Below are positions 1-64,000 of a DNA stretch of 64,000 nucleotides, one piece after another. Numbering within the stretch: position 1 is the first letter of the stretch; each line of letters opens with the position of its first letter. This DNA comes from Anaerolineaceae bacterium. GTDB lineage: Bacteria > Chloroflexota > Anaerolineae > Aggregatilineales > Phototrophicaceae. The stretch covers positions 1-64,000 of the forward strand of contig REDR01000123.1 of assembly GCA_007693385.1 (NCBI GenBank), written 5' to 3'. The translations under genes and the position numbers were made by a program. Under the pieces are notes generated by a model. It was not told the origin of the DNA, ran no database searches, and worked only from the letters and a program-made list of their open reading frames with translations.

Positions 1-34
1 CAAGGTATCAAAGATCACAAAACAGAGCAAGCAT

Positions 35-68
35 AAATCCCCCCGAAGTCACGTCGGGGGGATTTTTT
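35..68 (+). terminator. Rho-independent terminator at the left edge
   Basis: A 12-bp perfect stem (35-46 pairs with 54-65, including six C:G pairs) encloses a 7-nt loop and runs into six T at 63-68. It would end a plus-strand gene lying left of the window. The A-rich left flank also gives the minus strand a weaker tail, so it may serve cydB from the other side. Confidence 0.85.
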
Positions 69-136
69 CAGGAGGTTGCCGCATTCATGAAAGCGGCTTG
101 AGCAAGGAAAAACATGCAACTGATGCCGCGAAGCAT
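68..136 (-). CDS. Possible 22-aa ORF after cydB (speculative)
   Basis: Ten bases after the cydB stop, an ATG opens a 22-codon frame with a hydrophobic middle that stops (TGA) just before the terminator stem. Some bd oxidases carry a tiny subunit (CydX, CydS) encoded right after cydB, which is the only reason to list it. It has no clear ribosome binding site and no CydX-like Trp/Tyr N-terminus. It may be chance. Confidence 0.12.
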   Translation of the reverse strand: MLRGISCMFFLAQAAFMNAATS

Positions 137-146
137 CAATCGCGGG

Positions 147-1166
147 TTAATATTCCAGATGGCTGTCGGTAGTCACGCGCTTGCGGAATACCCAGTACGT
201 CCAGCCCTGATACATCAGCACCAACGGCACGAAGAACAGCGCGACAACCGTCATGATCGACAGCGTGTATTCCGTGCTGGAGGCGTTATAGACCGTCAAG
301 CTGTAGGCTACATCCGTAGTTGATGGCATGACATTGGGGAACAGACTGCTGAACAGCAAGGCCACCACGCCGACAATCGCCAGCCCGTTACCGATGAACG
401 CCAGCCCGAAGCGGGCGCGGAACAGGTTGAAGCCCGCGAATAGCAGAGCGCCTACCGTGCCCAGCAACGATACGACTTGCACCGGATTGACGCTATCGAA
501 CATCGTGGTATCGACGAAACTGAATAGTACGAAGCCGACGGTCAACACGACGGCGGCGAACCACGCCGGACGGGTGATAGCCTGCACGCGCTCGCGGATT
601 TCGCCTTCGGTTTTCATCTCAAGGAACAGCGCCCCGTGCAATATGAACAGCGACAGCGTGACCAGCCCGCCGACCAGCGAATACGGGTTCAATAGGTCAA
701 AGAACGTGCCGGTATAGGTCATCGTCTCATCAATCGCCATGCCGCGCACGATATTGGCGAAGGCGACGCCGAACAGGATCGCCGGAATGAGACTGCCCAG
801 AAAGATGGCATAATCCCACGTCCGCCGCCAGCGCACATCGTCCGCTTTACTGCGGAACTCGAACGCGACGCCGCGAATAATCAGGCCGAACAGGATGACG
901 AACAGCGCCAGATAGAAGCCGCTGAACATGGTCGCATACCAATGCGGGAACGCGGCAAACATCGCACCGCCCGCCGTCAATAACCAGACTTCGTTGGCAT
1001 CCCACACCGGGCCGATGCTATTGATGACGACGCGGCGCTCTTTGTCCGTTTTGCCGACGAACGGGAGCAAAATCCCGACGCCATAATCGAAGCCCTCAAG
1101 GAAGAAAAAGCCAACAAATAACACACCTATCAGGACGAACCACAGTTCGCTCAGTTCAATTCCCAT
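147..1166 (-). CDS. cydB: Cytochrome bd quinol oxidase subunit II
   Basis: Subunit II of the membrane bd-type terminal oxidase, which reduces O2 with quinol electrons and has high O2 affinity. The 339-aa protein opens with the typical CydB start (a TM helix followed by EGFDYGVG), has WDANEVW near residue 55 and about eight to nine TM helices. It is somewhat shorter than the roughly 379-aa E. coli protein. A good ribosome site (aggagt) lies 7-8 nt before the ATG. It follows cydA by 92 nt as the last main gene of cydDCAB. Confidence 0.96.
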   Translation of the reverse strand: MGIELSELWFVLIGVLFVGFFFLEGFDYGVGILLPFVGKTDKERRVVINSIGPVWDANEVWLLTAGGAMFAAFPHWYATMFSGFYLALFVILFGLIIRGVAFEFRSKADDVRWRRTWDYAIFLGSLIPAILFGVAFANIVRGMAIDETMTYTGTFFDLLNPYSLVGGLVTLSLFILHGALFLEMKTEGEIRERVQAITRPAWFAAVVLTVGFVLFSFVDTTMFDSVNPVQVVSLLGTVGALLFAGFNLFRARFGLAFIGNGLAIVGVVALLFSSLFPNVMPSTTDVAYSLTVYNASSTEYTLSIMTVVALFFVPLVLMYQGWTYWVFRKRVTTDSHLEY

Positions 1167-1258
1167 TTAGATCACTCCTAATCACAATTACGCTAACCGT
1201 CTACGTTGAGGGCGGCACGCGATCCGTTGCCGCCCGTTTGATGATCGTCAGTCGCCGC

Positions 1259-2719
1259 TTAGTAGCTGACGGCGGGCTGGGCGTCCGGTTGCGGCACGCC
1301 TTCGACGGGCACGGCGTCACCGTCGCCCTTGTCGATTCCGGCACTGCCATATTTCCACAGTAACCAGATGTCGGCGGCCATCAAAACGCCGTAGATCAAC
1401 GTGAAGCCGATCAACGTGATGAGCAACGCGCCGACGCCGACATTGGGCGATACCGCTTCCTCAATCCGCATCTCGCCGAACACGATCCACGGTTGCCGCC
1501 CGAATTCGGTCAACAGCCAGCCAGTAGTATTCGCCACATAGGGCAACAGGATAGCCAGCACCATCATCCGCAGGTACAGCGCCCGATTGAGCAATGTCCC
1601 GCGCCAACGGAAGAATAAGCCGATCAGGATCAGCACGAACATGAACACGCCCGCGCCAACCATCGCCCGGAAACTCCAATAAGTCAGCCAGATGGCAGGG
1701 GGGATGTAATTCACTTCGGTCATCCCGTGCTGTTCGGCGAAGGCTTCGTCGTAACGATCCGCGAAGCGCTCTTGATATTCCGCGTTCAGGCTGTTGATGC
1801 CGCGCACCATGCCGTCCGGTGTGTCGTATGTCAGCAAGCTGAGCAGGGACGGGATTTGAATGTTGATGATCGCTTGGCGGCTGGACTCGTCGCCAATCTG
1901 GAACATCGACAAGCCGGCGGGGTCTTCATCTTCCCAGATGCCTTCGGCGGCGGCCAATTTCATCGGCTGGTAGTCGGCCATGTGCTGGCCTTGCGCGTGA
2001 CCGGCGAACATCGTGCCGACGATGGCGACCAGCCCGAAGGCCATACCAATGTTGAACGAACGCCGGAACATCAGCTTGTTCTCTTCTGTTTGCCGGTTGC
2101 CGCGCAGAAGATGGAAAGCGCTAATGCCCATCACGAAGAACGCGCCGGTGACAAAACCGCCCAGAACCACGTGCGGGAACTGTAATAATACGTTGGGGTT
2201 GGTGATGAGCGCGATGAAATCGGTCATCGTGGCGCGGCCATCGACTACTTCATAGCCTACCGGATTTTGCATGAAGCTATTGGCGACAAGAATCCAGTAA
2301 GCGGATAAATTCGCGCCGAGCGCCGCCAGCCAGATTGTCGCTAAATGCACCTTCTGCGGCAGACGACCCCAGCCGAAAATCCACAGGCCGAGAAATGTCG
2401 ATTCGAGGAAGAATGCCATCAACGCTTCGATGGCGAGTGGTGCGCCGAAGATGTCGCCGACAAAGCGCGAATACTCCGACCAGTTCATGCCGAATTGGAA
2501 TTCCTGCACGATGCCGGTCACAACGCCCATTGCAAAGTTGATGAGGAATAATTTACCCCAGAACTTGGTCATCTTTTCGTAGCGTTCGTCGCCGGTGCGT
2601 ACCCATTGCGTATGCATGATAGCGACGATGATCGACAGACCGAGTGTGAGGGGGACGAAGAAAAAGTGATAAACCGTCGTTACCCCGAATTGAAGTCGGG
2701 CAAGCTCTAATGCATCCAT
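1259..2719 (-). CDS. cydA: Cytochrome bd quinol oxidase subunit I
   Basis: Heme-bearing subunit of cytochrome bd oxidase. The 486-aa protein shows the expected ligands: His18 (heme b595/d side, equivalent to E. coli His19), His183 in FPHVVLGG and Met353 in SFRAMVG (heme b558 pair). GRQPW lies at 407-411. The quinol-binding Q-loop between about 255 and 340 is short, so this is the short-Q-loop type. It is encoded 168 nt after cydC and 92 nt before cydB. Start ATG has GGAG about 11 nt upstream. Confidence 0.97.
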   Translation of the reverse strand: MDALELARLQFGVTTVYHFFFVPLTLGLSIIVAIMHTQWVRTGDERYEKMTKFWGKLFLINFAMGVVTGIVQEFQFGMNWSEYSRFVGDIFGAPLAIEALMAFFLESTFLGLWIFGWGRLPQKVHLATIWLAALGANLSAYWILVANSFMQNPVGYEVVDGRATMTDFIALITNPNVLLQFPHVVLGGFVTGAFFVMGISAFHLLRGNRQTEENKLMFRRSFNIGMAFGLVAIVGTMFAGHAQGQHMADYQPMKLAAAEGIWEDEDPAGLSMFQIGDESSRQAIINIQIPSLLSLLTYDTPDGMVRGINSLNAEYQERFADRYDEAFAEQHGMTEVNYIPPAIWLTYWSFRAMVGAGVFMFVLILIGLFFRWRGTLLNRALYLRMMVLAILLPYVANTTGWLLTEFGRQPWIVFGEMRIEEAVSPNVGVGALLITLIGFTLIYGVLMAADIWLLWKYGSAGIDKGDGDAVPVEGVPQPDAQPAVSY

Positions 2720-2835
2720 AAACCAATCTCTCCAATAATCAGCAAAGCCACGCGGTATGTATGGCTAAAAAAGGCTCTGTGAATATGATAGAAGGTGTGT
2801 GAATGTTCGGTTAGTGTGACGCATCATATGCCGGA

Positions 2836-2849
2836 ATGACAGATGTCAT
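2836..2849. promoter_or_regulatory. Inverted repeat in the cydC-cydA gap
   Basis: ATGACA-GA-TGTCAT is a perfect 6-bp inverted repeat with a 2-nt centre. It sits in the 168-nt gap between cydC and cydA, the longest gap in the operon. It could be a regulator site for a secondary cydAB promoter, but no matching -35/-10 pair was convincing and no regulator family is assigned. Confidence 0.25.
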
Positions 2850-2887
2850 AGGGATAGCAATATAACGGGCATCGTACGGCCACGCCG

Positions 2888-4522
2888 CTACAGCGCGACC
2901 GACGTCAGCCCCATCTCATCGAACAACGCGCTGTGCTGATGCGCCAGCAGAATGACGGTGCGACCGGCGGCTTGATCGAACACGGTGCGTAAGATGGCGT
3001 TGCCGGTGGTGGCGTCCAGATGGGCGACTGGCTCATCTAAGATCAGGATGGGGGCACGCTTGAGCAACGCCCGCGTTAACGCGATGCGCTGGCGCTGGCC
3101 GCCGCTTAGCTGGCCGCCATCCTCACCGATGAGCGTGTCGTAACCGTCCGGCAGGTTCATGATGAAATCGTGAGCATCCGCCGCCTGCGCCGCCGCGACG
3201 ATCTCCTCATCGGTGGCATCCGGGCGGGCGATGCGGATATTGCCGCGTATGCTGGTATTGAATAGATACGTGCGCTGTTCCATCACCGCCACGCAAGCGC
3301 GAGCGCCCGCCTGCGTATAATCGCGCAGATCGTGGCCGCACAGCGTCACCGTCCCCGCATCGTATTCGTAGAACCGCGCCAGCAGATTAACCAGCGTGGA
3401 TTTGCCGCGCCCGCTACCGCCCAGCAATGCCACCCGCGCCCCTGATTCGATGTCCAGCGTCACGCCGTCGAATACAGGGGGCGCGTCCGGCGCGTAGCGA
3501 AAGACCACATCACGCAGATGCAATGAACCGTCTTGTGGTTCGGGTGATTCGCGGTTGTGGTCGCGGACGGCGGGCGGGGTGTCCATCACATCGTACAGGC
3601 GTTGTGCCGCGCTGAGGTTCGCGCCTAGCGCGTGAACGGCGGGCGTCAACGGCGTGATGGCTTCAAACGCGGCAATCGTGGCGAGTGTCACCGTCGCCAG
3701 CAGGATGCCGTCCAGCCGTCCCAGCGCCACGAATAGCACCGCCAGCCCCGCACCCTGTACCATCATCACATCCAGCGCATTGTTCAGGCCGTCCCAACGG
3801 GCGATGCGCCGTTCGTGCGCGGCGGTCTGCTCTAATAGCGCATCCAAGCGCTGACGATAATCCGCGCCGGAATCGCCGCCGCCATACATCAAAATTTCGC
3901 CCATGCCTTGCACGCCTTCGGTCATCATGGCGTTCATCTCGGCCTGTAGCGCGGTGCGCTCAATGCCTAGCCGCTTGCCGTTGTACCACGCGATGAGCGG
4001 TAGTAGCGTCATGCCAGCGATGAACCACGCCAGCGCCATCATCGCCACGACTAGATCAAAGTAGCCGATCAATAGCGTCGTGCCGATGACCACCAGCAGG
4101 GCGACAAGCGGTGGCGCCATTGCCCGCAGATAGATGTTCTGCAAGCTCTCCACATCGCCGACCACCCGCGCCAGCAGATCGCCGGTGCGGTGGCGTGACA
4201 GGCGGGCGGGCGCTAGCGGTTCCAGCGCGGCGTAGAACTTGACGCGCAAATGTGCCAGCAGGCGGAACGTGACATCGTGCGAAACAAGGCGCTCCAGATA
4301 GCGCATCACGCCGCGCAGGATGCCGAAGAAGCGCACCATCACCGGCGCGACGGCTAAATCTGCGATGGATGGTTGTAACGCCGCTTTGGACAACATCCAC
4401 GCTGATGTCGCCATCAAGCCGACGCTACTGCCCACCGTCAACGCGCCGAGCAACAGCGCCAGCACGATCATACGGGTGAATGGTCGCATCAATCTGATGG
4501 TGCGGATGAACGTTTTAAGCAT
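2888..4522 (-). CDS. cydC: Heme/thiol ABC exporter subunit CydC
   Basis: One half of the CydDC heterodimeric ABC transporter, needed to assemble cytochrome bd (it exports reductant such as glutathione or cysteine in E. coli and binds heme). In 544 aa it has six N-terminal TM helices with the CydC-type RYLERLVSHD stretch near 74-83. The C-terminal ATPase has Walker A GGSGRGKST (368-376), LSGGQ (472-476), Walker B LILDEP (493-498) and an H-loop His in LLAHQHS. It overlaps cydD by 8 nt, so the two are probably translationally coupled. Confidence 0.94.
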   Translation of the reverse strand: MLKTFIRTIRLMRPFTRMIVLALLLGALTVGSSVGLMATSAWMLSKAALQPSIADLAVAPVMVRFFGILRGVMRYLERLVSHDVTFRLLAHLRVKFYAALEPLAPARLSRHRTGDLLARVVGDVESLQNIYLRAMAPPLVALLVVIGTTLLIGYFDLVVAMMALAWFIAGMTLLPLIAWYNGKRLGIERTALQAEMNAMMTEGVQGMGEILMYGGGDSGADYRQRLDALLEQTAAHERRIARWDGLNNALDVMMVQGAGLAVLFVALGRLDGILLATVTLATIAAFEAITPLTPAVHALGANLSAAQRLYDVMDTPPAVRDHNRESPEPQDGSLHLRDVVFRYAPDAPPVFDGVTLDIESGARVALLGGSGRGKSTLVNLLARFYEYDAGTVTLCGHDLRDYTQAGARACVAVMEQRTYLFNTSIRGNIRIARPDATDEEIVAAAQAADAHDFIMNLPDGYDTLIGEDGGQLSGGQRQRIALTRALLKRAPILILDEPVAHLDATTGNAILRTVFDQAAGRTVILLAHQHSALFDEMGLTSVAL

Positions 4523-6224
4523 AGTCGCGCCTCATCTGTGCATAGCGTCCGTTTTGCGCGATCAACGATTGGTGATCGCCCTGTTCGACGATGCGCCCAT
4601 CGGCCAGCAGATAGATCATGTCGGCTTCGATCACGGTGTTCAGGCGATGAGCGATGCTGATGACGGTGCGCCCCTGCGCTAGCAGGCGTAACGCGCCGAT
4701 GACCAGTGCTTCGCTGGCGGTGTCCAGATTGGCCGTCGGCTCGTCGAGGACGATCAGCGGCGCATCTTTGAGGAAAGCGCGAGCGATGGCGATGCGTTGC
4801 GCCTGCCCGCCGCTCAGATGCAGGCCGCGCTCGCCGCAAGGTGTATCGTACCCCGCCGGTAGACGGCTGATGAAGTTGTGCGCGTCGGCGGAACGGGCGG
4901 CTGTGACGATCTGCTCGTCGGTGGCGTCGGGGCGTCCCATGCGGATGTTTTCCGCGATGCTGGCGTTGAATAGATACGGTTTCTGCGATACCCACGCGAT
5001 TTGATCGCGCCATGCGCCCACCGCTATATCGTTCAGCCGCGTATCGTCCAGCCGGATAACGCCCGATTGCTGGTCTAAAAAGCGCAAGATCAGCGCGGAG
5101 AGTGTGGTCTTGCCGCCGCCGCTATCGCCGACGATGGCGATTTGCTGGCCGCGCTCGATGGTCAGCGAGACACCGCGCAACGCCGGACGCTCCGGTGTGT
5201 AGGCGAAATGCACGTCGTCGATATGCAACGCCCGCCACGTATCCGGCGCGGGCTGAACCCCGCCATTAGCGGCGGGCGGCGGCTGATCCATCAGGGCATA
5301 CAACCGTTCGGCCACCGCCGCGCCCTCCGTGCCACTGTGGAAGCGCGCGCCCAGCGTCCGCAGGGGCATATAATACTCCGGCGCGATAATCAGCAGGAAA
5401 AGCGCATGATCAAACGCGATGCCGCCATACAATAGCCGGATGCCGATTTCTACCGCGACAATCGCCACGCTGAGCGTCGCTAGCAATTCCAGCGCCAGCG
5501 ATGACAGGAACGCCACACGTAACACGCCCATCGTCGCCTGCCGGAAATCTTCGGTTATGCGCCGGATGGTTTTGATCTGAAAGCGGCTACGGTTCAGCAG
5601 GCGAAGTGTGACCAACCCCTGCATCACGTCCACGAAATGAGCGCCAAGCTGACTCATGCGGGCGTGTTGTTGCCGCGCCAGATAGCCCGCCGCCTTGCCG
5701 ATCAGCACCATGAAAAGCGGGATTAGCGGCGCGGTCAGCAACATTACGAGGAACGTCAGCAGGTCAAGCGGTAGCACGACGATGATGATACACAACGGGA
5801 TGAAAATGGCGGCCAGAATCGCCGGTAGATATTCGCGGAAGTAGGAGTCTAGTTTCTCCACGCCTTCGGCCAGCGTGGTGACGATCTCGCCGCTACGCTC
5901 CGACTTGAGGAAGGCCGGGCCGAGCGCCAGTAGATGCGCCATCGTCCGGCGGCGCAAATCCGCTTTAATCGCTGTCGCCAGACGTGCGGCGGCCACCGCG
6001 CTCAACCAGCCAGCCAGCGCCCGCCCGCCGACCCCGAACAGCGCCAGCGCGAACCAGTCACCGAGCTGGTCAAGCGGGGTATTGAGCAGGTAGGCGCGGT
6101 TTATAATCTGGCTGAGCGCCCACGCCTGTATCATCAAGAAGACGGCGACGACCACCTGTAAGGCCACCGTCAGCCAGAAAGCCGCCCGTGCGATGCGCGT
6201 CTCCGCCCATAAACGCTTATTCAT
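4515..6224 (-). CDS. cydD: Heme/thiol ABC exporter subunit CydD
   Basis: Partner of CydC and first gene of cydDCAB. The 569-aa protein is a TM domain (about 15-290) fused to an ABC ATPase: Walker A GDSGGGKT (366-373), LSGGQ (470-474), Walker B IVLDEP (491-496), IAHR H-loop. First position in the operon and the CydD-like N-terminus (ARAAFWLTV) distinguish it from CydC. AGGT lies about 6 nt before the ATG. Having assembly and structural genes in one operon implies they are made together. Confidence 0.93.
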   Translation of the reverse strand: MNKRLWAETRIARAAFWLTVALQVVVAVFLMIQAWALSQIINRAYLLNTPLDQLGDWFALALFGVGGRALAGWLSAVAAARLATAIKADLRRRTMAHLLALGPAFLKSERSGEIVTTLAEGVEKLDSYFREYLPAILAAIFIPLCIIIVVLPLDLLTFLVMLLTAPLIPLFMVLIGKAAGYLARQQHARMSQLGAHFVDVMQGLVTLRLLNRSRFQIKTIRRITEDFRQATMGVLRVAFLSSLALELLATLSVAIVAVEIGIRLLYGGIAFDHALFLLIIAPEYYMPLRTLGARFHSGTEGAAVAERLYALMDQPPPAANGGVQPAPDTWRALHIDDVHFAYTPERPALRGVSLTIERGQQIAIVGDSGGGKTTLSALILRFLDQQSGVIRLDDTRLNDIAVGAWRDQIAWVSQKPYLFNASIAENIRMGRPDATDEQIVTAARSADAHNFISRLPAGYDTPCGERGLHLSGGQAQRIAIARAFLKDAPLIVLDEPTANLDTASEALVIGALRLLAQGRTVISIAHRLNTVIEADMIYLLADGRIVEQGDHQSLIAQNGRYAQMRRDYA

Positions 6225-6290
6225 CTATTGACCTGATGCTTTCATACAGGATATTCAAACCGTTCACGTAGTCCTCAATCGTTGAAGGGA

Positions 6291-6319
6291 ACTATACCAC
6301 GAATGAGCGAAGGGGTTAA
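6291..6319 (-). promoter_or_regulatory. Candidate promoter for cydDCAB
   Basis: On the minus strand, an extended -10 (TGg-TATAGT; TATAGT is the complement of 6291-6296) has a -35-like TTAACC (complement of 6314-6319) 17 bp upstream. The -35 matches TTGACA at four of six positions. It lies about 70 nt before the cydD start, after the terminator of the upstream gene. Confidence 0.35.
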
Positions 6320-6402
6320 CGGCATTATTTGTATTCCGGTGCGTGTGATTCTCGTCTTATGATGTCGGCTTGCATCGGGAGGTGGAGCGCCGCTATCTAG
6401 CA

Positions 6403-6445
6403 GAAATAAAAACAAGCCGGACGCTAAACTGTAGCATCCGGCTTG
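6403..6445 (-). terminator. Terminator after the secreted GH3 gene
   Basis: Arms 6413-6426 and 6432-6445 form a 14-nt stem (one mismatch) with a 5-nt loop. Reading on the minus strand it is followed by a T-rich run (complement of 6403-6412). It ends the glycoside operon before cydD begins. Confidence 0.85.
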
Positions 6446-6462
6446 ATGTCGTCTTGTGGAGA

Positions 6463-9147
6463 TTATTCGCTTTGATCGTCCGGTGCATCATCTAGCGAGA
6501 AGAAATACAACTCACCGAATACGCTCGGATCAAGATAGGACTGATCGGCGGTATCCCATATCGACCAGATCAGCTTGGTGTCCCGACTGCTGACTGACGC
6601 CGCGTTCAGATGGACTTGAAAGCCGATAGGCTCCGATGAAGCGGTATCAATCGACCAGATAGCGCTCTGTAGCGGGATGGCAACCTCTACCGCATAGCCG
6701 GTGTCGGTCAACACGGTGACGACCTGCGCCTCCGCGCTCGGTCCTTGCACGCCAGCGATGATAGCATCTTCCATTGGAACATCGGCGTTCAATGGCGGTA
6801 GGGTGATCTGCACGACGCCGGTCTGATAACTCGTCAATTCGAGATTGCCGGTAGCGTTGATGTAGAACTCGATGGAGTCTTCGTTCCAGTAATCCGCGCC
6901 ATGTTGCCCACTGATGATATTGTCGGCCACCACATCCGCCCACAGATACAGATAGTCCGCATCGGCAGTGGCGGCGAAGGTGATCGCCGGAAGGCCGGAG
7001 TCAAAATCGTAATCTTCCGGCAACGTGACACGCGGCACGCCCTCCCAATCATCGAACATGCCGTCCAGCGTGATGTCTACCGGAACGGGCGCGTAGTACG
7101 TTTCGCGGGGGAAACCTACCGGCGCGATCAAGTCGCTATCGTCGGGAATGCTAGCGGTGGTTGCTACTTCTTCCGGCGCACATTCAACCGCTAAATCGAG
7201 ATAAGGCGATGTCGAATCAGCGTATGTCAGGCCGTAGCCATACGGGAAAAGCGGTGACTCACAGCCTTCTGTCGGTATGTTGTCGAAATCGAACGGCAGT
7301 TGGCCGATGTCGCGCAACCACGTATAAGGCAACGTTCCGACGAAGTCGCGCTCACCGAATAGCACGTCGGTGATGCCGCCGCCTTCGGTGCCCGGCAACC
7401 ATGCCGCCACGAATGCGTCCGCGATGTTGATCTGCTCGGTGATGACCATAGGCCGCCCCGAAATTAAGATGATGACGAGTCGTTCGCTCTGCGCGGCGAC
7501 ACGTTGCACCATGGCCCGTTGCGCCCGCGATAAACTGAGCGCCATGTCATCGCCAAACCATTCAGCGTAGGGGCGCTCACCGATGACGACCACGCCAACA
7601 TCAGCGATGACCGGCTGGCCGTCGTCGTCCGTCACCACGTCAAACTGTCCGGTGCGACTATAGACCACGCGGGTATCATCGCTGACAGCATCTTCAAATG
7701 CCTGCAAGATCGTCATGCCGGGCGAGAAACTATTGCCCGTCGTGCCTTGCCACTCAATCGTCCAACCGCCCGACTGGAAGCCGAGATCGTGCGCGCCGTC
7801 ACCCGCGATGAAAACCATGCCCGCGTCTGCGGATAGTGGCAATGTTTCATCATCGTTCTTGAGCAAGACCAGCGATTGCGCGACGGCTTCGCGGGCTAGG
7901 GCGCGGTGTTCGTCAGAGCCGACGATTTCCAGCAGATCGCCGTCGCCATACGGGTTTTCAAACAGGCCAATCTCAAACTTGACGCGCAAGATATTAGACA
8001 CGGCCTCGTCGATGCGCTCCATCGAAATATCGCCATTTTCCACAGCGCGGAGCAAAGCCGACGTGAACGCCTCATAGTCATATGGCACCATGTTCATATC
8101 GATTCCGGCATTGGTAGAGACGACAACCGACGTGTAATAGTCCGGCGAGATGATATCAATCGCGCCCCAGTCGGACACGATGAAGCCATCGAATCCCAGT
8201 TCGTCGCGTAGCACATCTTGAATGAGATATTCTTGCGCGTGCATCGGCAGGTCATCCCAGCTTGTGTAGGAGACCATGATGCTACGCGCACCGGCACTTA
8301 TCGCTTCAATGTACGGCGCGAGATGCACCTCGCGCAGGGTGGCCTCGTCAACGTCGGTCAACCCGCGATCAATGTTATTCGATCCGAAGGGAGATGTTCC
8401 CCATACTGCGCCACCGTCGCCGACATAATGCTTGGGCGTGCCGAGTCCGGTGTGCGGGTCGCTGATGTCATCGCCCTGAAGCCCGCGCAAAAACGCCACC
8501 GATAACTCGGTGACAACATCGGTACGCTCGGCGTAGCCCTCATACGTGCGCCCCCAGCGAATATCACGCGGGACGGCGAGAATCGGCGCGTAGTTCCAGT
8601 AGATGCCGGTGGCGATTGTCTCCAGCGCAGTAGCACGGGCGATTTGCTCGACTAACTCGGCATTACGCGCCGCGCCCAGTCCGATGTTGTGCGGGAAGAT
8701 GACCGCGCCGCGCACGTTATTATGGCCGTGTACCGCGTCCACACCGTACAGCATCGGGATCGCTAACGGGGTCGCCAGCGCCGCATCCTGATAGGCCGTG
8801 ACCATCTCCAGCCAGCCTTCCGGCGTGTTGGGGCGCGGATAGCCGCCGCCGCCACTCAGTACCGCGCCGATGTAGTATTCGGTGACGGCTGATGGTTCGA
8901 TGCTGTCCTTCTCGATCAGCGTCATCTGGCCGACTTTCTCTTCTAACGACATCCGCGCCAGCAAATCGGCTACCCGTTCTTCGACGGGCAGATCAGGGTT
9001 GAGGTAAGCGCGTTCGTCGTCGGTGTCCGCCTGCGCGTTGAGCGTCAGACCGCCGCCATGCAGTACCCCCACGACGATCATCAGCGCAATATAGAGCAGT
9101 CGGCGGCTATGCCGTGTCAAACTTTGTCGCAACAAAATATATTCCAT
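6463..9147 (-). CDS. Secreted GH3 beta-glycosidase with CBM9-like C-terminal module
   Basis: Retaining family-3 glycoside hydrolase, probably a beta-glucosidase or related enzyme acting outside the cytoplasm. In 894 aa: an N-terminal signal/anchor (about 14-40), a GH3 TIM barrel with SDW (nucleophile Asp326), a second alpha/beta domain with GERPYAEW (acid/base Glu529), and from about 688 to 890 a DOMON/CBM9-like domain (starting VDITLDG, with a DDW motif and IPLQSA near the end). That module would bind sugar chains. GGAGG stands about 9 nt before the ATG. It is the last gene of the operon and a clear paralogue of the next upstream gene. Substrate is not predictable from sequence alone. Confidence 0.9.
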   Translation of the reverse strand: MEYILLRQSLTRHSRRLLYIALMIVVGVLHGGGLTLNAQADTDDERAYLNPDLPVEERVADLLARMSLEEKVGQMTLIEKDSIEPSAVTEYYIGAVLSGGGGYPRPNTPEGWLEMVTAYQDAALATPLAIPMLYGVDAVHGHNNVRGAVIFPHNIGLGAARNAELVEQIARATALETIATGIYWNYAPILAVPRDIRWGRTYEGYAERTDVVTELSVAFLRGLQGDDISDPHTGLGTPKHYVGDGGAVWGTSPFGSNNIDRGLTDVDEATLREVHLAPYIEAISAGARSIMVSYTSWDDLPMHAQEYLIQDVLRDELGFDGFIVSDWGAIDIISPDYYTSVVVSTNAGIDMNMVPYDYEAFTSALLRAVENGDISMERIDEAVSNILRVKFEIGLFENPYGDGDLLEIVGSDEHRALAREAVAQSLVLLKNDDETLPLSADAGMVFIAGDGAHDLGFQSGGWTIEWQGTTGNSFSPGMTILQAFEDAVSDDTRVVYSRTGQFDVVTDDDGQPVIADVGVVVIGERPYAEWFGDDMALSLSRAQRAMVQRVAAQSERLVIILISGRPMVITEQINIADAFVAAWLPGTEGGGITDVLFGERDFVGTLPYTWLRDIGQLPFDFDNIPTEGCESPLFPYGYGLTYADSTSPYLDLAVECAPEEVATTASIPDDSDLIAPVGFPRETYYAPVPVDITLDGMFDDWEGVPRVTLPEDYDFDSGLPAITFAATADADYLYLWADVVADNIISGQHGADYWNEDSIEFYINATGNLELTSYQTGVVQITLPPLNADVPMEDAIIAGVQGPSAEAQVVTVLTDTGYAVEVAIPLQSAIWSIDTASSEPIGFQVHLNAASVSSRDTKLIWSIWDTADQSYLDPSVFGELYFFSLDDAPDDQSE

Positions 9148-9171
9148 GAAAATTTTCCTCCAAACCGTTGT

Positions 9172-10959
9172 TTATAAACCATGTCCAAGCGGGAAAAGCG
9201 GCGGTTGATCGTGTGCCTTGAGGCGACTCAACGGCAGTTGATCCAGCGAGCGCGGCCACGAATGGTTCAGCTTGCCGGTGAATGCCACATCACCGAATAG
9301 CAGATCGGTCATGCCTGCGCCTTCTGTGCCCGGCCACCATGCCACCACGAACGCATCAGCCAGCGCGACCTGCTCGGTGATGACGAGCGGGCGTCCGGAA
9401 AACAACACGACGATCAGGCGGTCACAATGGGCGCGGGTCTTTTCGATAGCGGCGATGTCCTCGTCGCATAGCACCAGATGACCGTTATCGCCGAAGCCTT
9501 CCGCATACGGCGCTTCGCCGACGGCCACGATTCCCACCGGCGCGTGAACATCGCCGAATTCGGCGGTCGAATCGTAGATCACGCTTTCCGACGATAACTC
9601 GGCGTTCAGCGCGTCGCGCAGAGTCGTGCCGTCCACGATGTCGCCCATGCCGCCTTGCCATTCGATTGTCCAGCCGCCGCATTGCATCCCAATATCGTCG
9701 GCGCCACGTCCGGCCAGCAAGACGCGCTCAGTCGATTTGCTCAAGGGTAGGGCGTCGTTATCGTTCTTCAGTAGGACGAGCGACTTCTGCACCGCCTCGC
9801 GTGCGGTAGCACGGTGCGCCGCACAGCCGACATCATCCAGCAGAGCCGCATCGGTGATCGGGTTATCAAAAAGTCCAAGCCAGAATTTCGCCCGCAGGAT
9901 GCGGCGCACCGCGTCATCAATGCGCGACATGCTGACATCGCCATTTTCGACGGCTCGTGTCAACGCGCCGATGAACTGACGGAAGTCAAACGGCACCATG
10001 TTCATATCAATGCCGGCATTGATGGACGACACAACGCAGGTGTAATAATCGCTATCAAGCTGATTGATCGCCATCCAATCGGAGACGACGAAGCCAGCGA
10101 AGCCTAATTCACCCTTCAGCACATCGGTGACGAGATAGCGGTGTTCGTGCATCTTCTCGCCGTTCCAGCTTGAAAACGAAGTCATGACGTTCAATGCGCC
10201 CGCTTTGATCGCGTCCTCATACGGTGCCAGATGCTCGCGGCGCAGGGTTTCCTCATCAATCCGGGCATCTCCCTGGTCGATCTTGAAGCCATCATCCGGC
10301 GCTTGCCAGTTGCCATGAATCCATTCGTAAGAGCGCGTTGATTCCCACTCCGCCGCGCCATCAGCGACGAAGTGCTTGACCGATGGCAACACGCGATGAT
10401 CGGTTTCGCTCAGTCCGCGCACGTAAGCCATGCTCATCTCGCGCACCAGCGCGGTCTGTTCGCTGAAGCCCTCATACGTGCGCCCCCAGCGAATATCACG
10501 CGGCACGGAAACCGCCGGGGCGAAGTTCCAATGCACGCTGGTCGCCAGTAGTTCCTTCGCGGTGATCTGCGCGGTACGCTCGACTAATTCTGCATCGCCT
10601 GATGCGCCTAGCCCGATATTGTGCGGGAAGATGGTCGCGCCCTGCACGTTATTATGGCCGTGTACCGCATCCGAGCCGTAAATCAACGGGATGCTCAGCC
10701 GTGTTTTGAGCGCGGCCTGCTGATAGTCCACCACCATCTGCCGCCACGTCGCCGCCGTGTTCGGCTCTGGATTACCGCCACCGCCACTTAACACCGAACC
10801 GATGGCGTATTCGGTGACATCATCCGGTGTGATGCTGTTTTTCTCGGCCTGTGTCATCTGGCCGACTTTTTCCGCTAGCGTCATCTGGGCGAGCAACGCA
10901 GAAATCTGCGCTTCTAAAGCCTCGACGGTGGCCTGTACTTGCGATGAGGTTGTTCGCAT
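9172..10959 (-). CDS. Intracellular GH3 beta-glycosidase
   Basis: A 595-aa family-3 glycoside hydrolase without a signal peptide or the CBM9-like module of its neighbour. It shows KHFVADG, nucleophile Asp294 in VVSDW and the acid/base region GEAPYAEGFGD. It ends after the second GH3 domain (GHGL), so it lacks a fibronectin-III tail. It probably cleaves the oligosaccharide imported by the adjacent ABC permeases. Aaggag lies 6-7 nt before the ATG. The gene is 24 nt from its secreted paralogue and shares long near-identical DNA stretches with it. Confidence 0.9.
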   Translation of the reverse strand: MRTTSSQVQATVEALEAQISALLAQMTLAEKVGQMTQAEKNSITPDDVTEYAIGSVLSGGGGNPEPNTAATWRQMVVDYQQAALKTRLSIPLIYGSDAVHGHNNVQGATIFPHNIGLGASGDAELVERTAQITAKELLATSVHWNFAPAVSVPRDIRWGRTYEGFSEQTALVREMSMAYVRGLSETDHRVLPSVKHFVADGAAEWESTRSYEWIHGNWQAPDDGFKIDQGDARIDEETLRREHLAPYEDAIKAGALNVMTSFSSWNGEKMHEHRYLVTDVLKGELGFAGFVVSDWMAINQLDSDYYTCVVSSINAGIDMNMVPFDFRQFIGALTRAVENGDVSMSRIDDAVRRILRAKFWLGLFDNPITDAALLDDVGCAAHRATAREAVQKSLVLLKNDNDALPLSKSTERVLLAGRGADDIGMQCGGWTIEWQGGMGDIVDGTTLRDALNAELSSESVIYDSTAEFGDVHAPVGIVAVGEAPYAEGFGDNGHLVLCDEDIAAIEKTRAHCDRLIVVLFSGRPLVITEQVALADAFVVAWWPGTEGAGMTDLLFGDVAFTGKLNHSWPRSLDQLPLSRLKAHDQPPLFPLGHGL

Positions 10960-10998
10960 GATTGCTCCTTAAAAAGCCTTCGTCTTAAAAGCTCGTCA

Positions 10999-12105
10999 TT
11001 ACTTGTCTACGCCGGTTATCACGATACCTTGAATGAATACCCGTTGCGCCATGAAGAAGATCGCCAGAGGCAGGATCATCGAGATGATGGCCGCCGCAAG
11101 GATCAAGTTCGGCTCGGAACTATACAAGCCGTTGAATTCGGTCAGGCCGACGGTGATCGGGTTCAAGTCGCGGCTACCGGCCAGATAGATCAACGGGCCG
11201 AAGAAGTCATTCCATGCGAAGAAGAAATGGAACAGCGCGACGGCGGTCAGCGCGGGCATGGCCTGCGGCAGGATGATTGATATGAACGTGCGGAATGGGC
11301 CTGCTCCGTCGATGTAGGCGGCTTCTTCTAGCTCACGCGGGATCGTCAGGAAATATTGCCGCAACAGGAATACGTTGTAAGCGTTGCCGAACATCTGCGG
11401 CACGATCAACGGTAGCCACGATCCGCCCCAGCCCAGCACATTGACGAAAAAGGCATACGTCGGCACCAGCGTCACCGCAGGCGGCAAGATGATCGTAGAG
11501 ATCAACACCATGAACAGGATGTTCTTGCCCGGAAAGCGGAAGCGAGCGAAGCCGTAGGCGGTCAATGACGAGGCGATCAGCGTCCCGAACATCGTCACCA
11601 GCGCATACATCATCGTATTGCCCAGCAAACGAGCGAAGCGGATGGCGTTCCATGCCCGCGAATAGTTGCTCCATTGCACATCTAACTCGCGCACCGGTTC
11701 CAATTGTCGCCAGTTGCCTTCCCATTCAATCGGCTCGGCGTCGAGGTCTGCTGGATTGATGAACGTGCTTGATTGCCTGCCCGCCCGTAACAACGCCAAT
11801 TCCAGCATTTCACCATCTATCGGCACGGTATAGATGTCCAGTTGTCGCCCTTCATAGGGCAGGGCGGTCGTTGACATCGGCAAGATAGGCGCACGGGAGT
11901 CCGACGCCTGAGCGCTGGTTTTCAGCGAGGTGATGCCGCCATAAGCCAGTGGCATCAAATAGATGGAGAGCAAGATCACCGCCAATAGCGTGATGGCGAA
12001 TTGATTCAGCAGGTTGCGCCGACGGCGGGCGGTCTTCACATCAATAGATGTAACCCGTGCTAAATCCCGTTCAGTTGTTTTCTGTACAGATGTGACACTC
12101 GCCAT
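10999..12105 (-). CDS. Sugar ABC transporter permease, MalG type
   Basis: Second permease of a CUT1-type carbohydrate importer. The 368-aa protein has six TM segments and the EAA loop EEAAYIDGAGPFRTF that contacts the ATPase. Between TM1 and TM2 there is an extra roughly 90-residue extracytoplasmic segment (about 70-155) with beta-rich, charged sequence, which explains why it is longer than the usual roughly 280 aa. Its start overlaps the previous stop by one base (TGATG), so the two permeases are translationally coupled. Confidence 0.92.
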   Translation of the reverse strand: MASVTSVQKTTERDLARVTSIDVKTARRRRNLLNQFAITLLAVILLSIYLMPLAYGGITSLKTSAQASDSRAPILPMSTTALPYEGRQLDIYTVPIDGEMLELALLRAGRQSSTFINPADLDAEPIEWEGNWRQLEPVRELDVQWSNYSRAWNAIRFARLLGNTMMYALVTMFGTLIASSLTAYGFARFRFPGKNILFMVLISTIILPPAVTLVPTYAFFVNVLGWGGSWLPLIVPQMFGNAYNVFLLRQYFLTIPRELEEAAYIDGAGPFRTFISIILPQAMPALTAVALFHFFFAWNDFFGPLIYLAGSRDLNPITVGLTEFNGLYSSEPNLILAAAIISMILPLAIFFMAQRVFIQGIVITGVDK

Positions 12106-13082
12106 CAGTTACGCTCCCCTGCATAATACACCCAGTAGCGGGCGCTGATGAACAGCGCTAGCGTAATCATCAGGCCGATAATGAAGATCAGCCACGCCAG
12201 CGATGCGCCATAGCCCATATTCTGGAATGTGAAAGCCTGCTTGTAAAAATGCACCATGAAGAAGCGCGTCGTCCCTTCCGGATAGCCACTGCCACCATTT
12301 AACACCCATGGCACGATGAAATATTGCAATAGACCGACCACACTCAACACCAGATTGTAGAAAATGACCGGCGATACCATCGGCAGGGTGATATTAAGCA
12401 GGCGACGTGACCAGCCTGCGCCGTCGATCTTGGAGGCTTCATAAAGCTCGGTAGGGACGCCCTGCAATGCCGAGAGGTTAATCAATATGGCGTTGCCGAT
12501 GCCCCATATCCCGATGAATGTATAGGCGAGATAGATCAAGTTGGGGTTATCGAGCCAGCGCAACCCCCCCGCCCCCAGTGCTTGAATACCTATCGCATCC
12601 AATCCGCGATTTACCCAGCCTGTCTGCGGGTTTAATACCTGCGACCAGATGAGGATGGCGGCGATTAATGGCACCATCGTCGGCGCATAGAATAGCGTGC
12701 GGAATAGATTGCGCCCCAACAGATTCTCAGAATTTAGCAGGACGGCCAGCATAAAAGCGGTTATCATGCCAATTGGCAAAGAGATAAAGGCAAATTTGAA
12801 CGTCACGCCTAGCGTGATCCATGTGTTGGGGTCTTCGAAGAGCATCCGCCGCCAGTTATCTAGCCCGACGAAACGCGCTTCATCCGGCGCGGATAGCGTG
12901 AAACTGAACATCGAGAAGCCCAATGAAGCGATCATCGGCACCAGATGAAATATGAAAAAGCCGATCAGCCACGGACTGATAAAGATTAATCCCCACTTCG
13001 CTTCGCGCCTTTGTGAGGCGCTCATACCTTTTCGACCATTTGGCCGCCGCTTCCCGACTATCAAGTTAGCGTTAAGCTCCAT
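12105..13082 (-). CDS. Sugar ABC transporter permease, MalF type
   Basis: First permease of the CUT1 importer, 325 aa. A cytoplasmic basic N-terminus of about 28 residues precedes six TM helices (first GLIFISPWLIGFFIF). The EAA loop is YEASKIDGAGWSRRL. It pairs with the MalG-type permease just downstream and the binding protein upstream. No ATPase gene is present in the operon, so a shared MsmX/MsmK-like ATPase encoded elsewhere is inferred. Confidence 0.92.
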   Translation of the reverse strand: MELNANLIVGKRRPNGRKGMSASQRREAKWGLIFISPWLIGFFIFHLVPMIASLGFSMFSFTLSAPDEARFVGLDNWRRMLFEDPNTWITLGVTFKFAFISLPIGMITAFMLAVLLNSENLLGRNLFRTLFYAPTMVPLIAAILIWSQVLNPQTGWVNRGLDAIGIQALGAGGLRWLDNPNLIYLAYTFIGIWGIGNAILINLSALQGVPTELYEASKIDGAGWSRRLLNITLPMVSPVIFYNLVLSVVGLLQYFIVPWVLNGGSGYPEGTTRFFMVHFYKQAFTFQNMGYGASLAWLIFIIGLMITLALFISARYWVYYAGERN

Positions 13083-13120
13083 CGCATCGTTCCTCCAACC
13101 AGAGTTTGATCTTAACGAAA

Positions 13121-13151
13121 GGCGGCAGGCCGAATGTGCTGGCCTGCCGCC
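13121..13151 (-). promoter_or_regulatory. Stable intercistronic hairpin (mRNA end protection or partial terminator)
   Basis: An 11-bp perfect GC-rich stem (13121-13131 with 13141-13151) and 9-nt loop sit between the binding-protein stop and the permease start. The minus-strand 3' side has only a short, broken T run, so read-through is expected. Such hairpins commonly raise binding-protein mRNA over permease mRNA; that role is inferred here. Confidence 0.6.
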
Positions 13152-13166
13152 TGTCTGGTCAATTCG

Positions 13167-14555
13167 TTAACGCGAGGCCGCGTTGAAAATTGACTGCAAT
13201 TCAGCGCGGAGCACTTCTAGTTCCCGCGCCACGTCGAGGTTTCCATTCTGTAGAACCAGGTTCCACGTCTCGGCGTAACGGTCTGACGATTCGAGGAAGC
13301 TGGGCATCCCCTCTTCGTGGTTGGGGTTGTCGGGGAAGGAGAGTGACTGTAGCGCGACATCCCAGTTGATGTCTGCGTCGCTCATGCCGATGCCTTCGGC
13401 GAAGCGATCAAAGAATCCGTCTTGTAGGCTGATGCGTGCGGGCAGGCCGCCATAGATGCGGGTCAGCGTGTCGGCATTTTCACCCAGCATGTAGGTCAAC
13501 ACGGTGAAGGCTTCTTCCGGATAGCGGGTCCTCGCCATAATGCCGAAGGTGTCCGCGTGTAGCTTGGCGGTGACTTCGCCATTGTGCGACGGGATCGGGG
13601 CGAGGTCCCACGGGATGCCGCGAGAGTCGAGCGAAGATGTGCCCCAGCCCATGTACCATAGGTGGATGGCGTGCATCCCCAGATTGCCGCTATCAAACCA
13701 GTTGCCGCTACCGCCGCCCATGATGTCGCTGTCGCGGTAGATGCCGTTGGGGTAGAAGTAGTCCACCCACATCGCGTCATGAATCCACTGTGCGCCTTCT
13801 AACCACACATCGGGGATTTGCGCGTTGTTGTCTTCGTCAACGAAGTTGCCAGCGCCGAACAGCGTCAATTCGCCGCGCATGTCGGTGTAGCCAGTGCCAT
13901 AGCCGAACTGCACGATGTTGTCGGTGTCGAAGCCGTCCATTGTCGCGTCGTTACCGTCAATATCAACGGTCAGGTACAGCGCCAGATCGCGCAGGGTTTC
14001 GGTGTTCCATTCACGCTCGACGCCGTTCCAGTCCACATACGGCTCGCCGTAGTTGGCGGGCGGGTAGGGCGCTCCGGCTTCGTCGAAGATGTCCTTGTTG
14101 TACATGATGAAGTAGGGGAACACCGCGAACGGCAGACCGAGCTGGCCTTCGCCCTCTACGAAGTAGAAGTCGATTAGCGCCGGGTCGAAGTCGCTCAGGT
14201 CGTATTCCGTCGCTTCGATTAGCGGATTAAGGTCTAGCCAGACGCCTTCAAATGAAGCGCGTCCGCGAATGCCCATCGGCCCAACGATGTCGGGCGCGTT
14301 ACCGGCGGCGATCTGCGTGTTCAAGACATCATAAGCCTGTGCATTGTCGATAACTTCAAGCACCAGCAAAATTTCATCTTGCGATGCGTTGAACTCCGCG
14401 ACGAACGCTTCCTGTTGCGTGATGACCGGGCCATCTGTGCCCGCACCCAGCCCGACGAACCAGCGAACGCGGACGCGCTCTTGCGCCCCTGCGATTGACA
14501 ATGAAAGCAAGACAACCATACTCGCCAACATCAAAGTTAGTAATTTAGTACGCAT
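13167..14555 (-). CDS. Sugar ABC transporter substrate-binding protein
   Basis: Extracytoplasmic carbohydrate-binding protein of 462 aa, family-1 solute-binding fold. A cleavable signal peptide (about 1-24, ending AGAQ) lacks a lipobox Cys, so it is periplasmic, secreted or otherwise retained rather than a lipoprotein. The mature part begins VRVRWFVGLG and contains the typical AAGNAPDIV hinge motif. AAAGGAG lies 6 nt before the ATG. It is the first structural gene after the LacI operator, so it should be the most strongly expressed gene of the operon. Confidence 0.92.
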   Translation of the reverse strand: MRTKLLTLMLASMVVLLSLSIAGAQERVRVRWFVGLGAGTDGPVITQQEAFVAEFNASQDEILLVLEVIDNAQAYDVLNTQIAAGNAPDIVGPMGIRGRASFEGVWLDLNPLIEATEYDLSDFDPALIDFYFVEGEGQLGLPFAVFPYFIMYNKDIFDEAGAPYPPANYGEPYVDWNGVEREWNTETLRDLALYLTVDIDGNDATMDGFDTDNIVQFGYGTGYTDMRGELTLFGAGNFVDEDNNAQIPDVWLEGAQWIHDAMWVDYFYPNGIYRDSDIMGGGSGNWFDSGNLGMHAIHLWYMGWGTSSLDSRGIPWDLAPIPSHNGEVTAKLHADTFGIMARTRYPEEAFTVLTYMLGENADTLTRIYGGLPARISLQDGFFDRFAEGIGMSDADINWDVALQSLSFPDNPNHEEGMPSFLESSDRYAETWNLVLQNGNLDVARELEVLRAELQSIFNAASR

Positions 14556-14666
14556 TTCTTTCTCCTTTATAGAAAAATGTTTAGACGTTTTCTAGTCAAT
14601 AAATACTCACGATATAGGCCGTATTCGGTCAATAGCGCCTCCTTACATCCAGACCATAATCAGTTG

Positions 14667-14680
14667 TGAGAGCGCTCTCA
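14667..14680. promoter_or_regulatory. LacI-family operator upstream of the glycoside operon
   Basis: TGAGAGCGCTCTCA is a perfect 14-bp palindrome with the central CG step typical of LacI/GalR operators. It lies between the lacI-type gene and the binding-protein start, about 110 nt upstream of the latter. Two related sites precede lacI itself. Repression of the operon, relieved by a sugar, is the likely logic. Confidence 0.8.
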
Positions 14681-14729
14681 AAACACTGCAAAAAAATCCG
14701 CTGGTTTCGCACTCTCATCGAAAAATCAA

Positions 14730-15749
14730 TCATCGTAAGGCTCCACAACTTTTACGAACGATCAATTCAACTGGCAAAATTGTTCCGCGTGCTTCCCGTG
14801 ATTCGGTGTCGATCATGTCAACCAGCGTCCGCACCGCCATACTGCCGGATTCTTCGACGGGCTGGCGGATGGTGGTTAGCGGCGGGACAGCATTACTGGC
14901 CGCAGGGAAGTCATCAAAGCCGACAACGGCGATGTCATCCGGCACTTTCAAACCGGCTTCCTGTATGGCTTGCATCGCGCCGAGCGCCATCGCGTCCGAA
15001 CCGGCGAAGACCGCATCCGGTTTTAGCGGCAATAGTTGCCGCATCGCGCTGACGCCACTGGCGAACGTGAAATCGCCTTCAACGATCAATTCGCGGTTAA
15101 TAGGCACTTGACGATCTTCAAAGGCTTTCAAGAATCCACCTAGCCGATCTTGGCCGACGGTCGTCCGCGACTCAGGAGAGATGCAAGCGATACGTTTGTA
15201 GCCGGTACGGATCAGGTGGCTGGCCGCCGTCGAAGCGCCGCCGATGTTATCCGCATCAATGAAACTCGCGCTGGAATCATACGGTGCGCGTCCCACCATA
15301 ACGAAGGGTACGCCGCGCTTTTGTAAGATCGGCACGTAGGGGTCATCAGCGACAGAGGCGGTCAGGATTAGCCCATCGACTAGCCCGCTATTGATGATCT
15401 GATTGAACTTGGTGCGCTCTTCTTCACGATTTCTGAAGATGAAAAGTGACAACACGTAATCTAGCTGGTTGCACTCGTGTGATATGCCGTTGATTAGCTT
15501 GGGGTAGTAGGGGTCGATGAAGAGGTCTGTCCCGCCGACGAGCGGCTTAAAGACGCCGATGATGTTGGAACGGTTGGACGCCAGCGAACGGGCGGCGCGG
15601 TTCGGTTCGTAGCCGGTTTCGTCGATGACCTTCTGCACGCGCTCGCGCACTTCGGTGCGGATATTGGGGTGTCCGTTGACAACCCGCGAGACCGTGGCGC
15701 GTGAGACACCGGCTAATTCAGCAATCTTTTCTAAGGTTAATCGCTTCAT
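14730..15749 (-). CDS. LacI/GalR-family transcriptional repressor
   Basis: A 339-aa regulator. The N-terminal helix-turn-helix (IAELAGVSRATVSRVVNG, residues 8-25) is followed by the hinge helix region ending AARSLASN and a periplasmic-binding-protein-like effector domain (about 62-335). It probably binds the TGAGAGCGCTCTCA-type sites flanking it, controlling both the transporter/GH3 operon and itself. Its position 174 nt upstream of the binding-protein gene on the same strand supports this. Confidence 0.93.
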   Translation of the reverse strand: MKRLTLEKIAELAGVSRATVSRVVNGHPNIRTEVRERVQKVIDETGYEPNRAARSLASNRSNIIGVFKPLVGGTDLFIDPYYPKLINGISHECNQLDYVLSLFIFRNREEERTKFNQIINSGLVDGLILTASVADDPYVPILQKRGVPFVMVGRAPYDSSASFIDADNIGGASTAASHLIRTGYKRIACISPESRTTVGQDRLGGFLKAFEDRQVPINRELIVEGDFTFASGVSAMRQLLPLKPDAVFAGSDAMALGAMQAIQEAGLKVPDDIAVVGFDDFPAASNAVPPLTTIRQPVEESGSMAVRTLVDMIDTESREARGTILPVELIVRKSCGALR

Positions 15750-15779
15750 CGTTCATTAACCTGACATGAGCAATATTTT

Positions 15780-15791
15780 GAAAGCGCTCTA
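15780..15791. promoter_or_regulatory. Degenerate LacI-type operator at the lacI 5' end
   Basis: GAAAGCGCTCTA keeps the AGCGCT core and one good half-site of the operator found at 14667. It lies about 30 nt upstream of the lacI start, next to an AT-rich stretch that could hold the -10. Autoregulation is inferred. Confidence 0.5.
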
Positions 15792-15854
15792 TATTTATAG
15801 CCTAAAAAGACCAAAAAACCGCTAAAAAAGGCATTATTTGACGATTATGACACA

Positions 15855-15884
15855 TTTATATTTGAGAACGCTCTCAAATATAAA
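15855..15884. promoter_or_regulatory. Extended LacI-type operator upstream of lacI
   Basis: A 30-nt palindrome with a single mismatched pair, centred at 15869/15870, has the core TTTGAGAACGCTCTCAAA and AT-rich outer arms. It shares the GAG-(A/a)-CG-CTC core of the operator at 14667. The site is about 85 nt from the other lacI-proximal site, a spacing compatible with looping. Confidence 0.75.
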
Positions 15885-15969
15885 CATAAGATTAAACGAT
15901 CCGGATCAATTTGTCAAGCGATTGACTCCGGTGAGGCGTGTTTTGGATTTTGCGCGCTATCGCAGGGGA

Positions 15970-16040
15970 GGGCATAGCACGCTACGCCCTAGATTTTCGT
16001 TTGTGGCGGTGCAATGGATTTGCGTCTGCGCTGAATTGCA
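15970..16040. repeat. Degenerate palindromic intergenic repeat, copy A
   Basis: A segment beginning gggcatagcacgctacgccc and ending in a ctgcgctgaattgca tail resembles the segment at 51784-51863, with an internal length difference. Both copies are intergenic and palindrome-rich. The 15750-16148 gap holds, besides this, two operators and the terminator of the serine hydrolase gene, and no gene. Confidence 0.45.
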
Positions 16041-16084
16041 AAAGAGGCGATGTTGCGTGACTGCTGACCGCCAAACATCGCCTC
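16037..16084 (-). terminator. Terminator after the serine hydrolase gene
   Basis: An 11-bp stem (16044-16054 with 16074-16084) with a 19-nt loop is followed on the minus strand by TTTTGC. It lies about 65 nt past the stop of the serine hydrolase gene. Confidence 0.65.
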
Positions 16085-16148
16085 ATTGTTGATGATATTG
16101 CCTAATCTTTGATGATAATGAACGCTTGTCGAGCGTCAGATCATCCGG

Positions 16149-18113
16149 CTAATCTACCGACGTGAACACATAACGATCTGTCCCGATGTCGATGACGATT
16201 TGCGGCTGTCCGCCGCCGTCTATTTCAAACTCGACGGGAAGCCCGGTCAACGGCGCTTCGTGGAACAGATAGTCGCTGACTTCGCCATCTTCGTTCAGGC
16301 TAGCGCGAAGCTCGGTGGTGAATTCGCCGGCATCGAGGATCACCGCGTCGCCTACGATCTGCACGTCCAGCCCGCCCAGTTCCGCGTTCGCGTACGAACC
16401 GACAAAATCAGCGAAGAAACCGAGATCAAGCTCGGCGCTGAGGTCGATGTCGGCCATCGCTTCTTCGGCCTGTTCCAGCAGGCGCTCAAACGCGGGCAGG
16501 ATGTCGGATTCCAGATCAAAGACCAGTTCAAACAAGCGCGTCCGCACGCCTTCATTGAAGATGTTCGTCCCGCGTGCGTTGGTCAATACGCTGATACCGA
16601 TGTCGGCAGTCGGCAAGAACGCCAGATCGCTAGTGAATCCGAACGTGTTCCCGCCATGATGCAACAACGGTAGCCCCTTGTATTCATCGACGAACCAGCC
16701 GAGACCGTAATTCATTTGCGCGGTCACGCCGACCTGCGGCTCCCACATCGCCAGCAGATTTTCCTCTGAGACGATGCGCTCGCCGTTCGGCGCGACTCCA
16801 CCGGCCAGCAACATCAGCAAGTACTGGCTCATATCGTTCGCCGTTGACCATAACGCGCCCGCCGGAGCGACTGGCGTTACGAAGCGTTCGATGTCGAGCG
16901 TGATCGGATAATACACCATATCCAGATTAACGCCGTGTGGGGTGGCGACGTTTTCCGCCGTTTCCGCACGTTCAAACGCGAAGAAACTGTTTTCCATGCC
17001 CAACGGTGCGAGGATGCGCGACTCGATGGCGGCGGTGTATACATCGTAAGCGTCAGCTAGATCGCCGCCTTCAGCCAATGCGCCTATGTAGCCGCCCGCC
17101 GCGATCAACTGATTGCTGTATTGAAATGCTTCGCCGAAGCCGGTGAACAGACGATAGGTGGCGATGTCGGCGAGGATGGCTGAAGGCGTTAGTTCATCCG
17201 CGTTGAAGATCAACTCAAGATCACGGCGCGGGACGCCGGTGCAGGCGCACATCAGATTACGGAATGTGATTTCGTCGGTCACTTCCGGGTCGGCCAGCGC
17301 GAATGACGGCAGGATATCAATAACCGGTGTATCCCATGTGATGATGCCCTCATCGGCCAACTGCGATAGATACACGGTAGTCATTGTCTTGGATGTACTG
17401 CCGATCATCATCATTGTATCCGGCGTGACCGGCTCATCGCCACCTAATTCCTGTACGCCGAAGCCCGCCGAATAGATCACTTCACCGTCCTGCACAATAC
17501 TGACGGACGCGCCCGGGACTTCGCCAGCTTCTAGCGCATAGCGTATGAATTCTTCAAGCTCGGCGATGATGTCTTCGTCAATGGTTAGCGGCGCAACGTC
17601 GCTGAGGTCAACTTGATCGAGTGCGTTGATAGTGAAGCCGGAAGCGATGATGTTGATCTGCGATTGGCGACGAAGAGCGGTGTCGAATTCGGCGTCGAAC
17701 AACATCAAATAGATGACACCATCAACGGATTGCGCCAAGCCCTGATAGATCGTCTCGTCACCCATCTCAAATTCGTAGGTGATGATAACTGCTTCGTCAA
17801 CGCCCGCATCCGGCGGTAGTGGCTGAATGTCGGCATCCGCTAGCGCCATGTCGAAATCGGGAATTAGGGCGCGGATATTGTCATCAACCGCCGCCGTCAG
17901 GTCATCGCCCGCGACGGCCAACACGTACACCAATATCATCTCATCCGGATCAACCAGTACAGCGTAGCCGTCCGCCTGCTCAACTGTCCAATTTGTCGGG
18001 ATCGGTACGCTGAAAAGTCCGTCCGGACTGAAATAGCGTTCATCGTCATCCTGTGCGGCAACCAGTGAAACCATGCCAAACACGAGCATTAAAACCAGAA
18101 AAAAACGTCGCAT
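16149..18113 (-). CDS. Secreted beta-lactamase-related serine hydrolase
   Basis: Class-C beta-lactamase/esterase/DD-peptidase fold protein, 654 aa, exported. Signal peptide at about 1-20. An N-terminal domain of about 150 aa (around 25-165, opening with FSPDGLFSVPIP) is not part of the usual family. The serine hydrolase domain has STSK (Ser239-Lys242), YSN (Tyr332-Asn334) and a HHGGN third motif. A further C-terminal beta domain follows (about 545-654). AGGAG abuts an upstream ATG but is 6 nt from the ATG at 18113, so the latter start is chosen. Substrate unknown; not a proven antibiotic-resistance gene. Confidence 0.85.
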   Translation of the reverse strand: MRRFFLVLMLVFGMVSLVAAQDDDERYFSPDGLFSVPIPTNWTVEQADGYAVLVDPDEMILVYVLAVAGDDLTAAVDDNIRALIPDFDMALADADIQPLPPDAGVDEAVIITYEFEMGDETIYQGLAQSVDGVIYLMLFDAEFDTALRRQSQINIIASGFTINALDQVDLSDVAPLTIDEDIIAELEEFIRYALEAGEVPGASVSIVQDGEVIYSAGFGVQELGGDEPVTPDTMMMIGSTSKTMTTVYLSQLADEGIITWDTPVIDILPSFALADPEVTDEITFRNLMCACTGVPRRDLELIFNADELTPSAILADIATYRLFTGFGEAFQYSNQLIAAGGYIGALAEGGDLADAYDVYTAAIESRILAPLGMENSFFAFERAETAENVATPHGVNLDMVYYPITLDIERFVTPVAPAGALWSTANDMSQYLLMLLAGGVAPNGERIVSEENLLAMWEPQVGVTAQMNYGLGWFVDEYKGLPLLHHGGNTFGFTSDLAFLPTADIGISVLTNARGTNIFNEGVRTRLFELVFDLESDILPAFERLLEQAEEAMADIDLSAELDLGFFADFVGSYANAELGGLDVQIVGDAVILDAGEFTTELRASLNEDGEVSDYLFHEAPLTGLPVEFEIDGGGQPQIVIDIGTDRYVFTSVD

Positions 18114-18207
18114 ATTCATCTCCTAGCATGTGAATAGTAAGGAACTGCACAACCTAATACGCAGAAGATGAGAGCGGGGTTTCACTCATTTCGTTCAGCA
18201 ATCGGCG

Positions 18208-19047
18208 CTACTCAAAAGAGCGGGCGCATCGGAACCCGTAGCCGTTGCCCCAGCCATCCGGATTATACCAGTTACGAAGCGGCGCTCGTAAGTATTGCGA
18301 ACTACTGCCAAACGATCCGCCGCGCAACACACGCTGGACATCTGTGCTATCACCGGTGTCACGCTCCCGGCCATCACCCGCGTGATACGGATACGGTTCA
18401 AATAAACTGCCCGTCCATTCCCAAACGTTTCCGGCCATATCCAAAGCGCCCACCCATGACGCGCCACTGAGCCGACTGCCGACATCCACCGTTCTACGAT
18501 TGGTGTTTTCCGAAGAAATCACATTATCCACGATGAACTCATCGCCCCAAGGGTAAATCAACCCATCCGGGCCACGTGCTGAATATTCCCATTCCGCTTC
18601 GGTCGGCAAGCGTCCGCCGCGTGCTTCACAGAAATCACGCGCATCGAACCAATTGACACTTTCACGCGGTAAATCATCACCAGAAAGCCATCCCGATGAG
18701 CCGTATTGCCCGTTCGTCACTAGATACTTGTCGATCCAGAACGGCTCATCGAAACATTGTTCGTGAGGGGGTTGTTCTCGTTCTGCGACGATCCTGCTCA
18801 ATCCCGCCGCCACCGTCGCAGAAACCTGTTCATCTGTACTGCCCATCATGAAGCATCCGGCAGGCACGAGTACCATTGTCACCATGCCACCCTGCGGCAG
18901 TTCAAATTCGCGTTCAACCGGCGTCCAGTCCGCGTTACGGTTGACGGGCGTTCGTCCCGCATCTTGATCACCGCGCCCCCCGCAAGCGGCAAGCAATAAT
19001 CCGATAACTAACGTCAAAATGAGTGATCGTCCCCGCTTTCGATACAT
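18208..19047 (-). CDS. Lipoprotein with an FGE/sulfatase-modifying-factor-like domain
   Basis: A 279-aa lipoprotein: LLAAC lipobox at about 18-22, then a formylglycine-generating-enzyme-like fold (GCFMMGST, RLPTEAEWEYSARG, YPWGDE, GNVWEW, VLRGGSF, YGFRCARS). The two catalytic cysteines that follow the RGGS motif in true FGE are absent (RGGSFGSSSQY), so enzyme activity is doubtful and a binding or structural role is more likely. AGGGGA precedes the ATG. It lies between ppk2 and the serine hydrolase on the same strand. Confidence 0.85.
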   Translation of the reverse strand: MYRKRGRSLILTLVIGLLLAACGGRGDQDAGRTPVNRNADWTPVEREFELPQGGMVTMVLVPAGCFMMGSTDEQVSATVAAGLSRIVAEREQPPHEQCFDEPFWIDKYLVTNGQYGSSGWLSGDDLPRESVNWFDARDFCEARGGRLPTEAEWEYSARGPDGLIYPWGDEFIVDNVISSENTNRRTVDVGSRLSGASWVGALDMAGNVWEWTGSLFEPYPYHAGDGRERDTGDSTDVQRVLRGGSFGSSSQYLRAPLRNWYNPDGWGNGYGFRCARSFE

Positions 19048-19200
19048 CTTGAAAGAGTCCCCTGTATTCTCTTGATCCAGCCCCTTAGATGCTGTCTTCG
19101 ATTGTTTAACGGGGCGGGCACAGCAATCTAAAACCGATGCTACTGAAACGGGTAATTGGCATACTTTGATTGCGGAAAGCCCGATTCAACTATACTCGTT

Positions 19201-20091
19201 TTATCTTTTCATCTGATCGCCGTAATGATCGGGTACGGTGAAATGCGCGTCTTGTTCCGGACGTTTGTAATCGTGATCGTCCGGCGTGCGCGGGGGCAGT
19301 TCTATGATGCCGGGTACGATGTCTTTATACTTGATCTGGTCGAGCAGGTGGCGGATGGTGTTCAGACGGGCGGCGCGTTTGTCTTCGGCGTCTACCTGAT
19401 ACCATCGTGCTTCGGGGATGTCGGTATATTCAAACATGATGTCCTTAGCTTTGGAATATTCTACCCAGCGATCACGCGCTTCTAAGTCCATCGGACTCAG
19501 TTTCCAGCGCCGCGTGGGGTCTTTGGCGCGTGACTGGAAGCGGCGCTCCTGCTCTTCATCGCTGACCGAAAGCCAGTATTTAATCAATATTGTGCCGGAG
19601 CGCACCAGCATCCGCTCGAATTCTGGCGCACTACGCAGGAATTCCCAGTATTCGCGGTTGGTGCAAAAGCCCATCACGCGCTCGACACCGGCGCGGTTGT
19701 ACCAGCTACGATCAAATATGACGATCTCACCGGCGGCGGGCAGATGCTCGATATAACGCTGGAAATACCATTGTGTTTTCTCGCGGTCAGAGGGTTTGCC
19801 TAGCGCGATGACGCGCACGCCACGCGGCTGAAGTGGCTCGGTAATACGCTTGATGATGCCGCCTTTGCCCGCCGCGTCGCGTCCTTCAAATAACAGGACG
19901 ACGCGCAAATCCTTCTCTTTGATCCAATATTGCCATTTGACTAACTCAAGGTGTAGCCGCTTGAGTTCTTTCTCGTAGAAGGTTTTATTCAGCCGCCGCC
20001 GTCTGGATTGACGGCGCTTGGGTGGGTTCTCAGTCGCTTTTGTGCCGTTTGTGCTGGCTTTCTCTTTCTTCTTGCCGGATTTTGCAGACAT
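19201..20091 (-). CDS. ppk2: Polyphosphate kinase 2 family protein
   Basis: Cytoplasmic kinase that transfers phosphate between polyphosphate and nucleotides. The 296-aa protein has a Lys/Arg-rich disordered N-terminus (about 1-35), Walker A FEGRDAAGKGG (about 68-78), Walker B FDRSWYNRAG and a lid region ERRFQSRAKDP, matching class I PPK2. An upstream TTG at 20097 is in frame. ATG at 20091 is preferred because AGGAC is about 10 nt upstream of it. Divergent from nusA. Confidence 0.93.
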   Translation of the reverse strand: MSAKSGKKKEKASTNGTKATENPPKRRQSRRRRLNKTFYEKELKRLHLELVKWQYWIKEKDLRVVLLFEGRDAAGKGGIIKRITEPLQPRGVRVIALGKPSDREKTQWYFQRYIEHLPAAGEIVIFDRSWYNRAGVERVMGFCTNREYWEFLRSAPEFERMLVRSGTILIKYWLSVSDEEQERRFQSRAKDPTRRWKLSPMDLEARDRWVEYSKAKDIMFEYTDIPEARWYQVDAEDKRAARLNTIRHLLDQIKYKDIVPGIIELPPRTPDDHDYKRPEQDAHFTVPDHYGDQMKR

Positions 20092-20205
20092 GAACAAATG
20101 GTCCTTTTTTACACCGTATTTTTGCGTATACCCTTATGATATATCGGCGTGGCGATGGACGCGAATCTCCGGCGTGTCACGGGAGGGTGGGGCGCTTCGC
20201 CGACA

Positions 20206-20234
20206 TTGACAGAAGATGTCGGACATGCTAACAT
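20206..20234 (+). promoter_or_regulatory. Sigma70-type promoter of the nusA operon
   Basis: Perfect -35 TTGACA (20206-20211), 17-bp spacer, extended -10 TGc-TAACAT (20229-20234). The predicted transcript starts near 20241, giving a leader of about 85 nt that contains an intrinsic terminator before nusA. Confidence 0.75.
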
Positions 20235-20257
20235 CTTAGTCAACAGAACGACGCCGG

Positions 20258-20287
20258 AAAAAGTGGGCAACCCCCACTTTTTCTTTT
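20258..20287 (+). terminator. Intrinsic terminator (attenuator) in the nusA leader
   Basis: A perfect 10-bp stem (20258-20267 with 20273-20282), 5-nt loop and T-rich tail (ttctttt) lie between the predicted start point and the nusA start codon. Nothing upstream on the plus strand needs terminating, since ppk2 is divergent. It therefore looks like an attenuator of this operon, plausibly sensed by NusA itself. Confidence 0.7.
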
Positions 20288-20324
20288 ATGTGTGTAAAAA
20301 CATGCGGCTGTGGGAGTTACATCC

Positions 20325-22265
20325 GTGAAAAACGAATTTGAGTTAGCCTTTAAGGAAATTACCGAGTTCCGCGCCTTGCCACAGGATACTGTGCTTGAGG
20401 CGCTGAAGACGGCGCTGGTCTCCGCTTACCGGCGTGATACCAACGCCAGCGCCGCCCAGCAGGTCGAAGCGATGGTCGATACAGCGACTGGACGCCCCAA
20501 AATCTTTGTGGAAAAAGAAGTCGTGGATGAAGTCGAAAATCCCGACACTGAAGTACATATCGAGAAGGCGCGTTTCTACGATCCAGAATGTCAGTTGGGC
20601 GATACTGTCATGGTGCAAATTGAAGGCACTATGAAAAAGTTCGGGCGCATCGCCGCACAGACCGCTAAACAGGTCATTTTGCAGAAAATCCGCGAAGCTG
20701 AACGTGCCGCCCTGTACGATGAGTTCATCGAAAAAGAGGGCGACATCGTTAACGGCACGATCCAGAGCGTGAACAACAACATGGTCACGGTCAGCTTAGG
20801 CCGCGCAGAGGCCATCATGCCGAAGGCGCACCAGATAAAAGGTGAGCGCTACCGCCCGCACGATAAACTGCGCGTTTATCTGCTGGAAGTCAAAAAGTCG
20901 AATCGTGGCCCGCAGATCGTCGTCAGCCGCAGTCATCGCAATATGCTCCGGCGCTTACTGGAGTTTGAAGTCCCCGAAATCTATAACGGCCAGATTGAGA
21001 TTAAAAATATCGCCCGCGAAGCCGGTTATCGCTCAAAAGTGGCGGTTGTCGCGCTACAAGAGGGCATTGATCCGGTTGGCGCGTGTGTCGGGATGCGCGG
21101 CATCCGTATTCAGAACATCGTCAAGGAATTGCAAGACGAGAAGATTGACGTGATCGAATGGAATCCGCAACAGGAATCCTTCATCGAGAAATCACTCAGT
21201 CCGGCGCGTGTGACCGGCGTCTATCTGGACGATGATCCGGACGCGGGGCGTACCGCGATTGTCGTCGTGCCGGATGACCAGCTATCGCTGGCGATTGGCC
21301 GCGAAGGGCAGAATGCCCGTCTCGCCGCCAAGCTGACCGGCTGGCGCATTGACATCAAGAGCGTGACCGAATCCGTCACCGAAGCGTTACACAATATTGA
21401 TCGCCCGCCGCTTGATGATCTTCTGCTGGAACACGCTGATCTGCTGGCCGAAGTCAGCTTGATTGTGGAGAAACAGCAAGCCGGACGCGCTGTTATGCCG
21501 GAAGAATTCCGTTTGCTGGCGCAGTTGGCCGATCTGTCCGAGCGCCGTCTGCAACAGGCACGCGACAAGGCGCGGCAGGCACGGGTGGAGGAGATCAACG
21601 CGGTTAAATTGACGTTGCCCGCGCACGCTTTCGATATTCCGGTGACTGACCTCAACTTGCAGGATCACATCATCGAATGTCTGCAACCGCTTGAAAATGT
21701 CGGCGAGATCATGCTCCGCTTCTTGATTGACGAGAACCGTCTGCGCCGTCTGCTGGGCAAAGATGCCGAGAGCGCTTTGCCATTGGTGCAGGAAGCGCTC
21801 GATGAGCTGGTCTATGCCGATACATTGCTGGAAGGGTCTACCGCCGAAACCGGCGAAACGTCCGCCGACGAGCCACAGGCTGAAATGGTGGTTGACGAGG
21901 CGGAAAATGTGGTAAAATCAGACTCGGTGATGCCTGAGCAAATGGAGCAGGCCGCTTCCGAAGAAGAGACAACCGAAGACGATGATGCCCTGCCGATAGC
22001 CTTTCCGGGTGAGCAGGACGAATCGCAGGGCAAAAAGCCAGCGCGTAAAGTCGGCGCATCTGACGCTGATGAGGCGGTATCGTTTGCTGATGACGACGAC
22101 GACGACTTCGACGAAGATGACGACGACATCAGCGATGATAAGAAGCGTGACCGCAAAGAACGCGAAAAGCGTCGTCAGTTGGTCTTTGATGAGGATACCG
22201 GACAGGTCTATGCTAAGCGTCGCCGCAAAGGAAGCCGCAAACGTGATATGTGGGATGATCTATAG
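20325..22265 (+). CDS. nusA: Transcription termination/antitermination factor NusA
   Basis: RNA polymerase-associated factor controlling pausing, termination and antitermination. In 646 aa: NusA N-terminal domain (about 1-125, [12 protein letters not shown]), S1 domain (about 130-195), KH1 (GACVGMRG) and KH2 ([18 protein letters not shown]) to about 345. A long C-terminal extension follows: helical to about 490, then acidic with an Asp/Glu run at 22093-22140, then a basic tail ending [11 protein letters not shown] at 20325 is chosen over an upstream in-frame GTG at 20310 because gggag sits 8 nt before it and the family begins here. rimP is not upstream, unlike the usual order. Confidence 0.96.
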
Positions 22266-22268
22266 CGT

Positions 22269-22580
22269 ATGACCGATAAAAATGCGAACGACACGGATAC
22301 CGAGCTGATTTCCGAAGGAAACCATCGCATTGACTGGGAACGCAAGAAAAAGCGTAAGCGTCAGGATCAGCGCGAACCTCTCGACAACCCGCCGGTGGTT
22401 GAAGAAGAGGATGCGCTGATCGCCGAAGTGTTAGAGAAGACACCGGACGACAAACACAAGCGCCGTTCGCGTAAGAAAAAGCGGCATCTGGTTTATGACG
22501 AGAGTCGCGGGACGGTGATTGTCAAGCGTAAGCGGCGGCGGCAGGCCGTCAGCGCGTGGGATGATTGGGACGATGAATAA
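22269..22580 (+). CDS. Uncharacterised 103-aa charged protein; C-terminus resembles the NusA tail
   Basis: Not a family I recognise. It starts three bases after the nusA stop with no clear ribosome site, so translation is probably coupled. It is very rich in Lys/Arg and Asp/Glu, with no predicted TM segment. Its last about 32 residues (RHLVYDESRG..., then VKRKRRR, ending AWDDWDDE) match the NusA end ([10 protein letters not shown]..., AKRRRKG, ending MWDDL) almost without gaps. A shared binding partner, perhaps RNA polymerase, the ribosome or RNA, is inferred. Confidence 0.75.
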   Translation: MTDKNANDTDTELISEGNHRIDWERKKKRKRQDQREPLDNPPVVEEEDALIAEVLEKTPDDKHKRRSRKKKRHLVYDESRGTVIVKRKRRRQAVSAWDDWDDE

Positions 22581-22604
22581 TCGTCGTTTGATGGGTATTT
22601 AATC

Positions 22605-22889
22605 GTGATGAAGATGCGCGATCAAGCAAAAAAACGGCGCACGCCGGAGCGTATGTGTGCGGTCTGTCGGACCAAACACAGCAAACGCGCTCTGACGCGG
22701 CTGGTCAATACGCCGGATGGGATCATGCTTGATCCTTCTGGCAAGTTGAACGGGCGCGGCGCTTATTTATGCGAGGATCGTGTCTGTTGGGAGCGTGCCG
22801 TGAATACGTCTGTTCTCGAAAAAGCATTGCGCGTGACGCTGGATGATGACGCCCGTGCCCGTATTAAGCAGGCTCAGCCGGCATCATGA
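22605..22889 (+). CDS. ylxR: YlxR family RNA-binding protein (DUF448)
   Basis: Small basic protein (94 aa) commonly encoded between nusA and infB, implicated in RNA binding and RNase P modulation in some bacteria. The RRTPERMCAVCR and NGRGAYLC..CWERA signatures are present, with four cysteines in two pairs. The frame can start at GTG 22605 or ATG 22608; neither has a strong ribosome site. The usual ylxQ (L7Ae-like) gene is not found in the 107 nt before infB. Confidence 0.93.
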   Translation: MMKMRDQAKKRRTPERMCAVCRTKHSKRALTRLVNTPDGIMLDPSGKLNGRGAYLCEDRVCWERAVNTSVLEKALRVTLDDDARARIKQAQPAS

Positions 22890-22996
22890 TTGTCATGATT
22901 CATTTTTGGAATAACGATGGACGGTGAGATGTAACGTTTGACTCTTGGCTTGCCATGCCGACGACTTCTCATTGTCCCTGATGATGTGGAGGTTAT

Positions 22997-24796
22997 ATGG
23001 CGCAAGAAAAGCAAGTAATCCTTTTACCGGACTTTATCACCGTCCGTGAATTCGCCGAGTTGATTGATGCCAGCCCGATTGAGGTGATGAAGAAGCTCAT
23101 CGCTAGCGGCATTATGGCGAAGATCAACCAGCAGATCGACTTTGAGACGGCGGCCATTGTCGCCGAAGAACTCGGCTTTGAAGCGCAATCCGCTTCTGCT
23201 GTCGCCAAAGCGGAAGAAGATCAGCGACGCATCGAGCAATCGACACAGGAATGGCGCAAGGTCTACAGCGACGAAAAAGCCGAAGACCTGATCGAACGCC
23301 CCCCGATTATCACCATTCTAGGCCATGTCGATCATGGCAAGACAACCCTTCTGGATACCATCCGCAAAGCACACGTCGCTGAAGGTGAGGCCGGTGGCAT
23401 CACCCAGCACATCGGCGCGTATCGCGTTCAGCATGACGGGCGCACCCTGACGTTTCTCGACACGCCGGGCCATGAGGCTTTCACGGCGATGCGGGCACGC
23501 GGGGCGAACGGCGCTGACGTGGCGATTCTGGTCGTGGCGGCGGATGACGGCGTGATGCCGACCACCCGCGAGGCGCTCTCTCATGCGCGGGCGGCCAATG
23601 TGCCGATTGTGGTGGCGATCACCAAAGTGGACAAGAATAACGCCAACGCTGACCGCGTGAAGCAACAATTAGCCGAGCTAGAGCTGGTACCCGACGATTG
23701 GGACGGCGATACAATGATGGTGCCGGTTAATTCGCTCTCTGGCGATGGAATCGAAGACCTATTGGAGGCGTTGTTGCTGGTTGGTGGCGAGCAGAACATC
23801 GTCGCTAATCCGGGCGCTGAGCCGTCCGGCGTGGTCATCGAGGCGCAGATGGAGCGTAATCGCGGCACGGTGGCGACTTTGCTGGTGCTGAATGGGACAC
23901 TGCGGCGCGGCGATACCATCGTGGCGGGCACGTCCTACGGGCGCATCCGTGCGATGTTTGATGATACTGGCGCACAGGTCAACGAGGCCGCGCCCTCCAT
24001 GCCGGTGTCGATTCTGGGACTCAACGAACCGCCATCACCCGGCGAACCGTTCCAGCAGGTCAAAAACGAAAAAGTAGCCCGCGTTATCGTCGGTGATAAA
24101 CTGGACGCGATACAGGACAGAGACAGCACCACGCCGCAGATGACGCTGGAAGATATGTTCGCGCAGTTCACCGCCGGTCAGGTCAAAGAGTTGAACTTGA
24201 TCGTCAAAGCGGACGTGCAGGGTTCTCTGGAGCCGCTAGTCTCCTCCATCGAGGAGTTATCCGGCAATAACGCGGAGGGCATCCGCGTTCGTATCCTGCA
24301 ATCGGATGTCGGCAACATCAGCGAAAATGATGTCACGCTGGCGAGCGCCTCCGACGCGGTGGTGCTGGGCTTTAATGTCGGCGTGGATAACGCCGCCAAG
24401 CGTGCGTCGGAGACGCATCATGTGGACATTCGCCAGTACAGCATCATCTACAAGCTACTGGAAGATGTCGAACTAGCCCTGCACGGTATGTTAGAGCCGG
24501 TGTATAAGCCGCGCACCGTCGGTAGCGCCGAAGTCCGCGCTGTGTTTAACATCTCAAAGGGTAACGTGGCCGGTTGCTACGTGTTGGATGGTGAAATTCG
24601 GCGTAACGCCAAAGCGCGAGTTCTGCGTGGCAACAAGGTCATCGTGGAGGAGACGACGTTTAGCTCCTTGAAGCGCGTTAAAGATGATGTGCGCGAAGTC
24701 CGCGCCGGTTTTGAGTGTGGTATCACGCTGAACAAATTCGATAACTTTGAAGAAGGCGACATCATAGAGTGTTTTGTGATGGAGCGCGTTAGTTAG
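22997..24796 (+). CDS. infB: Translation initiation factor IF-2
   Basis: GTPase that brings initiator tRNA to the ribosome. The 599-aa protein is a compact form with one IF2_N domain (about 10-62) and a short linker. The G domain has G1 GHVDHGKT (109-116), DTPGHEAF and NKVD-type ITKVDK, followed by the beta-barrel and C2 domains. It lacks the long N-terminal extension of enterobacterial IF-2. The tail ([13 protein letters not shown]) is complete. ggagg is 6 nt before the ATG. Confidence 0.97.
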
Positions 24797-24821
24797 CGAT
24801 TAGTGGTCAGCAGTGGGGCAG

Positions 24822-24852
24822 AAAGGGCGTTCAGATGAGCGCCCTTTCGTTT
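24822..24852 (+). terminator. Hairpin with weak T tract between infB and rbfA
   Basis: A 10-bp stem (24822-24831 with 24838-24847, one G:U) and 6-nt loop are followed by the broken T tract cgtttg. It could lower transcription into rbfA-ribF rather than end it. Confidence 0.5.
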
Positions 24853-24891
24853 GTAAGACCGCCCTGCGTTTGATCGAGGAGAGATGAAACG

Positions 24892-25311
24892 ATGTCGTTA
24901 AAACAACAACGCATCGCGGAGCGCATCCGCATTATATTGAGTGAACTGCTATTGCGTGAGGTAAGCGACCCGCGCTTGCAGGGAATTACGGTGACACAGG
25001 TTAAGATTGATCCGGAGATCATGTTCGCCGATGTTTTCGTGGGCGCTCTGGGCGATGAAGACCGCGAAGAAGAAGTGATGGCCGGTTTGAAGAGCGCCAA
25101 AGGTTTTCTGCGGCGCGAGGTTGGGTCGCGTATCCGCACGCGCAACACGCCTGACCTGCATTTTCGCTGGGATGCCAGTTTAGCGCGGGGCGAGAAGATC
25201 AATCGCCTGCTGGATAGTCTGCATATCCCGCCACCCGCGCCTGAATCCGAGCCGCTACACGATGATCTGGACGATTTAGATGACCTTGGAGATGTTGACA
25301 CCGATGATTAA
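24892..25311 (+). CDS. rbfA: 30S ribosome-binding factor A
   Basis: KH-fold protein that binds immature 30S subunits and helps 16S rRNA 5'-end maturation. The 139-aa protein has RIAERIRIILSELLLREVSD and the DPRL motif, with a C-terminal acidic tail (about 118-139). GGAG about 12-15 nt and a weaker GAG nearer precede the ATG. Its stop overlaps the next start by 8 nt. Confidence 0.94.
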   Translation: MSLKQQRIAERIRIILSELLLREVSDPRLQGITVTQVKIDPEIMFADVFVGALGDEDREEEVMAGLKSAKGFLRREVGSRIRTRNTPDLHFRWDASLARGEKINRLLDSLHIPPPAPESEPLHDDLDDLDDLGDVDTDD

Positions 25312-26296
25312 CGAAACACACTGGCAGGCCGCCCACGATGCGATAGCGGACGCTTCGCGCATTGTGGTTGTGACGCATGTCAGCCCGGATGGGGACGCTA
25401 TCGGCTCGATGTTGGGCGTTGCCAATATATTGCGCGGTATGGGTAAAACGGTTGATTGCGCGGTGGATGGTGGCGTGCCGCCGACGTTCACCTTCTTGCC
25501 CAACGCCGACACGATACAGCCCAAGCTGTTCAAAGGGGAATGGGATGTGTTCATCTCCACCGATTCCAGCGATGAAGCGCGTACCGGCGAATGTGGCGCA
25601 TACGCCCGCGCCAATAGCCGCACCGTGATTAATCTGGATCATCACGCTACCAATACGCTTTTCGGCGATATTCATCTGGTGCAATCGACGGTGAGTTCAG
25701 CGGCGGAAGTTGCTTTTAACTGGGTGGAGCAGATGGCGGTGGCGTTCTCGCCGGAAGTCGCCCGCCCGTTATTGACCGGCATCGTCACCGATACTATCGG
25801 CTTCCGCACGAGCAACGTCACCGAGCGCACGCTGGCCGTCGCGCAAACGCTGATAAAATCCGGCGCATCGCTGACCGAAATCACCGAACGGGCGCTTGAT
25901 AATCGCTCCTATCAATCGGTCAACCTGTGGAAACAGGCGTTGCAATCAATGGAGTTGCATGAAGGCGGCGTGCTGTGCGTCACCATCACGCGGGATGACT
26001 TCAAGCAGGCGGGTATCTATGAAGATGGCGACTTCGGGCTGGCTGGCTTTCTGGTGCGCGTCGAAGAAGCGATGATCGCCGTCGTCATCAAAGAGACGGA
26101 AGAAGACGGTCAGATTAACGTCAGTATGCGGGCGAAGCCCGGCTTTAACGTGGCCGATACCGCGCTGGAATTGGGGGGCGGCGGCCATCTGCAAGCCTCC
26201 GGCGCGACGGTTGAGGGGACGCTGGCTGATGTTAAGGCGCGGACGCTGGCTCTGCTGGTGCAGGCCGCCAAATCGGGGAAGCGTGTCATTGTCTGA
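25304..26296 (+). CDS. nrnA: DHH-family phosphoesterase (NrnA-like nanoRNase/pAp phosphatase)
   Basis: Mn-dependent DHH/DHHA1 enzyme that probably degrades nanoRNA and 3'-phosphoadenosine 5'-phosphate. The 330-aa protein has SPDGDAIGS (residues about 28-36), a DHH motif in NLDHHATN, GIVTDTIGF and the C-terminal DHHA1 glycine loop GGGGHLQASGA. Earlier in-frame ATGs at 25280 and 25292 lie inside rbfA. ATG 25304 is chosen because ggag is 12 nt upstream and the family begins near here. Placed between rbfA and truB as in many Gram-positive and Chloroflexota genomes. Confidence 0.9.
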   Translation: MINETHWQAAHDAIADASRIVVVTHVSPDGDAIGSMLGVANILRGMGKTVDCAVDGGVPPTFTFLPNADTIQPKLFKGEWDVFISTDSSDEARTGECGAYARANSRTVINLDHHATNTLFGDIHLVQSTVSSAAEVAFNWVEQMAVAFSPEVARPLLTGIVTDTIGFRTSNVTERTLAVAQTLIKSGASLTEITERALDNRSYQSVNLWKQALQSMELHEGGVLCVTITRDDFKQAGIYEDGDFGLAGFLVRVEEAMIAVVIKETEEDGQINVSMRAKPGFNVADTALELGGGGHLQASGATVEGTLADVKARTLALLVQAAKSGKRVIV

Positions 26297-27173
26297 GGTT
26301 TTCGGCTTCCTGAACATCGACAAGCCGCACGGCCTGACCAGTCATGATGTCGTCGGCAAGATACGGCGCGGACTGCGCGTGAAGAAAGTCGGCCATGCCG
26401 GGACGCTCGATCCGCTAGCGACTGGCGTGCTGGTGATCTGTCTGGGGGCGGCCACCCGCCTCAGTGAATACATGATGCACACGCGCAAGCGTTATTCTGC
26501 CCGCGTGCGGCTGGGGCAGGCGACCACGACTTATGACGGTGAGGGCGAGATTACCACGCAGGCCGATGCCGACCACATCGATCAAGCGGCGGTGTTGGCG
26601 CTGTTGCCGCGCTTCACGGGGGACATCGAACAGGTGCCGCCAATCTATAGCGCGATCAAACGCGATGGCAAAAAGCTGTATGAGATGGCACGGGCGGGGG
26701 AGGATGTCACGCCCGCGCCGCGTCCGGTCACGATCCATGAATTGACCATCACCGCATGGCGTCCGCCGCATTTTACGCTGGATGTCGTCTGTGAGGCGGG
26801 GACGTATATCCGCAGTCTGGCGCACGACATCGGCGCGGCGCTGGAAGTCGGGGCGCATCTGGCTGACTTGCGACGGGTGGCTAGCGGAGCGCTAACCACT
26901 GAATCCGCGCTTGACCTGAATGAAATCTTAGAAAACCCTGATTGGATGCACAGTATCATACCGCCGGATGTCGCGCTGGATCACATCCCTGCTTTACACT
27001 TAGATGACGGCGACATCGCCCATATCGCGCATGGACGCCGCCCGCAATCCACGCCGCCACCGGTAGCCGGTGCGACGGTTGCCCGCGCTCATGACGCCGA
27101 CGGGCGCTTGCGGGCGATCCTGCGGGCGGAGGGTGGCGCATGGCGTCCGCATAAGGTCTTTCATCCAGAATAA
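26283..27173 (+). CDS. truB: tRNA pseudouridine(55) synthase
   Basis: Makes pseudouridine 55 in the T-loop of tRNAs. The 296-aa protein has the catalytic motif GHAGTLDPLATGVL (Asp nucleophile), YSAIKRDGKKLY and the AGTYIRSLAHDIG motif. The frame runs further upstream inside the previous gene. GTG 26283 (or TTG 26289, which is better spaced from ggggaa) is the likely start, giving an overlap with nrnA of about 8-14 nt. Confidence 0.95.
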   Translation: MSLSEVFGFLNIDKPHGLTSHDVVGKIRRGLRVKKVGHAGTLDPLATGVLVICLGAATRLSEYMMHTRKRYSARVRLGQATTTYDGEGEITTQADADHIDQAAVLALLPRFTGDIEQVPPIYSAIKRDGKKLYEMARAGEDVTPAPRPVTIHELTITAWRPPHFTLDVVCEAGTYIRSLAHDIGAALEVGAHLADLRRVASGALTTESALDLNEILENPDWMHSIIPPDVALDHIPALHLDDGDIAHIAHGRRPQSTPPPVAGATVARAHDADGRLRAILRAEGGAWRPHKVFHPE

Positions 27174-27182
27174 AAGGTGACT

Positions 27183-28130
27183 ATGAACCACATCTACGGT
27201 TTATCGAATATCCATCTTCTGCGCTCATCGGTTCTAACTATCGGCGTATTCGATGGCGTGCATCGCGGCCATCAACATCTCATCCGGCAATTGGTAGAAG
27301 CGGCACATGCCGCAGATCATCTAGCGGTGGTGATGACCTTTTTCCCGCATCCTGATGTGGTGCTGAAGGACATCAACGAGCGCTATTATCTGACGACGCC
27401 GGACGAACGCGCCCGTCAATTGCTCGAATTAGGCGTTGATGTGGTCATCACGCAGACATTTGACGACACCATGCGACGGATACCCGCCGCCGATTTTGTC
27501 GATCAACTGGTGCGCTATTTGCGCCTTAAAAAGCTGTGGGTCGGGGCGGATTTCGCGCTTGGGCATCGGCGCGAAGGTGACGTACCGTTCTTGATCGACA
27601 CGGGGCGCGAAAAAGGCTTTGATGTGCATGTTGTCGATCTGGTCGTCAGCGATACACTCGGCGCGAACATCAGCAGTACCGCCGTCCGTGAGCTATTGCG
27701 CGAAGGGCAGGTCGAGAAGGCGCGGCATTTGCTGGGACGCGGCTATACAGTCGGCGGCGAAGTGGTGCATGGTGCCAAGCGCGGACGGCAGATCGGCTTC
27801 CCGACAGCCAATATCGACGTATGGGCGGAGCAAATCATCCCGATGAATGGCGTCTATGCGGGTTGGGCATATCTGGGTGATGAGCGCTTCATGGCGATGA
27901 CCAACGTCGGCGTCAGCCCGACATTCGCGTATAAGGGCGTCACTGTGGAATCCTATCTGCTGGATTTTGACCGCGATATTTACGGCCAGACATTGACCAT
28001 CACGTTCGAGAAATTCCTGCGCCCTGAAGAGAAATATGACGGTCTGGACGCGCTCATCGCACAGATCAATCAGGATTGCGACGACGGACGCGCCTATTTG
28101 ACCGCGTTAGATGCCGGTGACGAGACTTAG
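27183..28130 (+). CDS. ribF: Bifunctional riboflavin kinase/FAD synthetase
   Basis: Makes FMN then FAD. The 315-aa protein has an N-terminal nucleotidyltransferase domain (GVFDGVHRGHQ near 20-30; ISSTAVRELL) and a C-terminal flavokinase domain (GAKRGRQIGFPTANI, NGVYAGW, NVGVSPTF). aaaagg is 5 nt before ATG 27183. Last gene of the nusA operon. It overlaps the convergent DUF692-like gene by 4 bp. No FMN riboswitch sits upstream, as expected for an internal operon gene. Confidence 0.95.
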   Translation: MNHIYGLSNIHLLRSSVLTIGVFDGVHRGHQHLIRQLVEAAHAADHLAVVMTFFPHPDVVLKDINERYYLTTPDERARQLLELGVDVVITQTFDDTMRRIPAADFVDQLVRYLRLKKLWVGADFALGHRREGDVPFLIDTGREKGFDVHVVDLVVSDTLGANISSTAVRELLREGQVEKARHLLGRGYTVGGEVVHGAKRGRQIGFPTANIDVWAEQIIPMNGVYAGWAYLGDERFMAMTNVGVSPTFAYKGVTVESYLLDFDRDIYGQTLTITFEKFLRPEEKYDGLDALIAQINQDCDDGRAYLTALDAGDET

Positions 28131-29020
28131 CGCACCGGCTCGGCGCGTTTGACCATCTGATACAGGCGCGGCACCTGTTGCCGGATGATGTCCCTGTCGG
28201 CGATCTTCTCCCACATACCGCCGACGCCGCCGTACTCAAACGCGACGATCTCCGGCGCTTGCCAGCGTCCGGCGTGTATCTGGTCGAACGCCCATGCCGT
28301 CTCTGTCCAATCCACTTCATTGAACGGCAGATGATCGACCTTGCGCCCGATGTAACGATGATAGAAGCTCTCGGCAATGCCCAGCGCTTCTAATTGCGCG
28401 ATCTTGCTCTCGTCGATGAACTCGATGCCGGTGACGTGTATCTCGCGGATTTGCGCGACGGGTAACGAGTCGAGATACTCGCGCTCGTCTCGCGCCAACC
28501 GTTCGGCGGTCAGGCGGGCGTGTGAAATATCCAGCAGGAAGCCGGCGCCGGTCTGCTCGACGACGCGCTCGATTGTCTGCGGCATGACGCCCGCCCACAA
28601 TAGGCGTTCATCGGATGCGGGTACATTCTCCACGATCACATTCTCCGTGCCGAAACGCGCCTGCAATGCGCGGATGCCGCGTGTCGCATCGGCGATGATC
28701 TGCTCGATATGTGCCGGTTCGTTGCTCTGCGTCGGGATTTCGGGGTACTCGGTACGCAGTGGCGCGAGATGCACATTGACGAACGGCGTGCCGGTCTGTT
28801 CGCGCAGGCGCTCGATTTTATCGAAGTCCGCCGGTGCGCCCGCTTCGCTGTCGATGACGGCAGAGCGCCCCAGCAGAAGCGGGAAATGCACATAGACAGG
28901 ACGTTCGGCTAGCGAGTCGATCAAGTCCGGCCATGCCGGGCACTTGAATACATCCACCTGAATCTCGCCGCTATCGACCAGACCGGCGGCGGCGGTTGAG
29001 TAGTTAATGGATACGCGCAT
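28127..29020 (-). CDS. DUF692-like (MbnB/TglH/ChrH type) TIM-barrel protein
   Basis: A 297-aa TIM barrel resembling xylose-isomerase-like proteins, closest in motif order to DUF692 iron oxidases. Candidate metal ligands visible: His45, His84 (NVHLAP), Glu131-Asn132 (VIVENVP), Asp164 and His167 (FLLDISHA), His195 (REIHVTG), Asp229-His230 (VDHLPF), Glu262 (VAFEYGG). The stretch from LLDISHA through YLDSLP to IHVTG is typical of DUF692. No precursor peptide or partner protein gene is adjacent. It is 29 nt downstream of era. Function unknown; a metal-dependent role is inferred. Confidence 0.65.
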   Translation of the reverse strand: MRVSINYSTAAAGLVDSGEIQVDVFKCPAWPDLIDSLAERPVYVHFPLLLGRSAVIDSEAGAPADFDKIERLREQTGTPFVNVHLAPLRTEYPEIPTQSNEPAHIEQIIADATRGIRALQARFGTENVIVENVPASDERLLWAGVMPQTIERVVEQTGAGFLLDISHARLTAERLARDEREYLDSLPVAQIREIHVTGIEFIDESKIAQLEALGIAESFYHRYIGRKVDHLPFNEVDWTETAWAFDQIHAGRWQAPEIVAFEYGGVGGMWEKIADRDIIRQQVPRLYQMVKRAEPVR

Positions 29021-29049
29021 CAGAGTGACACATCCTTCATCTTATTTTA

Positions 29050-29985
29050 TCATTTTCGCGGCATACGATAGCCGACACGCTTCAAGAAACGCTCGTTCGT
29101 GCGCCAATCTTTCAGCACTTTGGCGTGCAGGTCGAGATAGATTTTCGTGCCGGTGACGTTGGCGAGTTCGCGGCGGGCGCGTGTGCCGATCGCTTTTATC
29201 ATCGCGCCACCTTTGCCGACGATGATCCCTTTTTGCGAGTCGCGCTCGACGTGGATCACCGCGCTGACGTAGGTCAGATCGGCGCTACGCTCTTTGTACT
29301 CTTCGATCTCCACCGCGACGGCGTAGGGGATTTCCTGCTCGGTCTTTTCGATGATGGCTTCGCGGATGATCTCGGCGGCGATGAAGCGCATGTTTACCTC
29401 ACTGACCTGATCGGCGGGGTAGTAGCGCGGGCCGTGCGGCAGATAGCCGGTCAGATGGTCGAGCAACTCACTGACGCCAGCGCCGTTTAATGCGCTGATG
29501 GCGGCTGAATGCGTGTGTTCGATGACTGCATGATGGGCGCTGAGATCGGGCGCGTTCGGCAGGAGGTCGGCCTTGTTGAGCGCCAGCACGACCGGCGTCT
29601 CGCCTTTGATCGTCCGCAAGCGTTCAGCGATCTGCTGTTCGGCTTCCTGCGGTGGTGTGGAGGCGTCCAGCACCCATAGGATTACGTCAGCGTCTTTGAT
29701 GGCGTCCTCCGCTACGCTGACCATGTAATCGCCTAATTTGTTGTGCGGCTTGTGTAGGCCGGGCGTATCCACCAGAAGCGCCTGCATATCGGGGCGGGTA
29801 TAAATCCCTAGCTGGCGCTTGCGGGTGGTCTGCGGTTTGTTGGTGACGATGGCGATCTTCTGGCCGAGTATGCGGTTAATCAGCGTGGATTTTCCGGCAT
29901 TGGGGCGGCCAACAACGGCGATCACCCCTGAGCGATGATCTTCCGGCCAATCTTCTTGAAAAGTATTGTCGTCCTGTTCGTCCAA
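29050..29985 (-). CDS. era: GTPase Era
   Basis: Ras-like GTPase that binds the 3' end of 16S rRNA during 30S assembly. The 311-aa protein has an N-terminal G domain with GRPNAGKST, switch DTPGLHKP and LNKADLL, and a C-terminal KH domain with IIVGKGGAMIKAIGT. The start is TTG, with a weak purine-rich site (agagac) upstream. It lies 57 nt after the small membrane protein gene and 29 nt before the DUF692-like gene, all co-directional. Confidence 0.96.
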   Translation of the reverse strand: MDEQDDNTFQEDWPEDHRSGVIAVVGRPNAGKSTLINRILGQKIAIVTNKPQTTRKRQLGIYTRPDMQALLVDTPGLHKPHNKLGDYMVSVAEDAIKDADVILWVLDASTPPQEAEQQIAERLRTIKGETPVVLALNKADLLPNAPDLSAHHAVIEHTHSAAISALNGAGVSELLDHLTGYLPHGPRYYPADQVSEVNMRFIAAEIIREAIIEKTEQEIPYAVAVEIEEYKERSADLTYVSAVIHVERDSQKGIIVGKGGAMIKAIGTRARRELANVTGTKIYLDLHAKVLKDWRTNERFLKRVGYRMPRK

Positions 29986-30042
29986 TGTCGTCTCTTTTGC
30001 TAGGGCAAGTTCCCGTCGGCTGGTGCGTCAGGGCTTGCGCGA

Positions 30043-30459
30043 TCAGTGGCTGGCGGTTTGCGGTTCGTTGTCGGTGGTGGCGAGTGCCTTTTCGGACTCG
30101 TCTTCGCCTTCGGTGTGTGCCGGTGCGATTTCCGGCGCGTCGTAATAGCCTTCGGTGACGCTGGGGAAGGCTTCCCACGGGCGCACGATGCCAGCCCACG
30201 CGCCGCCACCGGCCACCAGCAGAAGCCCGCCGCCGGTGAATAACAAGCCCATCAGCGTATCGTCCGCATTTACGCCGTCGATCACGCCGATGGCACCCGC
30301 GAGAATCATCAGCGTGAGTCCCAATCCGGCGATAAAAGCGAAGGTCAGCGTCAGGGGGTCTTGCTTGCTGATGTCGCGGGAGACCACCGGGCCATCTTCG
30401 GGATGATCGCCGTGATCGTCGTCGTGGTGTGTTTGTGTAGCCAGTTCGTTTTCAGCCAT
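30043..30459 (-). CDS. Small membrane protein of unknown function
   Basis: Not recognised. From the preferred ATG at 30459 it has 138 aa: a His/Asp-rich hydrophilic N-terminus (about 1-33, including HHDDDHGDH), two TM helices (about 36-58 and 70-95, the second Gly-rich) and an acidic C-terminus. A longer frame begins at 30501. AAGG is 10 nt upstream of the ATG at 30459. It is upstream of era and probably co-transcribed with it. Confidence 0.75.
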   Translation of the reverse strand: MAENELATQTHHDDDHGDHPEDGPVVSRDISKQDPLTLTFAFIAGLGLTLMILAGAIGVIDGVNADDTLMGLLFTGGGLLLVAGGGAWAGIVRPWEAFPSVTEGYYDAPEIAPAHTEGEDESEKALATTDNEPQTASH

Positions 30460-30798
30460 CGGGCATTTGCCTTTTTGTTGATTTGAGTAGTCAAGATGCA
30501 CATTTTGCAGAATGATATGATTCTGCCGTTTTCGTGCGTGTAAGTCAAGCCAAGTTCACTTTTTGGCGATATTTTGGGGTTATTCTCGCGTGAAAGAGGT
30601 TTTTATCGCCGGAAAATGACAAAACTCACATCTAAAAATAACGTTTTACCGTGTGTTAATCTCAACACTGCATTACAATAGATGTGGTGCTATTGAGACT
30701 GCACCGCCGCGATTTTCGCGGTAAACAAGGTCAAAAAGCGGGGCGCTATGATATGCTCCGTTATCTATATGACGAGTGAAAGTCAGGGAGACAATTCT
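30460..30798. other. Divergent intergenic region before mdh
   Basis: About 340 nt without a gene, AT-rich, holding the promoters of the small membrane protein gene (minus) and mdh (plus). A short hairpin (ccgcga-ttt-tcgcgg, 30707-30721) and a -10-like TATGAT (30747-30752) are visible. No convincing -35 accompanies it and no riboswitch was recognised. Confidence 0.5.
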
Positions 30799-31782
30799 AT
30801 GAAAACACCGATTCGGGTAGCTGTAACTGGCGGCGCCGGGCAAATCGCCTATAGCTTATTATTCCGTCTGGGCAATGGTGAGGTTTTTGGACCTGACCAA
30901 CCCGTTATCCTGCAAGTGCTGGAAATCCCCGCCGCGATGGGTGCGCTAGAAGGTGTGGTGATGGAATTGGATGATTCCGCGCAAACACTGGTGCATGGCA
31001 TCGAGGCCACCGACGACGCGAACAAGGCGTTTGCCGGTGCGAACTGGGTGATTCTGGTGGGCGGTAAGCCGCGCACTGCCGGTATGCAACGCGCCGACTT
31101 GATCTCGGCGAATGGCGCGATCTTCGTCGATCAGGGCAAAGCGATCAATAACGCCGCCGCCGATGATGTGCGCGTGGTGGTGGTGGCGAACCCGTGTAAC
31201 ACCAATGCGCTGGTTGCGAAAGCCAACGCGCCTGACGTTCCGGCGAATCGCTGGTTCGCCATGACGCGCCTTGACGAAAACCGCGCTAAAGCGCAAATGG
31301 CGAAGCGTGCTGGCGTCAACTTCGCTGATGTGACCAACGTCGGCGTGTGGGGCAACCACAGCGCGGCGCAGTTCCCCAACTTTGAACACGCGCTGATCGC
31401 TGGCAAACCGGCGCTTGAGGTTCTGCCGGAGCGCGACTGGTTCGAAGGCGAATTCATGACCGTGAATCAGGAACGCGGCAAGGCCATCATCGACGCACGC
31501 GGCAAGAGTTCGGCGGCGAGCGCGGCGAATGCGGCGCTGGATACCGTGCGTAGCCTCATCACCCCCACACCGGCGGGCGATTGGTTCAGCGCGGCGGTCT
31601 TCTCCGAAGGCAACAACTACGGCGTGGCGCAAGATATGATCTACAGCTTCCCGCTACGCTCCGATGGTACGAACTGGTCGTATGTCGAAGGGCTGGAAAT
31701 CAGCGACTACGCACGCGGCAAGATTCAGGCCAACGTGGACGAATTAAACGAAGAACGCGATGCGGTTAAAGACCTGCTCTAA
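30799..31782 (+). CDS. mdh: Malate dehydrogenase (NAD-dependent)
   Basis: Interconverts malate and oxaloacetate in the TCA cycle. The 327-aa protein is of the cytosolic/MDH type-2 class: Rossmann motif TGGAGQIAYS (8-17), ELDD, NPCNTNA, the MTRLDENRA substrate loop and catalytic His in GNHSAAQFP. The frame extends upstream, but ATG 30799 has agggag 8 nt before it and matches family length. A hairpin after the stop ends the unit. Confidence 0.95.
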   Translation: MKTPIRVAVTGGAGQIAYSLLFRLGNGEVFGPDQPVILQVLEIPAAMGALEGVVMELDDSAQTLVHGIEATDDANKAFAGANWVILVGGKPRTAGMQRADLISANGAIFVDQGKAINNAAADDVRVVVVANPCNTNALVAKANAPDVPANRWFAMTRLDENRAKAQMAKRAGVNFADVTNVGVWGNHSAAQFPNFEHALIAGKPALEVLPERDWFEGEFMTVNQERGKAIIDARGKSSAASAANAALDTVRSLITPTPAGDWFSAAVFSEGNNYGVAQDMIYSFPLRSDGTNWSYVEGLEISDYARGKIQANVDELNEERDAVKDLL

Positions 31783-31813
31783 CACAAGAGCATAGACAGC
31801 AACATCACAGACG

Positions 31814-31852
31814 AAGGGCATACAGGGCTAGACGGCGCTGTGTGCCCTTTGT
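31814..31852 (+). terminator. Terminator-like hairpin after mdh
   Basis: A 12-bp stem (31814-31825 with 31838-31849, one G:U) and 12-nt loop are followed by a short T tract. Its 3' half overlaps the predicted promoter of the next gene. Confidence 0.6.
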
Positions 31853-31857
31853 AGAAT
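31829..31857 (+). promoter_or_regulatory. Candidate promoter giving a leaderless COG0523 GTPase mRNA
   Basis: TAGACG (31829-31834), 17-bp spacer, TAGAAT (31852-31857); the start codon begins 8 nt after the -10. The predicted start point falls on or next to the ATG, and no Shine-Dalgarno sequence precedes it (gaatcccccgtATG). Confidence 0.45.
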
Positions 31858-31864
31858 CCCCCGT

Positions 31865-32920
31865 ATGGACACAAAAAGAATCCCTATAACGATCCTCACC
31901 GGCTTTTTGGGCGCGGGCAAAACGACGCTATTGAATCATATCATTCATGGCGATCATGGTCGGCGCGTGGCGGTACTGGTCAATGACTTCGGCGCGATTA
32001 ACATCGATAGCCAGCTTGTCGAAGATGTTCAGGAAGATATGATTAGTCTGTCGAATGGGTGCATCTGTTGCACGATTCGCGGCGATTTCGTGGCGGCGGT
32101 GCAGCGCGTAGCGAGCCGTCCTGACCAACCAGATTACATCGTGGTTGAGGCGTCCGGCGTGGCTGATCCCATCGACATCGGCCTGACGTTCAAATCAATG
32201 CCGAACGTCATGATCGACAGCATTCTAGCCGTCATCGACGCGGAGCAAATCCGCACGCTTGATCGACAATATGCGGTGCTGGCGATGAATCAGATCGGCG
32301 TGGCCGACATCGCCATCTTGAATAAAGTTGATCTGGTCACACCGGAACAATTGGCCGAAGTGCGCGACTACATCCAGAGCATCACAAAATCCGCCCGCAT
32401 TTTTGAGACGACGCACGGCGACGTGCCATTAGAGTTGATCCTCAACGTTGGGGAATACGATGTCGCCCGCCTGCTGGAAAGGCCATCGCAGGCGGTTCAC
32501 GTTCACGATGCCCCGACGGGCGACCACGATCACGACCATCATCATCATGAAGCGCACGATCAGGTCTTCACGACATGGAGCTGGACGAGCGACGAGCCGC
32601 TATCATTCAAAGAATTACGTCGCGCTCTCGGTCATCTGCCGCCCAATGTCTACCGTGCGAAGGGGATATTCTACGTCGCCGACCAGCCGACGCATCGCGT
32701 GCTGGGGCAGGTGGTCGGCCAGCGCGTCAATCTGCAACTGGCGCAGGCGTGGACGGACGACGAGACGCCGACTTCGCAGTTCGTGATGATCGCCAGCCGG
32801 GACGGGCTAGATCACGAAGCGCTGACCGCACTCATGGATGGTTGCCTGCAACGCAATGCGCCTAAAAATGAATTGGAGCGTCTGGCGCAGGGCGTGTTAT
32901 CGTGGTTGCGCGGCGGTTGA
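31865..32920 (+). CDS. COG0523/CobW-family metallochaperone GTPase
   Basis: G3E-family GTPase, probably delivering a metal (Zn or another) to a client enzyme. The 351-aa protein has P-loop GFLGAGKTT (13-21), the metal-binding GCICC (Cys66, Cys68, Cys69), Walker B EASGVADP and base motif NKVD (153-156). A His/Asp-rich loop at about 212-231 (HDHDHHHHEAHD) follows, then the CobW C-terminal domain. No vitamin B12 or nitrile hydratase gene is nearby, so the client is unknown. No ribosome site is seen. Confidence 0.92.
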   Translation: MDTKRIPITILTGFLGAGKTTLLNHIIHGDHGRRVAVLVNDFGAINIDSQLVEDVQEDMISLSNGCICCTIRGDFVAAVQRVASRPDQPDYIVVEASGVADPIDIGLTFKSMPNVMIDSILAVIDAEQIRTLDRQYAVLAMNQIGVADIAILNKVDLVTPEQLAEVRDYIQSITKSARIFETTHGDVPLELILNVGEYDVARLLERPSQAVHVHDAPTGDHDHDHHHHEAHDQVFTTWSWTSDEPLSFKELRRALGHLPPNVYRAKGIFYVADQPTHRVLGQVVGQRVNLQLAQAWTDDETPTSQFVMIASRDGLDHEALTALMDGCLQRNAPKNELERLAQGVLSWLRGG

Positions 32921-32956
32921 TGCGATAGCCGCGATAGCGCCGTGAGCGTGCGACAG

Positions 32957-32984
32957 AACGAAAAGGGGGGCTTCGCGCCCCCAT
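32957..32984 (-). terminator. Terminator after the GH4 gene
   Basis: A GC-rich stem (32966-32971 with 32977-32982) and small loop run on the minus strand into TTTTCGTT. It sits a few bases beyond the GH4 stop in the convergent gap. Confidence 0.7.
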
Positions 32985-32989
32985 GAAAC

Positions 32990-34294
32990 TTAGTCGTAGG
33001 CCGGTAGCATATCGCCGTGAGCGTCGATCATGTCATCAACCAGCGCCCAGATTTGATCGAGCGAAAGCTCGGCGGCGGTGTGCGGGTCGAACATGGCGGC
33101 ATGGTAGATGTGTTCGCGCTTGCCGGTCAATGCCGCCTCAACGGTGAGCGCCTGCACGTTGATGTTGGTTTGCATCATGGCGGCCAGTTGCGGCGGCAAT
33201 GCGCCGATGCGTGTCGGCTGTATGCCGTTAGCGTCCACCAGACACGGCACTTCGACGATGCACCCCTCCGGCAGGTTGCTGATGATGCCGGTGTTGGGTA
33301 CGTTGCCGTAAACGGTGCGCGGCGTTCCGGTTTCCATGCTGTGAATGATGAGCGAGCCGTACTCCACACTGCGCGAGATGTCTAGCGGCGCGTCGGCATC
33401 TTCCATCTGCGCACGCATCGACTCCCATTCCGCGATCTGATTCTCACAGCGCCGGATGTACTCATCAAGCGGAATGTTGAAATCTTCGATCAAGTCTGGC
33501 CGGTCACGCTTGATGTACCACGGGACGTATTCGCTGAAGTGTTCGCTGGATTCGGTGACAAAGTAGCCCAGACGCTTCAGCATGTCGTAGCGCACGCGGT
33601 TAGCTTCCGGCACGCGGCCTTCGGCGATCACCTGATGGATACGCGGGTATAGGTCTTCGCCGGTCTGCTTGTGCTGGAACTTCAGATAATAGGCTATGTG
33701 ATTGATACCGGCTACCAGATAATTGATGTCCTCCACCGGCACGCCGATGTCTTCGGCCAGTTCTCCGGCGGTGTGCGGCACACTATGGCACAGGCCGACG
33801 CTCTTGATGCCCGTCGCCCGCGTCAGCGCCCACTGGTTAATGCACATCGGGTTGACGTAGTTGAGCAGTAGCGCATCCGGACATAGCTCGGCCATATCGC
33901 GGGCGATGTCTAGCAGGACGGGGATCGTCCGCAGACCGCGCATGATGCCGCCAATGCCCAGCGTGTCGGCGATGGTCTGGCGCAGGCCGTAGCGCTTCGG
34001 TATTTCAAAGTCGATGACGGTACTCGGCTCATATCCGCCCACCTGAATCATGCAGATCACATAATCAGCATCGCGCAGGGCGTCGCGGCGGTCAGTAGTG
34101 GCGGTGATGGTCGGCTGTGCGCCAACAGTTCGGGCGACTTTGCCCGCGACGATCTCCGATGTCCGCAGGCGTTGCGCGTCAATGTCCATTAAGCTGATCG
34201 TCGAGTCGGCCAGCTCTGGAAAGCTGAGGATGTCTACCAGTAGATTTTTAGCGAAAACGGTGCTTCCGGCACCAATAAAGGCGATCTTTGGCAT
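32990..34294 (-). CDS. GH4 alpha-glycosidase (alpha-galactosidase/glucosidase-like)
   Basis: NAD- and Mn-dependent family-4 glycosidase, intracellular. The 434-aa protein begins with the Rossmann motif IGAGSTVFAKNL (7-18) and has NYVNPM, the metal-site Cys in GLCHSV, and the GINHIAY motif with its metal-binding His. It is closest in motif to the MelA/AglA branch. It stands alone between convergent and divergent genes, so no transporter indicates its substrate. A -10-like TATAAT (complement of 34340-34345) lies about 45 nt upstream. Confidence 0.9.
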   Translation of the reverse strand: MPKIAFIGAGSTVFAKNLLVDILSFPELADSTISLMDIDAQRLRTSEIVAGKVARTVGAQPTITATTDRRDALRDADYVICMIQVGGYEPSTVIDFEIPKRYGLRQTIADTLGIGGIMRGLRTIPVLLDIARDMAELCPDALLLNYVNPMCINQWALTRATGIKSVGLCHSVPHTAGELAEDIGVPVEDINYLVAGINHIAYYLKFQHKQTGEDLYPRIHQVIAEGRVPEANRVRYDMLKRLGYFVTESSEHFSEYVPWYIKRDRPDLIEDFNIPLDEYIRRCENQIAEWESMRAQMEDADAPLDISRSVEYGSLIIHSMETGTPRTVYGNVPNTGIISNLPEGCIVEVPCLVDANGIQPTRIGALPPQLAAMMQTNINVQALTVEAALTGKREHIYHAAMFDPHTAAELSLDQIWALVDDMIDAHGDMLPAYD

Positions 34295-34501
34295 GTGGAA
34301 ATTCTTCTTTCATCAATGTGCTGTCGTACAAGAAGATCAATTATAACCGGAATCTCGTCTATGATTTTAGACTGTAATTGCGGTTTTTATCGCCTGCGCC
34401 AGTAGATCGGCGACGGGCGACAAACGCACACTAGCGATTAGACAATCTCGCGTGTAAAGTGCGGTTATTATCGGCAAAATGAGGTTGATGAAGGGGGCAA
34501 T

Positions 34502-35338
34502 TTGCGCGACACAGTAGCATTTCAGGGGATCAGTGGGGCGTATTCCGAACAGGCAATCCGCCAACATTTCGGGGAAGCGGTGGAGACGTTGCCCTGCCCG
34601 AGCTTTAGCGATCTATTTGACGCACTCTATAATGGCGAAGTTAAATACGCGATTCTACCGGTGGAAAACGCGCTGGCGGGCGCGGTCAGTCAGGCGTATG
34701 AGTTGCTGATGGATTATGACTTTCGCATACAGGCGGAGATCATCCTGCATGTGCGCCATCAATTGCTGGTTCTGCCGGGCACGCAGATGCACCAGCTTGA
34801 ACGGGTGCAATCGCATCCGCAAGCGCTGGCGCAATGCGATAAGTTCATCAAGCGTAATAGCCTGCAACCATCGCCATCATGGGATACGGCGGGTGCGGCG
34901 CGTGATCTGGCCGCCAATCCGCAGACCAACGTAGCCGCCATCGCTAGCCCGCTAGCTGGCGAATTGTACGGTCTGGAAATATTAGAGCCGAACATCGAAG
35001 ATGTGACGTTTAATTTTACACGATTCTTCGTACTCGGTAACGACGATCCGCCACGCGGCGACTATAATAAGACATCGCTGGTCTTTGCCACGCGCAACCG
35101 TCCCGCCGCGCTGTATGAATGTCTGGGCGAATTCGCGCAAGGTGGACTGAACCTGACCAAGATCGAATCGCGCCCGCGCCGTAACCGGCCATGGGAGCCG
35201 ATATTTTACGTCGATTTTGAGGGACACTGGCAAGATCAAGCGTGTCAGGAAGTGATGGCGCGGTTGCTTCAGCGTGCATCTTTTGTCAAGATGTTTGGCA
35301 GTTATCCGGCTGTCAAGACCAAGCCCGTCGGCATCTAA
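34502..35338 (+). CDS. pheA: Prephenate dehydratase
   Basis: Converts prephenate to phenylpyruvate in phenylalanine synthesis. The monofunctional 278-aa enzyme has a catalytic domain (FQGISGAYSE, the NALAGAV motif, TRFFVLG at about 177-183) and a C-terminal ACT domain with the Phe-binding ESRP motif, so feedback inhibition by Phe is expected. It has no chorismate mutase domain. The start is TTG, preceded at 5 nt by the strong site aaggggg. Confidence 0.95.
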   Translation: MRDTVAFQGISGAYSEQAIRQHFGEAVETLPCPSFSDLFDALYNGEVKYAILPVENALAGAVSQAYELLMDYDFRIQAEIILHVRHQLLVLPGTQMHQLERVQSHPQALAQCDKFIKRNSLQPSPSWDTAGAARDLAANPQTNVAAIASPLAGELYGLEILEPNIEDVTFNFTRFFVLGNDDPPRGDYNKTSLVFATRNRPAALYECLGEFAQGGLNLTKIESRPRRNRPWEPIFYVDFEGHWQDQACQEVMARLLQRASFVKMFGSYPAVKTKPVGI

Positions 35339-35356
35339 TCGGCTGGATTTGGGTGT

Positions 35357-35391
35357 GGTGTATTGACGATGCGGTGTATTGACGATATAGC
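35357..35391 (+). promoter_or_regulatory. Candidate asd promoter with tandemly duplicated -35
   Basis: The 14-mer ggtgtattgacgat occurs at 35357-35370 and again at 35373-35386, each carrying TTGACG. The first TTGACG (35363-35368) is 17 bp from TATAGC (35386-35391), a plausible promoter. The second is too close to use that -10. Confidence 0.45.
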
Positions 35392-35411
35392 GAAAGATAC
35401 GGGGGATAGCG

Positions 35412-36479
35412 ATGAAGAAATTGAATGTGGCGATATTGGGCGCGACGGGGGCGGTAGGGCAACGTTTCGTGCAGTTGCTGGAAGGCCATCCGTGGTTTAC
35501 GGTGGCGGAGGTGATCGGCTCATCGCGTAGCGCCGGTAAACCGTATGGTGAAATCGTCAATTGGGTGCTGGCCGGTGCGCCGCCCGCCGATGTCGCGGGA
35601 CTGACCGTTAAAGGTCTGCATGACGACATCCATTCACCGTTGGTCTTCTCCGCTTTGCCGAAAGAACCGGCGATTGAGCGCGAGCCAGAGCTGGCGTCTG
35701 CGGGGCATGTGGTTTGTACCAACGCGTCGGCGCATCGTATGGCGTCGGATGTACCTTTGCTATTGCCGGAGGTGAACGTTGCCCACATCGGCCTGATTGA
35801 CGTTCAACGACAGGAGCGCGGCTGGTCAACCGGCGCGTTAGTCGCTAATTCCAATTGCACGACGATGCCGGTAGTGATGGCCTTGCGTCCGTTGGTCGGT
35901 TACGGCATTGAGGCGGTGCATATGGTCAGCGAACAGGCGATTAGCGGCGCGGGGTATCCGGGCGTGGCGTCGCTGGACATCACCGATAATGTCGTGCCTT
36001 ATGTCAGTGGCGACGAGCATAAAATGGAAACCGAGCCGTTGAAGATGCTGGGCGAATTAGACGAGAACGGCATCACATTCGCGGAGATGAAACTGGGCGC
36101 GACATGCACCCGCGTGCCGGTCATTGACGGCCATCTGGTCAATATGTCGGTGTCGTTCGCGGCGGAACCATCCATCGCGGAGATCATCGCCACGTGGCAG
36201 ACGTTTCAAGCGGAGGACCCCGTGCCGCTTTTGCCTAGCGCTCCGGCGCATCCGCTCGTGTATCTGCCGCAGATTGACCGCCCGCAACCGCGCCGTGATC
36301 GCATGATCGGCGGTGGCATGACGACGGTGCTTGGCCGTCTGCGTGAATGTCCGATTATGGGCTATAAGTTCGCGGCGTTGTCGCATAATACCATTCGCGG
36401 CGCGGCGGGCTGTAGCATCCTCAACGCGGAATTGTTGGCGGTGTGCGGTTACATAGAGGGCTTCAAGCCGACATTGTAG
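35412..36479 (+). CDS. asd: Aspartate-semialdehyde dehydrogenase
   Basis: Makes aspartate semialdehyde for lysine, threonine, methionine and diaminopimelate synthesis. The 355-aa protein is of the archaeal/fungal-like branch: GATGAVGQRF (10-19), catalytic Cys149 in NSNCTTM, GAGYPGV and the GHLVNMSV motif near 240. ggggga is 5-6 nt before the ATG. Preceded by pheA, with its own likely promoter in the 73-nt gap. Confidence 0.95.
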   Translation: MKKLNVAILGATGAVGQRFVQLLEGHPWFTVAEVIGSSRSAGKPYGEIVNWVLAGAPPADVAGLTVKGLHDDIHSPLVFSALPKEPAIEREPELASAGHVVCTNASAHRMASDVPLLLPEVNVAHIGLIDVQRQERGWSTGALVANSNCTTMPVVMALRPLVGYGIEAVHMVSEQAISGAGYPGVASLDITDNVVPYVSGDEHKMETEPLKMLGELDENGITFAEMKLGATCTRVPVIDGHLVNMSVSFAAEPSIAEIIATWQTFQAEDPVPLLPSAPAHPLVYLPQIDRPQPRRDRMIGGGMTTVLGRLRECPIMGYKFAALSHNTIRGAAGCSILNAELLAVCGYIEGFKPTL

Positions 36480-36485
36480 GGTAGG

Positions 36486-36504
36486 GCGGACAATCCGCGT
36501 TTTT
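36486..36504 (+). terminator. Short hairpin with T run after asd
   Basis: A 5-bp stem gcgga/tccgc with a 3-nt loop is followed by a run of five T (36500-36504). The stem is short, so efficiency is uncertain. Confidence 0.4.
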
Positions 36505-36639
36505 CTCGCGTTGACACCGCCCGAACGGTCTTTTAGACTCGGCTTTGAGGGGGGGCGATAAGGCGTTCGCGTATCTTTTCACAATAGACGGGGTTGTGTT
36601 TTAACGTACAGAGCAGATTATCCGGTTAGGGAGAGCAAA

Positions 36640-37857
36640 ATGAGAGTTTTTATCGCAGGGATCGACGGCTATCTTGGCTGGACGCTGGCGCAATACCTGA
36701 CGGCGCGTGGGCATGAAGTAGCCGGTGCGGATGCGATGTTGCGCCGTGAATGGGTGGCGGAGATGGAAAGCCAGAGCGCTATGCCGATCTTCAGCCGCGA
36801 AGAGCGCCTTGAAGCCTTCAAAGCGCATTATGGCAAAGAATTGGATTTCCGCGTCGGGAATTTTCTGGATTATGATTTCATTGCGGAATTTTTCGAGGAA
36901 TTCAAGCCGGAAGCTATCGTGCATCTGGGGCAGATGCCTTCCGCGCCGTATTCGATGATTGACCGCGAACACATCGTCTTTACCCAGCACAATAACGTCA
37001 TCGGCAATTTGAACCTGCTGTGGGCGATGAAAGACATCGTGCCGGACGCGCATCTGCTGAAACTGGGCACGATGGGCGAATATGGCACGCCGAATATGGA
37101 CATCCCGGAAGGATTCTTCGAGGTGGAATATCGCGGGCGCAAGGATACATTGCCGTTCCCGCGACAGGCCGCCAGCTACTACCACTGGAGCAAGGTACAC
37201 GACAGCAATAACACCATGTACGCTTGCAAAATCTGGGGCTTGCGGGCGACGGACGTGATGCAGGGCGTGGTTTTTGGCACGCGCATTGACGAGATGGGCG
37301 AAAATCCTGATCCGCGCCTGCGGACGCGCCTTGACTTCGATCAGAGCTTCGGCACGGCGATCAACCGTTTCGTGTGTCAGGCGGTCATCGACCATCCGTT
37401 GACGCTGTACGGCGCAGGGCATCAGAAGCGCGGCTTCTTGCCATTGCGCGACGCGATGCAGTGTATGGCGCTCACTATCGAGAATCCAGCGGAAAAGGGC
37501 GAATACCGCGTCTTTAACCAGTTCGAGGAAACGTATAGCATCATCGAATTGGCCGATATGGTGCAGGGCGTCGGCGCGGAAATCGGCGTCGATGTGGACA
37601 TTTACGAATACGACAATCCGCGCAACGAGATGGCCGAGCATTACTTCAATCCAGATCGTCAGCATTTGCTGGATATTGGCTACCAGCCGACGCACGATGT
37701 CCGGTCTGAGGTGCGCGTGATGATGCAGGACTTATTGCCGCATAAAGACCGCATCGAAGCTAGCAAGGATGCGCTGATTCCGCAGTATCGCTGGGATGGC
37801 ACGCATCGTCGTTCGGCACAAATTCGCAAGGCGTCGTCGCTGAAGCAAACCCAGTAA
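36640..37857 (+). CDS. sqdB: UDP-sulfoquinovose synthase (SQD1/SqdB family)
   Basis: Extended SDR enzyme that makes UDP-sulfoquinovose from UDP-glucose and sulfite, the head-group donor for the sulfolipid SQDG. The 405-aa protein starts with a Rossmann GIDGYLGW motif (7-14). It carries SQD1 signatures: SAPYSMIDR, TQHNNVIGNLN, KLGTMGEYGTPN, the catalytic YHWSKVHDS (YxxxK), RATDVMQGVV and FNQFEETYS. The partner glycosyltransferase (SqdX) is not in the window. A strong terminator follows. Other nucleotide-sugar products remain possible. Confidence 0.88.
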   Translation: MRVFIAGIDGYLGWTLAQYLTARGHEVAGADAMLRREWVAEMESQSAMPIFSREERLEAFKAHYGKELDFRVGNFLDYDFIAEFFEEFKPEAIVHLGQMPSAPYSMIDREHIVFTQHNNVIGNLNLLWAMKDIVPDAHLLKLGTMGEYGTPNMDIPEGFFEVEYRGRKDTLPFPRQAASYYHWSKVHDSNNTMYACKIWGLRATDVMQGVVFGTRIDEMGENPDPRLRTRLDFDQSFGTAINRFVCQAVIDHPLTLYGAGHQKRGFLPLRDAMQCMALTIENPAEKGEYRVFNQFEETYSIIELADMVQGVGAEIGVDVDIYEYDNPRNEMAEHYFNPDRQHLLDIGYQPTHDVRSEVRVMMQDLLPHKDRIEASKDALIPQYRWDGTHRRSAQIRKASSLKQTQ

Positions 37858-37899
37858 GCGACGATAGACCGCTACGGGCTTCTAACTAGCTTCTTAAAG

Positions 37900-37928
37900 A
37901 GCGCGGGCTGAATCCCCCGCGCTTTTTT
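37900..37928 (+). terminator. Rho-independent terminator after sqdB
   Basis: A perfect 8-bp GC-rich stem (37900-37907 with 37916-37923), 8-nt loop and six T (37923-37928). Classic intrinsic terminator. Confidence 0.9.
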
Positions 37929-37955
37929 GTTATGATCTAAAGCATGTGAGCATCG

Positions 37956-37961
37956 TATACT
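37956..37961 (+). promoter_or_regulatory. Candidate -10 of the hisD operon
   Basis: TATACT lies about 55 nt upstream of hisD, just after the sqdB terminator. The region 17 bp upstream has only a poor -35 match. Confidence 0.35.
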
Positions 37962-38015
37962 GCGGGCGGCCTTCATGCGGTCGTCGGCCTGATGATAGGA
38001 CGGATAGATTACATA

Positions 38016-39329
38016 ATGGTTCAGTTTTTGCGGTTAGACGAATTATCTGAAGGGCAATTGGCCGCTATTATGCGGCGTGCGGAAAAAGACATCAGCGACT
38101 TATTGCCCACCGCGCAGGGCGTGATTGACCGTGTACGGAGCGAAGGCGATGCGGCGGTGTTGGACTATGCGCGACAATTCGACGCCAAGGATTTTCAGGC
38201 GGATATGCTCAAGGCGACTCCGGCGGACTTCGCGGCGGCCAGAGAGCAAGTCAGCGCGGAGGTTGTCGCCGCTATCCAGCTAGCACACGACAACATTCGC
38301 CGCTTCCATGAGGAACAAATGCCGGAGCAGATGTGGTTCACGGAGGTGCGCCCGGGCATCATGGCGGGCGAGAAGATCACGCCGATCACCAGTGCCGCGC
38401 TGTATGTGCCGCGTGGCAAAGGCGCGTTTCCGTCAGTGATGTTGATGTTGGCGATACCGGCCATCGTCGCCGGTGTGGAGCGCCTCATCGTGGTGACGCC
38501 GCCTAAGCCCGACGGCAAACCGGACGCCGGCTCGCTGGTGGCCGCCGAAATCGCTGGCATTGATGAGGTTTACGTCGTGGGCGGGATGCAGGCGATAGCG
38601 GCTGTCGCGTTCGGCACGGAGACCATCCCGAAGGTCGATAAGGTCATCGGGCCGGGCAGTAGCTATGTTACGGCGGCCAAGCGGCTTCTGTACGGTACGA
38701 TTGACGTTGGTTTGCCCGCCGGTCCCAGTGAGTCTATCATCCTGACTGACGATAGTGCCGATCCGCGTCTGGCCGCGCTTGATCTGCTGGTAGAAGCCGA
38801 ACACGGCCCGGATTCCGCCGCGCTATTGGTCACGCATAGCGCCCGTGTCGCGGAGGGTGTGCGCGACGTCCTGCCGGAGTACATCGCCGAGCTTCCGGAG
38901 TGGCGACAGGCGTTCATCAATACGGTATTGTCGAATTATGGCGGCATCTTATTGACCGACTCGCTGGAGCAGTCCATCGCTTTCGTCAATGATTACGCGC
39001 CGGAGCATCTGGAAATCATCACCGAAGAGCCGTTCGTCACGCTCAACCGCATCAAGAACGCGGGCGAGATTCTGCTCGGGCCGATGACGCCGATCCCGAC
39101 GGCTAATTATGCGCTCGGCTTGAACGCGATTTTGCCGACAGGTGGCTTTGCGCGGACGTTCTCTTCAGTCAGTGTGTGGGATTTCCTCAAGCGTAGCGGC
39201 ATCGGCTATCTATCGCGGGAAGGGTACGAGAGCTTGCGCCGTGAAGTGGCGTTGTTGGCTGATTATGAAGGCTTTCCGGCGCACGCGATGGCTGTTCGTA
39301 AACGTGACGAGATTTTGGGTATCGAATGA
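38016..39329 (+). CDS. hisD: Histidinol dehydrogenase
   Basis: Catalyses the last two oxidations of histidine synthesis, Zn-dependent. The 437-aa protein has the signature GPGSSYVTAAKRLLYG and PAGPSESIILTD, metal/catalytic residues in VEAEHGPDS, and DYAPEHLE near 330. An in-frame ATG at 37992 is possible, but ATG 38016 gives the family-like MVQFLRLDELSE start. The stop overlaps the next ATG by 4 nt (ATGA). Confidence 0.95.
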   Translation: MVQFLRLDELSEGQLAAIMRRAEKDISDLLPTAQGVIDRVRSEGDAAVLDYARQFDAKDFQADMLKATPADFAAAREQVSAEVVAAIQLAHDNIRRFHEEQMPEQMWFTEVRPGIMAGEKITPITSAALYVPRGKGAFPSVMLMLAIPAIVAGVERLIVVTPPKPDGKPDAGSLVAAEIAGIDEVYVVGGMQAIAAVAFGTETIPKVDKVIGPGSSYVTAAKRLLYGTIDVGLPAGPSESIILTDDSADPRLAALDLLVEAEHGPDSAALLVTHSARVAEGVRDVLPEYIAELPEWRQAFINTVLSNYGGILLTDSLEQSIAFVNDYAPEHLEIITEEPFVTLNRIKNAGEILLGPMTPIPTANYALGLNAILPTGGFARTFSSVSVWDFLKRSGIGYLSREGYESLRREVALLADYEGFPAHAMAVRKRDEILGIE

Positions 39330-40552
39330 GTTTGCTACAGCGCATTCAGCAATTACAATTCACGCAGAAAGCAGAGGCCGAAAGGCTTCTGCTGGATTTC
39401 ATAAACGGCGTTTTTCCGTTGCAAGTCGTCGCGTGTGAGTTGCGCCCGCAGGTTATATCGCTTAATTCGTTCAACGGATTTATCACGCTGGCGGATGGTG
39501 AGCGCAAGTTCTTCAAGACGCACACCGAGCAGGACAACGTGATTGACGAATACTACAATGCCGGTCTGCTGGCCGATGCCGGTTATCCGGTCATCCAGCC
39601 GATACACAGTTCGACCACTGCCGGTCAGCATTTGCTGATCTACGACGTGATCGAATCGCCATCGGTGTTTGATGTGGCGTGGGCGATTGAGCGCGGTGAC
39701 GATGCGGAGTCTCTGCCCGCGCTGACCGCCGCACAGAACCGCGCCGATGATGCGCTGTGGGCGATCTATCAGCAGACGATAGGTGAACAATCCGCCGCTG
39801 ATTCAGCGAATGCGCCGATTCATCAGTTGTTTTATCACCGGTTGGCGGGCGGTAGGCTCAAGCGGTTTTACGGCCAGCAGACGACGGTCAAGCTGATAGA
39901 TGCGGTTTATGATCTGCGTGAGGTGCGCTCGGTTCGCTGGTCGATCAACGGGCAAATCTACGGCGAGACGCTGAACGACATCATCAAGCGGGCGATCAAT
40001 CTACTCCAACCAACACGGGCGGATGTGTCGATCATCGGGCACGGCGACGCGCATAACGGCAACGTGTTCTTCGCGGATGGTCAAAGCCTGCTATACTTTG
40101 ATCCGGCGTTCGCTGGTCGTCATCATCCTCTGCTGGACATTGTGAAGCCGATCTTTCACAACGTTTTCGCTATGTGGATGTACTATCCGGCGGAGAAACG
40201 ACGCACAACGCCGGTGCGCTTCAGTCGTGGCGATGACCTGTGGACTGTGGCGTATGACTATAATCTGCATCCGGTGCGGCGCATGTTCCTACAGAGCAAA
40301 GTGGAGCGCGTGCTAACGCCACTGGTGATTGAGCTAGCACGGCGCGGTCAATTGCGGTCGGATTGGCGGGCGTACTTCAAGGCGGCGCTGTTCTGTTGTC
40401 CGTTTTTGACGCTGAATCTGGCGGATGCTGACCGCTTCCCGCCGGAAATCAGCCTGTTGGGGCTGGCGATGGCGGTGGAGATGGGCGGCGAGAGCGATAC
40501 AGCCCGTAGCGCAATTGATACGATATTGGACAATGTGGAGCGTTCCTTATGA
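39326..40552 (+). CDS. Uncharacterised APH-like kinase coupled to hisD
   Basis: A 408-aa protein of the aminoglycoside-phosphotransferase/choline-kinase fold. N-terminal lobe to about 125; catalytic loop IIGHGDAHNGNVFF (HGDxHxxN, about 235-248); metal-binding Asp in YFDPAFAG. A long C-terminal helical part follows. It overlaps hisD and the next gene by 4 nt each, so the three are translated as a coupled unit. Substrate unknown. A resistance role is unlikely given its place in a biosynthetic operon. Confidence 0.8.
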   Translation: MSLLQRIQQLQFTQKAEAERLLLDFINGVFPLQVVACELRPQVISLNSFNGFITLADGERKFFKTHTEQDNVIDEYYNAGLLADAGYPVIQPIHSSTTAGQHLLIYDVIESPSVFDVAWAIERGDDAESLPALTAAQNRADDALWAIYQQTIGEQSAADSANAPIHQLFYHRLAGGRLKRFYGQQTTVKLIDAVYDLREVRSVRWSINGQIYGETLNDIIKRAINLLQPTRADVSIIGHGDAHNGNVFFADGQSLLYFDPAFAGRHHPLLDIVKPIFHNVFAMWMYYPAEKRRTTPVRFSRGDDLWTVAYDYNLHPVRRMFLQSKVERVLTPLVIELARRGQLRSDWRAYFKAALFCCPFLTLNLADADRFPPEISLLGLAMAVEMGGESDTARSAIDTILDNVERSL

Positions 40553-40845
40553 GTGGTTTACCCGAATTCAAAGAGGTCACGGTGGGCTATGCCCGCAATT
40601 TCATCCAGACGGTGCTAGGCAACCGCTTGATCCGGCTGGAAGCGATGAACGGCAACGCTTTCCGCGCTGTGTTCTCCAAAGAATATTTCGCGCTGGGCGA
40701 TGACCAGACAGAAGTCAGCAAGTCGCAATGGAACACGATGAAGAAGCGCATGAAGCGCGTTAATCGTGATGTGTTCATCTTCCGTCGTTATGGCACCGCC
40801 TCAGATGGCAACCTGTACGTTCAGTTTGGCTTCTTCGTCGATTAG
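40549..40845 (+). CDS. Uncharacterised 98-aa protein coupled to the APH-like kinase
   Basis: Not recognised. A soluble 98-aa protein of mixed alpha/beta composition, no cysteines, no signal or TM segment. It contains a basic stretch NTMKKRMKRVNRD (about 62-74) and ends YVQFGFFVD. ATGA overlap with the kinase gene and 4-bp overlap with the convergent hisG. Codon use is like its neighbours, so it is probably a real gene; a role with the kinase is inferred from coupling only. Confidence 0.75.
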   Translation: MSGLPEFKEVTVGYARNFIQTVLGNRLIRLEAMNGNAFRAVFSKEYFALGDDQTEVSKSQWNTMKKRMKRVNRDVFIFRRYGTASDGNLYVQFGFFVD

Positions 40846-41852
40846 ATCGCCAGCGCTTCGATTAACGCTTTGTACGTCGGCGATTCTTGCAAAAAGACGT
40901 AATTCACCGGCTGGACGACGATCTGTGAGCCGCCTATCTCGCGCAGATGCTCGACGGCGGTTAGCAGGTGGCGCTTGTTGATGGTCACGGTGGCGGTGAA
41001 CCAACCGCGCCCGCCATCATCGCCAGCGCCGTAGATCGGGGCGATTGTCGGCCCGAGTAAACCGGCTGTTGTCGGATTTGCCGCGATGCGCTCTGCGATT
41101 CCCGCCGCGCTTTCTCCCTGTATGTTGATGGTCAGTTGCGAATAATCGCGCCCTTGCAAGGCGGCGTCGATGTGTTCCAGCAGGACGCGCACCGTATCCA
41201 GCAAGGTCTGGTCGCTCTGCAATGCTCGCCGGTTGCCGATCAAACACGCCTGCGAGCGCGTGATGATGCCGTCCGGGATGGGGCGCAGGTGATTTTCGCG
41301 GAGGGTGGTGCCGGTCTGCGATAGATCAACGACAATATCGGCATAACCGATGGTGGGCGCGGCCTCGATAGCGCCTTCAGCCTCGACGATCTTGAAGTGA
41401 TGAATGCCGTTAGCGTGTAGGAAGCGCCGTGTCAGGCGGGTGTAGGTGGTGGCGACGCGCAGATTGCGCCGCTTCTCCTCGCGGAAATCCAGCGCAACAT
41501 CGACCAGATCGGTCATCGTCTCCACGTCAATCCACGTTTCCGGCACGGCCACCATCAGATCACAATGGCCGTATCCCAGCGCCGGATGGATGACGACGAC
41601 TTCATCATCGCCGTATTCTTCGACGACATCCAGACCGGTAACGCCGACATGGGCGGTGCCGTCCGCTACTTTGTACAGCACATCTTTGACGCGCTGAAAC
41701 AGCACATCCAGACGCGGAATGGCGCGGATGTTGCCGGTATATTGACGCGGATTCGGTTTGCTGATCTTGAGTCCGGCCTCTTTCAAAAAGCTGTAAGTTG
41801 GCTCGGCGATGGCGCCCTTGCTGGGTAGCGCCAATGTGAATTTTTCATCCAT
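40842..41852 (-). CDS. hisG: ATP phosphoribosyltransferase, long form
   Basis: First enzyme of histidine synthesis. The 336-aa protein has the periplasmic-binding-like catalytic domains (ALPSKGAIAEPT at the N-terminus; AEGAIEAAPTIGYADIVVDL with the PRPP-binding TGTTLREN near 185). It also has a C-terminal HisG_C-like regulatory domain (about 245-332, ending GGSQIVVQPVNYVF), typical of the long HisG. It is encoded 6 nt after hisZ, which normally partners only the short form. Confidence 0.93.
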   Translation of the reverse strand: MDEKFTLALPSKGAIAEPTYSFLKEAGLKISKPNPRQYTGNIRAIPRLDVLFQRVKDVLYKVADGTAHVGVTGLDVVEEYGDDEVVVIHPALGYGHCDLMVAVPETWIDVETMTDLVDVALDFREEKRRNLRVATTYTRLTRRFLHANGIHHFKIVEAEGAIEAAPTIGYADIVVDLSQTGTTLRENHLRPIPDGIITRSQACLIGNRRALQSDQTLLDTVRVLLEHIDAALQGRDYSQLTINIQGESAAGIAERIAANPTTAGLLGPTIAPIYGAGDDGGRGWFTATVTINKRHLLTAVEHLREIGGSQIVVQPVNYVFLQESPTYKALIEALAI

Positions 41853-41858
41853 GCGGCT

Positions 41859-43238
41859 TTATGATCCGTCCAGTATTTCGGCTAATGTGTCGATCTGTGT
41901 CAGGGTGAATGTTTGCCCGTCGTGGTGTATCGCGCCGGATTCGTCAACCCGCATAAACGGCGAGTCGTCGCGTTCCGGCGTCAAGATGAGGTGTACACCA
42001 TGCCCGCGTAACGCCATCGCCCAGCGCATCGCGTCGGCTCCCGTTGCGTCGTCATACAGCAGGCGATGAACCGGTTGATCGTCCGCGAGATTGCCCGCGC
42101 CCGCGATGATGGCTTCCATCCGGTAAGCAAAGCCAACCGCCGGAACGTCATTTTCCGCGCCGATCAAACGCGGTAGCTCATCGTAACGGCCACCGCCGGC
42201 CAGCGTCACGCCGTCCGCCCCGCGTAGGTCAAACACCACGCCGGTATAATAGTCCCACGTCCGCGCTAAGTCCGGTTGAATGACGATGCGCTGGCGGTCT
42301 ATACCGGCGGCGGACAGCAGATCGAGCATCGTCAACCACTCCGCGAAGATTACCGAGCCGTGCTGGTCGTCGCCGATCTCCTGTTTGATGGTGGCGATAC
42401 CGGCATCGACGGGGGCGTTAATCGCCATCCAGCGCTGTAAGAAGTGCAGAGCGTCGTCGATTTGATGTTTTTGCGCGGCTTGCTGGCGTTTGCGTAGCAG
42501 TCTGCGGGCGATGTCGTGGCGGGTGCGTCCGCCCATGGTGGCGCTAGCCCGACTGGTATTCAGCAGGACATCGAGCATCGACTGCGTGCCGGTCTGTGTG
42601 ATGGCGTCATCGTCGGCTTGTTGCGGCGTCTGCCACAGGTATTGATCCAACCGCGCCATGAGCGCCGCTTTTGCGTCGTCGTCGCCGCGTTTGAGGTCAT
42701 TACGTGCGCTCAGTATGTGGCGCTGGGTGCGCGGGTCAAGACCGTAACGCGCCAACAGTTGCCGCGTCAGCCCGACATGGCCGATGACTAATTGCCAGTC
42801 GGTGATACCGGCTTGCTCGATGCCGCGTACCGCCATAGCGATGATCTCCGCTTCGGCCATCGCGCCCGCCATGCCGATCAACTCCGCGCCGACGCTGTAG
42901 CGCTGGCTGTGCCGGTCTTTATCGTCGGGATAGTCGGCGAAGATCGCACCTTTGAATTGCCAGCGTGCCGCGCCGGTCTGGTCGCCGGTGATGTAGCGAT
43001 GGGCGGCGGCGGCGGTGAACTCCGGACGCAGGGTTAACACGTGGCCGTTGCGCTCAAATGTGAATAGCCGTTCGGCCACGTTGTCGCCCGCTTTGGTCAG
43101 GAATAGGTCGGCGTCTTCGATGATTGGCATTTCAATCAACTCATAGCCATAATATGCCATGTGGCCGGTCAGCAGGTTGGCAAAATTTTGTAACGATTGT
43201 GCGTCGTCATAGGGGAGGGTGTTGCTCGGTCTTTGCAC
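41859..43238 (-). CDS. hisZ: HisZ-like histidyl-tRNA synthetase paralogue
   Basis: Class II aaRS-like protein of 459 aa, probably the regulatory subunit of ATP phosphoribosyltransferase. Motif 1 region and TLRPEFT (about 72-78) are kept. Motif 2 is degraded (DRHSQRYSVGAELIG in place of a GRYREFHQ-type motif), the HisRS signature is altered to LARTWDYYTG, and motif 3 is AGGGRYDEL. A reduced anticodon-domain-like tail follows to 459. GTG start with GGAG 8 nt upstream. Adjacency to hisG favours HisZ over a true HisRS, which remains the alternative. Confidence 0.82.
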   Translation of the reverse strand: MQRPSNTLPYDDAQSLQNFANLLTGHMAYYGYELIEMPIIEDADLFLTKAGDNVAERLFTFERNGHVLTLRPEFTAAAAHRYITGDQTGAARWQFKGAIFADYPDDKDRHSQRYSVGAELIGMAGAMAEAEIIAMAVRGIEQAGITDWQLVIGHVGLTRQLLARYGLDPRTQRHILSARNDLKRGDDDAKAALMARLDQYLWQTPQQADDDAITQTGTQSMLDVLLNTSRASATMGGRTRHDIARRLLRKRQQAAQKHQIDDALHFLQRWMAINAPVDAGIATIKQEIGDDQHGSVIFAEWLTMLDLLSAAGIDRQRIVIQPDLARTWDYYTGVVFDLRGADGVTLAGGGRYDELPRLIGAENDVPAVGFAYRMEAIIAGAGNLADDQPVHRLLYDDATGADAMRWAMALRGHGVHLILTPERDDSPFMRVDESGAIHHDGQTFTLTQIDTLAEILDGS

Positions 43239-43388
43239 GCGATTCTCCGTTATTGCTCAAGCCCGCACCATGATAACCAATGCGTTGATGATGGGGAATA
43301 GGCAATATATCCGGCGGGGATTTTTACGGCATTTTTATGAAAGAAATGATTTTCCTACTGTGTTCTATCCTGTTGTTACATCAATTTC

Positions 43389-43397
43389 TGTTATAAT
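43389..43397 (+). promoter_or_regulatory. Extended -10 promoter of the 81-aa gene
   Basis: TGt-TATAAT is a perfect extended -10 (TATAAT at 43392-43397). It lies about 42 nt upstream of the small gene. No good -35, which extended -10 promoters do not need. Confidence 0.6.
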
Positions 43398-43438
43398 TAC
43401 ATCAGTTGACGTTGTTTAACGGAAGCAGAAGAAACCTT

Positions 43439-43684
43439 ATGATGAGCAATCCACCCGCCGAAAAGATTGTAGCACACTATACAGAAGCGTATCAGCGACT
43501 TTATAAGCGCGAGCCGCGTGATTTGCGTATGATTGATAGCGAATGGGTCGTCGTCAATGGGGCGCAGATGCGCTTGCAGGAGCTGGAATATCTCACCCAA
43601 CAATTACAACTCGAATATCGCGCCGGTGTCGAGAAGCGAAAGAATGTTGTGCAACGTCTGGTGAAATGGTTCAAAGGCGTATGA
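43439..43684 (+). CDS. Small conserved-looking protein of unknown function
   Basis: Not recognised. 81 aa from ATG 43439 (ATG 43442 also possible). It looks all-helical and soluble: KIVAHYTEAYQRLYKREPRD, then a short WVVVNG strand, then a helix with QELEYLTQQLQLEY and a basic end (KRKNVVQRLVKWFKGV). It has its own promoter and a nearby terminator, so it is probably a single-gene unit. Confidence 0.7.
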   Translation: MMSNPPAEKIVAHYTEAYQRLYKREPRDLRMIDSEWVVVNGAQMRLQELEYLTQQLQLEYRAGVEKRKNVVQRLVKWFKGV

Positions 43685-43780
43685 TGAGCGCGACCTGCTA
43701 TCTCGCATTTGCTGGCTGATCGCTCCGCGCATTTATGCCGATAGTGCGGCGTGCGTTTGCTTATTGATGTTGATAATGTA

Positions 43781-43812
43781 AAAGGCGGCCTCGTGATGAT
43801 GAGGCCGCCTTT
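43781..43812. terminator. Strong bidirectional terminator
   Basis: A perfect 12-bp stem (43781-43792 with 43801-43812) and 8-nt loop; T-rich on both sides (cctttgcg on plus, ttttac on minus). It can end the 81-aa gene from the left and the gene remnant at 43846-44037 from the right. Confidence 0.8.
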
Positions 43813-43845
43813 GCGTTGTGCGATTTGTATGATACAGGCGGGCGA

Positions 43846-44037
43846 TCACTCGATGCGAAATTCGTCACGCACCGGCTCGAACATCCCCGTGAGAATCGTG
43901 GTATCCGCTAGCGACGCTCCCATGCGTACCGCATAACCGGCTATCGTCTTCTGTGCTGGCGATGAATTGTGCCACCTTATGCGGTATGATTGTGCTACTT
44001 TAAGAGACGTTTTTATAGCCTTGCTCTTGTGATGTGT
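43846..44037 (-). pseudogene. Possible 3' remnant of a gene, or very short ORF
   Basis: On the minus strand, an open frame of about 62 codons ends in TGA (43846-43848) just before the terminator. It reads like protein sequence (for example AQKTIAGYAVRMGASL, then ADTTILTGMFEPVRDEF). The only ATG in frame (43921-43923) would give 25 aa and has no ribosome site, and a stop lies upstream near 44038. A truncated gene whose 5' part was replaced by the next operon is one explanation. The 43685-44033 gap otherwise holds only the terminator. Confidence 0.3.
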
Positions 44038-46199
44038 CTATGCCTAAATATCAAAAATATCAATCCGTGCATTGGCTTCTGTTGCCGATTGTGGCTTATT
44101 TCGTCTTGTTAGCTGGCGTTTACGCGGCGACCATTCCGATATTTGAGGAGAGCGACGAAGCCGAGCATTTTCTGTATGTTCACAACATCCTGCAAGATAA
44201 CGCGCTACCGGTGATCCGTAGCCGTGATGAGCTAGGCGACCTGACCGACCTGACCGATATCTGGAATAATCATGCCCATCACGCGCCGCTTTATTATCTG
44301 CTGGGGGCGTCAGTCATCGCACTGACGGATCGCGCCGACATCGAGTTTTATCTACGCTCTAACGATGTGATCTTCGTGCGCGGCATACGGGAGAATAATC
44401 CGAATAAATGGCTACATTCGCCCTATGCGTCGTCGGGCGATACCTACCGCGCTGTGATGACTTTGCGGGCGTTGAATGGCTTGCTCGGCGTCGGGACGCT
44501 GGTGCTGATCTTCTTGACGGCGCGGATCGTGTGGCGGCGCGATGATGTGGCGGTCTGTTCCGCTTTGCTGGTGGCCAGCGTGCCGGGCTTCGTGGTCAAC
44601 CATGCCAGCGTGACCAATGATGCGCTAGTCATCTTTCTGTATGCGGCGGGGACGCTGTGGCTGGTCAAGACGTGGACAAGCCGCGAGCTATCCGGCGCGA
44701 ATATCGCGCTCATCTGCTTGATCGTAGCGGGCGCGGCGCTGGCGAAACTCACCGGCTTGATGCTGGCTGGTATCGTGATTATGGTGTTATTTGTCGGCGC
44801 ATGGCGCGGACACTTCGAACGTCGGGCGGCGTTTCGCGCTTCGCTGGCGGTGATCGTCGCGCTGATTTTGCTGGCGGGGTGGTGGTACGTCCGCAACGTG
44901 ACGTTATACGGCGACCCCTTCGCGCTGACGGCCACACAATCCATCTGGGGGCGTGATCTTGATCGCGTCGGTGATCCGTCCAACTGGCCGGAAGAAGTCC
45001 GCCGCGTCCTGCGCTCGTTCTGGTTGATGGTTGGCTATCGTCACGAGCCGCTACTCGCGCCGGATAGCTGGACGCTGTACGGTGGACTGCTAGTCGTGCT
45101 GGCAGGGTTCGGCCTGTCGCGTCACGTGCGCCGCGTACCGCAACGCGCCGCCGTGCTGATCCTGTGTTTGATCTGCGTCGGGATGGTGGCGCAATTGTTG
45201 GTCGGCACGCGCAACGTGGATATTTCCTACGGGCGCATCCTGTTCCCGGCCATGCCCGCCTTCGCTTCGCTGATGGCTTTCGGGCTGTGGCGGATAGGCG
45301 GGCGGGCGCTGATGGTGCTGGCTATCCTGCCATTGATCGCCTTCGCGCTGAATACACCGGCGATGATCGCGGCGACTTACCCGCGTTTGCAGGTGCTAGC
45401 ATCGGCGGATGTCGCACCTGATGATCTGCTCGTTGAACAGGTGGCGGTGGCCGCGTCGGTTGTGCATGTGGGCGATGTTTTGCAATTCGACCTGACGTTT
45501 GCGGGAGCGCATCCCGATAACCCGTATTTGCTGGTGACGGCGGTTGATTCCGTGAGTGGGGCGCGTCTCGGTCATGCGGAAGTGTATCCGGGCATGGCGG
45601 CGACGGATACATTGAGCGCTGAAGGTCGCTATCGGGCGCGGGTGCGCGTGCCGTTGACCGTGCCAGAGATGCCCGTGCCGCCGCGTCGCGTTGATCTGTT
45701 TCTGCGCTGGAGCCATCAAGGGCAGGGCGATGCGGTGCGCTACGAAGGCGCGATCCTGAATGATCGACGTTATAGGCCGCCCGCGCCGCCGCAATCGCTG
45801 GCTGTCCGCTTCGGTGATGTCATCGCGCTGGATGGCTACGAGCTACAAGCGGATGTCGATAGCGTGATCGTTAGTTTGTGGTGGCGACGTTTAGCGCCGA
45901 TTGATGGCGAGTGGATGTTGACCGTACAGATGCTTGATCGCCACGGTCAGTTGGTCACGCAGGCTGACGGCTCGTTGCCCGGCTACCCGACGAGGCTATG
46001 GCTGGCGGGGGTGACAGTTGTTGATGAGCGCCGTCTGGTTGTGCCGCCGGACACCGTGCCGGACGAATATCAGATTTTGGTCGGGTGGTATCGCCTGTCT
46101 GATTTGCAACGCTTACCTGTGACCAGTCACGCATTCCCCGACCAGATTTTGCCGTTAACCCGCGTCGTGTATCCTTTTATCGCGGCGGATGCGCCGTGA
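44034..46199 (+). CDS. Multi-pass membrane glycosyltransferase-like protein (GT-C/PMT type)
   Basis: A 721-aa integral membrane protein. About 11-12 TM helices lie within residues 12-460, with an acidic motif in the first extracytoplasmic loop (FEESDEAEHF, about 36-45), as in lipid-linked-sugar GT-C enzymes and DUF2142-like proteins. A hydrophilic, beta-rich extracytoplasmic domain follows (about 470-721). Probably transfers a sugar from a polyprenyl carrier; the acceptor is unknown. The start is GTG 44034 or ATG 44040, neither with a clear ribosome site. Confidence 0.75.
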   Translation: MSMPKYQKYQSVHWLLLPIVAYFVLLAGVYAATIPIFEESDEAEHFLYVHNILQDNALPVIRSRDELGDLTDLTDIWNNHAHHAPLYYLLGASVIALTDRADIEFYLRSNDVIFVRGIRENNPNKWLHSPYASSGDTYRAVMTLRALNGLLGVGTLVLIFLTARIVWRRDDVAVCSALLVASVPGFVVNHASVTNDALVIFLYAAGTLWLVKTWTSRELSGANIALICLIVAGAALAKLTGLMLAGIVIMVLFVGAWRGHFERRAAFRASLAVIVALILLAGWWYVRNVTLYGDPFALTATQSIWGRDLDRVGDPSNWPEEVRRVLRSFWLMVGYRHEPLLAPDSWTLYGGLLVVLAGFGLSRHVRRVPQRAAVLILCLICVGMVAQLLVGTRNVDISYGRILFPAMPAFASLMAFGLWRIGGRALMVLAILPLIAFALNTPAMIAATYPRLQVLASADVAPDDLLVEQVAVAASVVHVGDVLQFDLTFAGAHPDNPYLLVTAVDSVSGARLGHAEVYPGMAATDTLSAEGRYRARVRVPLTVPEMPVPPRRVDLFLRWSHQGQGDAVRYEGAILNDRRYRPPAPPQSLAVRFGDVIALDGYELQADVDSVIVSLWWRRLAPIDGEWMLTVQMLDRHGQLVTQADGSLPGYPTRLWLAGVTVVDERRLVVPPDTVPDEYQILVGWYRLSDLQRLPVTSHAFPDQILPLTRVVYPFIAADAP

Positions 46200-46201
46200 T
46201 A

Positions 46202-46624
46202 TTAAATACCAGCTGTGTGCCATGTGGTTGTGGTGCGGCCGTTTGGCTGACGTTGCGATTGGCTGGTGAACTGTACCACTGTTTTGAGCAATGTGGCGCG
46301 ATTATACGGCTTGAGGATGAAAGCATCACAACCGGCTTCCTGACAACGATGCTGGTTCTCGACTGAAGAATCAGCGGTCAGTGCGACAATCGGGATATGG
46401 GCTAATGCCGGTATCGACTTCAACTCGGCGGCTATTTGTGTGCCGTCCATGTCGGGCAGGTGAATGTCGAGTAAGATGAGATCAGGATTCTGTGTGAGCG
46501 CGGCATTTAGGCCGCTTTTGCCGTCTTGCGCTTCGATGATCGTGTAATCCATCACGCGCAGGATGCGCCGCACTAGCCCCAGATTCAGCATGTTGTCTTC
46601 GATGTGTAATATTTTGAGTTTCAT
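46202..46624 (-). CDS. Orphan CheY-like response regulator
   Basis: A 140-aa stand-alone receiver domain. All key residues are present: acidic Glu9-Asp10, phospho-acceptor Asp53 (LLDIHLP), Thr83 (ALTAD) and Lys105 (ILKPY). A polar 18-residue tail follows and there is no output domain. No kinase is adjacent. Convergent with the GT-C-like gene with a 2-nt gap. Confidence 0.92.
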   Translation of the reverse strand: MKLKILHIEDNMLNLGLVRRILRVMDYTIIEAQDGKSGLNAALTQNPDLILLDIHLPDMDGTQIAAELKSIPALAHIPIVALTADSSVENQHRCQEAGCDAFILKPYNRATLLKTVVQFTSQSQRQPNGRTTTTWHTAGI

Positions 46625-46808
46625 GTATTGCCGTCTTTCTATGTCGCTTGATTCCCCGATATGTTTTGCGGGGCGAGTATGATTTCAGAGCTTTGTCGAT
46701 TTAGGTCGATGGTTGCTCTTGTATTACGGTCAGTATAATAAGGCGGCTACATGAGTTTCAATCACGGAGTAGGTTAATGTTTGGGGAACGCGGTTATAAG
46801 GAGAACAG

Positions 46809-46844
46809 AAACGGCCAGCCGCGTACACAATCGGCTGGCCGTTT
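46809..46844. terminator. Strong hairpin terminator beyond tRNA-Gln
   Basis: A 13-bp stem (46809-46821 with 46832-46844), 10-nt loop and T-rich flanks on both strands. It ends the rodA-gltX-tRNA-Gln transcript on the minus strand, starting 10 nt past the tRNA 3' end. Confidence 0.85.
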
Positions 46845-46853
46845 TCGTTTTTG

Positions 46854-46924
46854 CTGGGAGACCAGGACTCGAACCTAGATCGACGGGGCCAGAACCCGTT
46901 GTTTTGCCATTAAACTATCTCCCA
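46854..46924 (-). tRNA. tRNA-Gln(CTG)
   Basis: A full cloverleaf on the minus strand: 7-bp acceptor stem TGGGAGA/TCTCCCA, D arm with GTTT..AAAC, anticodon stem ACGGG/CCCGT around loop TTCTGGC (anticodon CTG, reads CAG), T arm AGG-TTCGAGT-CCT, discriminator G. The CCA end is not encoded. It lies 48 nt downstream of gltX on the same strand, inside the same transcript before the terminator. Confidence 0.93.
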
Positions 46925-46972
46925 CTGACGCGCCTTATGTTAGAGATAAGGCGCGAAAATGTCAAGATGAAT

Positions 46973-48469
46973 TTACCCCGCCTGTAAGATGTTGATGGCT
47001 TGCTGAATACGGCGCAAGGATTCGTCTCTGCCTATAATCTCCATTGATTCAAACGTCGGGGTGGAGACTTTCTGGCCGGTCACGGCGACGCGCAACCCGC
47101 CGAAGACTTGCCCATTCTTCAAGCCGAGTTCTTCGACGACTGTTAGCATCGCGCTGTGTAGCGCGTCCGTCTGCCAATCATCGAGAGTCTTCAGCCGTTG
47201 CTCCGCGTGCTGTAACATGGCGATCATGCCGGCTGTGTCCATCTTGCGCTGGATGAGATCGTCCGCGCTGGCTGGCGTGAAATCCGGCTTGAAGAAGAAT
47301 CCGGCCAGATCGACCACATCATTCAGCGTCTTGATGCGCGTCTGCACCAGTGGCGCGACGACCTGCAATGTCGCTTCGTCCACGTTCAGACCGGCTTGCT
47401 CTAGCGGTTTACGTAGATGTCCGGCCAGTGTTTCGGCGCTCATCTTCTCGCGGATATACACGCCGTTCAGCCAGTCTAATTTTTCGATAGGGTAGGCGCT
47501 GTTAGCCGGATTGACGCGCCCGATGTCGAAGCGCTCGATGGCTTCTTCGATGTCGAATACTTCGCGCTCGTCGCCGAAGTTCCAGCCGATGTTGGTCAGG
47601 AAGTTAATCACCGCTTCCGGCAGATAACCGGCCTCGCGGAACTCTTTGACCAGTACCAGCACCTGCTTGCCGCTTTCGGAAAAACCGGCGTGCCGCTTGC
47701 TCAATTTGCCTTTGCCGTTAGGGTTGAGCAATACCGGCAGATGCGCGTATTGCGGTAATTCCCACCCGAAAGCGTGCCACAGATGCACATGCACCGGCAG
47801 GGACGGCACCCACTCGTTAGACCGCGTGACATGGCTGATCTGCATCAGGTGATCGTCAATGACATGGGCGAGATGATATGTCGGGAAGCCGTCGGATTTC
47901 AGCAGAACGATGTCCTGTAGCGTGCTGTTATCGAATTCGATGTGCCCCTGCACCAGATCATTGACCACAACTTTTCCGGTTAAGGGCACTTTGAAGCGCA
48001 CGACAGGCACGCGCCCCTCATCAATGAACGCTTGCTCTTGTTCCGCCGTCAGTTCGCGGTGGCGGCGATCATATCCGGGCGGCAGGCCGTCCGCTCTGCG
48101 TTGCTCGTTGATGGCGGCCAGTTCTTCCGGCGTGTCGTAAGCGCGATAGGCTTTGTCATGGTCGATGAGCCATTGCGCCCATTTCTGGTAATGGTCGAGG
48201 CGTTCGGATTGACGATACGGGCCATAGTCGCCGCCGATTTGCGGGCTTTCGTCGAAATCGATGCCCAGCCACGCGAACATATCAATGAATTCCTGCTCAG
48301 ATTCGGCGACGTAGCGCTTCTGGTCGGTGTCTTCGATGCGTAATACGAATTGCCCGCCAGCGTGTCGTGCCAGTAGCCAGCCGAATAACGCGGTGCGGGC
48401 GCTACCGATGTGCAATGCGCCGGTAGGACTGGGGGCGAAGCGCGTCCTGACAGTGTTTGATGCAGTCAA
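46973..48469 (-). CDS. gltX: Glutamyl-tRNA synthetase
   Basis: Class I synthetase, 498 aa. It has the HIGH-type motif ALHIGSART (18-26), KMSKS-type KLSKRHAG near 257, and a C-terminal helical anticodon-binding domain. Next to tRNA-Gln, it may be non-discriminating and charge tRNA-Gln with Glu for GatCAB, but the sequence alone does not settle this. It follows rodA by 22 nt. Confidence 0.96.
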   Translation of the reverse strand: MTASNTVRTRFAPSPTGALHIGSARTALFGWLLARHAGGQFVLRIEDTDQKRYVAESEQEFIDMFAWLGIDFDESPQIGGDYGPYRQSERLDHYQKWAQWLIDHDKAYRAYDTPEELAAINEQRRADGLPPGYDRRHRELTAEQEQAFIDEGRVPVVRFKVPLTGKVVVNDLVQGHIEFDNSTLQDIVLLKSDGFPTYHLAHVIDDHLMQISHVTRSNEWVPSLPVHVHLWHAFGWELPQYAHLPVLLNPNGKGKLSKRHAGFSESGKQVLVLVKEFREAGYLPEAVINFLTNIGWNFGDEREVFDIEEAIERFDIGRVNPANSAYPIEKLDWLNGVYIREKMSAETLAGHLRKPLEQAGLNVDEATLQVVAPLVQTRIKTLNDVVDLAGFFFKPDFTPASADDLIQRKMDTAGMIAMLQHAEQRLKTLDDWQTDALHSAMLTVVEELGLKNGQVFGGLRVAVTGQKVSTPTFESMEIIGRDESLRRIQQAINILQAG

Positions 48470-48491
48470 TTTTTAACCTCTCTGGTTGTTA

Positions 48492-49601
48492 TCACGCGAA
48501 GCGCCTTTGTCGTATGATGACACTCTGCGCGAGGCCGATTCCGGCCATAGTCGATAATAAAGATGTACCGCCGGAACTGATGAAGGGTAACGTTAATCCG
48601 GTGATGGGTAATAGGCCGAGATTCATCCCGATAGAGACGACGGTCTGGAAGAAGATCATCGATGCCACGCCGTAGCAGATCATACTCCCCAGCGGGTCAG
48701 ACGCTACCCGCGCCCCGTGCAGGATGCGGACGATGACAAAGCCGATACCGGCCATCACTGCCAGCCCGCCCACCATGCCGAATTCCTCCGCAACCACGCT
48801 GAAGATGAAGTCGGTATGACGCACGCGCAGGAAGCGATATTGCGTTTGCGTGCCATTCATGTAGCCTTTGCCCAGAAGCCCGCCGGAGCCGATGCTGATG
48901 CGTGCCTGACGGATGTTATAGCGTGAGCCGATGCGCTCTTCCTGTTCACCGCTTTCCGCCGTGATGAAGTTGGTGATGCGTTCGCGCTGATAGCTCGCCA
49001 TACCACCCCAGATCACCGGCAGTAGCAAAGTAAATAGCAAGAAAAACAGCCCGATATGCTTGATACGTAAACCCGCCGCCCAGATCAAAGTCGCCCATAG
49101 CACGATGTAGACGATAGTCGTCCCTAAGTCCGGTTGCAGGAAGATCAGCGCGATGGGGATGGCGACATGCAACAGCGAGCCGATGATGGTGCTGATCTTG
49201 TCCATCTGTTCATAGCGGCGCGATAGGAAATAGGCTAGCGTGATGATGATGAGGACTTTCCCCAGTTCCGACGGCTGAATCAGGATGCCGACGTTGATCC
49301 AGCGCCGCGCACCGCCATCACCAACCTGCCCGAACAGAAATACCATCACCAGCATACCGATGAGCGATCCGTATATCCACAGGTGCATCGCACCCAGTAT
49401 GCGATAGTCGATGAAAGTCAGCAGGAACATGACGAACGTGCCGATGATCGCGTATTGTATCTGATTGGGCACGCGGCTGATGAGTTCCGGTGCGATGGCG
49501 CCATTGGTGGCGCTGGCGATCATCATGACGCCGAAGAAGATCAGCGCATAGGTGACGATAAAAAGTGAATAGTCAAAATTACGCCAGATGGAAGAACGCA
49601 T
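48492..49601 (-). CDS. rodA: Rod-shape SEDS peptidoglycan glycosyltransferase RodA
   Basis: SEDS-family polymerase that makes glycan strands during elongation, working with PBP2. The 369-aa protein has about ten TM helices and SEDS motifs GDGGARRWI, QPSELGK, PDLGTT, the large loop with the conserved G.G..Q-type segment (GYMNGTQTQ), FSVVAEEFG and LTLPFISSGGTS. An in-frame TTG at 49649 overlaps the promoter, so ATG 49601 (AGGT about 10 nt upstream) is preferred. RodA rather than FtsW is inferred from the mre/mrdA cluster. Confidence 0.93.
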   Translation of the reverse strand: MRSSIWRNFDYSLFIVTYALIFFGVMMIASATNGAIAPELISRVPNQIQYAIIGTFVMFLLTFIDYRILGAMHLWIYGSLIGMLVMVFLFGQVGDGGARRWINVGILIQPSELGKVLIIITLAYFLSRRYEQMDKISTIIGSLLHVAIPIALIFLQPDLGTTIVYIVLWATLIWAAGLRIKHIGLFFLLFTLLLPVIWGGMASYQRERITNFITAESGEQEERIGSRYNIRQARISIGSGGLLGKGYMNGTQTQYRFLRVRHTDFIFSVVAEEFGMVGGLAVMAGIGFVIVRILHGARVASDPLGSMICYGVASMIFFQTVVSIGMNLGLLPITGLTLPFISSGGTSLLSTMAGIGLAQSVIIRQRRFA

Positions 49602-49637
49602 AAACAACAGATACCTGTAAGCCGACAGAACAACGTC

Positions 49638-49667
49638 ATTATAAACCAATGCGCCGCATCCGGTGAA
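49638..49667 (-). promoter_or_regulatory. Promoter of rodA-gltX-tRNA-Gln
   Basis: On the minus strand, a perfect -10 TATAAT (complement of 49638-49643) and TTCACC (complement of 49662-49667), spacer 18 bp. It lies in the gap after minE, giving a 5' leader of about 30 nt. Confidence 0.6.
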
Positions 49668-49715
49668 GGCTTCTTGACCGGAGTAGGTCGGTCAGCAGGC
49701 GATAGCCGGTTTAGC

Positions 49716-50066
49716 TCATGGTGTTGGCTGATCGTCGTCGTCGTCGTCTTTTTCTGTGAGAAGCGGTAGCTCCATGTCGTCGTTCTCGTCGCGCTCTTCA
49801 TCGCTCAATAGGCTGTGTGCGAAGGGGATTTCAGCGACGATCATATTGCTATTGCGGTCATTCTGGCGCAGGGCAATATCGACATCATCAATGGCGACAT
49901 CGACGAATTCAGAGATCACCGCCAGAATTTTCTCCTTCATCTCGTTCAGGCGTTCCGGCGGTAAATCAATGCGATCATGCACGAGGATGAATTGTAGCCG
50001 TTCTTTGGCTGTGTGGGCGCTTGATTGTCGCGTGCGACCAAGTAAGCGGTCGATCAAACTGGGCAT
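49716..50066 (-). CDS. minE: Cell division topological specificity factor MinE
   Basis: Stimulates MinD ATPase and drives MinCD off mid-cell. The 116-aa protein has an N-terminal membrane-targeting/anti-MinCD helix (LIDRLLGR... AKERLQFILVHDR) and the beta-dimer domain with ILAVISEFVDV. A C-terminal acidic tail (about 90-116, with DDDDDD) is longer than in the usual roughly 88-aa protein. It is 9 nt downstream of minD. Confidence 0.94.
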   Translation of the reverse strand: MPSLIDRLLGRTRQSSAHTAKERLQFILVHDRIDLPPERLNEMKEKILAVISEFVDVAIDDVDIALRQNDRNSNMIVAEIPFAHSLLSDEERDENDDMELPLLTEKDDDDDDQPTP

Positions 50067-50075
50067 ACAGCCTCC

Positions 50076-50930
50076 TTAATTCGCGTTACCACCGCCGAAG
50101 ATGCTGGCGATGCGCGAGAAGAACCCGCCGGAATTTTCCAGTACAGAAAAAGGCACTTTTTCACCCGTTAGGCGGCGGGCGATGTTGGTGAAGGCGATAC
50201 CCGCTTTTGATTTATCGTTCATCGCTACTGGTATGCCACTATTAGACGACGGGACGACGCTTTCATCATCCGGCACGATGCCGATGATCTGAATAGCGAG
50301 GATGTCGGTCACATCTTTGGGCGATAGCATTTCGCCGCGCCGGATCATGTCCATCTTGACGCGATTGAGGATCAGTTGCGCCGGGCCGCGATTGGCCGCT
50401 TCGATTAGGCCGACGATGCGATCTGCATCGCGCACCGCCGATACTTCAGGATTGGTGACGATCAGCACTTCGTCGGCGGGGGCGAGCGCATTGCGGAAGC
50501 CGCGCTCGATACCTGCGGGCGAGTCGATCACGATGAAGTCGAATTCGTCGCGTAATTTCTGTGTGATTTCGACCATATTAGACGGGCTAACGGCGGTCTT
50601 GTCGCGGGTTTGGGCGGCGGGGATGAGATATAAGTCGGGAAATTGCTTGTGTTTAATCATCGCCTGCCGGAGCTTACATCGCCCTTCTACGACATCAACG
50701 AGATCATAAACGATGCGATTCTCCAAACCCATCACCACATCGAGATTGCGTAGGCCGATATCGGCGTCCATCACAACCACGCGATAGCCTAATCTGGCGA
50801 ACGCGACGCCGAGATTAGCGGTGGTGGTCGTCTTGCCGACTCCGCCTTTGCCCGACGTGACGGTGAGTACCCGTGCCCGCCTTTTGTTATTGCCCGGTGT
50901 CCCGGATTGCGCTGTGTTCGATGCCCCCAT
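50076..50930 (-). CDS. minD: Septum-site determining ATPase MinD
   Basis: Membrane-cycling ParA-type ATPase that recruits MinC. The 284-aa protein has deviant Walker A SGKGGVGKTT, DADIGLRNLD, Walker B VIDSPAG and an amphipathic C-terminal helix (GGFFSRIASIFGGG) for membrane binding. A basic N-terminal extension of about 20 residues precedes the ATPase. ATG 50930 is preferred over an upstream in-frame start because AGAGGA is 5-6 nt before it. Confidence 0.95.
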   Translation of the reverse strand: MGASNTAQSGTPGNNKRRARVLTVTSGKGGVGKTTTTANLGVAFARLGYRVVVMDADIGLRNLDVVMGLENRIVYDLVDVVEGRCKLRQAMIKHKQFPDLYLIPAAQTRDKTAVSPSNMVEITQKLRDEFDFIVIDSPAGIERGFRNALAPADEVLIVTNPEVSAVRDADRIVGLIEAANRGPAQLILNRVKMDMIRRGEMLSPKDVTDILAIQIIGIVPDDESVVPSSNSGIPVAMNDKSKAGIAFTNIARRLTGEKVPFSVLENSGGFFSRIASIFGGGNAN

Positions 50931-50943
50931 AATATCCTCTCGT

Positions 50944-51648
50944 TTATCTATTGTTGTCCCATGCTTCGACGACGATCTGACCATCGCGTATCATGGCAAC
51001 TTCCGGTCTTGGTTTGCGACGCTTGTCGGCGGGCGATGTGGTGATGTAGCCCGCGATGCGTAGCTGTGTTGGGATCATATCCAGCGCACAGACAACCGCC
51101 GTCTCATCGCCGTAAGCTCCGGCGTGGACATTGCCGCGCATCCGCCCCCAGATGAACACATCCCCGGCGGCGATAATCTCCGCGCCCGGGTTCACATCGC
51201 CCATGATGATGACGTGCCCATCGCTTCGGATGGTGCGTCCACTCCGCAGAGTGCGCCGCATCAAGACGCCGGTTGTCCCCGCTTCTTCAGGGCTAATGGG
51301 CATAGTTTCCGCGAATTCAGGGTCGGCCAACACCGTTTCCGGATGCAGTGGCTCGGCGCGTAGATCAAGCGCCTGTGCCGCTTCGATGGTGGTGCGGCTG
51401 TCGCTGATTACCAGATCAATCACCAGCCCGCGCCGTTCCAGCAGGGCACGAAGCCCGCTTAGTTCGTACTTGGGCACCGGACGCTCGCCTAGATTGATCG
51501 TCAATTTCGCACCGTTGAAGAAGGCGCTTTGCTGGTCAATGCGCCGCGCCAGCGTTTCGGTGATGTGTAGCCATTCCTCAGTCGGACTCAGCGAGATGGT
51601 CAAGCCTTCGCCGATACCCTTAATCGCTACCATGTCGTCGTCGTTCAT
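50944..51648 (-). CDS. minC: Septum-site determining protein MinC
   Basis: Inhibitor of FtsZ assembly away from mid-cell. The 234-aa protein has the MinC N-terminal domain (about 1-100) and a C-terminal beta-helix with the classic HVIIMGDVNPGAEIIAAGD and WGRMRGNVHAGA stretches that bind MinD. First of minCDE, 13 nt before minD. Confidence 0.94.
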   Translation of the reverse strand: MNDDDMVAIKGIGEGLTISLSPTEEWLHITETLARRIDQQSAFFNGAKLTINLGERPVPKYELSGLRALLERRGLVIDLVISDSRTTIEAAQALDLRAEPLHPETVLADPEFAETMPISPEEAGTTGVLMRRTLRSGRTIRSDGHVIIMGDVNPGAEIIAAGDVFIWGRMRGNVHAGAYGDETAVVCALDMIPTQLRIAGYITTSPADKRRKPRPEVAMIRDGQIVVEAWDNNR

Positions 51649-51783
51649 CTGCCACTCTTCTTGATCTCGCGCCCGAACTAAATCGTCATTGCGCGTGTTT
51701 CCCTATAATCATATTCGCTTTATTCGGAATCCGCCAATTTATCGCATTTTATACGGTGTATTTCGGATTATTGGCAATGTAAC

Positions 51784-51863
51784 GGGCGTAGCGCGCTACG
51801 CCCCTACAATTTTTCAATAGATGTCTGTAGGGGCGCACTGAATTGCGCCTACGCTGAACTGCG
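51784..51863. repeat. Degenerate palindromic intergenic repeat, copy B
   Basis: It starts with a perfect 20-bp palindrome (gggcgtagcgcgctacgccc, 51784-51803). A second inverted pair (gcccctaca/tgtaggggc) and a gcctacgctgaactgcg tail follow. It resembles 15970-16040. The 285-nt gap between mrdA and minC contains this and no gene. Confidence 0.5.
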
Positions 51864-51933
51864 TCTTATTTGCATCGCCAAAGCGTTGAAATGTACTCCA
51901 TTTCGTGCCATCACGGACGACGTGAAATAGCGC

Positions 51934-54231
51934 TTAGTTATTTTGTGCGATTTCCGCTTCTTCGCGCTCGGAGCGCAGACGCCACCATTCTTCCAGCACA
52001 TCAACCACGATGGGCAAGGCATAGACCGAGCCTTCGATACCATTATACACGAAGGCGACCACCAGAATCTCCGGGTCTTCAAACGGCGCGTATCCGGCAA
52101 ACCACGCATGAGCCGGCCAGTTTCCCGGCTCGCACAGGCCAAGCGGCCCGGCGATGTTGTCGCAGTATTCGGCGGTGCCGGTCTTGCCCGCGACGGTGAC
52201 GTAGGGTAGGTCGGCGGCGGTGGCAGTCCCTTCTATCACCGCTTCGCGCATACCGACGCGGACGAATTCTAAATTAGGCGTTGATAGAAACGCCGGTGTG
52301 TAATTCGGGTTGAAGCGTAGCGGATCGCATACGCGCCGATTGAACCTGTAGTTCAACGGCAGGTGAATCTCGTATTCGCGCAGGTCTTCAACCGTCAAAG
52401 ACGGGTTGATGTCCACCGTGCCGACATAATTCTCGGGACTGCATCGCGCCGGATTGTGGAACGGGCTGGTCGTCTCGCAGATGCAGGCGAGGCTGTTCGC
52501 ACCCTGAATAATCATGTCTTCCAGCAATAGCAGGCGCATCCGTTCATCTTCCTCAACATGGGCGAGATTCAGATGGCGACTCACGTTTGGCTCGTAGGGG
52601 TCGGTGACGTTGCCTTCACTGTCCAGAAATTCACTGATGATCGTCGGCTGGTATAGGATGCCATCGTTGATGATCGTTGCGATGGCCGATGTCAACTGAA
52701 GCGGCGTGACGGTCAAATAGCCCTGTCCGAAAGCGGCGTTATACGTGTCGCCGGTAGACCAATTCTCGCCGTAGATGCGCCGTTTCCAGTCCGGATCGGG
52801 CATCCGTCCGGCGACTTCTCCTTGAATTTCGACGCCTAATTGTGAACCGATGCCGAATGCCGTCGAATAGCGCACCAGATCGGTGATGCCCAGCCCACCG
52901 GGACGGAGTAACCCGCGTGCTTCCGCGTCAGGATAGCCGCCCCCCACTTTGTAGAAGTAGACGTTACAACTCTGCGCGATGCCGCGAGTCATATCAATCG
53001 GGCCGTGTTCGTCGCCGTATTGCTTGATCCAGCACACGAATACCTGATCCGCGCCGGGATCATTGGGCGCGTAGAAGTTGGCGACGGTGATATCGCCTCC
53101 GTCATATAACTGTGTGCGCGGATCGATGACATTTTCTTCGAGGACTGCCGCCGCCGTCAACACCTTCCACGCGGAACCGGGCGCGTATAGTGAACTGACG
53201 ACCTGATTGATGAACGGGTTGAAATTCGTCTCTTGTCCGAGTTCGATCATCTGCAAGTAGTAGGGCACGTCGATAGCGCGGGCGAAACGGGCGTTATCAT
53301 ACGTTGGATGGCTCGCCATCGCTAGTACTTCACCGTTGCGCGGATCGATTGCGACCACCGCGCCGGATTGCGTGACCACCCGCCCGCGCTCGGCGTTGAG
53401 ACTGGTGATGAGGTCTACAATTGCCTGCTGTGCGGCGCGTTGCAGGTCTACGTCAATGGTCAGGCGCACGCTCTGGCCGGATACCGGCTCGACGCGCCCT
53501 AGTTCGGCCTGCACCTGTCCGGCTACGTCGATTTCACGCAATACCGAACCACGTTGACCGGCGAGGATATTCTCCAGATAGCTCTCGACACCGGCGTAGC
53601 CGATGCGGTCAAATGCCGGATCGTATCCGAGTTCCATTAGTTCGATCTGGTCTTCGGGGGGGATCGGCCCCATGTAGCCGATGATGTGCGACATGGATTC
53701 GCCCGCCGGATATTGTCGCACGGCGGCGATCTGTACATTGACGCCGGGTAAGTCTTGCCGTTCGCCAAGTATTTGCAGGGCGACCTCATGCTCCACGTCG
53801 TCCGCGATGACAACCGGTTGGAACGGCGCGAAGCCTAGCCCTTCTATGACCAGTTCTTCGATGCTTCGCATCTGCGTTCCGCCAGCTTGTGCTAGTGCCC
53901 GTGTCGCCGGAACGCCGGTCAGCGCTGATAGCCGCGTGTAGATTTGCAGTTGCGCCTCACGGTTGCCGGGCAATATAGCCGGAACGATGGCGACGCGATA
54001 AGCCGGTACGTTACTGGCTAGAACGCGCCCGTAGCGGTCAAAGATAACGCCGCGATCTGCCGGTATTGGTTGCTGATTGAAGCGATTCTCGTCGGCGGCG
54101 ATCTGTGCATCGACGTATTCGATCACCTGCATCTGGTACATCCGCAGGCCGAAGATCAAAAACGTGGCGATGAGTACGCCTTGAAAGAAGGTCAGACGCC
54201 ATCCTTGAAACGGGTAGATGAGATTCCGCAT
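51934..54231 (-). CDS. mrdA: Penicillin-binding protein 2 (elongation transpeptidase)
   Basis: Class B PBP that cross-links peptidoglycan during side-wall growth. In 765 aa: N-terminal TM helix (about 14-32), PBP dimerisation domain (about 58-245), and transpeptidase domain with SAWK (Ser353-Lys356), SCN (421-423) and KTG (683-685). Between SxN and KTG lies an extra segment (about 575-655) with Cys583, Cys585, Cys597 and Cys635; Cys690 and Cys700 follow the KTG. These suggest disulfides. It sits 24 nt after mreD. Confidence 0.95.
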   Translation of the reverse strand: MRNLIYPFQGWRLTFFQGVLIATFLIFGLRMYQMQVIEYVDAQIAADENRFNQQPIPADRGVIFDRYGRVLASNVPAYRVAIVPAILPGNREAQLQIYTRLSALTGVPATRALAQAGGTQMRSIEELVIEGLGFAPFQPVVIADDVEHEVALQILGERQDLPGVNVQIAAVRQYPAGESMSHIIGYMGPIPPEDQIELMELGYDPAFDRIGYAGVESYLENILAGQRGSVLREIDVAGQVQAELGRVEPVSGQSVRLTIDVDLQRAAQQAIVDLITSLNAERGRVVTQSGAVVAIDPRNGEVLAMASHPTYDNARFARAIDVPYYLQMIELGQETNFNPFINQVVSSLYAPGSAWKVLTAAAVLEENVIDPRTQLYDGGDITVANFYAPNDPGADQVFVCWIKQYGDEHGPIDMTRGIAQSCNVYFYKVGGGYPDAEARGLLRPGGLGITDLVRYSTAFGIGSQLGVEIQGEVAGRMPDPDWKRRIYGENWSTGDTYNAAFGQGYLTVTPLQLTSAIATIINDGILYQPTIISEFLDSEGNVTDPYEPNVSRHLNLAHVEEDERMRLLLLEDMIIQGANSLACICETTSPFHNPARCSPENYVGTVDINPSLTVEDLREYEIHLPLNYRFNRRVCDPLRFNPNYTPAFLSTPNLEFVRVGMREAVIEGTATAADLPYVTVAGKTGTAEYCDNIAGPLGLCEPGNWPAHAWFAGYAPFEDPEILVVAFVYNGIEGSVYALPIVVDVLEEWWRLRSEREEAEIAQNN

Positions 54232-54255
54232 TGGGTTTGTTTCCTCACACTTACT

Positions 54256-54762
54256 TTAATCTACGGAAAAGCCCCCGCGCCTCTCAATGCGTCGTTGTAC
54301 ACGGCGCACAAACCAGTAAACCGGCCAGATTGCGATGAGGTTGTAGACGATAGTCGGGGCGATGATGTAACTCAGCCCGTATAACCAATCTACCGCGAAG
54401 CCGGTCAATGCCAGTATCCCCAAGATGCTGATTTGTTGTACGACTGTACCTACGAAAACCAGCGCAATCAAGGTCAAAACGCCGATGCGATATAACTGAT
54501 CGCCCAGCCCGTTGATGACAAACACCGTCAACAACATGCCGAATGTCGATGTACCCAATGGTTGCACCGATAGCAGATCAACCGCCAACCCGCCGACAAA
54601 CGCCCACAGTATGCTGTTGGTCAGGTTAGCGTTGATCGCCCATGCCAGTACCAGCAGATAGACTAAATCGGGCGCTCCGCCGAAAAGCCGCATATTGGGT
54701 AAGAATGTGGCCTGCATGATGGCGGCAGTGATGAGTATCGGGAAGCTGAGAAAACTAGCCAT
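54256..54762 (-). CDS. mreD: Rod shape-determining protein MreD
   Basis: A 168-aa membrane protein with about five to six TM helices, MreD-type ATFLP near 19-23 and GGLAVDLLSVQPLGTST (57-73, the family's G..xDLls..pLG motif). A basic C-terminal tail (RRVQRRIERR). Links MreB/C to RodA-PBP2 in the elongasome. Six nt after mreC, 24 nt before mrdA. Confidence 0.92.
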   Translation of the reverse strand: MASFLSFPILITAAIMQATFLPNMRLFGGAPDLVYLLVLAWAINANLTNSILWAFVGGLAVDLLSVQPLGTSTFGMLLTVFVINGLGDQLYRIGVLTLIALVFVGTVVQQISILGILALTGFAVDWLYGLSYIIAPTIVYNLIAIWPVYWFVRRVQRRIERRGGFSVD

Positions 54763-54768
54763 CGGCGC

Positions 54769-55611
54769 TCAGTCAAACGCGGAAATGTCAACGGGTACGA
54801 AACTGGTCACGACGAGTACAAATTCTAGCCGGTCAAAGTTGACCAGACTGCGTAGCTCCGCGCTTTGTGATAGCGCCCCCGCCTCACGCGAACTGCTGGT
54901 CACCTGTCCGATGGGAATATCCGGCGGAAATGAGCCACCCAGCCCGGATGTGATAACGATGTCGCCATCTTCTACCGTCTCATCCAGAGGGATTAAATCC
55001 ATTCGCAGGCTACCGGTCAGCAATCCGACGACGGTGCCCTGTGCGCGGCTGGTCTGTAGGCGGGCGCTGATGTTACTGGTGGGGTCTGTGACCAGCAACA
55101 CACGCGAAGCCGTCGCCGTCACATCGACGATCTGGCCGATGAGTCCCTGCTGTGTGGTGACCGGCATCCCGACGCTTAACCCGTCGCGGCTACCCCTGTT
55201 GATGACGATGGTGCGCGTCAGCGCGTTGGGATCGTAGGCGATCACTTCGGCGGTGACAGTCTCCTGATTCTGGAATGCGGAGCGATATTCCAGTAATTCG
55301 GCCAGTCGTTGCGCGTCACTGGCGACTTCACGCAGTTCGACTAGCTCGGCCTGTGAGCGTGCCAGCGCGTCCTCTAGTTCGGCGTTGCGCTGGCGTAGCT
55401 GGCCGATTTCGCGCAGGTCAGTCACGACGCGGTTGGTGCCCCGGCTGACGTTGCTGAAGATGTCCGACAGGAAATATAGCGGTGTGGACGCGATGCCTTC
55501 CACCGACGCCAGTAGACCGGCGGTGCTGGTCATAATCATACAACTGCATAAAAACATGCTGAACAGGAACAAAATGCTCCGGTTGGGTTGTCCGTTACGT
55601 CTCAACATCAC
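54769..55611 (-). CDS. mreC: Rod shape-determining protein MreC
   Basis: A 280-aa bitopic protein: basic N-terminus, one TM helix (about 12-32), a coiled coil (about 60-105, LRQRNAELEDALARSQAEL) and the MreC beta domain with NRGSRDGLSVGMPV and ITSGLGGSFPPDIPIG. It scaffolds the elongasome outside the membrane. 63 nt after mreB. Confidence 0.95.
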   Translation of the reverse strand: MMLRRNGQPNRSILFLFSMFLCSCMIMTSTAGLLASVEGIASTPLYFLSDIFSNVSRGTNRVVTDLREIGQLRQRNAELEDALARSQAELVELREVASDAQRLAELLEYRSAFQNQETVTAEVIAYDPNALTRTIVINRGSRDGLSVGMPVTTQQGLIGQIVDVTATASRVLLVTDPTSNISARLQTSRAQGTVVGLLTGSLRMDLIPLDETVEDGDIVITSGLGGSFPPDIPIGQVTSSSREAGALSQSAELRSLVNFDRLEFVLVVTSFVPVDISAFD

Positions 55612-55674
55612 ACCTGCATTTTAGCCGACAGTGAACACTCCATTATAACGTGGATGTGTGCTTGCGCGTAAGGT

Positions 55675-56736
55675 TTAATGCCACGTACTGCCGCGCTCGA
55701 TGCCAACCAGCAGGCGACGCAGATTGTTATAGTCTTCCAGCACACGGCCAGAGCCACGTGCGACGCAGGTCATCGGGTCTTCAGCGATATACGCTCGAAT
55801 GTTCACTTCGTCCTGCACGCGGTCGGCTAATCCCTTTAGCTGGCTACCGCCACCGGCCAGACAGATGCCGCTCTCCATCAGGTCGGCTACTAACTCCGGC
55901 GGTGTGTCATCTAGTGCCTGTTTGACGGTATCCATCAGAATATCAATTGAGCCGGAGAGCGCGTCGCGCATCTCAATCGAACTGATCTCGACGGCAGTCG
56001 GCAGACCGGTGATGAGATTGCGTCCTTTGACGGTGGCGGTGCGCTCCTGTGGTAGCGGATGCGCCGAGCCAACGTCGATCTTGACGCGCTCGGCGGTGGG
56101 TTCACCGATGAGCAGGTTATGTTTCGTCCGCATGTACTGCACGATGTCTTCATCCATTTCATCGCCCGCCACGCGGATAGAACGGCTGATGACGATGCCG
56201 CCTAGCGAGAAGATGGCGATTTCCGTCGTGCCGCCGCCGATGTCTACAACCATGCTACCGCGAGTCTCGGTGACGGGCAGGCCAGCACCGATAGCGGCGG
56301 CAACCGGTTCTTCAATTAAAAAGACCTGCCGCGCACCGGCGTTCAGCGCCGCGTCATATACCGCACGTTTCTCGACCTCGGTCACGCCGCTAGGGATGCC
56401 GATGACGACACGCGGGCGCGGAATCTGCACCCATAGATGCTCGTGTGCTTTGCGGATCAGGTGATCGAGCATCGCCTGTGTGATCTCAAAATCGCTGATG
56501 ACACCATCGCGCAGGGGGCGCACGATCATAATATCCTTAGGATTCTTGCTCCACATCTCCTTCGCACGGGCGCCGACTTCTTGCGGGCGTCCGCTACGTT
56601 TTTCCACCGCCACGAATGACGGCTCATTAATCACGATGCCCTTGCCGCGCACGTAAACCAGTGTATTGGCTGTACCAAGATCAATGCCTATGTCGAGAGA
56701 GAATAATCCAAAGATAAGATCAAGTGGGCTTAGCAC
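55675..56736 (-). CDS. mreB: Actin-like cell-shape protein MreB
   Basis: Bacterial actin that positions lateral wall synthesis. The 353-aa protein has phosphate-1 IDLGTANTLVY (18-28), MIVRPLRDGVI, phosphate-2 VVDIGGGTTEIAI and the adenosine motif CLAGGGSQLKG. The hydrophobic N-terminus suits membrane binding. GTG start with TAGGAG 7-8 nt upstream. First gene of the cell-shape/division cluster, transcribed from a good promoter shared in space with divergent tilS. Confidence 0.97.
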   Translation of the reverse strand: MLSPLDLIFGLFSLDIGIDLGTANTLVYVRGKGIVINEPSFVAVEKRSGRPQEVGARAKEMWSKNPKDIMIVRPLRDGVISDFEITQAMLDHLIRKAHEHLWVQIPRPRVVIGIPSGVTEVEKRAVYDAALNAGARQVFLIEEPVAAAIGAGLPVTETRGSMVVDIGGGTTEIAIFSLGGIVISRSIRVAGDEMDEDIVQYMRTKHNLLIGEPTAERVKIDVGSAHPLPQERTATVKGRNLITGLPTAVEISSIEMRDALSGSIDILMDTVKQALDDTPPELVADLMESGICLAGGGSQLKGLADRVQDEVNIRAYIAEDPMTCVARGSGRVLEDYNNLRRLLVGIERGSTWH

Positions 56737-56782
56737 GAAAAGCTCCTAACGGCAATGCGATATCCCGTCATTCCAAGCGGAA

Positions 56783-56810
56783 AGTATAGCACAACACCTG
56801 ACTATCTCAA
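56783..56810 (-). promoter_or_regulatory. Promoter of mreBCD-mrdA
   Basis: On the minus strand: -35 TTGAGA (complement of 56805-56810), 16-bp spacer, extended -10 TGc-TATACT (TATACT complement of 56783-56788). It overlaps the divergent tilS promoter. Confidence 0.65.
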
Positions 56811-56825
56811 TAGTTGCCGTATACT
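56798..56825 (+). promoter_or_regulatory. Candidate tilS promoter
   Basis: CTGACT (56798-56803), 16-bp spacer, TATACT (56820-56825). The elements interleave with the minus-strand mreB promoter, so the two probably compete for polymerase. Confidence 0.5.
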
Positions 56826-56841
56826 TGAGAGAGACGACGGA

Positions 56842-58248
56842 ATGAGATACGTGATGAAGAATGTACTCCGTAATACGCAACAATACAAGCTATTTCGCCC
56901 AGATGAGAAGCTGATTATAGCAGTATCCGGTGGTGCGGATTCGCTCGCGTTGTTGCATTGGGCGCGGGCGCATCATGAACCTATCGTCGCGGTCACCTTC
57001 GACCATAATTTGCGCGATGGGGCGGTGGCGGATGTTGATTACGTGCGTTCGCTGTGCGCCTCGTGGGGTGTGCCGTGTGTCGTCGGCCAGATGACCGCGC
57101 CGCTATCCGGCAATATCGAGGCGGCGGCGCGGATGGCGCGGTATCGCTTTTTGGCGCGGGTTGCTCACCGTATCGGGGCGGAGACGGTAGTCACGGCGCA
57201 CCACGCCGACGATCAGGCAGAGACGATCCTGTTACATATCCTGCGCGGGGCGGGATTACGCGGGGCGCGGGGTATGGCGATGATCGCGCCGTTGCCGACG
57301 GATTCCCGTTTGCGTTTGGTTCGCCCGTTGCTGGATGTCACCCGTGAGGAGATCGTGGCCTATTGTGCCGCGCAAGGCCTACACCCGCGCCACGATCCGA
57401 CAAACGACGATACCGATTTGACGCGCAACTACATTCGCCACCGCGCTCTGCCTATCTTGCGCGAAGTTAACCCGCGTGTTGTCGAAGCGTTGAATCGATT
57501 CGGGCGGGCGGTAGCGCTGGACGACGATCTGCTGGAATCGCTCACCGATGAGGCGTGGACAACCTGCCTTGACGCTTCGACGGCGGATTACGTGGCGCTC
57601 TCGCGGCGTGCTGTGGCCGCGTGTCATCCGGCGCTACAGTACCGCCTGCTGTACCGTGCGCTGGCGCAACTATCGCCCGCGCTGACTATCACAGGGGAGC
57701 GCTTATCGGCGGCGGTGTCTGCGTTGGCTGTCGGGACGCAAATCGAGATGGGGGAGGGCGTTAGTTTGTATGTCGATTATGAGGCGTTAATCGTCGGTGA
57801 CTATGAAACGTATCTCATCGACGGAATGCTTCGCATATCGCCGGAGCAGACACTAACGTTAAACCCGCCGGATGATGTGGCGCTAGGCGGTGACTGGCGT
57901 TTGCGTTCGTCGTGGATGCCGTTTGATGGCGAGAACGTTCGCCTTAACGTTGCGGGGGTGCAGACCATCGCGTTACGGACGCGCCGCGCCGGTGACCGCC
58001 TGCAACCGTTGGGGATGGGTGGGCGCTCCCAGAAGCTCAAGCAGTGGATGATTGATCGCAAGATTCCGCGCATTGTCCGCGATTTCATCCCGTTATTGAC
58101 GTGTGATGGGCAGATCGCCGCGATACTGTATGGGCGGGAGTGGGTGATCGATCACCGCTTTCGTGTTGATGGCTTGCCGACTGAGCGCTTGCTGTATCTC
58201 AGCGTGAGTCGTCATACGGGCGAGCGATCAATAGATAGATGCCCATAA
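56842..58248 (+). CDS. tilS: tRNA(Ile)-lysidine synthetase
   Basis: Modifies C34 of tRNA-Ile(CAU) to lysidine so that it reads AUA. The 468-aa protein has the PP-loop AVSGGADSLALL (near 25-36), FDHNLR, AARMARYRFL and the AHHADDQAETILLHILRGAGL signature, followed by TilS substrate-binding domains with RRAGDRLQPLGM near the end. ATG 56842 follows a purine-rich gagagacgacgga; ATG 56854 is an alternative. The stop region overlaps a convergent small gene by 50 nt. Confidence 0.94.
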   Translation: MRYVMKNVLRNTQQYKLFRPDEKLIIAVSGGADSLALLHWARAHHEPIVAVTFDHNLRDGAVADVDYVRSLCASWGVPCVVGQMTAPLSGNIEAAARMARYRFLARVAHRIGAETVVTAHHADDQAETILLHILRGAGLRGARGMAMIAPLPTDSRLRLVRPLLDVTREEIVAYCAAQGLHPRHDPTNDDTDLTRNYIRHRALPILREVNPRVVEALNRFGRAVALDDDLLESLTDEAWTTCLDASTADYVALSRRAVAACHPALQYRLLYRALAQLSPALTITGERLSAAVSALAVGTQIEMGEGVSLYVDYEALIVGDYETYLIDGMLRISPEQTLTLNPPDDVALGGDWRLRSSWMPFDGENVRLNVAGVQTIALRTRRAGDRLQPLGMGGRSQKLKQWMIDRKIPRIVRDFIPLLTCDGQIAAILYGREWVIDHRFRVDGLPTERLLYLSVSRHTGERSIDRCP

Positions 58249-58432
58249 TGCCGGCGATGCCAGCCGGAGGGATGCAGATAGCGGCAAATAGGCGCGGGAA
58301 GTCCGCCACGTCCGCCCGTCCGAGCGTGTTCCACACCAGTATAAATAGCACGACGCCCACGACAGCCAGCGCGATTCCGGCTAGTCCGATGCGCGTCAAC
58401 ATGCGGGTATCAAGTGGGTTCTGGTCACTCAT
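58199..58432 (-). CDS. Small two-helix membrane protein
   Basis: A 77-aa protein with two TM helices (about 11-34 and 46-68) separated by WNTLGRADVADFPRL, and short polar ends. Family not recognised. It overlaps the tilS 3' end by 50 nt in the opposite direction. No strong ribosome site. The clear hydrophobic pattern argues that it is real. Confidence 0.6.
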   Translation of the reverse strand: MSDQNPLDTRMLTRIGLAGIALAVVGVVLFILVWNTLGRADVADFPRLFAAICIPPAGIAGIMGIYLLIARPYDDSR

Positions 58433-58584
58433 GCCGCTAACTTTCTATGCTATGCGTCAACTTTAGATTGTAGCTGAATGCCCGCTTACGTCAATGCGTA
58501 AACGGGACATAAGCGGGTAAGAATACGCCATTTAGCTCATCTAAATAACAGCACAATAGTCTAAAATCAGCGTTAAGCGCGGCG

Positions 58585-58625
58585 ACGATCTAACTTGATC
58601 GTTTATCGCTGTCAGCTTGTATAAC
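58585..58625 (+). promoter_or_regulatory. Candidate copA promoter with an inverted repeat
   Basis: TTGATC (58595-58600) and TATAAC (58620-58625) are separated by 19 bp, a spacing typical of MerR/CueR-activated promoters. An inverted repeat ACGATC-N6-GATCGT (58585-58602) overlaps the -35 rather than filling the spacer, so the regulator type is unclear. Confidence 0.35.
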
Positions 58626-58649
58626 GTATTTACCGGAAAGAAGTGAACA

Positions 58650-61217
58650 ATGTCTGATGTAAACTCTATCAAGATTGATTTACCGATTACTGGCATGACC
58701 TGCGCGGCTTGCGTGCGGAGTGTCGAGCGAGCGCTGACCCGCACTGATGGCGTGCAAGAAGCCTCTGTGAATTTAGCGACGGAACGCGCTAGCGTGTCGT
58801 TCTCCGCGAATGACGCCAGCGTGCAATCCATCATTGAGCGCGTGGAGAAAGCCGGTTATGGTGTGGTCAAAGCCACCGTTGAGCTACCGATCACCGGCAT
58901 GACATGCGCGACCTGCGTGCAAAACGTGGAACGCGCTATCAACAAGCGTTCCGGTGTATTGGCGGTCAATGTGAACTTAGCGACGGAACGCGCCAGCGTC
59001 GATTATATCCCGGGCGCGGCCACCCGTGATGACATCATCGCGGCGGTAGAGGCCGCCGGATACGGTGTGATTGACGTTGAGGACGCCGAAGCGCCAGAAG
59101 ATGCCGAACGTGCCGCCCGTGATGCGGAGATCGACAATCAAAAGCGGCTGTTATACATGGGTATCGCCTTCACGTTGCCGCTTTTCATCGTGGCGATGTC
59201 GCGTGACATTTACATGGCGAGTTTCATGGGTACGGACCCGATGGCCGATCACATGATGGACGGGACAATGACCGGGCCGACTGCGGCGCTGAATTGGCTG
59301 TTGTGGATTGGTTGGCCGTTCATATTCGGCATACTGGCGACGCCGGTGCAATTCATCGTCGGCAAGCAATATCTGGTCGGCGCGTACAAGGCGGCGCGGA
59401 ATGGCTATGCCAACATGGACACGCTGATCGCGATGGGTACGATGGCCGCCTATCTGTATAGTATCGTCGTGTTGTTCGGCATCGTGTTCAGCATCACCGA
59501 TGTCGTCGGCGATCATGTGTACTTCGAGACGGCGGCGGTCATCATCACGCTGATTACGCTGGGTAAATTGCTGGAAGCGCGGGCAAAAGGGCGCACCAGC
59601 GAAGCGATCAAGAAATTGATGGGACTCGCGCCCAAGACGGCGACGGTGCTACGCGATGATGTTGAGGTCGAAGTGCCCATTGAGCGCGTGCAGGTTGGCG
59701 ATAAGCTGATCGTGCGCCCGGGTGAGCGTGTGCCGGTGGATGGTCTGGTGCTGGAAGGGCGCTCCGCCATTGATGAGTCCATGTTGACCGGCGAGAGCTT
59801 GCCGGTGAATAAGCAGTCCGGCGATGAGGTCATCGGCGCGACGATCAACAAGCAGGGGCGGCTTATCGTGGAGGCGCGGAAGGTGGGCGCGGAGACGACT
59901 CTGGCGCAGATCATCCGGCTAGTCGAGCAGGCGCAGGGTTCAAAAGCGCCCATCCAGCGCACGGCTGACCGCGTATCGGGCGTCTTTGTGCCGATAGTCA
60001 TCGTGCTAGCTTTCCTGACCCTTTTTGGCTGGTGGCTGATCGGCGGTGTCGGCTTCGTTCCGGCGATGGTCAACATGGTCGCGGTGCTGGTTATCGCCTG
60101 CCCGTGTGCGCTGGGATTAGCGACACCGACAGCGATCATGGTTGGCACCGGACGCGGCGCGGAGAACGGCGTACTGTTCAAGAGTAGCGCGGCGCTAGAG
60201 AGCGCCAAGCGGTTACAGGCTATCGCGCTGGATAAAACCGGCACGATCACACGCGGCGAGCCATCCGTCACCGACTTCATCGCGTTGAATGATTTTGACG
60301 AGAAGCGATTGGCGCGGCTGGCGGCCAGTGCGGAGCGCGGGAGCGAGCATCCGTTAGGCGCGGCGGTTGTGGACTGGGCACGGGCACGCGAGATTGAATT
60401 GACCCAGCCGGAGTCCTTCGAGGCGGAATCCGGACGCGGCATCGTCGCCGTGATTGATGGGCATACGGTGCGCGTCGGTAGTCCGCGCTTCGCCCGCGAA
60501 AGCGGCCATGATCTACAGGCGTATGATGAGCAGATTGAGTCATTGCAGTCCACAGGGCGCACGGTGGTCTTGATAATGGTCGATGATCTTTTGGCGGGCA
60601 TGGCCGGTATCGCTGATACCGTCAAAGAAGGCTCACGCGAGGCGGTGGCCGCCTTGCAAGCGCTCGGTCTGGAAGTGGTGATGGTGACCGGCGACAACGA
60701 GCGCACCGCGCAAGCTATCGCCCGTGATGTTGGCATTGATCGCGTGCTGGCTGAAGTCCTGCCGGATCAAAAGGTGGCGGCGATCAAGCAATTGCAGGCG
60801 GAAGGTAAGCGTGTGGCGATGGTGGGCGATGGTATCAACGACGCGCCCGCGCTGGCGCAGGCTGATGTCGGCATCGCTATCGGCACCGGCACCGACATCG
60901 CTATGGAAGCCTCCGACGTGACGCTGGTCAGTGGCGATCTGCGCGGGGTGGGGCGGGCGATCCAGTTGAGCCGCTTCACCATGCGGGCGATCTATCAGAA
61001 TTTGTTCTGGGCGTTCATCTACAATATCAGCTTGATTCCGGTGGCGATGGCCGGTGCGCTCCTGCCGATCTTCGCGGCGGCGGCGATGGCGTTTAGTTCG
61101 TTCTTCGTGGTGACGAATTCCTTGAGACTGCGGAACGTGAAATTGCCAATGAATGAGGAAATCGTGGCGGACACGCCGCAAGCGTCGCGCACGCCTTCGA
61201 CGGCGCGGGCGGCTTAG
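58650..61217 (+). CDS. copA: Cu+-exporting P1B-type ATPase
   Basis: Pumps Cu+ (or Ag+) out of the cytoplasm. In 855 aa: two N-terminal heavy-metal domains with GMTCAAC (Cys18, Cys21) and GMTCATC (Cys86, Cys89), about eight TM helices, the TGES actuator motif, the CPC transport motif (484-486) in ACPCALGL, phosphorylation site DKTGT (Asp528), SEHPLG in the nucleotide domain and GDGINDAP. ggaaag is about 11 nt before the ATG. No copper chaperone or CsoR/CueR gene is adjacent. Confidence 0.97.
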
Positions 61218-61238
61218 TCACGCTGTTGGTTTTGCCGC

Positions 61239-61275
61239 AAGCCGGATGATTGTCTGTACGGATTTCATCCGGCTT
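61239..61275 (+). terminator. Hairpin after copA
   Basis: An 11-bp stem (61239-61249 with 61265-61275) with a 15-nt loop lies 21 nt past the copA stop. The T tail is poor on both strands, so it may protect the mRNA end or act weakly as a terminator between convergent genes. Confidence 0.45.
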
Positions 61276-61382
61276 CTATGCGCTACAGGCGGACTATCTC
61301 ACGCCGCACTTCGTCACCGGCGGAGGCGTTATAGCGCGGGGTGTCTCCTGTAATGGGAGATGACCTCTAACACATCACCGCG

Positions 61383-61772
61383 CTAGCCGGACACACCCGT
61401 GCGGTAAATCCTGCGCAATTTGTTCTCGATGGCGGCGGTGAGATCATCGGTGCGAAAAGGCTTGATGATGTAATCATCATTACGGGTCATGCTCCTGATG
61501 TCGCTTATCGCGTTGAAAGCAACCATAAACAACGTCGGGATGCCGTGAACGGCCTCACTCGTCGTCAGATAATGGCTGATCGGCTGATGCGCGGCATCTT
61601 TTAGGGTGCTGTCGCTCACGATGATGTCCGGCTTGCGATCTGACTCGCTCAGATAGTTGATGATACACTGCCCTTCGCTGGCCTGTATGACTTCGTAGCC
61701 GTGTATCTCCAATGCGTGGGCGATTTCTCGCAGTAAGACCGGATTATCTTCCCCCAGTAGTACACGTGTCAT
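61383..61772 (-). CDS. Response regulator receiver protein, atypical switch residue
   Basis: A 129-aa single receiver domain encoded directly after the kinase gene (no gap). The acidic pair Glu8-Asp9, phospho-acceptor Asp54 (IIVSDSTLKD) and Lys104 (IIKPF) are present. The usual Ser/Thr switch residue before the conserved Ala is Val84 (LFMVAFN). No output domain, so it signals by protein contact. Confidence 0.88.
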   Translation of the reverse strand: MTRVLLGEDNPVLLREIAHALEIHGYEVIQASEGQCIINYLSESDRKPDIIVSDSTLKDAAHQPISHYLTTSEAVHGIPTLFMVAFNAISDIRSMTRNDDYIIKPFRTDDLTAAIENKLRRIYRTGVSG

Positions 61773-63896
61773 CTATGTTTCACTTTCCGCTGTGTGTGCG
61801 GGTAGCCAGAAGCAGAACGTCGCGCCGTTCGCTTCTTTGCTACTCACAGCGATGTCGCCCTCATAAAGTTGCAGAAGATCGCGGGTAAGCGCTAAGCCCA
61901 GCCCGGTACCTTTGATGTCACTCTCCGCCGCCCAGCCACGATAGAACCGTGTGAAAAGGTGCGGTAAATCTTCTTCGGGTATACCGTGTCCGGTGTCGGA
62001 TATGACGCCGATCATGTATTGACCGGATTGTATATCGTCGGGGAGATGCGCGGCGAAGTCGCCCAACTCCGGCGAGTGGTGCGGGTTTGCTGTCTCGTTC
62101 GCGCCGAATAGTTTAACTTTGATCTGGCCGTTTGTGCCGGTGTATTTGATCGCGTTGGATAGTAGATTTTGCCAGACACGGGTGATGTCGGATTTCTCGC
62201 CGATGATGTGTGTTCCCCCGCCGTTGATCTCAACCTCTATTTGTTGTCCCTTTAGTGCCGCTTGCTCTTTGAGTTCATTGGCGACGATTTCTAGCACTTG
62301 ACCGGTGTCGAAGATGGTATCGCCGCGCCGCCCATGTCGCGCATCGAAACGGCTGACATCCAGAATAGCGGTCATCAATTCTTTTAGGCGTTCCGCCTGT
62401 TCGGAGATTTGCGCCACTTTTTCGCGCTTGCGCTCGTCACTCAGGCGATCATAGTAATGTTGTATCGTGCTGGCGCTCAACAGAATGGCGCTGACCGGCG
62501 TCCGCAGGTCATGGCTGGCAACTGAAATGAATTGATCTTTCAGGCGCTCGACTTCTTTCAGGTGCGAAATGTCATACAGGGTACAGACCACATGACCGGC
62601 GTTTTCCGGCAATAAACTCAACGAGACTTCAGCCTCGAATGTAGCGCCGTCTTTGGTGGTTAAACACGCTTCAATCGGCGATCGCGGTATTTCAGATGTA
62701 TGCACCGTCCGCCATAGCTTCATCAGCGCCGGTTGGCTGTCATCGTCAAAGATGTCCCATAACGAATGACCGAGTAACGCTTGTGATTCGTACCCCATCC
62801 TGCGATCAAATGCCGGGTTGGTGGTGTCGATTTGCCCTTCAGCATTGACCAACAGGATCGGCGTACTGACGTTATTCAGGCGACGGTTGACACGCTGTAA
62901 TTGTTTGGTGCGCGTCTTGACGGTGGCTTCCAGACGTTTGTTGGAGTCCGCCAGCATCTTTTCCGCCATGACGCGCTCGGTGATGTCCTCATGCGCCACA
63001 ACCACGCGGATAGCGTTATCTTCGCCGGTTCTGAAGTGCGTCACACGGACGATATACCACCGTGTTTCTTGCCCGTTGCGGCACGGGTATTCTAATGAGA
63101 AACTATCGCGTTCACCGGTGATGACCGCGTTCATTCCGCGCATAATCGTCTGTGCGGTGACGGCATCTTCGCTGAGTGGATCGACGCCGCGCAGTACATC
63201 GAGATAGTTCACGCCGACGTCGGTCTTTGCTGGCACGGCTTGGGTGTTGTCGGTGACTGCGTGCCATGCTGTGTTAACCGCGATGATCGTACCTTCTGCG
63301 TCTAAAATGGCGATTTGCGCGGAGAGCGCGTTCAGCGTCGCGTGGACGAATGCTTCTGATTCGCGCAGATGGCGCTCGTTTTGCTTGAATGCAGTGATGT
63401 CTTCTTTGACGGCGATGAAGTGAGTGATATTTCCGCCGCTATCATCCTGCACCGGCGCGATGCGGGCATATTCCCAGTACAGCGAGCCGTCTTTCTTGCA
63501 ATTATGCAACTCGCCTTCCCACTGCTGGCCGCTTGTGATGGTCGCCCACAGATCAGCGTATACGTGCGGCGGGTTGAGACCGGACTTGAGCATACGCGGC
63601 GTGTTACCGAGCGATTCGCTCAGTGTGTAGCCGGTTAATTTCGTGAAGTATGGATTGACGTATTGAATCTCACCCTCAGCATCCGTGACAATGATGCTGG
63701 CGGGTGTGCGGTTGACCACATGCGAGAGAACACATAATTCGGGAAATTTTTCTGCGCCGTTTTGTTGACGTAAACAGACTTGCCGCGCTTCCAATAGTCG
63801 GATTTGCGCTTCTGCCTGTGTCAGCGCTTTTGATCGGCTGTCAAGCTGGTCTTGTAACTCGGCGATCTGTTGACGTAGTGTTGTTTCTGTTTGCAT
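61773..63896 (-). CDS. Cytoplasmic multi-PAS sensor histidine kinase
   Basis: A 707-aa hybrid-free kinase with no TM segment. An N-terminal coiled coil (about 5-45) is followed by three PAS domains (about 55-175 with its PAC, 190-315, 345-460) separated by coiled coils, then HisKA with ISVASHDLRTP (phospho-His near 475). The HATPase has N-box NLLSNAIKYT, G1 DTGHGIPE, F-box LFTRFYRG and G2 GTGLGLAL. The input is unknown; PAS domains may bind a small ligand or redox cofactor. Pairs with the adjoining response regulator. Confidence 0.93.
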   Translation of the reverse strand: MQTETTLRQQIAELQDQLDSRSKALTQAEAQIRLLEARQVCLRQQNGAEKFPELCVLSHVVNRTPASIIVTDAEGEIQYVNPYFTKLTGYTLSESLGNTPRMLKSGLNPPHVYADLWATITSGQQWEGELHNCKKDGSLYWEYARIAPVQDDSGGNITHFIAVKEDITAFKQNERHLRESEAFVHATLNALSAQIAILDAEGTIIAVNTAWHAVTDNTQAVPAKTDVGVNYLDVLRGVDPLSEDAVTAQTIMRGMNAVITGERDSFSLEYPCRNGQETRWYIVRVTHFRTGEDNAIRVVVAHEDITERVMAEKMLADSNKRLEATVKTRTKQLQRVNRRLNNVSTPILLVNAEGQIDTTNPAFDRRMGYESQALLGHSLWDIFDDDSQPALMKLWRTVHTSEIPRSPIEACLTTKDGATFEAEVSLSLLPENAGHVVCTLYDISHLKEVERLKDQFISVASHDLRTPVSAILLSASTIQHYYDRLSDERKREKVAQISEQAERLKELMTAILDVSRFDARHGRRGDTIFDTGQVLEIVANELKEQAALKGQQIEVEINGGGTHIIGEKSDITRVWQNLLSNAIKYTGTNGQIKVKLFGANETANPHHSPELGDFAAHLPDDIQSGQYMIGVISDTGHGIPEEDLPHLFTRFYRGWAAESDIKGTGLGLALTRDLLQLYEGDIAVSSKEANGATFCFWLPAHTAESET

Positions 63897-63943
63897 GGAT
63901 ACGTTAACTCACTCACAAATTGCAATTGTTACGATATATCTTC

Positions 63944-63972
63944 ATGATCGTTCATTCTGCATTTTTTGTCAT
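63944..63972 (-). promoter_or_regulatory. Candidate promoter of the histidine kinase/response regulator pair
   Basis: On the minus strand, ATGACA (complement of 63967-63972), 17-bp spacer, GATCAT (complement of 63944-63949). Moderate match, about 48 nt before the kinase start. Confidence 0.35.
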
Positions 63973-64000
63973 GTCGGGAAAGTTTGATACTTTCTGCACG

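Follow-up and report, generated by a model that had tools for sequence, protein, structure and literature searches.

A DUF692/MNIO-like protein of Chloroflexota with a DxxH motif at the predicted third metal site and no adjacent peptide partner

Described relatives and the locus in the window

The closest described systems are the MNIOs MbnB, TglH, HvfB, ChrH and ApyH, which share with the protein studied here the Pfam family PF05114, the fold and the six residues that bind Fe1 and Fe2 in TglH (H71, H107, E151, D184, H216 and E258; PMC10880893). Fe3 of TglH is bound by D184, N187, D229 and H231 (PMC10880893). The corresponding site-3 residues of HvfB are N175, D242 and H244, each of which gave an inactive enzyme when changed to alanine, and the third metal site of MNIOs has been called a source of speculation (PMC13419390). 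In a collection of about 14,000 PF05114 proteins, Antoine et al. noted that the precursors of small MNIO groups are often difficult to identify and that proteins may be the substrates of some of these enzymes (PMC12452194). Two contexts from that work, adjamnio-II and adjamnio-III, resemble the present case in that an MNIO-family gene lacks a recognizable precursor; they have constant neighbors, namely a peptidyl-tRNA hydrolase-like protein or an HExxH protein together with an MNIO-nitroreductase fusion, whereas the gene type described here has none. The sections of the same paper covered here contain no mention of a site-3 variant, and the words "Chloroflexota" and "ligand" are absent from its text. 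Likewise, the portions of the MNIO literature covered here hold no mention of the DxxH branch described below, which may have been described earlier elsewhere.

We analyzed a stretch of 64,000 nucleotides from an Anaerolineaceae bacterium of the phylum Chloroflexota (contig REDR01000123.1), referred to here as the window. At 28127–29020 on the minus strand, it carries a DUF692/MNIO-like gene that forms an intact, uninterrupted open reading frame (ORF) of 297 aa with an ATG start and its stop codon within this range. The ORF contains the stretch LLDISHA...YLDSLP...IHVTG, from which a sequence-only reading of the window had recognized the DUF692 family, and the two neighbors named in that reading, era and ribF, both adjoin the gene. 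The era gene (29050–29985, minus strand) lies upstream on the same strand at a distance of 29 bp, and ribF (27177–28130, plus strand) is convergent with the gene and overlaps it by 4 bp, so that neither flank has space for an adjacent precursor gene. Because no promoter-like or terminator-like site on the minus strand separates era from the DUF692/MNIO-like gene, the two are probably co-transcribed. The gene is present as a single copy in this genome, the second match of the window protein (P0001) being at noise level (E = 0.23).

Two further features of the window were observed. A CobW-type metal GTPase with a GCICC motif and a His-rich loop is encoded at 31865–32920 (plus strand), about 3 kb from the gene. 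A NusA-like protein with an acidic/basic tail (20310–22265, plus strand) is followed by an ORF of 103 aa (22269–22580, plus strand) with a similar end, ...LVYDESRGTVIVKRKRRRQAVSAWDDWDDE, this C-terminal motif being common to both.

Family, fold and candidate metal ligands

The window protein belongs to the DUF692/MNIO superfamily, and the assignment made from the sequence alone was right at this level by HMM, profile and fold. In Pfam, searched at E up to 10, the only family found was PF05114 (MbnB_TglH_ChrH; E = 6.4e-8), with a score of 32.6 bits against a curated cut-off of 25, while AP_endonuc_2 (PF01261) gave no match at the same threshold. All NCBIfam equivalogs scored far below their cut-offs: the best was ApyH (51.2 of 400 bits), and BufB (33 of 310), HvfB (18.1 of 360) and MbnB (12.9 of 325) were missed as well. 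CbiR, a cobamide-remodeling phosphodiesterase of the wider superfamily, gave a weak HMM match, but the window protein lies far under its cut-off (19.5 vs. 105 bits; NF041277). Across 43 aligned orthologues searched at E up to 0.1, PF05114 was matched by all 43, CbiR by 18 and AP_endonuc_2 by ten, and PF05114 had the best E-value in every member.

A profile search of PDB sequences placed 3BWW (E = 4.6e-9), TglH and MbnB on top and detected endonuclease IV weakly (E = 0.06). The AF2 model of the window protein (mean pLDDT 96.4) is a predicted TIM barrel with MbnB, TglH and 3BWW as its nearest structures. These three proteins filled the seven best rows of the structural alignment (Z 17.7–18.6 over 222–245 residues, rmsd 3.2–3.9), followed by IolI (Z 16.8) and ketose 3-epimerases (about 15–16). 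They also filled ranks 1–7 in Foldseek, in which endonuclease IV (5zhz) came eighth; endonuclease IV is absent from the best 50 structural alignments, which leaves room for it below them. Active sites of TIM barrels form at the C-terminal ends of the strands, and the candidate ligands of the model lie at or just past these ends.

The sequence-only reading had listed His45, His84, Glu131, Asp164, His195, Asp229 and Glu262 as possible ligands. These hold as conserved residues: in the 43-member alignment, six of them are invariant, and His45 occurs in 42 rows, the remaining row being cut off before this position. The list lacked two further invariant candidates, His167 and His230. All nine residues are invariant among the window-type sequences defined below.

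By alignment, the window protein retains all six residues that bind Fe1 and Fe2 in TglH, their codons lying on the minus strand. They are His45 (28886–28888; TglH H71; 58 of 58 window-type sequences), His84 (Asn82-His84 codons at 28769–28777; H107; 59/59, with Asn82 in 57/59), Glu131, a candidate bridging ligand (Glu131-Asn132 codons at 28625–28630; E151; 59/59), Asp164 (D184), His195 (28436–28438; H216; 59/59) and Glu262 (E262-Y-G-G265 codons at 28226–28237; E258; 59/59). Site 3 departs from this agreement. The pattern seen in TglH and HvfB, an Asn combined with D-x-H, is replaced in the window protein by His167, which stands at the position of TglH N187 in the motif D164-x-x-H167 (28520–28531), and by Asp229-His230 (28331–28336), which correspond to TglH D229 and H231 but are directly adjacent. 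His167 and the adjacent pair are each found in 59 of 59 window-type sequences. Of 104 aligned distinct relatives, 82 have His and 22 have Asn at the position of His167.

The residues of Escherichia coli endonuclease IV (Nfo) that align with the nine candidates are H69, H109, E145, D179, H182, H216, D229, H231 and E261, which we take to be its zinc ligands. Endonuclease IV, too, has His at site 3, so that all nine of its residue types, DxxH included, recur in the window protein, likewise in a TIM barrel. It differs from endonuclease IV in its remote sequence and in its closer structural match to MNIOs in Foldseek. In addition, both Nfo and the Asn-type relatives have D-x-H, whereas no residue separates Asp229 and His230 in the window protein, suggesting that its site 3 may be built otherwise.

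Groups, distribution and gene neighborhoods

The site-3 survey was confined to ORFs of at least 150 aa, hence one partial gene is missing from it; PF05114 matches of two further genomes were not included. Duplicate removal reduced 129 matches to 104, of which all but two (L133 and L156) fell into three groups. The window type (59 sequences) combines DxxH and E-x-GG with a D-H pair that is directly adjacent. A second DxxH group of Chloroflexota (21 sequences) resembles it in the DxxH motif and in having no peptide neighbor that we could see, but has D-x-H in 20 of 21 sequences, mostly Tyr at position 238 and mostly no GG after the Glu. The Asn type (22 sequences) has D-x-H throughout. Asn-type genes were found in only five genomes of a class-wide PF05114 search, in which 60 of 298 genomes scored above the cut-off. 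A PF05114 match alone, although labeled "RiPP precursor modification enzyme", need not signal a RiPP cluster.

A phylogenetic tree of 70 rows was constructed with the site-3 column excluded; its other window-type sequences were 22 drawn at random from 56, with two set aside (L058 and L155) and one omitted (L123). The window type and the Asn type each formed a single clade (100/100 and 96/84, respectively), and the second DxxH group was paraphyletic. All three outgroup sequences, Nfo and a pair of PF01261 proteins encoded in the window's genome, carry His at site 3, making His the likely ancestral state, although the root is weak (70/26) and the outgroup branches are long. In profile comparisons with Nfo, the second group came closest (E = 3.6e-5), followed by the window type (E = 0.0017, 15% probability in hhalign) and the Asn type (E = 0.074); the window type itself matched the second DxxH group at E = 6.6e-49 and the Asn type at E = 4e-21. 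One of the two sequences outside the groups, a Streptomyces plasmid protein of 533 aa (L133, 694–2295), matches PF05114 with its first half (88 bits), has DxxH and was placed beside the Asn clade. We hold the fold, the ligand residues and the separate clade of the window type with high confidence.

Matches at E up to 0.001 were present in 31 of the 61 related genomes, the window's own among them; 27 of the 31 were of the window type, the remaining four belonged to the second DxxH group, and one genome carried two window-type genes (L069 and L088). In a sample of the phylum, at least 20 of 400 genomes matched A1 (E up to 1e-10), half of these 20 with the window type, from a first pass that scored at most six candidates per genome and may miss some. 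The window-type gene is thus common yet patchy, and so accessory rather than core. The proposal that it represents a housekeeping branch of the family is consistent with a gene that stands alone, but not with this patchy occurrence.

Within the genomes examined, the window-type clade was observed only in Chloroflexota. A search of genome contigs covering close relatives returned five loci, all from this phylum, and the other genome searches were confined to Chloroflexota, so window-type genes may also exist elsewhere. Among viral contigs, 15 stretches matched the single pattern used and none was confirmed; among plasmids, the window protein weakly matched five records, none of them covering more than 80% of the query.

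No neighbor family with a fixed place was found over the 43 window-type and three distant loci. The era gene precedes the DUF692/MNIO-like gene in 2 of 43 loci, the window and its nearest relative (L067, with a 4-bp overlap; another locus, L071, is cut off upstream), and the linkage to era that the sequence-only reading had raised is therefore local to these two. Its remark that no precursor peptide or partner gene lies alongside was borne out by surveys of neighbors, short ORFs and Cys-containing ORFs. The only overlap-free short-ORF families recurring in at least three loci were antisense to the gene or to a GNAT-like neighbor, and no intergenic ORF of 20–150 aa with more than three Cys occurs at 22.0–34.2 kb of the window. 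The DUF2063 partner (PF09836) was found in none of the 61 genomes, the control in Caulobacter being positive. No precursor adjoining the gene was found, and unlinked precursors may exist. The window protein thus lacks three features of RiPP-modifying MNIOs that were tested: the site-3 Asn, an adjacent precursor and a DUF2063 partner.

As a positive control, two of five Asn-type loci from Chloroflexota have, just upstream, an ORF of 63–64 aa with a GCELCxxC motif (L160, 3972–4166; L161, 5015–5206), and L161 also has a Nif11 peptide downstream (6144–6485). These two loci are likely RiPP clusters. Of ten plasmid references, four (L129, L131, L137 and L138) are preceded by a DUF2282 gene and followed by one for a "DNA-binding domain", and four are unannotated at these positions; a "membrane protein" gene replaces DUF2282 in L132, and L133 has neither gene.

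Two candidate partners were rejected. The order GNAT-like–MNIO–PLD-like occurs in seven loci of a single family (f22) and was not accepted as a general operon arrangement. The GNAT-like neighbor, of 176 aa, resembles a GNAT acetyltransferase by eye, with no Pfam match at 1e-5 for the representative L003; six of the seven loci also have a hexapeptide-repeat (LbH) gene before, and four have a CHAD protein. A cluster of ABC-transporter ORFs, seen in 10 of 46 loci, lay at scattered distances and was ascribed to the large size of that family.

Several other arrangements were observed at individual loci. In L096, the window-type gene directly follows a cupin gene (8596–8967) and is convergent with a gene for a DtxR/MntR-type iron-dependent repressor (9771–10472); the neighborhood of L097 looks similar by eye. 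Genes of the second DxxH group follow a FabG-like short-chain dehydrogenase gene in L163 (4110–4856, checked with Pfam) and L168 (1481–2227), with FabD-like genes farther upstream by eye. Ribosome-associated GTPases are encoded upstream of DxxH members in different lineages: Era in the window and in L067 (9978–11000), YchF in L165 (7007–8086) and HflX in L104 (10119–11516). These cases are few and may be due to chance.

Possible substrates and mechanism

The residues at the barrel mouth form the likely substrate pocket. Asn6-Tyr7-Ser8 (codons at 28997–29005, minus strand) lie at the end of strand 1, and Lys26 to Trp30 (KCPAW, codons at 28931–28945, minus strand) at the end of strand 2. Among window-type sequences, N6, S8, K26 and W30 are invariant (58/58) and Y7 nearly so (55/58); N82 and D237 each occur in 57 of 59 sequences, and G264 and G265 in all 59. 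K26 and W30 are also present in a representative of the second DxxH group. In contrast to the MNIOs, the window type has barrel-mouth residues of its own: an Asn-type reference (L134) differs at N6, Y7, S8, K26 and N82, and no Asn-type sequence has Asp at position 237, although W238 is common to many of them. Such strict conservation, at 35–48% identity within the 43-member alignment, points to a barrel mouth that serves one conserved substrate rather than varied, fast-changing peptides.

The terminal oxidases of the host genomes bear on the role of oxygen. Of 58 window-type carriers, 48 have an oxidase of the two families searched, and ten, 93–99% complete, show no match to either COX1 or cytochrome bd subunit I; two genomes (G272 and G044) have cytochrome bd without COX1. 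The ten genomes fall into three families (f22, f55 and f58), and their ten sequences keep all nine ligand residues. That these genomes keep the gene intact while having neither oxidase family speaks against a reaction that strictly requires O2. Both oxidases were also lacking in 6 of 20 carriers of the second DxxH group and in 16 of 78 DxxH carriers overall, compared with 0 of 12 Asn-type carriers, a contrast that is not significant (p = 0.19 for the window type, p = 0.11 for DxxH; uncorrected for kinship). In the same search, 15 non-carriers all had COX1, but these are close relatives and no fair sample.

Its separate branch, the altered composition of its metal site and the missing peptide partner suggest that the window type probably does a different job from the known MNIOs. 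The chemistry implied by the sequence-only reading, iron acting on Cys, may still apply; the site-3 ligand is not that of the characterized enzymes, and ten carriers have neither of the terminal oxidase families searched. The reading that we favor, with a probability of about 0.4 for the whole mechanism, is a stand-alone, O2-independent, phosphoesterase-like tri-metal enzyme whose conserved substrate is not a RiPP. In such an enzyme, two metals would be held by His45, His84, Glu131, Asp164, His195 and Glu262, and a third by His167, Asp229 and His230. No RiPP precursor would be modified; instead, one small conserved substrate would bind at the barrel mouth formed by Asn6, Tyr7, Ser8, Lys26, Trp30, Asn82, Asp237 and Gly264-Gly265. 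The reaction would proceed without O2, probably through a metal-bound water attacking a phosphoester, as in endonuclease IV and CbiR. For CbiR, anoxic conditions were required and EDTA was inhibitory (PMC7733943). The computation yields the superfamily and fold, the conserved ligand residues with His at site 3, the separate clade, the missing peptide and DUF2063 partners and the intact genes of carriers that have neither oxidase family; the arrangement and identity of the metals, the independence from O2, the hydrolysis and the substrate are what we infer. Several observations speak against this reading: in sequence and fold, the window protein is nearer to the oxidative MNIOs than to endonuclease IV, it has no PF01261 match and only a weak one to CbiR, Asp229 and His230 are not spaced as in Nfo, and the oxidase contrast is not significant.

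The main rival is a genuine MNIO oxidase, which would depend on iron and O2 and modify a peptide or protein whose gene lies elsewhere; its partner would be lacking or unrecognized. The nearest solved structures, the best HMMs and the six conserved Fe1/Fe2 ligands of TglH would all fit this, as would the oxidases of 48 carriers and the elusive precursors and possible protein substrates described for small MNIO groups (PMC12452194). We nevertheless consider it rather unlikely, because site 3 has His instead of Asn in every window-type sequence, DUF2063 is missing from all 61 genomes, ten carriers lack either oxidase family, and a barrel mouth so strictly conserved suits a single fixed substrate more than a range of peptides.

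It appears improbable that the protein is a xylose isomerase-like isomerase, epimerase or lyase that uses one or two metals to act on a sugar or a comparable metabolite. IolI and the ketose 3-epimerases do come next after the MNIOs in structure, ten of 43 members match AP_endonuc_2, and the window-type genes of L096 and L097 come after a cupin gene, but PF05114 scores better in every member, and the invariant His45, His84, His167, Asp229 and His230 exceed what a mono-metal epimerase needs. A ribosome-maturation factor working with Era or other ribosome-associated GTPases, as the position of era in the window and L067 and of ychF (L165 and its kin) and hflX (L104) before second-group members might suggest, is very improbable given that era is found in only 2 of 43 loci, that other neighbors vary widely and that the window's Era has no Cys.

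For the family as a whole, the phosphoesterase-like reading has a tentative counterpart, which we regard as possible but somewhat doubtful. The DxxH branches would represent an older, non-oxidative, O2-independent tri-metal part of the superfamily with the ligand set of endonuclease IV, and the peptide-oxidizing MNIOs would have arisen from it once, through a His-to-Asn swap that loosened site 3.

If this view of the family is true, the window protein would represent a new enzyme class with a conserved metabolite as its substrate. A natural branch with His at site 3, no peptide partner and apparently anaerobic members would offer a direct test of the role of site 3 in MNIOs, and the same branch may provide a route to understanding how an oxidase family grew from a superfamily of hydrolases and isomerases.
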